Positions 1 to 36,637 of a stretch of DNA of 36,637 nucleotides are shown here, in pieces. Position 1 is the first letter of the stretch, and the number at the start of each line of letters is the position of its first letter. Under the pieces are notes generated by a model. It made no database searches. It was not told where the DNA came from and saw nothing but the letters and a program-made list of their open reading frames with translations. This DNA is from an uncultured Bacteroidota bacterium (lineage in GTDB: Bacteria; Bacteroidota; Bacteroidia; Bacteroidales; UBA12481), in contig CAIXKO010000053.1 of NCBI GenBank assembly GCA_903919925.1, positions 1 to 36,637 of the forward strand, given 5' to 3'. Made by a program: the position numbers and the translations under genes.

Positions 1-488
1 AGCTGGCGTGGGATCGTTGTTCTAACCTCCCAGAACAATGGTTCCATACTGCTCAGCTGGCCGCGCAATTCCAGGCGAATATTGCGTCCCAGAAAATTTC
101 GATCCGCTATGCCAAGCCTGATGGAACCAAATGGCGCCTGCAACCTTCCCGCGATCACCGGAGCTATCATAAAAGCATCGCGTGCAGCAATATGTAATAC
201 TGACCGACCATCAGGTAATGAATCCCACCGGTAATCCACGATGGCAAAATTCTGCATGTTCCATATTTTTTTCAGCGAAACGCTCAGGCTTTCTGTGGTA
301 ACAGTATCTCCCTTTTGAAACTCCAGCTCCGATAAAATAATCCGGCTGCGTGTGCGCCAGTTGCGTTCTAAAACAATCGTATCGGCTATCCTTGGAGTAA
401 AATCTTGAACTCTAACTAATTGGGCAACCAACAAACCCGGCATTAACAAAACTATGGCCAAAAGGAACAGTAAGGGCTTAAAATTCAT
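1..488 (-). CDS. Omp85/POTRA-type outer-membrane protein, N-terminal part (cut by window edge)
   Basis: This open frame begins with an ATG at 488 and runs without a stop through the left edge, giving about 162 residues. Residues 1-22 look like a signal peptide: short polar start, Leu/Ile/Val-rich core, ending near LLVAQ. Residues about 27-105 resemble a single POTRA domain: an opening strand around ADTIVLERN, a stretch reading IILSELEFQKGDTV, a helix around LSVSLKKIWNMQNF, and a closing strand around RSVLHIAARD. The following RLGIADRNFLGRNIRLELRG looks like the first strands of an Omp85-type beta-barrel. Proteins of this type insert or export other proteins at the outer membrane. Seen directly: signal peptide and repeat pattern. 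Inferred: family. It lies 62 nt downstream of the kinase at 551, so co-transcription is possible but not shown. The barrel is outside the window, so which Omp85 subfamily it belongs to cannot be told. Confidence 0.6.
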   Translation of the reverse strand, partial: MNFKPLLFLLAIVLLMPGLLVAQLVRVQDFTPRIADTIVLERNWRTRSRIILSELEFQKGDTVTTESLSVSLKKIWNMQNFAIVDYRWDSLPDGRSVLHIAARDAFMIAPVIAGRLQAPFGSIRLGIADRNFLGRNIRLELRGQLSSMEPLFWEVRTTIPRQ

Positions 489-550
489 GGAATAAGGTTA
501 CCGGATTACACTCGCTTAAAATGATTATCAGAAGATGAGAGAAATGTTTT

Positions 551-2269
551 TTAGCCTGGCAGCATAAAGGCGAACATACTCCCCTGTCCTTGTTCACTTT
601 CCACCCATATTCTGCCATTAAGAAGCTCAATCAGGCCTTTGCACAGTGACAACCCCAATCCAGCCCCTCCAATCTTTGCTGTATGGTGTGATTCCACTTG
701 GTGAAACCGGTCGAAAACATGATTCAACTGGTCGTTGCTTATTCCTATGCCGGTGTCTCTAACAAAAAACAGGACAGAATCATCGTGCTTTTCCAGCGAG
801 ACCTCAATCCTACCCACCATAGTAAATTTCAAGGCATTATTGACCAGATTTGTCAAAATTTGGTGCAATTTCAGTGAATCAGTTTGTATGGTCAATTCTC
901 GCAGGTCTTCTGGTATAATTTCCACCAGCTCGATTGCCTTTTGATTCGCCATCAACCGAAACAGGTTGGCAACTTCCTTTATTGCGTTTGATGGTTTCAC
1001 CGTGCTGATCCTGATGGTCTCAGTTCCTGATTCAATTTTACTTATATCAATCAAATTATTGATCAGTTGTAAAAGACGATCACCACTGGCTTTGATAATG
1101 GATGAATATTTTACCACATTTTCCAAAGAGTTTTCTTCCTCACTAAGCAAATCGGAAAATCCAATGATACTGTTCAGCGGTGTCCTGATTTCATGCGACA
1201 TATTGGCCAGGAATGCAGATTTCAACCGATCGCTTTCTTCTGCTTTCTTTCTCGCTATCACAAGATCATCAATTAATTGCATTCTCTCCGTGATATCATG
1301 GGATATGGTTTGTACTGAGTAAACAGAACCGTCAGGTGCAATTTCGGGCACAAACCGTATGCTGAAAAACCTTAGGCCATAAGGAGTAACAGACTCATCT
1401 TCAAATGTTAAAATCTCACCCGTTTCAAAAACCGTCCGAATATACGTCCCCCATTTTTGGGCTTTCTGTAGTGGCATTCCAACTTCCATCAGGTCTTTGC
1501 CAATATACTCATCAGGTCGCAAAACCCCGGCGTTGGCTGCGGCAGGGTTAACATACAAATGCTGGCAGCTTTTATTGAACCGCGCAATCAAATCCGGCGA
1601 ACTTTCAGCCAGAAACCGGTATTGCATCTCTGAGATTTGTAATTTCTCCTCGGAACGCCTCCGCTCTGCAAGCTCATTTTCCAATTCCATTGTACGCTCT
1701 TGTACCAGCGATTCCAAACTTTCATTGAGTTCAGATAATTCTTCCCTGGTCTTTATAAGCTCCTCATTTTGTTGAATGGCACCCTGATAGATGCTAACCA
1801 TCAGGTTGATGATATTCTGGGGATCGGTTTGAATGAATCGTCTTTTGCCCTGGAATGAGATTTCCAAACCCAGCGTTCTTTTCCCGGTGTTGCTTTCAGC
1901 TTGATCTCCAAGTATCATTTCGATAAATGACAGAAGGAATTCTTCCTTGAATGGCTTAGTAATGAAACTGTCCGCTCCACAGGAAAGCCCCTCCACAACC
2001 TCCTCAGGACCGCTTAAAGAGGTTAACAGAATCACTGGAATATTTTCCGTTGCTTTTGCTGATTTTATACGACGGCAAAGCTCATAGCCATTCATATTTG
2101 GCATCATAATATCAGAGATAACCAACGCCGGCCTATTATTTGACAGCCAGTCCAGCGCTTTTTGACCATCATTGGCAACTACCACTTTATAATCATGATC
2201 TTCCAGAACACTGCTTAAAATAAGTGCCTGAGTAAGACTATCCTCTGCCACTAAAATAAGTTCATTCAT
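551..2269 (-). CDS. REC-PAS-histidine kinase, probable output of the chemosensory operon
   Basis: A 572-residue cytoplasmic protein without membrane segments. Residues 1-125 are a CheY-like receiver: acidic pair E9/D10, phospho-acceptor D53 in ISDIMMP, and K105 in TKPF. Residues about 160-215 are strongly heptad-like (coiled coil). Residues about 215-330 form a PAS domain ending in HDITER. Residues about 345-412 are HisKA with phospho-acceptor H359 in NMSHEIRTP. Residues about 465-572 are the HATPase_c domain with the N box (LTNLVNNALKF), DTGIGIS and GAGLGLSL. It is the last gene of the operon, 31 nt after cheB, in the position where Pseudomonas wsp operons carry the REC-GGDEF protein WspR. 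The likely reading is that CheA phosphorylates D53, which then adjusts kinase activity at H359. No partner response regulator lies beside it, so the target is unknown. Confidence 0.9.
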   Translation of the reverse strand: MNELILVAEDSLTQALILSSVLEDHDYKVVVANDGQKALDWLSNNRPALVISDIMMPNMNGYELCRRIKSAKATENIPVILLTSLSGPEEVVEGLSCGADSFITKPFKEEFLLSFIEMILGDQAESNTGKRTLGLEISFQGKRRFIQTDPQNIINLMVSIYQGAIQQNEELIKTREELSELNESLESLVQERTMELENELAERRRSEEKLQISEMQYRFLAESSPDLIARFNKSCQHLYVNPAAANAGVLRPDEYIGKDLMEVGMPLQKAQKWGTYIRTVFETGEILTFEDESVTPYGLRFFSIRFVPEIAPDGSVYSVQTISHDITERMQLIDDLVIARKKAEESDRLKSAFLANMSHEIRTPLNSIIGFSDLLSEEENSLENVVKYSSIIKASGDRLLQLINNLIDISKIESGTETIRISTVKPSNAIKEVANLFRLMANQKAIELVEIIPEDLRELTIQTDSLKLHQILTNLVNNALKFTMVGRIEVSLEKHDDSVLFFVRDTGIGISNDQLNHVFDRFHQVESHHTAKIGGAGLGLSLCKGLIELLNGRIWVESEQGQGSMFAFMLPG

Positions 2270-2300
2270 AATGATTCTTATAGTTAAACACCGACGTCAT

Positions 2301-3359
2301 TTATTGAGCGGCATGGTTATTTTTGCATAATTCTGAAAGCTTCTCAACAATTCGCCCCGGTGAAAGTATCTTGTCAGCAGCTCCAATTTTGACTGCCTCC
2401 CCCGGCATTCCGAAAACGACACAACTAGCTTCATCCTGAACGATGGTAAAGGCCCCTTTGGTCTTCATGGTTTTCAATTCCCGTGCTCCATCTCTTCCCA
2501 TCCCGGAAAGTAACACACCAATTGCTCCCGGTCCGGCTACTTCTGCCACCGACCGGAAAAGATAATCAACCGATGGACATAAACCATTTTCAGGCTGACT
2601 TTTCTTGAGTGAAATTTTAATTCCCGGTGATACTCCCATCTGATAATCATCGGGTGCGATGTATCCATGCCCAGGTATCAGAAAATCACCATTTTGCGCA
2701 AGATGCAAGGGGATGGCTGATGAATCAGACAACCAATCAACAAAGCCTTTAACGAATCCTTTTGAAATATGCTGAACTATCAGAACCGGCACCGGCAAGT
2801 TCTTAGGCAATCCCGAAAGGATGGTTTTCAATACCAATGGCCCACCGGTAGATGCACCAATAGCGATTAACTTAATATCAAGGCTGGAACTTGGTTCAGC
2901 AGCACTGAATACAGGTAACGGGATCCTTTCCTTTAATTGATTTGGAAATCGCTTGACCACTTTTATCTCTGACATCAGTTTTACTGTTTGAACCAGCGTT
3001 TTACGGGCACCGGCAAATCCAGGGTCATCCATTGATGGCGGACGAAGTACCACTGCAAGGGCACCAGCTTCAAACAACCGGAAAGAATTTATCGCATGCG
3101 TTACACCGGCGCTGGCGCTAACAATTACAATTGGGGTAGGTACTGTCTCCATGATGATGCGTGTTGCTTCATAGCCATCAAGCCCCGGCATGTGGATATC
3201 CATAGTGACAACATCAGGCCGGAATTCAGTTATCAGCCGGATGGCTTCTTCGCCCGAATTTGCGATGCCAATTATCTGAATATCTGGGTCGGAACTTAAA
3301 AGATGAGCAATAAATTCCTGTGCCACTCTCGAATCATCAACGATAATTGTTCTTATCAT
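2301..3359 (-). CDS. cheB: CheB-type protein-glutamate methylesterase with receiver domain (WspF-like)
   Basis: 352 residues. Residues 1-120 are a receiver (D8/D9, phospho-acceptor D54 in VTMDIHMPGLDG). Residues about 160-345 are the CheB methylesterase/deamidase domain. The catalytic triad expected for the family is visible: S170 in IGASTGGP, H197 in IVQHISKG and D290 in SGMGRDG. The enzyme removes methyl groups from glutamates on the MCP signalling helices, opposing CheR, and is switched on by phosphorylation from CheA. Its ATG overlaps the stop of cheA by 4 nt (ATGA), indicating translational coupling. Length and domain order match ordinary CheB and WspF. No CheD is present nearby. Identification is secure; the WspF comparison rests on operon context. 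Confidence 0.95.
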   Translation of the reverse strand: MIRTIIVDDSRVAQEFIAHLLSSDPDIQIIGIANSGEEAIRLITEFRPDVVTMDIHMPGLDGYEATRIIMETVPTPIVIVSASAGVTHAINSFRLFEAGALAVVLRPPSMDDPGFAGARKTLVQTVKLMSEIKVVKRFPNQLKERIPLPVFSAAEPSSSLDIKLIAIGASTGGPLVLKTILSGLPKNLPVPVLIVQHISKGFVKGFVDWLSDSSAIPLHLAQNGDFLIPGHGYIAPDDYQMGVSPGIKISLKKSQPENGLCPSVDYLFRSVAEVAGPGAIGVLLSGMGRDGARELKTMKTKGAFTIVQDEASCVVFGMPGEAVKIGAADKILSPGRIVEKLSELCKNNHAAQ

Positions 3360-5644
3360 ATTAATTTCCTTATTACCTCCAATAAATTTCCTTGATCAAA
3401 ACTACTTTTAACTATATAAGCGTCTGCACCAGCTTCGATACCCCTCTCCTTATCATCTCGCGATTCAAGTGATGTAACCAGTACAACGGGTATGTCCCTT
3501 AGCCTGGTATCAGACTTAACCTTCACCGTAAGCTCAAATCCATTCATTCTTGGCATATCTACATCGGAAAGAATAAGGTCAAATTCTTCACTTCGTGCAC
3601 GTGTGTAGGCAGCTGCGCCATCAATCGCTGTTACAACCTGATATCCTGCCGTTTCCAAAATATTCTTTAATAAAGTCCGTGAGGTAATCGAATCTTCAGC
3701 CACCAATATCCTGCCGGTATTTCTTATCGGGGCGTCTTCTTTAATTTCCGGCTTTTGGAGACCAATACCCCGGGCAGCTGACTTCATTAAATCTGCAACA
3801 TGAATAACAGGCACAATTTTACCAGAACCTAAAATGGTTGCACCGGAAATATTTCTGACCCGTTTAAGCAATTTGCCGAGCCCCTTTACCAATACTTGCT
3901 GCTCTTCAACCACTTCATCAACTTTAAAAGCGATACGGGTTTGCCCCGAAACCAGAACGACAACCTTGATTTGAGATGAAACAGGAACACCTTTTGGCGG
4001 AGTCCCTCTCCGTGTCTGCACCGGCTGCGGCAAACCAAGAACCTCTGCCATACTTACCAACGCAAGAATGTTGTCACCAATCCTGATCGTATCCCGGTTT
4101 TCAATTGTTGCAATTTGTTTATATTCTATACGTTGCACACACTCAACATTCAGGGTTGGCATAATAAAAAAGTGATCGCCAAGACTAATCATTATCCCTC
4201 TGAAAGTGGCCAGAGTCAGTGGAAGAATCAAATGAAAAGTGGTTCCGGCTCCTTCTTTTGTTTCCATGGACAATCTGCCATTCAGGTTTTCAACCTTCTC
4301 CTGTACAATGGAAAGACCAAGTCCACGACCAGAAAGATCGGTGATTATAGAACTGGTTGACAACCCTGAGTGGAAGATCAGAGAAAGAATTTCATCCTGA
4401 TTCAAGTCCATGACAGAATCATCCTGAACTATCCCGGATTTGACAGCGGCTTTCAAAACCTTTTCTACATCAATTCCTTTACCATCATCGGACACGGTAA
4501 TCTCAAACAAACCATTCTCTTTTGCGGAAAATACCAGGCTAATCGTGCCGCGTGGCGGCTTATTATGCATCATCCGCTCCTGGCTTGTGCCAATCCCATG
4601 GTCAATACTATTTCTGATTAAATGAATCAGCGGGCCCTTAAGCTCTTCCAAAACTCGTTTATCAATTTCCAATTCCGATCCTTGCACAACAAATTCAATA
4701 TCTTTTTGCTGATCCATTGAAATTTCCCTCACCATAGCCGGAAATGCTTCAACCAGGGATGAAACAGGCAGCATCAGCAATTGTTTCATCGAATCCAGGT
4801 GATCATTTACCAAAAGGTCGAATTCATGGTGATCCTTTTCAAGATAATGCGTAACCGTATTTAAATGGTTTTCCAGATTGTTTAATCGAAATTCCGTAGC
4901 TTCAAGCCATTCATTCCATTGAGGTAAAGAGACCTTTGTCCTTCGCGACTTCCATTTCCGGGAAGTTGCCTTCCATTCCAAAATTTCTTCATGAATTACT
5001 TTTAGCTCATTAATCTGCTGATTAACCGAGATTTTTACCTGTAAGAATTCTTCCGCCTGCAAAAGTAGAGGGTCAAGTTTTGACACAGGAATCCTGACTA
5101 TTTCCGAGAAAGTTTTTTTAATCATTTTATCTGAAACAGGGGAAGCAACCTGAGCTTGCAATGAAGCTTGCTGCGTGTCATCATGCTCTGTTTCTGCTGC
5201 ATGACCGGCAGAAATCTCACCGTTGTCAAGGAAATCAGGACCGGCATTCTTCAATCGAAGGACCAGATCCCTCACTTTTTCCCGATCTTCATGGGATGCC
5301 TTCATCTCTGCAGATGCAATAATTTTCGAGATCAGTTCCATCGTTTTAAAGAACAGGTCAAATGACACTTTGGTTAATCCAACCTGATTCTTTTTAAGTC
5401 CGGCAAAGATTGTTTCCAAAGGATGGCAAACCATTTCAATCTCTTTGTTACCCACTGAACGAGCCGCACCTTTAAGACTATGAATTTCGCGAAACATTGA
5501 TTCTATCAATGCAGGAGCACTCTCACTTATCGGGGCTTTCTCCAGCTGAACCAGCCCGGCAGAAAAGGCATTTAGATGTTCTTCAGCCTCGATCCGGAAG
5601 GTTGCCTGAATCCGTTGAAGAAACTCTATGTCTTTAATATCCAT
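3356..5644 (-). CDS. cheA: CheA-type histidine kinase with C-terminal receiver (WspE-like hybrid)
   Basis: 762 residues, cytoplasmic. Residues 1-130 are the Hpt/P1 domain with phospho-acceptor H55 in REIHSLKGAARS. Residues about 175-300 form a helical P3-type dimerisation region. Residues about 310-476 are the P4 ATPase (N345 in LIRNSIDHG, DDGKG 386-390, GRGLGLSIV 439-447). Residues about 478-622 are the CheW-like P5 domain. Residues about 645-762 are a receiver (D651, phospho-acceptor D694 in LSDVDMP, K746). The CheA-REC fusion is characteristic of WspE, FrzE and related alternative systems rather than the flagellar CheA. No P2 docking domain is obvious. The fused receiver may act as phosphate sink or as an internal relay; the partner phosphorylated by H55 would be this receiver, CheB, or the receiver of the kinase at 551-2269. 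It starts 26 nt after the MCP gene. Confidence 0.95.
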   Translation of the reverse strand: MDIKDIEFLQRIQATFRIEAEEHLNAFSAGLVQLEKAPISESAPALIESMFREIHSLKGAARSVGNKEIEMVCHPLETIFAGLKKNQVGLTKVSFDLFFKTMELISKIIASAEMKASHEDREKVRDLVLRLKNAGPDFLDNGEISAGHAAETEHDDTQQASLQAQVASPVSDKMIKKTFSEIVRIPVSKLDPLLLQAEEFLQVKISVNQQINELKVIHEEILEWKATSRKWKSRRTKVSLPQWNEWLEATEFRLNNLENHLNTVTHYLEKDHHEFDLLVNDHLDSMKQLLMLPVSSLVEAFPAMVREISMDQQKDIEFVVQGSELEIDKRVLEELKGPLIHLIRNSIDHGIGTSQERMMHNKPPRGTISLVFSAKENGLFEITVSDDGKGIDVEKVLKAAVKSGIVQDDSVMDLNQDEILSLIFHSGLSTSSIITDLSGRGLGLSIVQEKVENLNGRLSMETKEGAGTTFHLILPLTLATFRGIMISLGDHFFIMPTLNVECVQRIEYKQIATIENRDTIRIGDNILALVSMAEVLGLPQPVQTRRGTPPKGVPVSSQIKVVVLVSGQTRIAFKVDEVVEEQQVLVKGLGKLLKRVRNISGATILGSGKIVPVIHVADLMKSAARGIGLQKPEIKEDAPIRNTGRILVAEDSITSRTLLKNILETAGYQVVTAIDGAAAYTRARSEEFDLILSDVDMPRMNGFELTVKVKSDTRLRDIPVVLVTSLESRDDKERGIEAGADAYIVKSSFDQGNLLEVIRKLI

Positions 5645-5670
5645 TTCCGAAACAATTTTTCTCAGATTTA

Positions 5671-7743
5671 CTAAACCTTAACCTGATTAATTAATTCCTT
5701 AAGCTTTTGTCCGAGTTCATACAAACTTTTTGCTGATTTTTCGGCTTGTATCATACTAACCGCCGTTTCGGTTCCTGCCTGATTAATATTTTGCATGGCC
5801 ACACCAATTTGGTCCATCCCAACTACTTGTTGCTGGCTCGATGCAACAATTTGAGTAGCTGCCTGGGCAGCTTCATTGCTGCTTTCGGCAAGAATTCTGA
5901 TAGCTTCACCGGCTTGCATGGACTGTTTGACTCCCGACTCAACCGCTTTGCCTCCCTGCTCGGTAGCCATAACTGCAGCCCCGGTAGCTTTTTGAACATC
6001 ATTAAGAATATTCCTGACCTGTGCGGTAGCGAGTTTGGATTGGCCTGCCAGATTCTTGATTTCCTGAGCAACCACCGCAAATCCCTTTCCGTGTTCACCC
6101 GCTTTTGCGGCCTCTATGGCTGCATTAACAGCCAGCAAGTTGGATTGGTCAGCAATATCAGTAACAGAAGCAATAATCCCGCCGATCGATTGACTTTGCT
6201 CGCTCAAACGGATAACAGTTTGGGCAATAGTTTCCATTTGCTCGCGTATCCTTTCCATACCGTTAATCGTTTCTTCGACTGCTTTTTGTCCGTTCTGAAA
6301 AACCAGGGATAATTGAAGTGCGCTGTCTGCAACATTTTTTGCCTTTTGTGCTGAAAGTTTAGCTGCTTGCTGAACCTCCTCCACCGTGGTGGAAGTTTCA
6401 GTAATAGCGGTTGCTGTTTCTGCTGTGCCAGTGGCTACCTGTGATGTTGCTGCTGAAATTTCTGCCGATGATGCTGCCAAAACATTGACCGTTTCTTTAA
6501 CTTCCAAAATCAGATTTAACAGATCGGCTGTTCGATTCTGAACCATTTCTTCCAGTTGGTCGCGATAGGTCGCCAATTCATTTTCCTGCCTGTTACGATC
6601 AGAAATATCACGAGCCGCAGCAAAAACACCTTGCACTATTCCAGCTTCATTCCTGTATACACTTGCATTATACAAAACCTCAATGGACCCACCCAGGGCA
6701 TTCCTGAGGGTTAATGGATAATCCCGGACAATTCCCTGGGAAAATGCCTGCCCGTAACCAGCCCTTGCACGATCAGGTTCAGTAAAATAATCGGCAAAGT
6801 CACTACCGATCAATTTTTCCTTTGAAGTTCCGGTAACCTTTACCGTGGCACGGTTTACATCGGTGATCTTGCCATCTGCACTGATCGTGACTAAAGGATC
6901 CAAACTGGCTTCAATCAGGTTTCTGGCGTATTGTGAGGCTTCCTTCATGTCCTCTTCCATCTCAATTCTATGGGAAATACTTTCATTGAAAGATCGAATC
7001 ATAACAGACAATTCATCTGCCCCTTTTTGATAATCCGACAAATCCATATTAAGATCCCTGGTAGTCACCAGCTTTGTAGCCACAGCCAGCGGTTTTGTTA
7101 TACCCAAAGTCAATAATAAGGCCAGAACAAAGGCCAGTCCGAAGGCAATTCCTCCGGTTATGAAAATAAAAAGCTTGATATTGTCATATATCCTGGTAGA
7201 GTTCTGAAAACCTTCTAATGCTATTTCGCTCTCCATATTGATCAGATTGTCGATAGCAGAAATCCAATCTTGTACTTTTGGCCTGGCACTGTTAAGCATC
7301 AAAATCAGCGCTTTATCGAAATCTCCCACACCCAAAAGTTTTATTACGGCATCATTGTATCCTCTCGATTCCTCCTGCAGAATCTTTACTTTGGAAACCT
7401 GTTCAAGCAACGCCTGGTGATTCTTTGGAACCATTTTCTGGTATTTCTCAAAATCCGCATCATAAATCTTTCTTAAATCATCTATCGTTTTCGATTTTAA
7501 CTCATTACTGCTGTATGATTTATCGAGAAGCATAGAACGAAGCTCAATCGAAACTTCACGTGTTGCATCAATCATCCTATTAGCCAGTTTTGCACGTGAG
7601 TTTTCAATATTAATAGTAGTATCCAGGTTTTGGTAAATCTTATTGATGGAATCAATCCCTACCGCCACCAGGATTAGGATAAACATCATCATGATTCCAA
7701 ACCCGAAGGCCAAACGAGCCCCGATCTTCCTGTTTTTAAACAT
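5671..7743 (-). CDS. Methyl-accepting chemotaxis protein: periplasmic 4-helix sensor, HAMP, PAS, signalling domain
   Basis: 690 residues. TM1 is about 12-31 and TM2 about 190-213, enclosing a mostly helical periplasmic region (about 32-189) that fits a four-helix-bundle sensor. A HAMP domain follows (about 214-265, with GITKPLA), then a PAS domain (about 270-385, ending in ARDISDR), then the long coiled-coil signalling domain (about 400-690). The conserved hairpin tip that contacts CheA and CheW is clear at about 528-560 ([20 protein letters not shown], then [12 protein letters not shown]). It therefore has two possible inputs, periplasmic and cytoplasmic. No C-terminal pentapeptide tether for CheR/CheB is visible; the protein ends KELINQVKV. 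It is the only receptor gene in the operon and would be the WspA counterpart. The ligand cannot be told from sequence. Confidence 0.95.
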
Positions 7744-7761
7744 CGATTATTCCTCCCGCAA

Positions 7762-8283
7762 TTAATTTACTTCTTGATTAACAACTAATTTTTTGTCTGA
7801 TATAAATTTCCTGGCATCCAGGATAATCAGTCCATCTAAGGTAATTCCCATTAAATACGTTTTCTCCGAACCTGAAATAGTAACCGGAACTTCTTTGATT
7901 TTATCAATCTCTAAGGATTGGGTTCCGTGGACTGTATCGGCAAGGATTCCGAATTCAATCTGATCATGGCTAAGAATGATCACCTTATTCAGCTCCCCTA
8001 AACCCTGATCCGGAAGTTGAAGAATTTTCTTCAGGTCGATTACCGGCATGATTTGTCCCCGAATGTTCATGATACCAAAAATATATTCAGGAACTCCGGG
8101 CAATGGTGTAAAGTCTTTCATAGGGTAAACCTCTCTGATAAAAGCTGACTCCAGGCAATAGTTCTCTGAACCGAGAGCAAAGGAAACAACCTCCATAATT
8201 GCAGAAGGAGATCCTTTTTGCTCTGGCTCTTTTGCCATGGCAATCGCCCGGATCCTTAGAATTTCCTGATTTTCTTTACTCAT
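7762..8283 (-). CDS. cheW: CheW-like coupling protein 2
   Basis: 173 residues forming one CheW domain (about residues 27-165). Seen: MEVVSFALGSENYCLESAFI, the loop PLPGVPEYIFGIMNIRGQIM followed by PVIDLKKIL, which is the typical CheW core, and a late strand QIEFGILADTV. The first 26 residues are a charged extension absent from minimal CheW. CheW bridges the tip of the MCP and the P5 domain of CheA in the array. The ATG overlaps the cheR stop by 4 nt and the MCP gene follows after 18 nt. With the other CheW at 9709 it brackets cheR, as WspB and WspD bracket WspC. Which copy corresponds to WspB or WspD is not resolvable. Confidence 0.92.
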   Translation of the reverse strand: MSKENQEILRIRAIAMAKEPEQKGSPSAIMEVVSFALGSENYCLESAFIREVYPMKDFTPLPGVPEYIFGIMNIRGQIMPVIDLKKILQLPDQGLGELNKVIILSHDQIEFGILADTVHGTQSLEIDKIKEVPVTISGSEKTYLMGITLDGLIILDARKFISDKKLVVNQEVN

Positions 8284-9716
8284 TTCTTCCTTTCTGATTT
8301 CAAGTTTGCCTGAACTATTTCCTTGAGGTAAACCGAGGCTAAACCCTCCGATTCAGGGGCAATATAATCATCATTACAAGCATTTAACAGATCCAGTGCA
8401 TTTTGCAGATATCGTATCGCCATTTTGGTCTTCCCCTGCCCGATTAACAAATTCCCAAGATTAAAATGTCCCATAATAAACCCCGGATCCAGGTAAATGG
8501 CTTGTTTGAGCGCCAAGATTGCTTCACTAATTTTTTCGAGCTCCACTAATATCGACGACCGGATAAAATACAACCCACTGTCAAGCTTATCCTTAGCAAT
8601 CGATTCATCACAGAGAATCAATGCATCGATCAGATAACCATTGTCTGCTAAATCCGCAATTTTTTGTCTATTGCTTGTCATACCCTCCTCCGGTATGACA
8701 ACTATCTCGACGGGACGATCATGAATCACCATCCCAACGGCTGGAGCAGTATCCTTGGGTATAAATGGATTTGAAACAAACGCAGCCTCTTCCTGAAGTT
8801 TTCCAATAAAATCAGGAACTACTTCAGGAGAATCAAAACTCTGAAATTCTGTGGATTGATAACAATTCGTATCACTTTTGGAGTAAATTACAGCACCGGG
8901 AAAATTAACAGAAGTAAACTGTGGAAACACCTGCGAAGAGAGTTCACATGAGGAAACTACAAACCATCCTTTTGGTGCAAGACACTTATAAAAATCCCCT
9001 ACAATTTTTTCCAGCCAGTCGCTGGTAAAATACATCAGAACATTTCTGCAAAAGAGAATATCAACATCATTCAGCTCCCTTTGAGGGGCCAGATGGTTGA
9101 TTTGAGTCAGGTTTAGTTTGATAAAGGTGACCATCTCCTTTATCTCGGGAACCAGTTCATAACGGGAACCATCCAACCGATTAAAATAATTCTGGATTAA
9201 CCATGGCGGGCAATTACGGAATGACCAAGGGGTGTACACAGCCGATGCAGCCTTTTCAAGGGCTACCCGATTGATATCGGAAGCCAGAATACTTATTGTC
9301 CATTCGCTGATGTCCGGGATTGTCCGATGAAGGGCAATTGCCAGAGAATAGGGCTCTTCTCCGGTTGAGCATCCCGCGCTCCAGATCCTGATCGTTTTGT
9401 CTCCATTCCTTTTTGATTCAATTAATTCAGGAAGAATGATCCCGGTTAGCGCATTAAAAACCTGTGGTTCTCTCCAGAAATAGGTTTCTGAAATAGTTAG
9501 ATGAGACACCAGAATATCAACCTGGCTTTTATTCAACTCATTAGCTAATAACCAATCAAGAAATGAAGATGAATCAGAGTACCCAAAATCTCTCGCAGCC
9601 GAAACCAGATTCCTGCCAAGCATTGGCCATCGGTCCTGCGGGAAGTGTAAGCCCGTAAGTGCTGCTATTACGGTGCACACGCTTTCAAACTCACTATGGG
9701 TGAGATCACTATTCAT
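8280..9716 (-). CDS. cheR: CheR-type MCP methyltransferase with C-terminal TPR repeats (WspC-like)
   Basis: 478 residues. Residues about 1-270 are the CheR methyltransferase: N-terminal all-helical part, HLTISETYFWRE at 72-83, the SAM-binding loop WSAGCSTGEEPYS at 112-124, and FCRNVLMYF at 222-230. After a variable linker (about 275-345), residues about 350-465 hold tetratricopeptide-type repeats; the clearest unit spans AILALKQAIYLDPGFIMGHF and the next LGNLLIGQGKTKMAIRYLQN. The enzyme transfers methyl groups from S-adenosylmethionine to glutamates on the MCP. A CheR with a TPR tail is typical of Wsp-type systems, where the TPR is thought to serve protein docking. Since the MCP here has no pentapeptide tether, TPR docking is a plausible substitute. 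The start overlaps the preceding cheW by 8 nt. Confidence 0.93.
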   Translation of the reverse strand: MNSDLTHSEFESVCTVIAALTGLHFPQDRWPMLGRNLVSAARDFGYSDSSSFLDWLLANELNKSQVDILVSHLTISETYFWREPQVFNALTGIILPELIESKRNGDKTIRIWSAGCSTGEEPYSLAIALHRTIPDISEWTISILASDINRVALEKAASAVYTPWSFRNCPPWLIQNYFNRLDGSRYELVPEIKEMVTFIKLNLTQINHLAPQRELNDVDILFCRNVLMYFTSDWLEKIVGDFYKCLAPKGWFVVSSCELSSQVFPQFTSVNFPGAVIYSKSDTNCYQSTEFQSFDSPEVVPDFIGKLQEEAAFVSNPFIPKDTAPAVGMVIHDRPVEIVVIPEEGMTSNRQKIADLADNGYLIDALILCDESIAKDKLDSGLYFIRSSILVELEKISEAILALKQAIYLDPGFIMGHFNLGNLLIGQGKTKMAIRYLQNALDLLNACNDDYIAPESEGLASVYLKEIVQANLKSERKK

Positions 9717-10188
9717 TTAAAGGTTTTGCTAGTGCTTCGTCCAGGCTATGTTCCTCATCCAGACTCAGGAACTTTTCAAGGTCATATATTAACACAAGGT
9801 TATCGTCCAATTTTGCCACACCACTTATATATCCAACAAATGCCAAAGAATGGGAAGCCTCTTCAAATTGGCCCGGAAGCAACACCCTGACTTCGGTTAC
9901 TGAGCTAACAATGAAAGAGATCAACCTTCTCCCCGTGTCAGCTATAATCATCCTCTCACCTGGATCAATCTCCTTTGCTGGTAGCGAGAGTCGCTTCCGG
10001 ATATCAACAACCGGGATAATTTGTCCCTGGACGTTGATAATACCCGAAATAATCTCAGGCGAATTTGATAAATTCCTGACTTCAATGGCATGAATTACCT
10101 TCACTACCGAGTGCAGTGGAATACCATAGAAAAGCTCATCAAGCATAAATATCACCACTTGATCGTTTTCTACAAAACTTTTTTCCAT
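9709..10188 (-). CDS. cheW: CheW-like coupling protein 1, first gene of the chemosensory operon
   Basis: 159 residues from the ATG at 10188; the frame is also open from a TTG six bases further out, but the ATG is preferred. One CheW domain fills the protein: VVIFMLDELFYGIPLHSVVK, then LSNSPEIISGIINVQGQIIP with VVDIRKRL, and a later strand RRLISFIVSSV. It links receptor and CheA in the signalling array. It opens a run of seven genes with overlaps or gaps of at most 31 nt. A TACCTTTA box lies at 10232-10239, about 45 nt upstream, as a possible -7 element. Having two CheW genes flanking a CheR-TPR gene is the Wsp arrangement. Confidence 0.92.
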   Translation of the reverse strand: MEKSFVENDQVVIFMLDELFYGIPLHSVVKVIHAIEVRNLSNSPEIISGIINVQGQIIPVVDIRKRLSLPAKEIDPGERMIIADTGRRLISFIVSSVTEVRVLLPGQFEEASHSLAFVGYISGVAKLDDNLVLIYDLEKFLSLDEEHSLDEALAKPLNE

Positions 10189-10231
10189 GTCCAAGGTTTT
10201 CGCTTTAGGTTAGCATCCAAAACAGACGAAA

Positions 10232-10239
10232 TAAAGGTA
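10232..10239 (-). promoter_or_regulatory. Possible -7 box of the chemosensory operon
   Basis: The minus strand reads TACCTTTA, one base off the Bacteroidota -7 consensus TAnnTTTG, 43 nt before the cheW ATG at 10188. No clear TTTG -33 element is found at the usual 19-21 nt spacing, so this is a weak call. Confidence 0.3.
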
Positions 10240-10295
10240 AAAAAATAATCTGATCAGCACCTCCCCATATTATCACACCAGCATAACACCACATG

Positions 10296-10383
10296 ACCAC
10301 ATTACCACATTACCACATTAGTACATTACCACATTACCACATTAGCAAATTAGCATATTAGCACATTAGCATATTAGCACATT
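10296..10383. repeat. Eleven tandem copies of an 8-bp unit (accacatt / agcacatt)
   Basis: Reading the plus strand, eleven consecutive 8-bp units start at 10296: accacatt three times, agtacatt, accacatt twice, then agcaaatt, agcatatt, agcacatt, agcatatt, agcacatt. Positions 1 and 7-8 never change, and variation is confined to positions 2, 3, 5 and 6. The last unit includes two bases of the dnaG stop codon (10382-10384), so the array sits exactly at the 3' end of dnaG, between it and the chemosensory operon. There are no spacers, so it is a minisatellite and not CRISPR. A role in transcript ending or as slippage-prone DNA is conjecture. Confidence 0.9.
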
Positions 10384-12346
10384 AAATAATTATCCTTCTC
10401 AGCTCCTTTGAGTACGCCTTCCGGAGCTCCTCCAACTGCCTTCGATCCTCCAATAGTCCGGTAATAAGACCATCGTCCTCAGTGCCCTGGAGGTTTCTGA
10501 TTTGATCATCGATCAAACTGATCATTTGTTTTACCTTTTTGCTTCGGTAGGAAGCCAGAACCTCAGGAGCGAGGATCCTGATAATCTGATCCTCGGAACG
10601 AACGTATGCTCCTCCTTTTTCGTGTATCTTACTAATCTGATAACCAGGTGTTAACAAATCTACTGCCAGGTGACTGATCTCAGAATCCTGGCTATTGGTA
10701 AGCATGGTTTGCACATTAATACCCGGGCTTCCCCATTTGTCTTGAAATTCATGGAAAACTTTGGCATAAATCGGATTTTCGGGTACGAGATTATCGGTTT
10801 CCATCTCTTGCAAAAAGAAATCCATTACGCTGATTGGTGTGGTCTCACCGAGATGCTCACCCGGCAATTCGATGACAATTTTATCCGGGTAATTCAACAT
10901 CAGGCGGATAATTTCACGTTCTTCCGTTTCAAAAAGTGAGGTAGAAGAAATCGCCGGCGAAACAGCATTCGGATCGGTCTGCCGGGGTGCAGAAATATCC
11001 TGGACAGGTGTATATTCACCTTTACCTGTTCGATTGGCCTCCCACTGTTTGCGCTTGATACGGGCAGCCTCAGTAAACAGCGTTTGCTCATCAACTCCAA
11101 GCATGGTACTACACTCCTGGAGATAGACGGTTCGCTCAATCCGATCGGGAATTATCGCAACTGAACGAACCACTTCCTGTATCATCTGGGCACGTTTTAC
11201 CGGATCTTTGCCTGCATCCTCAAGCAGCAGCTTTGTTTTAAAACGGATAAAATCGGTTTCATTGTTTTTCAGGTAATCGAGCATAGCTGCTGAGCTGTGC
11301 GAACGTGCAAATGAATCGGGATCTTCACCCACCGGCAATGATACCACCCTTACATGCATCCCCTCAGCAAGTATCATATCTATTCCACGCAAGGAAGCCT
11401 TGATCCCGGCAGGGTCGCCATCATAAAGTATGGTAACGTTTATGGTGAACCGCTTGATCAAACGGATCTGATCCTCAGTAAGAGAAGTCCCGGAACTTGC
11501 CACAACATTCTCAATACCTGTTTGATGCATAGACAGAACATCCGTGTAACCTTCTACCAGAATGCACTTATCTTCTCTCACCATGGCATTCCTGGCAAAG
11601 TAGATTCCGTAAAGGGTAGCCGACTTATGATAAATTTCAGATTCCGGTGAGTTCAGGTATTTTGCTGCCTGGGCATCACTACGGAGAATGCGCCCTCCAA
11701 AGCCAATGATTCTGCCGGACAGACTATGGATGGGAAAAATTACCCTACCTGAAAACCGGTCAAAAAACCGATCATTCTTCTCGATTCCCAACCCGGTTTT
11801 AATAATATATTCCTGCTTATATCCACTTTTAAGTGCCTCTTTTACAAAGGCATCACGTTGCTCGGGCGAATAACCCAATTGGAATTTTTCAATAATCTCC
11901 CGTCTGAAACCCCTTTCCTTAAAATAGCCAAGTCCAACCGCACGACCTTCGTCTGAATCGTTCATGATTCGTGAAAAGTACTTCCAGGCAAACTCATTGA
12001 GAATCATCATCGACTCCCGCTCGTTTTTTTGCACAAGCTCCTCAGCCGACTCCTCCGTTTCAGCAATCTCGATGTGATATTTTTTAGCTAGCCAACGGAG
12101 CGCATCAGGGTAAGTCAGATGTTCATGCTCCATCAGGAAATTAACTGAATTACCCCCTTTCCCGCAACCAAAACATTTAAAAATACCTTTAGAAGGAGAA
12201 ACGGTGAACGATGGAGTTTTTTCATTATGAAAAGGACATAGCCCCAGAAAATTCACGCCTCTTCTTTTCAAACTCACAAAATCGCCAACCACATCTGTGA
12301 TCTCAGCAACCTGAATAATTCGCTCAATAGTGGAATAGTCAATCAT
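10382..12346 (-). CDS. dnaG: DNA primase
   Basis: 654 residues from ATG 12346; a GTG two codons upstream is possible, but homologues typically begin MIDxxTI, as this ATG gives. DnaG makes RNA primers for the replication fork. Residues about 35-62 are the CHC2 zinc finger (CPFHNEKTPSF, then CFGCGKGG). The Toprim catalytic region has the acidic motifs ILVEGYTDVLSMHQ (about 265) and ILYDGDPAG (about 310). The C-terminal third (about 470-654) is the variable helicase-binding part. Length fits bacterial DnaG. It is the last gene of a run that starts at mraZ, 22 nt after the Sir2 gene, so it may be co-transcribed with division genes. Its stop codon lies within the 8-bp tandem array. Confidence 0.96.
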   Translation of the reverse strand: MIDYSTIERIIQVAEITDVVGDFVSLKRRGVNFLGLCPFHNEKTPSFTVSPSKGIFKCFGCGKGGNSVNFLMEHEHLTYPDALRWLAKKYHIEIAETEESAEELVQKNERESMMILNEFAWKYFSRIMNDSDEGRAVGLGYFKERGFRREIIEKFQLGYSPEQRDAFVKEALKSGYKQEYIIKTGLGIEKNDRFFDRFSGRVIFPIHSLSGRIIGFGGRILRSDAQAAKYLNSPESEIYHKSATLYGIYFARNAMVREDKCILVEGYTDVLSMHQTGIENVVASSGTSLTEDQIRLIKRFTINVTILYDGDPAGIKASLRGIDMILAEGMHVRVVSLPVGEDPDSFARSHSSAAMLDYLKNNETDFIRFKTKLLLEDAGKDPVKRAQMIQEVVRSVAIIPDRIERTVYLQECSTMLGVDEQTLFTEAARIKRKQWEANRTGKGEYTPVQDISAPRQTDPNAVSPAISSTSLFETEEREIIRLMLNYPDKIVIELPGEHLGETTPISVMDFFLQEMETDNLVPENPIYAKVFHEFQDKWGSPGINVQTMLTNSQDSEISHLAVDLLTPGYQISKIHEKGGAYVRSEDQIIRILAPEVLASYRSKKVKQMISLIDDQIRNLQGTEDDGLITGLLEDRRQLEELRKAYSKELRRIII

Positions 12347-12368
12347 AGCCACGAAGGTAAAACTAAAA

Positions 12369-13049
12369 TCACAATACCATTTTGATAAACTTCTCCACTC
12401 CCTCGCTTGCTTTCATCCTGATGAACTCGATTTTGCGGGTGCTTCCCAAAGCTGTCTCATTCGGATCAATCAGGTAAACAGGAGTATGCCGGGGTGCATA
12501 ATCGATTAACCCCGCAGCAGGATAAACCTGCATACTGGTGCCAATAATCAGGAGAATATCAGCACCTTTTACGTCGCTTATGGCTATTTCAATATTGGGA
12601 ACCGCTTCTCCAAACCAAACAATATGTGGACGTAATTGGGATCCCTTTTCACATAGGTCACCACTTTTCAGCTCCCACCCATCAATATCATAAACCAACC
12701 TCGGATCAGCTGTACTGCGAGATTTCCTAAGCTCTCCGTGCAAATGGAGGATATCGGTGCTGCCAGATCTTTCATGCAGGTCATCCACGTTCTGGGTAAT
12801 GATCCTTACCTTGAAATGCTCCTCCAGTTTAACCAGTCCAAGATGTCCGTTATTGGGTAAAGCACTTAACAAAGCCTTTCTACGCTCGTTATAAAATCGG
12901 AGAACCAATTCAGGATTTCTTCTCCACGCTTCCGGGGTGGCCACTTCCGAAATATCGTACTCCTCCCACAATCCTCCCATCTCGCGAAAAGTTCTTAAGC
13001 CACTTTCTGCGCTCATTCCAGCACCCGTCAATACAACCAGTTTCTTCAT
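12369..13049 (-). CDS. cobB: Sir2-family NAD-dependent protein deacylase (CobB/SIRT5-like)
   Basis: 226 residues, single sirtuin domain. Seen: NAD-binding GAGMSAESGLRTFR (9-22), TQNVDD (85-90), catalytic H104 in HLHGEL, and GTSMQVYPAAG (170-180). Residues Y53 and R56 in FYNERR match the Tyr-x-x-Arg pair that in SIRT5 and E. coli CobB reads acidic acyl-lysines, so succinyl- or malonyl-lysine removal is plausible as well as deacetylation. The usual four zinc-binding cysteines are missing; only C133 remains in the region between H104 and RPHIVWFGEAVP, so the small zinc domain seems to fold without metal. It lies between the anti-sigma-like gene (56 nt) and dnaG (22 nt). Family assignment is secure; substrate preference is inferred. 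Confidence 0.93.
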   Translation of the reverse strand: MKKLVVLTGAGMSAESGLRTFREMGGLWEEYDISEVATPEAWRRNPELVLRFYNERRKALLSALPNNGHLGLVKLEEHFKVRIITQNVDDLHERSGSTDILHLHGELRKSRSTADPRLVYDIDGWELKSGDLCEKGSQLRPHIVWFGEAVPNIEIAISDVKGADILLIIGTSMQVYPAAGLIDYAPRHTPVYLIDPNETALGSTRKIEFIRMKASEGVEKFIKMVL

Positions 13050-13105
13050 AAATCAATCTCCTGCTCATAACTTCTCCGGTTCTCAAAGGGTTCAGCGGAA
13101 TGCGT

Positions 13106-13987
13106 TCATTTTACACCAATTACTTTGAATTTCCCCAATTTCCAAATCTCCTCTTTTCCAGTAAACTTCCAGTAATATAATCCTGGCTCAAAATCTAATT
13201 TCAATACAAATGAGGCAACCATTCCAGGCCTTACCTCCTTAACCGGATTTCCCTGATTGTCGAAAATAAGAATAATATAATGATCTTCCTGATCCGGAGT
13301 CCAAAAAACTTTTAAGGTGTCGCCAGGAGCAAAAACCGATCCCACATCAGGTCCTGATACCTTGGGATCATTCCCGGAACGGTACTTGGCACCAATCAAT
13401 CCCTCATAGGTCGGACTCGGCACAAAGGCTGAAGCGTAGCGAATTGTATCGGCAACCAACCCGGAAATAGAATAAGATCCGACCACAGCATTTTTAGCAG
13501 TCAGCGGTTCAGCAATGGAAAGGCCAGTAGCCTGAGGGTTGGTGATTTTATTGTTTGGAGAAAGGCTATCCATGGAGAGGGTGGCATTTTTTAGACCACT
13601 CACTGCCAAAGGCTGCCTCCTGGGGTGATCTGGAATAATTTTCTCAACACCCCAGGTAATTAAAACCAAAGCAGCTACAGCTGCTGCTGCTCGTAGCCAT
13701 TTGTAACCTGCGATTCGCCCGGGTACGGTAACCATCTGTTTATCTGTAGAATCCGCGGTCTGATAACTACTACCCGAATCGGCTGGCTCTTCGGCAAGGT
13801 CAGGTAATTTATCAAGCAAGTCAGTTATTGCCATGATTTCCGCGCGGCAATAATTGCATGCTGCCACGTGATCAATCATTTCATCAGTAACCTCACCACT
13901 TTCATGGCGCAGATAATCAGCATATTGTGCCAACTCATTCTCATCCAGATGTTCCGGATGGCTGGTCGGGGTTTGTTGCGTAGTCAT
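13106..13987 (-). CDS. Membrane anti-sigma-factor-like protein with HxxxCxxC zinc motif
   Basis: 293 residues from the ATG at 13987, chosen because AAGGA lies 8 nt upstream; an ATG at 13996 and a TTG at 14014 are also in frame. Numbered from this start, residues about 33-60 contain H40, C44 and C47 (HVAACNYC), the zinc-binding pattern of ZAS-type anti-sigma factors. One membrane helix follows at about 97-114 (a run of Ala/Val/Leu/Ile then TWGVEK). The remaining 175 or so residues would be periplasmic and end in a beta-rich stretch (VFAPGDTLKVFWTP to the C-terminus) resembling an Ig-like sandwich. It directly follows the sigma-like gene, with 51 nt between. The likely role is to hold that sigma at the membrane until an envelope signal arrives. 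Role inferred from motif plus pairing. Confidence 0.72.
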   Translation of the reverse strand: MTTQQTPTSHPEHLDENELAQYADYLRHESGEVTDEMIDHVAACNYCRAEIMAITDLLDKLPDLAEEPADSGSSYQTADSTDKQMVTVPGRIAGYKWLRAAAAVAALVLITWGVEKIIPDHPRRQPLAVSGLKNATLSMDSLSPNNKITNPQATGLSIAEPLTAKNAVVGSYSISGLVADTIRYASAFVPSPTYEGLIGAKYRSGNDPKVSGPDVGSVFAPGDTLKVFWTPDQEDHYIILIFDNQGNPVKEVRPGMVASFVLKLDFEPGLYYWKFTGKEEIWKLGKFKVIGVK

Positions 13988-14038
13988 TTTTTTCATCCTT
14001 ATATATAGATGCAAAAAGGGTTGCCCAATGGAAAAATA

Positions 14039-14785
14039 TCATGCATTATTTTCAACATATTCTGTCTTTTCGAGCAGAATATACAAAATCTCGATGGTAT
14101 AGGCCGATTTTTGTGGCTTCCCATTCATTAAAACCACCAGCTCTTCCATGCGGCTCGATGCCCATTTACGTAAAGCATCTGCTGTTCGCGGTTTGTGGTC
14201 AAGTTGATTAAAAACAGTACTGAGAACTTCCATTTTCTCCCTTTTCTGGAGCTGGAAGGTACTATTAATCTGGGCTGCAAACTGAATCCGGCTTTCATCT
14301 CCGGGATCCAGTTCAAATCCCAGCAACTCGTCAGCCGTGACCGGTATATCTGCAAAGCAACGTAAAACCACCCAGATGGCTGACCGCTCACGGCCAAACA
14401 AGCGCAGTGCACGGTGCAATCTTTCATACTCCTGCCGGATGATCAGTTGATCACTTGAAGTTTCAGTAGCAGTTTGCTCGTAAATTTCGGATTGCGGTTC
14501 AGCAACAATTCTGATTTTGCGAAACTCCTCGAGACAAAGGTTTCGAATGACTACAGAGAAAAAAGTTTTAAACTTACTCTTGTTGTTATACAATACACTG
14601 ATCCGGGGCAAACGCTCGATCAGCTTTCGGTTAACGTCCTGTATCAAATCATTAACATCTCTTTTTGGGAGATATCCCTGAAAAGCCAGGTTTTTAACAA
14701 TCATGCGAATAATGGGTTGGTACCTGATCAGCAATTTGTGGGGATCACCCCGCAAAAGGCTGATGTCTTTTTCGTTGCTATGCAT
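14039..14785 (-). CDS. Sigma-70-family (ECF-like) factor without a recognisable region 4
   Basis: 248 residues. Residues about 20-92 resemble sigma region 2, which binds core polymerase and melts the -10 element: LIRYQPIIRMIVKNLA, DVNDLIQDVNRKLIERLP, then FKTFFSVVIRNLCLEEFRKI. The remaining 150 residues do not show the helix-turn-helix of region 4 that ECF factors use for -35 contacts; they look helical and charged instead. ECF factors are usually about 170-200 residues, so this is longer. It starts 7 nt after the stop of the second ftsZ and is followed by the anti-sigma-like gene, which supports the sigma reading and suggests co-expression with division genes. It could instead be a sigma-derived regulator that no longer starts transcription. 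Confidence 0.7.
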   Translation of the reverse strand: MHSNEKDISLLRGDPHKLLIRYQPIIRMIVKNLAFQGYLPKRDVNDLIQDVNRKLIERLPRISVLYNNKSKFKTFFSVVIRNLCLEEFRKIRIVAEPQSEIYEQTATETSSDQLIIRQEYERLHRALRLFGRERSAIWVVLRCFADIPVTADELLGFELDPGDESRIQFAAQINSTFQLQKREKMEVLSTVFNQLDHKPRTADALRKWASSRMEELVVLMNGKPQKSAYTIEILYILLEKTEYVENNA

Positions 14786-14792
14786 TAAAAAG

Positions 14793-16241
14793 CTAATCTA
14801 CCACATCAAATAGATATGGATTATTAGATCGCAGCTTATTATCTGGTCCCATGGTATATCTTGATTGTTTTTTTTCATCAAACAACAGTTCCTCCTGGCC
14901 AGGTGCCTTTTTTCTCTTATAAGCAGGTATTCTCTCAGCCTCGTCAATCAAATCAGGGTTTGAAAGATTATGGTAATTGAGCTCTTTAAGCCGGGCAACC
15001 TTAGCTTGCTCTTCGGCAGCATTTGATTGAGCAGGATGATCCCTATGAATAGAATCTTTGAATATTTCGCGCTGTACAACCTTGATATCCTGATTATTCA
15101 GAACCGGAAAAATAGATGGTGACGATTGAATACCAGGTTCAGGATGCTTGTACTCCCTTACTGGAGGCTCCACATTTTCAACTTTGGGTGCCAGATTAAC
15201 CGGTCTGAACTTCTCCAGGTTAACTACCTCCTTTTTAGGCGGAGTCAGGCTCAGCCAATCTGGAATCATATCCTCACGAAAACCTGTAGCTACGAGTGTA
15301 ATTCTAATTTCATCCGTTAGTTTTTCATCTGTGCATGTACCCCATATAACATTAACCGAAACTCCGACGCGGGCCATTATTGCATCGGTGATAATACCCA
15401 CTTCGTCCACGGTAATCTCCTCCTGTCCAGAGGTGATATTGAGCAAAATCTTGCTGGCGCCACGGATATCGTTACTGTAAAGAAGTGGAGAATTAATGGT
15501 TTCAACTATAACGTTCCTGGCCCGGTCAAAGCCTCGTGCAGTGGCTGATCCCATGAATGCAATACCCCCTTTGGACATAACGGATATCACATCAGCAAAG
15601 TCGACGTTAATGTACCCATGAACGGTAATGATCTCCGCAATCCCTTTAACTGCAAGCAAGAGAATATCATCAGCCTTTTTAAATGCTTCACCTAAAGATA
15701 GGTTCTTGCAATTTTCGCGCAATTTTTCATTATGAATAATCAGCAAGGCATCAACATCGTCTTTCATTCGGTTGATTCCCTGTAAAGCCTGCAATTGGCG
15801 CGAAGGACCCTCTATGGTAAAAGGGAGTGTAACCACCCCAACAGTCAGTATATTCAAATCCCGGCATGCTCTGGCTATTACAGGGGCAGCACCGGTTCCG
15901 GTACCTTTTCCCATTCCGGCAACAATGAATACCATCCGGGTTTGGCCTTGCAGCATCTCCGATATCTCATTAATGCTCTCAATGGCAGCCTGCTCTCCAA
16001 CATCGGACCGCTTACCTGCTCCCCGGCCCTCTGTGAGGGTGGCACCCAACTGTATCTTTTTCTCAACCGGACTGGCATTTAAAGCTTGTGCATCTGTATT
16101 TGCAACAATAAAGTCAACATCGTTTATACCCTCGCGGAACATACGATTTACAGCATTGCACCCGCCTCCACCGACTCCGATAACAGAGATAATCGGGCTT
16201 TCATGGAATGGAAGGTTGAAATCCACCAGATCGTCAAACAT
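14793..16241 (-). CDS. ftsZ: Second FtsZ (divergent tandem paralogue)
   Basis: 482 residues. Tubulin-like GTPase core about residues 17-320: VIGVGGGGCNAVNRM (20-34), NTDAQAL (48-54), and the signature loop GMGKGTGTG (109-117), where position 112 is Lys instead of the usual Gly. The T7 catalytic loop is intact: N212, D214 and D217 in NVDFAD. A long linker follows, then a tail containing IPAYKRKK and ending NNPYLFDVVD. Residues 20-217 align with the first FtsZ without gaps. It lies 27 nt downstream of that gene and 7 nt before the sigma-like gene. An intact frame and intact T7 loop argue for a working GTPase or co-polymer subunit; the Lys change may alter nucleotide binding or turnover. It probably co-assembles with, or regulates, FtsZ1. 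Confidence 0.93.
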   Translation of the reverse strand: MFDDLVDFNLPFHESPIISVIGVGGGGCNAVNRMFREGINDVDFIVANTDAQALNASPVEKKIQLGATLTEGRGAGKRSDVGEQAAIESINEISEMLQGQTRMVFIVAGMGKGTGTGAAPVIARACRDLNILTVGVVTLPFTIEGPSRQLQALQGINRMKDDVDALLIIHNEKLRENCKNLSLGEAFKKADDILLLAVKGIAEIITVHGYINVDFADVISVMSKGGIAFMGSATARGFDRARNVIVETINSPLLYSNDIRGASKILLNITSGQEEITVDEVGIITDAIMARVGVSVNVIWGTCTDEKLTDEIRITLVATGFREDMIPDWLSLTPPKKEVVNLEKFRPVNLAPKVENVEPPVREYKHPEPGIQSSPSIFPVLNNQDIKVVQREIFKDSIHRDHPAQSNAAEEQAKVARLKELNYHNLSNPDLIDEAERIPAYKRKKAPGQEELLFDEKKQSRYTMGPDNKLRSNNPYLFDVVD

Positions 16242-16268
16242 ATAATGAAGATTATTTCGAATTTTATC

Positions 16269-17531
16269 CTAAACCATTTTCTCATCCTTGTTGTCAAACA
16301 AGGTCCCAACAAATCTGCCGATAGCTCCCTGCTTGCGAGTTGCCTTGGCTCTCTCTTTCTTCCTGTGCTTGGTTTCTTCCGGATCAGAAGATATCGCCGG
16401 AGCCATATCTTCAGCGGCACCACCCTCCACTTCCAATGGTACCTGGTCAGGAGTTTGTATCGGGCCAAATAAACCGTGAGGAAGGTTGTGATATTCGTGG
16501 TCCTGCCGATGGACGTATGATTTTTGACTCTGTATTGGCTTTAGTTCACCCAACCCGGTCTCAGATTCCAGGCCGGTAGCAACAATGGTTACACTCAACG
16601 CATTTCCAAGAGACTCATCATAGGTATTACCCCAAATAATATCGGATTGTATCTGGGTGCAATGCTGGATAAAATCCATGATTTCGGTTATCTCATCCAT
16701 TAGCACCTCCTGCTTTCCTGAGGTGATATTTAGCAGAATGTTCTTGGCTCCCCGGAGATTATTATTGTTCAGCAAAGGCGATATCAGTGCTTTGCTGATT
16801 GCCTCGTAAGCCCTGTTTTCTCCTTCAGCTACTCCGGATCCCATAATGGCCACGCCGCTCCGCTCCATTACAGTACGAACATCGGCAAAGTCAACATTAA
16901 CATAGCCGTGAACGGTAATGATTTCCGCAATCCCTTTGGCTGCCATGGCCAAAACATTATCGGCATATCCAAAAGCAACTGAAAGTTTCTGATCCTGGTA
17001 AATATCCCGTAACCTATCGTTATGGATTACCAACAGTGCATCAACATATTGCTTCAAATTCCTGATCCCTTCAACTGCCTGGTTCCATCGTTTCTGCCCT
17101 TCAAACGAAAATGGCAGGGTTACGATCCCCACGGTGAGTATCCCAAGCTCGGTTGCTGCTTCAGCGATAACCGGTGCGGCTCCTGTTCCTGTTCCGCCTC
17201 CCATACCGGCCGTCAGAAATACCATCTTGGTGTTGTCACCCAGTAACCTCCTGATATCCTCGATATTCTCGAGCGCCGAATCCCTCCCCTTTTCAGGTTC
17301 GTTACCGGCTCCCCTTCCATAGGTGAGTGTCTTTCCTAATTGCACCTTGTTGGGAATCGGACTGGTTTGCAACGCCTGATTGTCCGTATTGCAAATAACA
17401 AACTCAACACCTCTTATTCCTTGCTGATACATGTGATTAACGGCATTGCTCCCTCCGCCGCCTACCCCGATCACCTTAATGATCGATTTAGATTCCCGGG
17501 GCATTTCGAATTGATATACGTCTTCAAACAT
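16269..17531 (-). CDS. ftsZ: Cell-division protein FtsZ (canonical copy)
   Basis: 420 residues. FtsZ polymerises with GTP into the division ring at mid-cell. Residues 18-34 carry IKVIGVGGGGSNAVNHM, 48-54 NTDNQAL, 109-117 GMGGGTGTG (canonical signature), and the T7 loop has N212, D214 and D217 in NVDFADV. The core ends near residue 325. The C-terminal segment is short and ends in a basic and hydrophobic stretch (GAIGRFVGTLFDNKDEKMV), not the IPAYKR/NNPYLF type tail of the downstream copy. It sits 18 nt after ftsA, in the place expected for dcw clusters. The two copies thus seem to divide features: standard GTP loop here, longer linker and tail in the other. Identity is secure. Confidence 0.97.
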   Translation of the reverse strand: MFEDVYQFEMPRESKSIIKVIGVGGGGSNAVNHMYQQGIRGVEFVICNTDNQALQTSPIPNKVQLGKTLTYGRGAGNEPEKGRDSALENIEDIRRLLGDNTKMVFLTAGMGGGTGTGAAPVIAEAATELGILTVGIVTLPFSFEGQKRWNQAVEGIRNLKQYVDALLVIHNDRLRDIYQDQKLSVAFGYADNVLAMAAKGIAEIITVHGYVNVDFADVRTVMERSGVAIMGSGVAEGENRAYEAISKALISPLLNNNNLRGAKNILLNITSGKQEVLMDEITEIMDFIQHCTQIQSDIIWGNTYDESLGNALSVTIVATGLESETGLGELKPIQSQKSYVHRQDHEYHNLPHGLFGPIQTPDQVPLEVEGGAAEDMAPAISSDPEETKHRKKERAKATRKQGAIGRFVGTLFDNKDEKMV

Positions 17532-17549
17532 TATGGTGAGATTTATAGG

Positions 17550-18815
17550 TTAAAACCGATTATTATCATCATTAAAAAAACTTAACCATCCTTTTTGAAT
17601 TTTCTCCTTAAAGCCATTGCCCTGAGGTTTGCGCCGAAATGAAAAACCTTGGCGCGATCCTGTTGCCGATACCCCCATGGAACCCTCCAAAATCAGTCCG
17701 ATGCTGGTAGCAAACTGCGGCTGCATAAATTTCTCATCTGATTCCGGAACGATAAACAGGTTGGGGTAACCAATACGAACATCATAGCCAATTTTGAGCT
17801 TAATCAACTCCGGCAACCCTTTAAGCATGGCCCCTCCACCAGTTATCACTATTCCGGCACTCACTTTCTCCGCATACCCCGAGTTCTCAATCTCAAAACT
17901 TACCGCCTCCAAAATCTCCTCCATACGGGCCTGAATGATATAGGCCAGATTCTTAAAGGTGATCTCCCGGGCATCCCGCCCACTGATTCCAGGTATGGTA
18001 ACTACCTTATCTCCGGCTGCCGTATCACCCATTGCTGATCCAAACTGAATTTTGAGCGACTCGGCCTGCCTCAGCAGGATCGAGCATCCTTCCTTGATGT
18101 CATTGGTAATAACATTACCTCCAAATGGAATTACAGCAGTATGCCGCACAATATCATTATAGAACACAGCCACATCGGTAGTACCTCCTCCAATATCCAC
18201 CAATACCACACCTGCCTCACGCTCATCTGCTGTGAGTACTGCTGTTGCCGACGCCAGGGGCTCCAAAATCATCTTCTTTACCTTCATCTCCACCCGCTCA
18301 ATGCATTTGGAGATATTCCTTGCCGAAGTTGCTTTCCCGATAACCAAATGAAAATTAGCTTCTAACATACGACCCGACATCCCGACAGGCTTGCTTACAT
18401 CCGTTTCTGAATCAACAATATAACTCTGTGGAATAACATGGAGAATCTCTTCTCCCGGGTCCAAAGGAGTACGTGACATCTGGTCATGTAAATAATTCAC
18501 ATCCTCCTGGCTGATTTCTTCATTTTCGATATACTTGGAGTTGCGATTCTTCATGCTCTTTATATGCTGTCCGGCAATTCCCACATAAACTTCCCCCATC
18601 CGGTATCCTGCCTGTTCCTCAGCCTGCTGTTTTGCCAGCGATATGGCACTTGCAGTTTCATCAATATGCACTACCATGCCCCGTTTGACTCCACTTGAGG
18701 GCGCATTGCCAACCCCAAGGATCTCAAATCTTCCATCCTCGGTTTTGCGTGCAATCATGGCAACAATCTTTGTCGTTCCAATGTCAATTGCCGATATGAA
18801 ATCCTTCTTTGCCAT
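17550..18815 (-). CDS. ftsA: Cell-division protein FtsA
   Basis: 421 residues. Actin-like ATPase that ties FtsZ filaments to the inner membrane and signals to FtsW/FtsI. Seen: phosphate-1 motif SAIDIGTTKIVAMIA (9-23), the SHS2/1C-type insertion (about 85-165, around SQSYIVDSETDVSKPVGMSG), phosphate-2 VLVDIGGGTTDVAVF, and the adenosine motif IVITGGGAMLKGLPEL. The end (NGFKEKIQKGWLSFF) can form the amphipathic helix used for membrane attachment. The length is typical. It starts 9 nt after ftsQ and is followed by the first ftsZ after 18 nt. Confidence 0.97.
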   Translation of the reverse strand: MAKKDFISAIDIGTTKIVAMIARKTEDGRFEILGVGNAPSSGVKRGMVVHIDETASAISLAKQQAEEQAGYRMGEVYVGIAGQHIKSMKNRNSKYIENEEISQEDVNYLHDQMSRTPLDPGEEILHVIPQSYIVDSETDVSKPVGMSGRMLEANFHLVIGKATSARNISKCIERVEMKVKKMILEPLASATAVLTADEREAGVVLVDIGGGTTDVAVFYNDIVRHTAVIPFGGNVITNDIKEGCSILLRQAESLKIQFGSAMGDTAAGDKVVTIPGISGRDAREITFKNLAYIIQARMEEILEAVSFEIENSGYAEKVSAGIVITGGGAMLKGLPELIKLKIGYDVRIGYPNLFIVPESDEKFMQPQFATSIGLILEGSMGVSATGSRQGFSFRRKPQGNGFKEKIQKGWLSFFNDDNNRF

Positions 18816-18824
18816 ATATTCTTT

Positions 18825-19643
18825 TCAAACTTTCTTTTTCGGTTTTTCTATTTTTACCGTATCGGAAATCCCTCGGACTGAATCCCTGATCTGCCTCTCT
18901 TTCTCACTCCACTTGCGGGCAACCACCTGATTACTATACCTCAGATCGATCTGCGAATACCGATTCCAACCAACGTTTGGCAATCCCTTTTCATAAAAAA
19001 CTTTCAATTTCGATAACTTCCACTCGTACCCTCCGGCTTCCCCAAAGAAAATCCGCTGGTCGCCAATCCTCGGAATAATCTCCAGCGTATGATCCTCATT
19101 GATGGCGATTTCTTCAATTAACTCGTCAAGAAAAGCTTCCTCCCTGATGGATCTGACCATCGGAAACAAGCTATCCTTCAAATAAATTTTGTCACCCGAT
19201 CCGGTGATCACTAAAACCCGTGCAGAATATTTCTGCGATAATGCCATTTCCTGTCCGTCAGAATCAATATAAAAAGAGGTAAACTGCCCGATATAGCGCA
19301 TTACCGGTGTCCTTTGCCAAACCTGTATGTACAGCGTGCCCTCGGGAGTGCTGTAAACCAGCGCATCTTTTACACCAGTTAAAGTTTTGATCGTATTCTT
19401 AACATCGTCGCGATTCACTTCATCGAGTTTTTTCCCAACCGACCAGATTCCTTGTTTTGCCAAAATCGCTGTTATGTCCGAAGGAGTAACAAATTGACTC
19501 TTCAAACTGTCGGCTATGTTAACTATCACTCCATCAAAGGTTAATCTACTCATTCTTTCATTGGTATACCAAAGACTGACCCCCAGATAAGACGCCAGTA
19601 AAACCCATGATGTAATATTTAACACTTTACGCCACATGCTCAT
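18825..19643 (-). CDS. ftsQ: Cell-division protein FtsQ (DivIB)
   Basis: 272 residues from ATG 19643; TTG 19646 and ATG 19637 are alternatives. All of these starts overlap the murC 3' end by 11-20 nt. A single membrane helix lies near residues 7-26 (LNITSWVLLASYLGVSLWYT). A POTRA-like domain (about 33-105; QFVTPSDITAILAKQGIWSV, then a beta strand ALVYSTPEGTLYIQVWQRTP) and a beta domain follow. The C-terminus is basic (KIEKPKKKV). FtsQ recruits FtsL and partners to the septum. Sequence conservation of FtsQ is low, so position between murC and ftsA carries weight in the call. Confidence 0.92.
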   Translation of the reverse strand: MSMWRKVLNITSWVLLASYLGVSLWYTNERMSRLTFDGVIVNIADSLKSQFVTPSDITAILAKQGIWSVGKKLDEVNRDDVKNTIKTLTGVKDALVYSTPEGTLYIQVWQRTPVMRYIGQFTSFYIDSDGQEMALSQKYSARVLVITGSGDKIYLKDSLFPMVRSIREEAFLDELIEEIAINEDHTLEIIPRIGDQRIFFGEAGGYEWKLSKLKVFYEKGLPNVGWNRYSQIDLRYSNQVVARKWSEKERQIRDSVRGISDTVKIEKPKKKV

Positions 19644-21021
19644 CAAGGTATTTAATGATCTGATCGCACATTTGGCCTATATCCCCGGCGCCAATGGTTA
19701 GCAAAACCTCTGGTTTATACAATTCCAATGAACCTATCAGGTTCTCCTTAGTACATAACTGCTTATATTTTAAATCGATAAGGTCAAATATCATCCCTGA
19801 GTCAACTCCCGGCAGCGGTTTCTCACGTGCTGGATAAAGATCCAGCAATATGAGTTCATCCAGTTTTCCCAGCGATTCCGCAAAGCCCGTTGCAAAATCC
19901 CTTGTTCTGGAGTACAAGTGCGGTTGAAATATCCCGGTAATTTTGCGACCAGGGAAAAGAAGTCGTATGGAATTGATCAACGCATTGATTTCATTTGGAT
20001 GATGAGCGTAATCATCAATATACACCACACCGCCCTTGTTGAATCTGACATCAAATCGTCGTTCCAGTCCTGAAAATGCCCTTACCCCCTTGCGAATTCC
20101 ATCTACGTTAATCCCGGCAATCATGGTAAGCGCAGCAGCAGCAATGGCATTTTCGACATTCGTAATTCCTGGCACAGAAGTAAGTATAGAGTCCACTTTC
20201 CCCTTTGGAGTAACCATGTCAAAGCGGTAACCAAGGTCAACCTGCACGATGTTAGTGGCATAATAGTCAGAATCAGCATCGTTCAAGCTGTAAGTAAATA
20301 CATTATGCTTTTGTGATGGATCCGGACGAAGCCTCAGGCCATGTTTAATAAGTAATTGAGACTGTGGTTTTACCCGATTCACAAAATCCGTAAATCCCTG
20401 TACCAGAGTTTCATAATCGCCATAAATATCCAAATGATCAGGATCCATTGAGGTTACGCATGCCATCATCGGATCCAGTCGTAGGAATGAACGATCAAAC
20501 TCATCAGCTTCAACAACTGCCCATGCGGATTGATCGGAAAGTACCAGGTTGCTGTTAATGGATTTGCTGATTGCACCTAAAAAAGCAGTGCACCCGGCAC
20601 CTGATTCAATCAAAATCTGAGCAATCATGGCCGTTACAGTCGATTTTCCGTGAGTGCCGGCAACTGCCAGGGTGTCGTAGCTACGGGTGATCAGTCCAAG
20701 TATCTCAGCCCTTTTATGAAGTAAATAACCATTATCGATAAAATAGTTTAACTCCGCCATTTCCCTGGGTATTGCCGGGGTATAAATGATCAGTGTTTCA
20801 GGTTCAGCCGGATGTTTTTGGATGGCAAAAGGAATCAGGTCAGGGTTATCCTGGTAATGGATATTCATTCCCTCGGATTCCAGTTCAAGGGTTAACCGGG
20901 TTTGCGTCCGGTCATAGCCGGCTACGGCAATTCCGCGGCTCCGGAAGAAACGAGCTAAAGAGCTCATCCCGATGCCTCCGATTCCGAGGAAATAAACACG
21001 TTGAATACGATCCAGCAACAT
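19627..21021 (-). CDS. murC: UDP-N-acetylmuramate-L-alanine ligase
   Basis: 464 residues. Cytoplasmic ATP-dependent ligase that adds L-alanine to UDP-MurNAc. Seen: N-terminal Rossmann motif VYFLGIGGIGMSSLARFF (9-26), ATP loop AGTHGKSTVTAMIA (about 119-132), the metal/substrate motif VEADEFDRSFLRL, the DPDHLDIYGDY stretch, and DDYAHHPNEI, a signature that sets MurC apart from MurD and MurE. The length is normal. It lies 15 nt after murG and overlaps ftsQ, as in other Bacteroidota dcw clusters. Confidence 0.97.
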   Translation of the reverse strand: MLLDRIQRVYFLGIGGIGMSSLARFFRSRGIAVAGYDRTQTRLTLELESEGMNIHYQDNPDLIPFAIQKHPAEPETLIIYTPAIPREMAELNYFIDNGYLLHKRAEILGLITRSYDTLAVAGTHGKSTVTAMIAQILIESGAGCTAFLGAISKSINSNLVLSDQSAWAVVEADEFDRSFLRLDPMMACVTSMDPDHLDIYGDYETLVQGFTDFVNRVKPQSQLLIKHGLRLRPDPSQKHNVFTYSLNDADSDYYATNIVQVDLGYRFDMVTPKGKVDSILTSVPGITNVENAIAAAALTMIAGINVDGIRKGVRAFSGLERRFDVRFNKGGVVYIDDYAHHPNEINALINSIRLLFPGRKITGIFQPHLYSRTRDFATGFAESLGKLDELILLDLYPAREKPLPGVDSGMIFDLIDLKYKQLCTKENLIGSLELYKPEVLLTIGAGDIGQMCDQIIKYLDEHVA

Positions 21022-21036
21022 AATATATATAATGCG

Positions 21037-22194
21037 TTATGAATTACGGGTAACAGGTGTAGGGTTATTGGTTTTTCGGAGCCTGGCGTTTAAAAGATGA
21101 AATGCCTCACCAGCAATCTCCTTTACCGCATCAGGCCTGGCAAATACAGCCATTTTCCGGGACATGGTCTCCAACTTCGTTTTATCTTCAAGCAGCTCCA
21201 GCATTTTATCAACCAGTGTTTCCGGCGCATCTGCATCCGTGACCAGCACTGCGGCTCCTGCTTCAACAAAAGACCGGGCATTCTTTGCCTGGTGGTCCTC
21301 AGCAGCACTGGGCAATGGAACCAAAATTGCAGGTTTACCGAGCAGCGATAGCTCTGATAAGGTTATGGCGCCCGATCGGCATACCACCAAATCAGCCAGG
21401 GCATAAGCAAAATTCATTTCATGGATAAACTCCAAAACCCGGATATTTAGGGCACCCTGGACTGCTACTGCTTCTTTTGCCTGGTTAAAAAAGGACGAAC
21501 CTGTTTGCCAGATGATCTCCACAGGTGCCTTGCTAATTTCATCAATCTTCGCAAAAAGACTGCGATTAATGGTTCTTGCTCCCTGGCTCCCCCCGAAAAT
21601 TAGAATGACCGGCTTTGTTCCGTCAGTTTGAAACAGGGCCTTGGCTTCGGGAATCCGTGCCATTGGAATCAAAAGATCTGAGCGGACCGGGTTTCCGGTG
21701 ATAACCATTTTATCCTTCGGAAAATAATGCTCCATACCGGTATAAGCCACGCAAATACGATCAGCTTTGTGGGCAAGTAATCGATTGGTTACCCCGGGAA
21801 AAGAGTTCTGCTCCTGAATCATGGTTAAAATCCCCTTTCTCGCCGCAACTCTCAAAACGGGCCCGCTGGCAAAACCACCGGTTCCAATTACCAAATCGGG
21901 TTTAAATTGGTTGATCAACCGGCTTGCTTTTATCATGCTCGACAGCAAGCGAAAAGGAAACAAAATATTCTTGAACGAGAATCTTCGATGAAATCCGGTA
22001 ACCGGCAACCCAATAATCTTATACCCCGCTCTGGGCACTTTGTCCATCTCCATTTTACCAATCGCTCCAACAAAAAGAAGCTCAACGGTAGGATCAGAAT
22101 CGCGCAGCTCATTAGCTATAGCAATTGCCGGGAAAAGGTGCCCTCCGGTACCTCCACCGCTCAAAATTACCCGATAATGATTATGCTGCTTCAA
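21037..22194 (-). CDS. murG: UDP-GlcNAc: lipid I GlcNAc transferase MurG
   Basis: 385 residues from TTG 22194, giving (M)KQHNHYRVILSGGGTGGH. An in-frame ATG at 22212 would add six residues. TTG is preferred because GGAGGAGG lies 6 nt ahead of it and the shorter N-terminus fits the family; the same bases encode the Glu run at the end of FtsW. MurG makes lipid II at the inner face of the membrane. Motifs: SGGGTGGHLFPA near the start, IGTGGFASGPV, EQNSFPGVTNRLL, GGSQGARTINR and the C-terminal nucleotide-sugar site CRSGAITLSEL with PLPSAAEDHQAKNA. It overlaps ftsW by 14 nt. Confidence 0.95.
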   Translation of the reverse strand: MKQHNHYRVILSGGGTGGHLFPAIAIANELRDSDPTVELLFVGAIGKMEMDKVPRAGYKIIGLPVTGFHRRFSFKNILFPFRLLSSMIKASRLINQFKPDLVIGTGGFASGPVLRVAARKGILTMIQEQNSFPGVTNRLLAHKADRICVAYTGMEHYFPKDKMVITGNPVRSDLLIPMARIPEAKALFQTDGTKPVILIFGGSQGARTINRSLFAKIDEISKAPVEIIWQTGSSFFNQAKEAVAVQGALNIRVLEFIHEMNFAYALADLVVCRSGAITLSELSLLGKPAILVPLPSAAEDHQAKNARSFVEAGAAVLVTDADAPETLVDKMLELLEDKTKLETMSRKMAVFARPDAVKEIAGEAFHLLNARLRKTNNPTPVTRNS

Positions 22195-23332
22195 CGATAG
22201 CCTCCTCCTCATCTACTGATCTGCTGACTCCAAGTATAATACCCATCGAAAGGGCTGTAAACAGGATCGATGTGCCTCCGCGGCTCACCCACGGCAATGG
22301 CTGACCCGTCACCGGAAGCAAACCCGATGATACTCCCATATTCACCATAGCCTGCATCACCAGTCCGGTCATTAATCCGATAACTAAAAATGCAGGGAAA
22401 GTGCGGTCGCATTTTCGGGCAATCACGCCCGCCCGATAGAGCAAAATGAGGTAAATAAATATCAATGGAAGCGCCCCGAACAGTAGGCCGTATTCTTCAA
22501 TTACAATGGCAAAAATAAAATCGGAATAAGCTTGCGGCAACGAGCGGCGCTGAGTACTGTGGCCCGCAAACTTCCCAAACATTCCACCATTGGCGATCGC
22601 AATTTTTGCTTTATCGGATTGAAACTTCTCATCGGGATTTGCATCTTTTGAAAGATGCTGCTCGAACCGGCTCAACCAGGTTTGCTCCCTTACGCTTACT
22701 CCGGTGTTTTTCCCGATAATAACAAATATTGTAAGCAAAATTATTCCTGATCCTGCCAATCCAGCCAGATATTTAAACTTCACCCTACCAATAAAAAGCA
22801 AAACCAGGCAAGTGGAAAACAGGATAAATGCTGTCGAAAAATTCTCCGGAAGAATTAACCCACAAACCAAACCGATAACCACCAGTACAGGTAAAAATCC
22901 CTTCTTAAAATCCTGTATTTCTGTTTGATTTCGACTTAAAAAACGTGCCACGAAGATGATTAGCGCCAGCTTTGCAAAATCCGAACTTTGAAAAGTTATT
23001 CCGGTACCCGGTATCCTCACCGATCGGGTTGCTTCATTCAGATGAACCCCAAAAGCAAGTGTATAAATTAAAAGAACAACTGCAGCCACCAGAATCAAAT
23101 TTGCCAAACTGCTGTAATGCCTGTACGGAACCTGATGTACAATATAGATGATTACCCAGCCCACAGCCAGAAAACCCACGTGTCTGACAATATGCATAGT
23201 AACATTCCCGCCATCACGGTATGCCAGGGCTGCCACGGAACTGGCTACAGCAATTCCTGAATAAATAGTCAGGAATACCATGAGAACCCAGATCACGCGA
23301 TCTCCCTTAAACAGCTTTAGAATATTACGCAT
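22181..23332 (-). CDS. ftsW: Septal peptidoglycan glycosyltransferase FtsW (SEDS family)
   Basis: 383 residues with about ten membrane helices by hydrophobicity. SEDS proteins polymerise lipid II into glycan strands together with a class B PBP, here FtsI at 27429. Seen: a large extracytoplasmic loop around SRFEQHLSKDANPDEKFQSD and KIAIANGGMFGKFAGHSTQR, then DFIFAIVIEEYGLLF, and near the end GQPLPWVSRGGTSILFT, which are hallmark SEDS motifs. The C-terminal tail is short and acidic (VDEEEAIVEAA). The position between murD (28 nt gap) and murG favours FtsW over RodA. Confidence 0.96.
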   Translation of the reverse strand: MRNILKLFKGDRVIWVLMVFLTIYSGIAVASSVAALAYRDGGNVTMHIVRHVGFLAVGWVIIYIVHQVPYRHYSSLANLILVAAVVLLIYTLAFGVHLNEATRSVRIPGTGITFQSSDFAKLALIIFVARFLSRNQTEIQDFKKGFLPVLVVIGLVCGLILPENFSTAFILFSTCLVLLFIGRVKFKYLAGLAGSGIILLTIFVIIGKNTGVSVREQTWLSRFEQHLSKDANPDEKFQSDKAKIAIANGGMFGKFAGHSTQRRSLPQAYSDFIFAIVIEEYGLLFGALPLIFIYLILLYRAGVIARKCDRTFPAFLVIGLMTGLVMQAMVNMGVSSGLLPVTGQPLPWVSRGGTSILFTALSMGIILGVSRSVDEEEAIVEAA

Positions 23333-23360
23333 AGCCAGTCAGTGAATTAATTTGCCTGAA

Positions 23361-24698
23361 TCAGAGGTTCCGGACCGCATTTTTGAATTGCCGTCCCCGA
23401 TCTTCATAGTTTTCAAAAAGATCAAAACTGGCACAACAAGGCGAAAGAAGCACAATGTTTCCCTGCTCGGCTAAATAATAAGCCGCTCTTACAGCCTCCT
23501 CCATATCGCCCGTATCAACCACGGTTTCGATAATATCATCAAATGATTGATGAATTTTAGAATTATCCTTCCCCAGGCAAACGATAGACTTAACCTTCTC
23601 ACGCACCAGCGAATGGAGTATCGAATAATCATTTCCTTTATCAATCCCTCCAACAATCCAAACCACCTTGCCTTTCATCGATTCCAATGCATACCAGGTG
23701 GAATTCACATTGGTGGCTTTGGAATCATTAATAAATTCAATCCCATGAACCTTAATAACTGATTCCAAACGATGCTCAACACCCTGAAAATCAGTTAGAC
23801 ATTCACGAATCGCATCTTTTCGAATTTCAAGCACCCTCGATGCAATCCCTGATGCCATGGAATTGTATGCATTGTGCTTACCCTGCATGGAAAGATCAAA
23901 TAGTGACATATTGAAAGGATTATTATTAATGACAATATTTAGTTGTTCGCCTTCTGCCCAGGCGCCCGGATTATATACCTGATCAAAACCAAATGGAAGT
24001 TTCTGAGGAATAATTTGCCGCTTTGCTATTTCCGCCTGGATTACCGGATCGTCGCCACAATAGATAAAGGAATCTTCAGGGCGCATGTTTTGAATAATCC
24101 TGAATTTGCTATCAGCGTAATTCTGAAATTTATACTCGTACCGATCAAGATGATCCGGCGTAATATTCATCAGTATTGCAATGTCAGCCCTGAAATCATA
24201 CATCCCATCGAGCTGAAAACTAGAAACTTCCAGTACATAAAAATCAAAATCCTGCTCAGCTACCTGCCGGGCAAAGCTTTGTCCGATATTTCCCGCTAAT
24301 CCAACTTTTAATCCAGCTGCCTTCAGAATATGATAGGTCATCAGCGTGGTGGTGGTTTTACCATTACTTCCGGTGATACAAATATGCCTGGCCTTTGAAT
24401 ACCTTGCGGCAAACTCCAGCTCCGAGATTACAGGAATTGCCTTGTTATGCAACAACTTAATGATTGGCGCCTTTTCAGGAATCCCCGGACTTTTAATAAC
24501 ACTATCAGCCTCCACAATTCTGGATTCCGTATGGCCTCCCTCTTCAAACTCAACACCCAGATCCATCAAAGTCTGCCTATAGTCCGGCTTAATCTTCCCG
24601 GCATCCGATACCAGCACTGAAAACCCAGCCTTTTGGGCCAGGATGGCTGATCCAACACCGCTCTCACCAGCTCCCAATATGATGATCCGCTCTGCCAA
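23361..24698 (-). CDS. murD: UDP-N-acetylmuramoyl-L-alanine-D-glutamate ligase
   Basis: 445 residues. Adds D-glutamate to UDP-MurNAc-L-Ala. Seen: N-terminal ILGAGESGVGSAILAQKAGF, IKSPGIPEKAP, ATP loop ITGSNGKTTTTLMTYHIL (about 108-125), the LEVSSFQLDGM segment typical of MurD, NITPDHLDRYE, the KATNVNSTWYALE region, and the C-terminal LLSPCCASFDLFENYEDRG motif that is diagnostic of MurD. The length is normal. It follows mraY with a 2-nt gap. Confidence 0.97.
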   Translation of the reverse strand: MAERIIILGAGESGVGSAILAQKAGFSVLVSDAGKIKPDYRQTLMDLGVEFEEGGHTESRIVEADSVIKSPGIPEKAPIIKLLHNKAIPVISELEFAARYSKARHICITGSNGKTTTTLMTYHILKAAGLKVGLAGNIGQSFARQVAEQDFDFYVLEVSSFQLDGMYDFRADIAILMNITPDHLDRYEYKFQNYADSKFRIIQNMRPEDSFIYCGDDPVIQAEIAKRQIIPQKLPFGFDQVYNPGAWAEGEQLNIVINNNPFNMSLFDLSMQGKHNAYNSMASGIASRVLEIRKDAIRECLTDFQGVEHRLESVIKVHGIEFINDSKATNVNSTWYALESMKGKVVWIVGGIDKGNDYSILHSLVREKVKSIVCLGKDNSKIHQSFDDIIETVVDTGDMEEAVRAAYYLAEQGNIVLLSPCCASFDLFENYEDRGRQFKNAVRNL

Positions 24699-24700
24699 TG

Positions 24701-25951
24701 CTATCTGATTTTTAAGGTTACCACTGTGATTACTGCGAGAAGAAGTCCGATAATCAGAAACCGGATGACAATTTTTGGTTCAGCATAACCCTTCTTCTGA
24801 AAATGATGATGAAGGGGAGCCATCAAAAATATTCTTCGCCCGGTTCCAAAGCGCTTGCGCGTATATTTGAACCAACCAACCTGCATCACTACCGAAACAT
24901 TTTCAATGACGAAAACACCGCATAGAATGGGAATAAAGAGCTCTTTACGTATGAGAACCGCAAAAACAGCAATGATGCCACCCAGGGCCAGGCTACCCGT
25001 GTCACCCATAAAAACCTGAGCCGGATAGGAATTGTACCATAAAAACCCAACTGTTGCACCGATAAAGGCTGACACAAAAACAGCCAGTTCACCGGAGTTT
25101 GGGATATACATAATGTTCAGATAATGAGCAAGCTCATAGTTACCTGAAACATAAGCCAGTATGCCCAGGGTTGCCCCTATGATTGCAGATGATCCGGTGG
25201 CTAACCCATCAAGCCCATCGGTAATATTTGCCCCATTGCTAATAAAAGTCACGATCAGAATCACCAGCAATACAAAAACAAGCCATGTCCAATTCCCTGC
25301 ACGATCACCCAGCCAACTAACCAGCCATTTGTAATTAAATTCATTATTCTTTACAAACGGAATCGTGGTGGTTGCGCCTCTGCTTTCAACATACTTCAGA
25401 ACCTTGCCGTCGGAGCCAGCCGGAACAACAACACTGTCATTTATGGTAATATCAACCTCCCTTACCGGAATTTTATCCCCGATAACAACGTCCTTTTGAA
25501 AATACATAGTCAGGCCAACAATCAAACCCAGACTTACCTGTCCGGCAATTTTGAACCAGGCAGCCAAACCTCCTTTGTTCTTTTTGAATACCTTAATATA
25601 ATCATCGAGAAAACCAATCAACCCTAACCATACGGTTGTCAGAAGCATTAGAATAATATAGATATTATTCAATTTGGCAAAAAGCAAGGTTGGAACCAGG
25701 ATTGCTGCCAGTATAATCACCCCCCCCATGGTAGGAGTACCGGTCTTTTCTATCTGCCCGTCAAGGCCCAGGTCACGTACCGATTCTCCCACCTGCTTGG
25801 CATGCAGGTAATTAATGATCCGTTTTCCAAAGATCATGGATACAATTAATGCTGAGATCAATGCCAGTGCTGATCGAAACGAGATATATTGAAACAATCC
25901 CGCTCCGGAGAGGTCATATCGATCGAGCCATGTGCCAAGGAAATAGAACAT
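24701..25951 (-). CDS. mraY: Phospho-N-acetylmuramoyl-pentapeptide transferase MraY
   Basis: 416 residues with about ten membrane helices. Makes lipid I from UDP-MurNAc-pentapeptide and undecaprenyl phosphate. Seen: [12 protein letters not shown] (70-81), the D116/D117 pair in [16 protein letters not shown]242, D245 and D248 in [12 protein letters not shown], and the [11 protein letters not shown] loop. It is longer than the roughly 360-residue E. coli enzyme because of a hydrophilic insertion (about 152-218, between two membrane segments, around [17 protein letters not shown]) that is predicted to face the periplasm. Large MraY forms are usual in Bacteroidota. Gaps to murE and murD are 2 nt each. 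Confidence 0.97.
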
Positions 25952-25953
25952 TA

Positions 25954-27432
25954 TTATATAGTATGGGATTTCAAATTGTGGTTTTCTACTAAACGCGATA
26001 GCTCTTCGCGATCGTCAAAATGGTGCTTTACCCCATTGATTTCCTGATAAGTTTCATGGCCCTTGCCTGCCAAAAGAATTATATCGCCGGTTTGTGCCAG
26101 GGCAACCGCAGTTTTGATAGCCTCGTGTCGGTTTGCAATACTCAGCACCCGCGAATCAGCACCCTCCGGAACACCTACTTTAATGTCATCCATGATGGTT
26201 TGCGGATCTTCGGTTCTTGGGTTATCCGATGTGATAATCACCTGGTCACTTAAACGGCAGGCAACCTCTGCCATCAAAGGCCGTTTGCCCCGGTCACGGT
26301 CACCTCCGGCTCCGAAAACAGTTATGATCCGCGCGTTTCCCTTCTTTAGTTCAACCAGGGTGGACAATACATTTTCAAGGGCATCGGGAGTGTGAGCGTA
26401 ATCAACAATACCAATTCTGTTGTTACCCAGGAGCACCGTTTCAAGCCTTCCTTCAACAGGCTCCAACAGGCTCATTTCAGTCAGAATTCCGGTTTGATCC
26501 TGCCCAAGCAACACAGCAGCTCCATACACCGCCAGCAAGTTCGAAACATTATAACGCCCTATGAATCTTATCCATAACTCTTTCGACTGAAATGACACCA
26601 GCATCCCATCAATATGCTGTTCGATAATTCTTCCCTCAAAATCTGCTGATCCCCGGGTGGTATAGGAATATTTCCGCGCCTTGCAATTCTGAAACATAAT
26701 CAGGCCATTCCGGTCCTCTTGATTGGTGAGGGCAAAAGCATGGTGGCCTAATTGGTCGAAGAAAGCTTTTTTGGCTTTTATATAAGACTGAAAATCACCA
26801 TGATAATCAAGATGATCGCGGGTCAGATTGGTGAATATCCCACCAGCAAAGCGGACTCCGGCAACCCGGTGCTGGTCCATGGCATGTGAGGAAACTTCCA
26901 CAAAAACGTAGTGGCATCCTGCCTTCACCATATCGGCTAAATGATGCTGAAAAGTAATTGCATCGGGAGTAGTATGTGTGGAATCTTTTGAATTCAGATG
27001 AACGCAAACACGAATAGTCGAGATCAGGCCTGAAGGATATCCGAGATTTTCGAACAATTTATAGAGAAGTGTCGCGATGGTAGTCTTTCCATTTGTACCA
27101 GTAACTCCCACAACTTTAAGCGATTCCGACGGATTATCATAGAAATTTGAAGCTATATGACCAATGGATTCGCTTACATTCTCCACCTTGACTAACAAGG
27201 TCTCGCCGGTTTCAAAGGAGGGAAACTCCTCGCACAAAATGGCAACAGCTCCATGTTCAATGGCTTGCGCAATATAACGGTGGCCATCGGCATGAGTCCC
27301 TCTGATTGCAGCAAAGAGCATACCGGGAGCAACTTCCTTCGAATTAAGAGTCAATCCGTTTATAATCACTTCCTGATTTCCCTGAATGGCCAGGACTTTA
27401 ATATTTCGAATGAGTTCACTGAAGTTTTTCAT
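25954..27432 (-). CDS. murE: UDP-MurNAc-L-Ala-D-Glu: meso-diaminopimelate ligase
   Basis: 492 residues. Adds the third amino acid of the stem peptide. Seen: ATP loop [14 protein letters not shown] (110-123), [10 protein letters not shown] (181-190), [13 protein letters not shown] (202-214), [10 protein letters not shown] (344-353) and the specificity motif DNPR at 403-406. DNPR in the C-terminal domain is the established mark of meso-diaminopimelate-adding enzymes, as against lysine-adding ones. The start ATG overlaps the ftsI stop by 4 nt. Confidence 0.97.
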
Positions 27433-29549
27433 AAAGCTGAAAGTTGAAATTCAATGATACCCACTGAGTCGCGGCGTGCACCTGCCATTGGAAATTGTGA
27501 AATAATTTTTCCCGATCCTTTGGTTTTCACCTTATACCCTAGATTTTCCAATACAGGCAGAACATCTTTGAGTCCCATACCAACAAAATCGGGAAATACA
27601 GAGTCACTCAAACTGATCGGGGCAGCTTGCAACTGTTCACCATTCCTAACTACCTGAGCCCACAAATCATCAGCTCTCCCTCCCGAAACAGGAATATTCA
27701 ACCGCTTAAGCAGCTTGCTTGCATCCGCCCAATGACCGGGTGAAACCACCGGAATCCGCTCAATAGTAGTATCTTTTGATGCAGCCAGGGTTTGCTGAAG
27801 TTCAAGGTTTGTGGCAAATACTTTATCACTTATTGCTTTAAAAACCGTTCCGGAAACTACGGCTCCGTAGTACGAACCTCCGGTTGGCTTCGAAACAACT
27901 ACAATGCAGCTGTACCGGGGATTGTCAGCTGGGAAATAGCCCACAAAAGAAGCGCGGTAATCTCTCCTTCCTCCATCTCTTCCATAGCCGCTTGCTCCCT
28001 GCGATATTACTGCAGTGCCCGTTTTCCCGGCAATACCATAGAGATCATTTTTCAGGTTCACTGCGGTACCATCGGTGACAGCACCTTCCAGCATTTTCTT
28101 AATTGCAGCCAGAGTTTCACGTGAACATATTGACGATTTCAAAACTTCTGTTTTATAAGTTTTTACCACCTGGCTGTGGGATTTTAAACACTTCACCAAT
28201 CGGGGCTTAACCATCGTCCCGTTGTTGGCAATAGCATTATAGAAGGTAAGTATCTGAAGAGGAGTCATCTCAACCTCATAACCAAAAGCCATCCATGGAA
28301 CGGTGGCTACCGACCATGTTTTACTTGCCGGGGTTTTTATTCGAGGATCCTGCCCCCCCTCGATATCGAAATTTAACGGCTTGTTAATCCCCATTCCATA
28401 AATCCGCTCGAGAAAATGCTCCGGATTGGATCCGTAGTATTTATCGATAATCCTGGCCATTCCGATGTTCGAAGACTTCTCCACCACCTGCTGTATGGTC
28501 AGCATCCCGAACCCGCCGGTATGAGCATCTGTAATTACCTGATTATGTAAGGTGAATTTACCACCGAAAGTATGTACCGTATCGGTCGGTTTTATATATC
28601 CATCCTCTAAAGCAGCCATGATGGCTGGAATCTTAAATGTCGATCCAGGTTCAAGACATTCATTTATCGCATAATTCTTTATCTCATAATATTTTCCATC
28701 ATCAGCCAGTCCCAGATTTGCCATAGCCAGGATCTCCCCGGTACTCACTTCCATAAGTATGGCACATCCGTAATCTGCATTGTAGGTAACCAGGCAATCG
28801 TTCAAAGCCGTTTCAGCAACATCCTGATAATTAACATCGAGTGTGGTCACCACATCCAACCCATCTACCGGCTCAATCTCATTTTCAGTGTTTAAAGGTA
28901 CCCAGGTTCCACCCCCAAGCCGTTTCTCTAACCGCTTGCCATCCGTACCTTTAAGATAATAATCAAATGAACCCTCAATGCCAACAACCGTTTCACCCTC
29001 ACTAACATAACCAATGGTTCGGCTGGCCAACAATTCATAAGGTTTTTCGCGCTTGCTTACCGGACTAAGTATCAGTCCTCCCTTGTATTGTCCCAGCTTA
29101 AACAATGGCAATGTTTTTATCATCCGGGCTTCGTCAAAAGATGCATCCTTATGAAGCAAAACAAATTGTTTCTGCGCGGCACGAGCTTTACGAATGATTT
29201 GAATATACTGTGCGGCTGTTTTTTCAGGGAACATCTTACTCAGTGCTGCCGCCAAATCCGGCAGGTACCGGTCAAAAAGTGCCTGATCCATGCCTGAACT
29301 GCTAGGATCCATAGCTACATCAAACCTCGGAAGCGAGCTGGCAAGCGTACTCTCATCCCGAGCCATAATATTGCCACGGCTTGAAACAATCGGTCGGTGA
29401 GTTTCGCTTACTGACTCGGCTTCTGCCCGCAGCTTATCGCCACTAACCATCTGAATGTATACCACCTGCCCAAGAATGGCCAAGGCTACCAAAAAGGTAA
29501 CCACGTACACAATTCCCAGTCGGGATAATATGGATTTTTTTATTTCCAC
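27429..29549 (-). CDS. ftsI: Septal class B penicillin-binding protein (FtsI/PBP3) with C-terminal PASTA domain
   Basis: 706 residues from a GTG start 4 nt after the ftsL stop; no better ATG lies nearby. One membrane helix at about 11-33 anchors the protein. The PBP dimer or pedestal domain covers about 50-225. The transpeptidase domain has S303 with K306 (PGSTFKIP), S359-x-N361 (KSSN) and K509-T510-G511 (AGKTGTAV). Residues about 648-706 form one PASTA domain (FPDFVGMGLKDVLPVLENLG, then ISQFPMAGA). The enzyme cross-links new septal peptidoglycan with FtsW. PASTA-tailed FtsI is common in Bacteroidota. All catalytic motifs are intact. Confidence 0.96.
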   Translation of the reverse strand: MEIKKSILSRLGIVYVVTFLVALAILGQVVYIQMVSGDKLRAEAESVSETHRPIVSSRGNIMARDESTLASSLPRFDVAMDPSSSGMDQALFDRYLPDLAAALSKMFPEKTAAQYIQIIRKARAAQKQFVLLHKDASFDEARMIKTLPLFKLGQYKGGLILSPVSKREKPYELLASRTIGYVSEGETVVGIEGSFDYYLKGTDGKRLEKRLGGGTWVPLNTENEIEPVDGLDVVTTLDVNYQDVAETALNDCLVTYNADYGCAILMEVSTGEILAMANLGLADDGKYYEIKNYAINECLEPGSTFKIPAIMAALEDGYIKPTDTVHTFGGKFTLHNQVITDAHTGGFGMLTIQQVVEKSSNIGMARIIDKYYGSNPEHFLERIYGMGINKPLNFDIEGGQDPRIKTPASKTWSVATVPWMAFGYEVEMTPLQILTFYNAIANNGTMVKPRLVKCLKSHSQVVKTYKTEVLKSSICSRETLAAIKKMLEGAVTDGTAVNLKNDLYGIAGKTGTAVISQGASGYGRDGGRRDYRASFVGYFPADNPRYSCIVVVSKPTGGSYYGAVVSGTVFKAISDKVFATNLELQQTLAASKDTTIERIPVVSPGHWADASKLLKRLNIPVSGGRADDLWAQVVRNGEQLQAAPISLSDSVFPDFVGMGLKDVLPVLENLGYKVKTKGSGKIISQFPMAGARRDSVGIIEFQLSAL

Positions 29550-29553
29550 TGAT

Positions 29554-29937
29554 CTATTCGTCCATTACGATTTTATATGGAGGAGTTTTTGCCTCCATCA
29601 AAGGCAATCCCTGTTCGGTAATCATCCTGATTACTTCCGATTGCTTGCTTAGCTCTTGAAGATCAAACCCGGTAGATACAGATTCTGAGCGCATTTCGCG
29701 TACTTTCTTCTCCATAACCATGATCTTCCCCATTACATTTTCACTTCTATACTGGTTAAAAATATAAAGCAGTATAGCCGTGGTCATAAAAAACAAAAAC
29801 GGTATCTGCCTGGTCACCAAATCCTTCGACAAAACATTACCTCCCAACAGGCTTTTAAAGGAGAACTTCCATACTTCCTTTACTTCCTGATCGGTTGAAA
29901 TAAACTCCTTACTGGTTTTCCTTTTCCTTTTAAACAT
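29554..29937 (-). CDS. ftsL: FtsL-like bitopic division protein
   Basis: 127 residues. A basic cytoplasmic start (MFKRKRKTSKEF), one membrane helix at about 44-63 (QIPFLFFMTTAILLYIFNQY), then a heptad-rich extracytoplasmic coiled coil (MGKIMVMEKKVREMRSES onward). The call comes from this topology and its place between rsmH and ftsI, since FtsL sequences are poorly conserved. It would pair with FtsQ to activate FtsW/FtsI. Its ATG overlaps the rsmH end by 8 nt, and ftsI follows after 4 nt. Confidence 0.85.
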   Translation of the reverse strand: MFKRKRKTSKEFISTDQEVKEVWKFSFKSLLGGNVLSKDLVTRQIPFLFFMTTAILLYIFNQYRSENVMGKIMVMEKKVREMRSESVSTGFDLQELSKQSEVIRMITEQGLPLMEAKTPPYKIVMDE

Positions 29938-30853
29938 TAGGCTGAAAAGTGGTTCTTTCTGCTATTCTGAGCCTGGCACTTCTAGCCCGGCTGTTGGTTT
30001 CGTTTTCCTCAAGACCCGGAACAATTACTTTCCGGTTGATGGCTTTAAATGGTGTCATCGTATTACCAAACAAATCCGTTTGAATGATACCATCCGGATT
30101 TCCTCCCTTAATGTAGTTTTTCACCAGCCGGTCTTCCAGTGAATGGTAGCTGATAACAACCAGTCTGCCACCGGGCTTGAGGTGTATTATACATTGCTCC
30201 AGCATTTCTTTTAGGCTCTGGATTTCCTGATTAACGGCTATTCTTAAAGACTGAAAAACCTGGGCCAGCATTTTATTTTCCCGGTTGGCCGGAAAAAGGG
30301 GACGAAGGCAATCAGCCAGTGAAAAAGTAGTTCTGATAGGCTGTTTATCACGTTCTAAAACTATTCTGTGCGCGATACGATGCGGATGATCAAGCTCACC
30401 GTATTCATCTAAAATCCTCCTTAACTCCTGTTCATCTGCACGTTCCAGGATATCTGCGGCAGTTTGCTTCAAGCCTGGGCTCATCCGCATATCCAAAAAA
30501 GCATCGGAACGAAAGGAGAAGCCCCGCTCCGGATTATCCAGATGTTCAGATGAAACTCCCAGATCGGCCAAAATGCCATCTACCTGGCTGATATTCATAT
30601 ATTTAAGGTAATTGCTAAAAAAACGGAAGTTGTGCTGGATAAATGAGAATCTCTTGTCATCTATCATTTGATCCTTTACTGCCGGATCCTGATCAAATGC
30701 AATTAGCTTACCTTCACTTATCTGTTTGATGATCTCCTGTGCATGTCCGCCCCCACCGAAAGTTAAGTCCAGATAGATTCCATCAGGCCTGATGGCAAGT
30801 CCTGATACGCTCTCTCTGAGTAGTACCGGTATATGGTATTCGGTTGTAATCAT
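29930..30853 (-). CDS. rsmH: 16S rRNA (cytosine-1402 N4)-methyltransferase RsmH (MraW)
   Basis: 307 residues. SAM-dependent enzyme that methylates C1402 in the decoding centre of 16S rRNA. Seen: YHIPVLLRESV near the start, SAM-binding YLDLTFGGGGHAQEI (28-42), GILADLGVSSEHLDNPERGF, the LDMRMSPG motif and, near the C-terminus, VISYHSLEDRLVKNYIKGG with NSRARSARLRIAER. The length is typical. ATG and the mraZ stop overlap as TGATG, so the two are translationally coupled. Confidence 0.97.
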   Translation of the reverse strand: MITTEYHIPVLLRESVSGLAIRPDGIYLDLTFGGGGHAQEIIKQISEGKLIAFDQDPAVKDQMIDDKRFSFIQHNFRFFSNYLKYMNISQVDGILADLGVSSEHLDNPERGFSFRSDAFLDMRMSPGLKQTAADILERADEQELRRILDEYGELDHPHRIAHRIVLERDKQPIRTTFSLADCLRPLFPANRENKMLAQVFQSLRIAVNQEIQSLKEMLEQCIIHLKPGGRLVVISYHSLEDRLVKNYIKGGNPDGIIQTDLFGNTMTPFKAINRKVIVPGLEENETNSRARSARLRIAERTTFQPNV

Positions 30854-31332
30854 CAGGCTTCATCATCCCAGGTTAAACCGCCCATCACTTCTTCTGCCAA
30901 TGCCTTCCGGTCATCGCCAGTTAATTCAGTACCAACATACTGGTCTTTCGACATGAGTTCCACCCGGTCTCCCTGACCTGCCAAAACAACATCACCTCCC
31001 TCTCCTGGTAATAACTTAAGTATATCAAGGAATCGTTTTGGTAATAATATGCGGCCCGATGAATCAAATTCCAGCTCTACTACATCCCTGAAAAACTCCC
31101 TCCGGAATTGATCATGTTTCGCATTATAAGGGTTCAATTTTTTTAATGTCCTATCTACTAGCCGATTCCATACATTTTCAGGATAAAGGACCAAACTCTT
31201 TTCAAAGGTGCTCAGCTTGCCAACAAAAGCATCTCCTGCCTCCGGTGGCGCTTGCTTTTTCAGCTTCGCCGGGAACAGGATTCGACCTTTTGAATCCACC
31301 TTGCAATAATGATCGCCCTTGAACCGTGACAT
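30853..31332 (-). CDS. mraZ: Transcriptional regulator MraZ
   Basis: 159 residues, slightly longer than the usual 140-150. Two AbrB-like SpoVT halves are visible: the first with CKVDSKGRILFPAKLKKQ (about 10-28), the second with EFDSSGRILLPKRFLDIL (about 90-107). MraZ assembles into rings and binds repeated TGGGA-type boxes at its own promoter to repress the dcw operon. Three matching boxes lie 36-61 nt upstream (31368-31393). It is the first gene of the dcw run and has no clear Shine-Dalgarno, which is common in this phylum. Confidence 0.96.
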   Translation of the reverse strand: MSRFKGDHYCKVDSKGRILFPAKLKKQAPPEAGDAFVGKLSTFEKSLVLYPENVWNRLVDRTLKKLNPYNAKHDQFRREFFRDVVELEFDSSGRILLPKRFLDILKLLPGEGGDVVLAGQGDRVELMSKDQYVGTELTGDDRKALAEEVMGGLTWDDEA

Positions 31333-31351
31333 TAATGGAAATGATTTTATG

Positions 31352-31359
31352 CAAAATTA
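31352..31359 (-). promoter_or_regulatory. Likely -7 box of the dcw operon (TAATTTTG)
   Basis: The minus strand reads TAATTTTG, an exact match to the Bacteroidota -7 consensus TAnnTTTG. It lies 20 nt before the mraZ ATG and just downstream of the MraZ-type boxes. An ATTG sits 22 nt upstream as an imperfect -33 element, inside the middle MraZ box. Transcription would start near 31345, leaving a short leader. Confidence 0.5.
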
Positions 31360-31367
31360 AACACATC

Positions 31368-31393
31368 TTCCCACTTATTCCCAATTTTTGCCA
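31368..31393 (-). promoter_or_regulatory. MraZ operator: three direct repeats with 10-bp phasing
   Basis: Reading the minus strand toward mraZ, TGGCAA (31393-31388), TGGGAA (31383-31378) and TGGGAA (31373-31368) recur exactly every 10 bp. Known MraZ sites in E. coli and Mycoplasma are short direct repeats of TGGG(A/N) with the same one-turn spacing. The array overlaps the region where the -33 element and spacer should be, fitting repression by blocking polymerase. Binding is inferred, but the phasing and box sequence are directly visible. Confidence 0.75.
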
Positions 31394-31410
31394 CTGATTT
31401 TCTTTCGATG

Positions 31411-31430
31411 TTGATAACTTTTTGTATCAA
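31411..31430. repeat. Short inverted repeat in the mraZ-glsA divergent region
   Basis: ttgata at 31411-31416 and tatcaa at 31425-31430 form perfect 6-bp arms around an 8-bp centre. It lies between the dcw promoter and the glsA -7 box and could be a protein-binding site or chance; no function is claimed. Confidence 0.35.
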
Positions 31431-31475
31431 CCTCACTGAATCCAACTCAAATCATTATCGATTGAGGTTAATTCG

Positions 31476-31483
31476 TACCTTTA
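31476..31483 (+). promoter_or_regulatory. Possible -7 box of the acyltransferase pair (TACCTTTA)
   Basis: TACCTTTA differs from TAnnTTTG by one base and lies 23 nt before the ATG at 31507. It helps decide the start: an in-frame ATG at 31408 would place this box inside the coding region, and the residues it adds have no family resemblance. Confidence 0.4.
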
Positions 31484-31506
31484 TAGCACCTAAAGTTTTT
31501 GTGAAA

Positions 31507-32349
31507 ATGCCTGATCAACCCAACGATAATAATTTTCAATCCATTGATATCGAAAAGGTTTTTGCTTCCAAGAACTCCAAAATTCTTCGGAAGATTCCCA
31601 AATTCCTGATCCGTTATCTGAAGAGAATTATCCATCAGGATGACCTAAATGAGTTCCTGATGCAAACAAGAGGGGTTGAAGGAATGGAGTTTGTTAACCG
31701 GTGTACTGAATACATGGGCGTTAAAATCAACTTCATAGGCGCGGAAAAAGTTCCGAAAAATTCCAGGTTAATATTTGCCGCAAACCATCCACTTGGCGGT
31801 ATCGATGGGTTATGCTTGCTGAAAGTTATTCACGAAAACATCCAAAACAATCCAAAAAGTATTTCCAACGATCTGCTAATGAACATAAAACCATTACGCA
31901 GGTTGATGATAGGCGTAAATAAGCATGGAGGAAATTCCAAAGATTATGTTGCAGAAATGCAACGCGTTTTTGAAGGCGATGACCCGGTTATCTTTTTTGC
32001 CGCCGGTTTGGTTAGCCGTCGTCGATGGTTCAAAATCGAAGATGTGGACTGGAAAAGCACCTTTATTAAGAAATCATTCCTGCATGAGCGTGATGTAGTC
32101 CCCGTTTTTATCAGCGGCAGGGTATCTGGGTTTTTTTATCGGTTGGCAAACTTGCGGAAATTTCTTGGCATCAGGTTCAATTTCGAAATGCTCTACCTAC
32201 CCAATGAAATGTATAAGCAAAAAGGCATGAAACTTACCATCATGTTTGGCGAACCCATTCCCTGGCGATCTTTCAATTCAAGCAAAAGCGCTGAAGAATG
32301 GGCAAGTGATGTTAAAAAACAGGTTTACGATATGGGCAAAAACCTTTGA
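31507..32349 (+). CDS. glsA: PlsC-type O-acyltransferase, GlsA/OlsA-like
   Basis: 280 residues from ATG 31507. The frame is open back to an ATG at 31408, but that extension crosses a promoter-like box. Residues about 70-260 are a PlsC-type acyltransferase: catalytic H-x4-D in AANHPLGGIDGL, then GVNKHGGNSKDY, the acyl-acceptor region IFFAAGLVSRRRW and a late strand LTIMFGEPIPW. No membrane helix is clear. With the GNAT-like gene that follows it matches the two-enzyme scheme for glycine or ornithine-type aminolipids: the GNAT enzyme N-acylates the amino acid with a 3-hydroxy fatty acid, and this enzyme adds the second fatty acid by O-acylation. In Bacteroides thetaiotaomicron the adjacent glsB/glsA genes do this with glycine. 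It could instead be a general lysophosphatidate acyltransferase. Confidence 0.72.
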   Translation: MPDQPNDNNFQSIDIEKVFASKNSKILRKIPKFLIRYLKRIIHQDDLNEFLMQTRGVEGMEFVNRCTEYMGVKINFIGAEKVPKNSRLIFAANHPLGGIDGLCLLKVIHENIQNNPKSISNDLLMNIKPLRRLMIGVNKHGGNSKDYVAEMQRVFEGDDPVIFFAAGLVSRRRWFKIEDVDWKSTFIKKSFLHERDVVPVFISGRVSGFFYRLANLRKFLGIRFNFEMLYLPNEMYKQKGMKLTIMFGEPIPWRSFNSSKSAEEWASDVKKQVYDMGKNL

Positions 32350-32382
32350 TTGTTTATTATTAACCTCATTAGCAAATTTCCC

Positions 32383-33414
32383 ATGAAACCTATAGCACCA
32401 CGTATTAGCCGCCAAAAAATTTTAGCCGAATTAACTCCTGATAAGTATTTGCGCGAAACAAATTTTAGTCATAACCAAATATTCTCTTTTACTGCCCATC
32501 AATGCCCAAACCTGATGCAGGAAGTTGGCCGGCTCCGCGAAATCTCCTTTCGGGAAGCAGGGGGCGGAACCGGGGAACCTACCGACATAGATCATTATGA
32601 TATTTCTGAAACCCCTTATCATCAACTGATTGTATGGGATCCTAAAGAAAAAGAGATCCTTGGAGGATATCGTTATTTCGTTTGTAATGACCTCGATTGT
32701 TCTGAAAAAGCAGAAACGAATCTCGCCACTTCACATCTATTCAAATTTACCCCCAAATTCCTGAAGGAATATATGCCCTATACCATCGAACTGGGGCGAT
32801 CGTTTGTTCAACCCCTTTATCAATCAACACGATTGTTGCGAAAGGGAATGTATGCACTTGATAATCTGTGGGATGGACTTGGCGCGCTTTGCCTGCTCTA
32901 TGATCATGCTCTTTACTATTTCGGCAAAGTTACCATGTACACCGATTATGACCCTCATGGACGAAAACTGATTCTTAGCTTTCTGAACAAGTATTTCCCT
33001 GATCCCGAAAACCTGGTGGTTCCCCTTAAACCTTTATTCGGGAAAGATGAATTGACAAAACTTGGGGCATTTTTCAACACCGGAAGTTATGAGGGTGATT
33101 ATAAACTCCTTTCTAAAGAGGTCCGCTCGCTGGGGTTACGAATTCCACCGCTTATTAACTCCTACATGAGCCTCTCCCCAACGATGAAAACCTTTGGAAC
33201 TTCAATAAACGATGAATTTGGTATGGTGGAAGAAACAGGGATTCTGATTACCATATCCGATATATACGAGGAAAAAGCACATCGTCATCTGGTTTCTTAT
33301 ATCCGCGATATGCTACGGATCAAACCATTCAAAATGAGACATATCCGTATCCGGTACCCCCAGCTTTTCCGCGAAGGTCTGCGGCAGGCAAGAAAACTTA
33401 AGAGGGGAATATAA
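32383..33414 (+). CDS. glsB: GNAT-fold N-acyltransferase, GlsB/OlsB-like
   Basis: 343 residues from ATG 32383, 33 nt after the preceding stop; a TTG at 32350 is in frame but abuts that stop. Seen: VGRLREISFREAGGGTG (start of the GNAT-like acyl-acyl-carrier-protein fold), YHQLIVWDPKEKEILGGYRY, YTIELGRSFVQPLYQ and the DNLWDGLGALCLLYDHALYY region, followed by a long C-terminal half with FGTSINDEFGMVEETG. The family (OlsB/GlsB, hemolysin-like) transfers a 3-hydroxyacyl group from acyl carrier protein to an amino acid's nitrogen. As a pair with the PlsC-type gene this predicts glycine-lipid synthesis, a known Bacteroidota trait. Which amino acid is used cannot be read from sequence. Confidence 0.7.
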   Translation: MKPIAPRISRQKILAELTPDKYLRETNFSHNQIFSFTAHQCPNLMQEVGRLREISFREAGGGTGEPTDIDHYDISETPYHQLIVWDPKEKEILGGYRYFVCNDLDCSEKAETNLATSHLFKFTPKFLKEYMPYTIELGRSFVQPLYQSTRLLRKGMYALDNLWDGLGALCLLYDHALYYFGKVTMYTDYDPHGRKLILSFLNKYFPDPENLVVPLKPLFGKDELTKLGAFFNTGSYEGDYKLLSKEVRSLGLRIPPLINSYMSLSPTMKTFGTSINDEFGMVEETGILITISDIYEEKAHRHLVSYIRDMLRIKPFKMRHIRIRYPQLFREGLRQARKLKRGI

Positions 33415-33474
33415 GGAAAGAAAAGAGAATAAAAGAGAAGAGAAGACCGTGAGAAAGTTTAGAGATTGGCGTAG

Positions 33475-33492
33475 AGACGCATAATTGCGTCT
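33475..33492. repeat. Stem-loop agacgca-taat-tgcgtct
   Basis: Perfect 7-bp arms, agacgca (33475-33481) and tgcgtct (33486-33492), around a 4-base loop. Its right arm belongs to the first copy of the 20-bp tandem repeat. It lies between convergent genes glsB and purF and could help end transcripts from either side, though there is no clear T run after it. Confidence 0.6.
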
Positions 33493-33537
33493 GTTTTAGC
33501 ATAATTGCGTCTGTTTTAGCATAATTGCGTCTGTTTT
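33481..33537. repeat. Three tandem copies of a 20-bp repeat
   Basis: The unit ataattgcgtctgttttagc occurs at 33481-33500 and 33501-33520, and its first 17 bases again at 33521-33537. There are no spacers. The rest of the 223-bp intergenic region (33415-33637) holds a purine-rich stretch just after glsB (33415-33446), the stem-loop at 33475 and a 14-bp palindrome at 33562. No coding signal was seen. Confidence 0.9.
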
Positions 33538-33561
33538 CAAAGTGCATTTATACCCCAATTA

Positions 33562-33575
33562 ACGCAATTTTGCGT
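33562..33575. repeat. 14-bp perfect palindrome acgcaattttgcgt region
   Basis: acgcaa (33562-33567), tt, ttgcgt (33570-33575) forms perfect 6-bp arms. It shares the acgca/tgcgt core with the stem-loop at 33475, so both look like members of one small palindromic repeat family. It is 63 nt past the purF stop and might act as a terminator. Confidence 0.5.
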
Positions 33576-33637
33576 CCCTGCTTCATGCTTACCTGAATCT
33601 GATTATTTGGAAGTCAGAATTCTGAATTCATATCTCT

Positions 33638-35530
33638 TTAGTACCCCCTCTGGTTTTTCCCTTCGTAGTAATTTATAAATGACTGGTTAGCCACCTTGTT
33701 CCCTCCAGGTGTAGGGTAGTTGCCTGTAAAGTACCAGTCTCCCAAATCGTTAGGACACGCAACGTGTAGATTTTCAACAGTTTGATAAATAATCCTGATC
33801 TCAGCATTTATTTTCCCGCCATGCATCATGTAGGCAATCCGATTGGAAATCTCGCTAAATGTAAAAGGAGCGTAAATCTCTTTGACATGGTTACTGATCT
33901 CCTCTTTGGGTTTACCTTGATCGGCTTTACATTTACGATAAACCTGGTGGATAATCTCCCAAAGCCCACGATCATTCAAAAGTTCAATTGCTGCTTTGAA
34001 AGCAATAAAATCGCCCAACTTTGCCATGTCAATGCCATAGCAATCAGGATAGCGGATTTGAGGTGATGAAGATACCACCACTATTCGTTTGGGTTCCAAA
34101 CGATCCAGAATTCGAACGATGCTCTTCTTCAGGGTGGTTCCGCGAACAATCGAATCATCGATAACTACAAGATTATCAACTCCTTTATTAACTGTACCAT
34201 AGGTAATATCATATACATGTGCCACCAGGTCGTCGCGGTCCTTATCCTGGGTAATAAAAGTGCGTAATTTTGCATCCTTTATGGCAATTTTCTCCACCCT
34301 CGGACGCAACCGAAGCAATTTCTCCAGCTCATCCGGAGTTACCCCAGCCAATATTTTCTCCTTGCTCATGCAGGCTACATGATCCTGCAAACCCTCAACC
34401 ATTCCGTAAAATGCTGATTCCGCTGTATTTGGAATATAAGAAAAAACAGAATTCTCCAGATCATAATCTACCTGCTTAAGAATTTCAGGAACCAGAAGCC
34501 TTCCAAGCATCTTTCTTTCCAGGTAAATGTCTTTATCAGATCCTCTTGAAAAATATATCCGCTCAAATGAACAGGAATTCCTTTGCTGCGGTTCCCTGAC
34601 AATGCAATCGCTGATCTGGCCACTCCGTTTTGCAATGATGGCATGCCCTGGACTGACTTCCTGAATCAAGTCGGCAGGAACATTAAAAACCGTCTGGATT
34701 ACCGGTCGTTCGGATGCTGCAACCAGTATTTCCTTATCACGGTACCAAAAGGCTGGCCTGATTCCCCATGGATCACGCATAATAAAGGAATCCCCCTGGC
34801 CTGTCATTCCCGTTATCACATAACCACCATCCCATTTTTTACTGGCTCTGGTCAAAATCTTTGCAAGTTCAAGATTTTCAGCAATCAAAGGAGTTATCTG
34901 AGATTTCTCATAACCCTCACCTTTGAATTTTCGATACAACGCTTCCACCTCAACATCAAGGAAATGCCCAACCCGCTCCAAAATGGTCACGGTGTCGGAA
35001 TAGTTTACCGGGTGCTGGCCAATGCGAAGCAACGACTGGTAAAGTTCGTCGACATTAGTTAAGTTAAAATTCCCAGCTAACACGAGGCTTCTTGATTTCC
35101 AATTATTTGCGCGCATAACCGGATGCACGGTTTCCAGATTGTTCCGTCCAAAGGTGCCATATCGCAGATGACCAATAAAAATTTCACCGGTATATGGAAC
35201 ATTCTCATATGCATAACCCGGATCTTGCTCTTTTCCGCCGCTATCCGTAAGGGCCTTTGCGATAGCTTCATGGATAACCTCGAAAACCTGCCTGATTGGC
35301 TCACGCTGGTTTGAACGCTGACGGTAAATATAGGGATTGCCAGGGCCCAGATTGAGTTTAAGATTAGCAACGCCGGCTCCATCCTGACCGCGGTTGTGTT
35401 GCTTCTCCAGCAACAAATAAAGTTTGTTCAATCCGTATTGCCACGTGCCGTACTTTTCCTGATAATACGAAATCGGCTTCAACAACCTGATATAGGCTAT
35501 TCCGCATTCATGTTTTAATGGGTCACTCAT
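33638..35530 (-). CDS. purF: PurF-like amidophosphoribosyltransferase, long form
   Basis: 630 residues, against about 505 for E. coli PurF. N-terminal class II glutamine amidotransferase domain: C9 in HECGIAY would become the nucleophile after an eight-residue leader is removed, followed by EKQHNRGQDGAGVA, IGHLRYGTFGRNN and GNFNLTN. The C-terminal phosphoribosyltransferase domain has the PRPP motif VVIDDSIVRGTTLKKS. Both active sites are intact, so it may carry out the first step of purine synthesis (PRPP + glutamine to phosphoribosylamine). Extra length lies in insertions in the first domain (about 60-110) and in a C-terminal extension (about 535-630, with MHGGKINAEIR). Long forms of this kind occur in Bacteroidota, so it may be a paralogue with a shifted role. 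It starts 3 nt after the SPOR gene. Confidence 0.85.
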   Translation of the reverse strand: MSDPLKHECGIAYIRLLKPISYYQEKYGTWQYGLNKLYLLLEKQHNRGQDGAGVANLKLNLGPGNPYIYRQRSNQREPIRQVFEVIHEAIAKALTDSGGKEQDPGYAYENVPYTGEIFIGHLRYGTFGRNNLETVHPVMRANNWKSRSLVLAGNFNLTNVDELYQSLLRIGQHPVNYSDTVTILERVGHFLDVEVEALYRKFKGEGYEKSQITPLIAENLELAKILTRASKKWDGGYVITGMTGQGDSFIMRDPWGIRPAFWYRDKEILVAASERPVIQTVFNVPADLIQEVSPGHAIIAKRSGQISDCIVREPQQRNSCSFERIYFSRGSDKDIYLERKMLGRLLVPEILKQVDYDLENSVFSYIPNTAESAFYGMVEGLQDHVACMSKEKILAGVTPDELEKLLRLRPRVEKIAIKDAKLRTFITQDKDRDDLVAHVYDITYGTVNKGVDNLVVIDDSIVRGTTLKKSIVRILDRLEPKRIVVVSSSPQIRYPDCYGIDMAKLGDFIAFKAAIELLNDRGLWEIIHQVYRKCKADQGKPKEEISNHVKEIYAPFTFSEISNRIAYMMHGGKINAEIRIIYQTVENLHVACPNDLGDWYFTGNYPTPGGNKVANQSFINYYEGKNQRGY

Positions 35531-35533
35531 TTT

Positions 35534-35995
35534 TTAATCCAGTGTAATTTTTGCCGGAACGAGATAGGCTGTCAAAAACCTGGCAATCAGCAACTGCTTA
35601 TACCGGTAAGCATCCTCTTTTGTACGGAACGCACCTACCAGTGTTGAAAAGTCAGGTTCATTGTATTCCACATTCACATTCAAACCTAACTGACTGTAAG
35701 CTTCTTCATATTCAGCCTTAAGCTGGTTAGCTCGCGACATTTCACGTCCCTTATATATCAGTATTCTCCAGCCCGGTACGCCACTGGTTTTGTTGAATTC
35801 AAAATGTTTTCGAAGAATATTGGTCAGCCTTGGATCCTGTATCACCTTAACTTTACCTTCGCTGGAACCTGATTCCAACCTATTAATGATCAGATTGGCT
35901 GAATCAGTTACAGGCGGGCTTACAATTTCATTCTGTGCAAAAGTCGATATTGGTAAAATCAAGATAATCAACAGTATAAACTTCGATAACTTCAT
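35534..35995 (-). CDS. Secreted SPOR-domain protein
   Basis: 153 residues. Residues 1-20 form a signal peptide (KLSKFILLIILILPISTFAQ); there is no lipobox cysteine. Residues about 75-150 resemble a SPOR domain: GWRILIYKGREMSRANQLKA, then VNVEYNEPDFSTLVGAFRTK and EDAYRYKQLL, the usual beta-alpha-beta pattern with the conserved F-x-T-x-x-D-A-Y segment. SPOR domains bind peptidoglycan stripped of stem peptides, typically at division sites. It precedes purF by 3 nt and is probably co-transcribed with it, although the two functions are unrelated. A TACATTTG box lies 36 nt upstream. Confidence 0.82.
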   Translation of the reverse strand: MKLSKFILLIILILPISTFAQNEIVSPPVTDSANLIINRLESGSSEGKVKVIQDPRLTNILRKHFEFNKTSGVPGWRILIYKGREMSRANQLKAEYEEAYSQLGLNVNVEYNEPDFSTLVGAFRTKEDAYRYKQLLIARFLTAYLVPAKITLD

Positions 35996-36030
35996 CTTTA
36001 TCTGAATTTGCTGCCAAGATTAAAACGCCG

Positions 36031-36038
36031 CAAATGTA
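36031..36038 (-). promoter_or_regulatory. Likely -7 box of the SPOR-purF transcript (TACATTTG)
   Basis: The minus strand reads TACATTTG, an exact TAnnTTTG match 36 nt before the SPOR-protein ATG. No clean TTTG -33 element was found upstream. Confidence 0.5.
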
Positions 36039-36051
36039 CTAATTTATCCTA

Positions 36052-36059
36052 TATCTTTG
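36052..36059 (+). promoter_or_regulatory. Likely -7 box of miaB (TATCTTTG)
   Basis: TATCTTTG matches TAnnTTTG and lies 24 nt before the miaB ATG. It stands 13 bp from the oppositely directed box at 36031-36038, so the two promoters are back to back and overlap in their upstream parts. Confidence 0.5.
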
Positions 36060-36083
36060 CAGCCATTTAGAACCACCGGAATC

Positions 36084-36637
36084 ATGCTGAAAGTATATAT
36101 TGAAACTTATGGATGCCAGATGAATGTAGCCGATAGCGAAACTGTTGCATCCATACTCTCAAAAAGTGGGTACGAAATTGTTGACAATATGCAATTTGCT
36201 GATATTGTCCTTATTAACACTTGTTCAGTTAGAGAAAATGCAGAAACCCGTGTTTACGGACGATTAGCTGTTTTCCGTCAGTTGCGAAAGGCAAATCCAG
36301 CGGTGGTAATTGGAGTTTTAGGCTGTATGGCCGAACGGGTAAAAGACAATCTGATCACCAAGGAGAAGGTAAACCTTGTTGCCGGTCCCGACTCCTACCG
36401 TACCCTTCCAGATTTACTTACCAGATCGTCATCCGTTGGTAACGCGATTGATATTGAACTAAGTACAGAAGAAACTTACGCCGGTATATGCCCAACCCGA
36501 CTGGAAAGTAACGGCATTTCAGGATTCGTTTCCATCACCCGCGGATGCAATAATTTTTGCACCTATTGCATAGTCCCCTATACCCGCGGCCGCGAACGAA
36601 GCCGCGATCCCCAGGATATCCTCACCGAAGCCAGGGA
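36084..36637 (+). CDS. miaB: tRNA-2-methylthio-N6-dimethylallyladenosine synthase MiaB (N-terminal part, cut by window edge)
   Basis: 184 complete codons from ATG 36084 to the right edge. Radical-SAM methylthiotransferase that adds the 2-methylthio group to i6A37 of tRNAs reading UNN codons. The N-terminal cluster-binding domain has its three cysteines in TYGCQMNVADSE, INTCSVRENAE and LGCMAERVKD. The radical-SAM CxxxCxxC motif is in TRGCNNFCTYCIVPYTRG, followed by RERSR. The CSVRENAE and YTRGRERSR wording favours MiaB over the related RimO and MtaB. The catalytic barrel and TRAM domain lie beyond the window. Confidence 0.95.
   Translation, partial: MLKVYIETYGCQMNVADSETVASILSKSGYEIVDNMQFADIVLINTCSVRENAETRVYGRLAVFRQLRKANPAVVIGVLGCMAERVKDNLITKEKVNLVAGPDSYRTLPDLLTRSSSVGNAIDIELSTEETYAGICPTRLESNGISGFVSITRGCNNFCTYCIVPYTRGRERSRDPQDILTEAR

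Follow-up and report, generated by a model that had tools for sequence, protein, structure and literature searches.

The window, a stretch of 36,637 nucleotides that forms the whole of contig C53 of an uncultured Bacteroidota bacterium, carries a seven-gene chemosensory operon of the alternative-function type, a widespread class that has been described before. The operon falls in a lineage with the plan CheW, CheR-TPR, CheW, methyl-accepting chemotaxis protein (MCP), CheA-REC, CheB and REC-output. Its CheA probably phosphorylates residue D53 of the histidine kinase encoded last in the operon, and would thereby gate a response regulator encoded at an unlinked site. The output kinase shares a conserved extension of its receiver domain with the outputs of related operons. 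The assembly is a metagenome-assembled genome of 7.0 Mb in 916 contigs, with 5.4% contamination.

Operon organization

Seven open reading frames on the reverse strand (551..10188) encode, in order, CheW, CheR-TPR, CheW, MCP, CheA-REC, CheB and REC-PAS-HisKA-HATPase (Table 1). The spacing between neighbours is -8, -4, 18, 26, -4 and 31 bases, the genes for CheR-TPR and the first CheW sharing 8 bases. Pfam matches, spacing and key residues all confirm the original prediction of seven tightly packed genes with these domains. The start proposed for the first CheW, ATG 10188, likewise holds; the mechanical open reading frame begins at TTG 10194, two codons ahead of it. Judged by this spacing and the intact catalytic residues, the seven genes likely form a single operon that is presumably active.

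The MCP is laid out as a transmembrane segment, a periplasmic four-helix bundle, a second transmembrane segment, a cytoplasmic PAS domain and the signalling hairpin (transmembrane windows 6-37 and 188-223), and its C-terminus lacks the CheR-binding pentapeptide. Both phosphorylation residues of CheA, H55 in the Hpt domain and D694 in the REC domain, are present, as are D54 and GASTGG in CheB. The output kinase contains D53 (REC), H359 (HisKA), the N-box, G1 and G2; it has no transmembrane windows and is therefore soluble.

Table 1. Chemosensory genes and the receiver extension in the window
Feature	Position	Strand	Description
CheW 1	9709..10188	-	159 aa from ATG 10188; Pfam CheW 5.9e-28
CheR with C-terminal TPR	8280..9716	-	478 aa; Pfam CheR 1e-46; TPR at 382-443
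CheW 2	7762..8283	-	173 aa; Pfam CheW 1.5e-29
MCP	5671..7743	-	690 aa; Pfam 4HB_MCP_1, PAS, MCPsignal
CheA-REC hybrid	3356..5644	-	762 aa; Hpt, HATPase, CheW-like domain, REC (Pfam, motif positions, alignment)
CheB (REC and methylesterase)	2301..3359	-	352 aa; Pfam CheB_methylest 1.1e-60
Output kinase REC-PAS-HisKA-HATPase	551..2269	-	572 aa; Pfam REC/PAS_4/HisKA/HATPase
Conserved REC extension of the output kinase	1724..1918	-	residues about 118-182; alignment of 78 outputs

Beyond the kinase gene, the contig stops within a partial gene for an exported protein (3..488), which matches no Pfam family and lacks homologues in other chemosensory loci. This partial gene is all that lies downstream, and a linked response regulator at that end of the operon was rejected. 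In genomes of the same genus, the kinase gene is followed by a gene for a peptide chain release factor 3-like GTPase (identified by eye). Since the next gene differs in these genomes and the partial gene lacks homologues in the other loci, the operon was taken to terminate at the kinase.

Three further features of the window were recorded. The intergenic region between the first CheW gene and dnaG, just upstream of the operon, holds 12 tandem copies of the 8-bp unit ACCACATT (10288-10384). Two complete tandem ftsZ-like genes lie on the reverse strand (14793-16241 and 16269-17531; 482 and 420 aa, both with Pfam Tubulin and FtsZ_C), placed after ftsA inside an mra/mur/fts cluster; an adjoining second FtsZ is unusual. 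Three perfect copies of the 20-bp unit GCATAATTGCGTCTGTTTTA occupy an intergenic position at 33479-33537.

Genome context

The genome encodes two CheAs and two MCPs in total, paired in two operons of this plan. The second operon, on contig C50, is divergent; there too a REC-HisKA-HATPase gene comes after CheB, and a long stretch of two-component genes follows. The two CheAs are 42% identical and fall in separate clades of the CheA tree, and the pair is therefore not a recent duplication. Dozens of further REC domains are encoded elsewhere in the genome. Near the second operon, contig C50 also carries a gene for a glycoside phosphorylase domain (GH130) with a C-terminal receiver domain (L009:386-2251) and genes for MEDS and PocR sensor proteins.

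CheY and flagellar parts are absent from the window, as had been predicted, and neither this genome nor any of 40 relatives has the flagellar export gene FlhA. No ATPase of the PilB/PilT family was found in the genome by a search that was positive in 14 of 14 control genomes. A homologue of GldL, a component of the gliding/type IX secretion motor, is present. Because FlhA and a PilB/PilT-type ATPase are both missing, the array most likely serves an alternative cellular function (ACF), an assignment for which our own CheA tree stood in for the published class HMMs (F1-F19, Tfp, ACF). The cluster has the features of such systems: a CheR fused to TPR, a multidomain response regulator as output and, judged by the missing FlhA and PilB/PilT-type ATPase, no dedication to a flagellar motor or to type IV pili. 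A flagellar chemotaxis system, the counter-case named in the original prediction, was rejected, FlhA being absent and the CheA standing apart from flagellar CheAs in the tree. The proposal of a non-flagellar array with a second histidine kinase as its operon-encoded output is thus upheld.

Phylogeny and distribution

The operon is patchy among relatives, such a CheA occurring in 5 of 41 (its own genome counted). A scan of named genomes gave at least 80 loci, of which the best matches were listed; these include Bacteroidota, Ignavibacteriota, Thermodesulfobacteriota, Myxococcota, Verrucomicrobiota, Acidobacteriota, Nitrospirota, Pseudomonadota and other phyla, together with archaea (ANME-2 and Methanomicrobiales). 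The order CheW-CheR-CheW-MCP-CheA-CheB-output, for which a survey of Bacteroidota had been suggested, recurs in more than 10 phyla, Bacteroidota among them, and in archaea. A plasmid search returned alphaproteobacterial relatives. Two loci labelled as archaeal, an ANME-2 cluster archaeon (L051) and a Methanomicrobiales archaeon (L080), carry this operon with both CheR-TPR and CheA-REC. The label of a third locus, a Klebsiella pneumoniae MAG (L086), is doubtful; its CheA groups with those of the betaproteobacterial Polaromonas and Hydrogenophaga loci.

In 54 of the 92 loci in which CheB was located, the gene directly after it is of the REC-histidine kinase type, whether or not it carries further RECs. 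In 28 loci that gene encodes a different REC protein, with a GGDEF motif in 6 of them; the remainder are contig ends or other genes. Outputs other than REC-histidine kinases include several REC-GAF/PAS-GGDEF-EAL proteins, one HisKA_2 kinase and one REC-SpoIIE protein. The REC-histidine kinase is the commonest output in the lineage of the window.

The CheA tree comprises 117 CheAs and is a quick tree in which amino-acid composition is uneven in many rows. It places the window CheA with that of Prolixibacteraceae bacterium UBA6029 (support 99), inside a lineage that is not that of Wsp, and separate from the flagellar and Tfp-type outgroups. Along the tree the output type switches at least 26 times and the type of gene order only twice.

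Relation to Wsp

The operon had been described as Wsp-like, with a histidine kinase in the slot of WspR. The parts do agree with those of Pseudomonas Wsp, which likewise has an MCP, two CheWs flanking a CheR-TPR, CheA-REC, CheB and a REC-output, and the MCP signalling domain can be aligned with those of Wsp-operon MCPs without any indel and has the same length. Burkholderia moreover offers a precedent for the replacement of the WspR diguanylate cyclase by a kinase: WspH (WspHRR), a REC-containing histidine kinase in a Che-like operon, stands where Pseudomonas has WspR and is thought to act on the DNA-binding regulator RowR (PMC8552884; PMC4324302). That the window operon is a true homologue of wspABCDEFR which underwent the same swap is nevertheless highly improbable. 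Its MCP gene lies between the second CheW and CheA, whereas in the Wsp order the MCP comes first, and the hairpin tip of the MCP differs from the EAEKAGEYG of most Wsp MCPs. The window output has no GGDEF domain and so is not the REC-GGDEF protein of Wsp type; conversely, the GGDEF outputs of the Wsp clade all lack the receiver extension seen in the window kinase. The published survey places Wsp only in beta- and gammaproteobacteria (PMC8552884). The gene for WspH is at the 5' end of its cluster, which is of the Wsp family.

The placement of the window CheA among Wsp-order CheAs, a check proposed with the original prediction, gave the same answer. The reference rows were picked by synteny (MCP first, GGDEF last), and nearly all come from the class of Rhodanobacter rather than from named Pseudomonas. 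Joined by a similar locus drawn from the phylum, they form one clade of 13 rows (SH-aLRT 100, stem 1.33), and the window CheA stands outside it; forcing it into the clade is 118 log units worse (AU p = 6.6e-6 under the model used). Judged by these sequences, the window operon is not a Wsp variant. The match in parts stands, and the analogy is limited to it; the gene order and the CheA clade do not agree. The notion of a WspR slot is likewise not sustained, since a REC-histidine kinase is the commonest output of this lineage and its extension is lacking in WspR-type outputs.

Receiver extension of the output kinase

The extension comprises about 65 residues, with the consensus GxEIxFxGxxxxITxxRxQILDLLxSTYExAVxxNxEL in the 78 aligned outputs, and has no Pfam match. 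The AlphaFold2 model shows a beta-hairpin (134-147) and a long helix from residue 150 (mean pLDDT 90; hairpin 71-82). Profiles made from random halves of the alignment recovered 34-38 of 42 held-out outputs. They also matched 18 of 113 other REC proteins in the same loci, which for the most part look like extra outputs of these clusters or outputs of duplicate loci, and matched none of the GGDEF outputs of Wsp-order loci. The extension is common to the outputs of the window's lineage, whichever effector follows.

Among 392 genomes drawn across the phylum, most strong matches to the extension (E < 1e-18) have a CheA no more than about 3 kb away; those away from CheA are orphan REC-kinases (G118:C6, G362 and G291). 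The extension is strongly tied, yet not confined, to chemosensory operons. Weak matches were seen in REC proteins of one family in the phylum, in roughly two dozen genomes. Two genes with no CheA nearby (L218:5976-7265 and L223:5138-6427) encode a weakly matching REC fused to what appears by eye to be a class III nucleotide cyclase.

A PDB search with the extension profile gave no significant match, and Foldseek with the model of REC and extension returned REC domains only, the best being 3gt7, a Syntrophus kinase receiver (46% identity). We infer that the extension is a relay, and perhaps a recognition element. More tentatively, REC, beta-hairpin and long helix may together constitute a dedicated output adapter that is recognised and driven by CheA, with the effectors (kinase, GGDEF-EAL, GGDEF, SpoIIE phosphatase) swapped behind it.

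Proposed mechanism and alternatives

The membrane MCP would sense its signal through the periplasmic four-helix bundle and the PAS domain, and would assemble with the two CheWs and CheA into an array adjusted through methylation by CheR and demethylation by CheB. When active, CheA would autophosphorylate at H55 and pass its phosphate to its own C-terminal REC (as sink or feedback), to D54 of CheB (adaptation) and, by analogy with CheA3/CheS3, to D53 of the output kinase. Phosphorylation of this REC may then be relayed through the hairpin and the long signalling helix to the PAS domain and the HisKA/HATPase core. There it would set the balance of kinase and phosphatase activity toward a separate response regulator encoded elsewhere. 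In favour of this explanation are the domains and intact residues, the recurrent gene order, the CheA tree, the absence of FlhA and PilB/PilT-type genes, the REC-histidine kinase after CheB in the second operon of the genome, and published cases of the same output principle; against it, no dedicated response regulator was found beside the window operon. REC-LuxR regulators adjoin the operon in two close relatives (L048 and L133), a hint of a transcriptional end point. Of the REC-LuxR genes in this genome, the two most similar to them were rejected as targets, each having its own neighbouring REC-PAS kinase.

It is improbable that the array instead steers motility such as gliding, with the kinase as an accessory. 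Frz of Myxococcus steers gliding without flagella, and for the roles first suggested, in surface sensing, gliding or envelope behaviour, the GldL homologue is the only hint in the genome; however, GldL is also present in Bacteroidota that have type IX secretion but do not glide, the operon has no single-domain CheY, and no gliding gene adjoins it. Another reading makes CheA input a minor modulator, the kinase serving chiefly as a phosphatase, as a REC sink, or as a branch point that takes most of its input from its own PAS domain. That the kinase carries such a domain agrees with this reading, as does Rhodospirillum CheS3, an independent kinase whose activity is modulated by CheA3 (PMC3868531); in the Myxococcus Che3 cascade, as summarised in the same paper, control of a separate two-component pair is exerted through a phosphatase effect. 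The computed results agree with this reading as well as with the preferred one. The HisKA and HATPase motifs of the window kinase are all intact, and we regard this reading as rather unlikely.

Comparison with known systems

A histidine kinase as the output of a chemosensory operon, as in the preferred explanation, is an already known principle, since it is published for CheR-TPR clusters, CheA3/CheS3 and WspH. According to Munoz-Martinez et al. 2012 (PMC3447774), a kinase module is present in about 40% of the response regulators of cheR-TPR clusters, and many ACF pathways with CheR-TPR occur in strains without flagella. The pathways described there resemble that of the window in the CheR-TPR of the cluster and the REC-HisKA/HATPase output, sometimes with PAS, and differ from it in nothing essential; a text search of the paper gave no mention of Bacteroidetes, and the sections consulted do not describe the 65-aa extension.

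In Rhodospirillum centenum, CheA3 phosphorylates a receiver of the REC-PAS kinase CheS3 (PMC3868531). The Che3 cluster (CheA3/CheS3/CheY3), like the window, unites CheA-REC, CheB, CheR, two CheWs, one MCP and a REC-PAS-kinase, but CheS3 combines two RECs with an HWE kinase and CheY3 is encoded in the cluster, whereas the window kinase has one REC and HisKA, with no linked CheY (PMC3868531). The Prolixibacteraceae bacterium UBA6029 locus (L048), nearest in the CheA tree at about 60% identity, has the same gene order and a REC-histidine kinase output; upstream of CheW it additionally carries REC-LuxR, REC-PAS-HK-REC and single REC genes, and its output kinase has two PAS domains.

Arrays that steer a second kinase are a normal and deeply spread form of signalling in non-flagellated organisms, including Bacteroidota, and not a curiosity that arose from Wsp. 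Through the shared REC extension it can be tested how one CheA lineage drives different output enzymes. If the adapter reading is true, such arrays could be rewired to any output with CheA unchanged.
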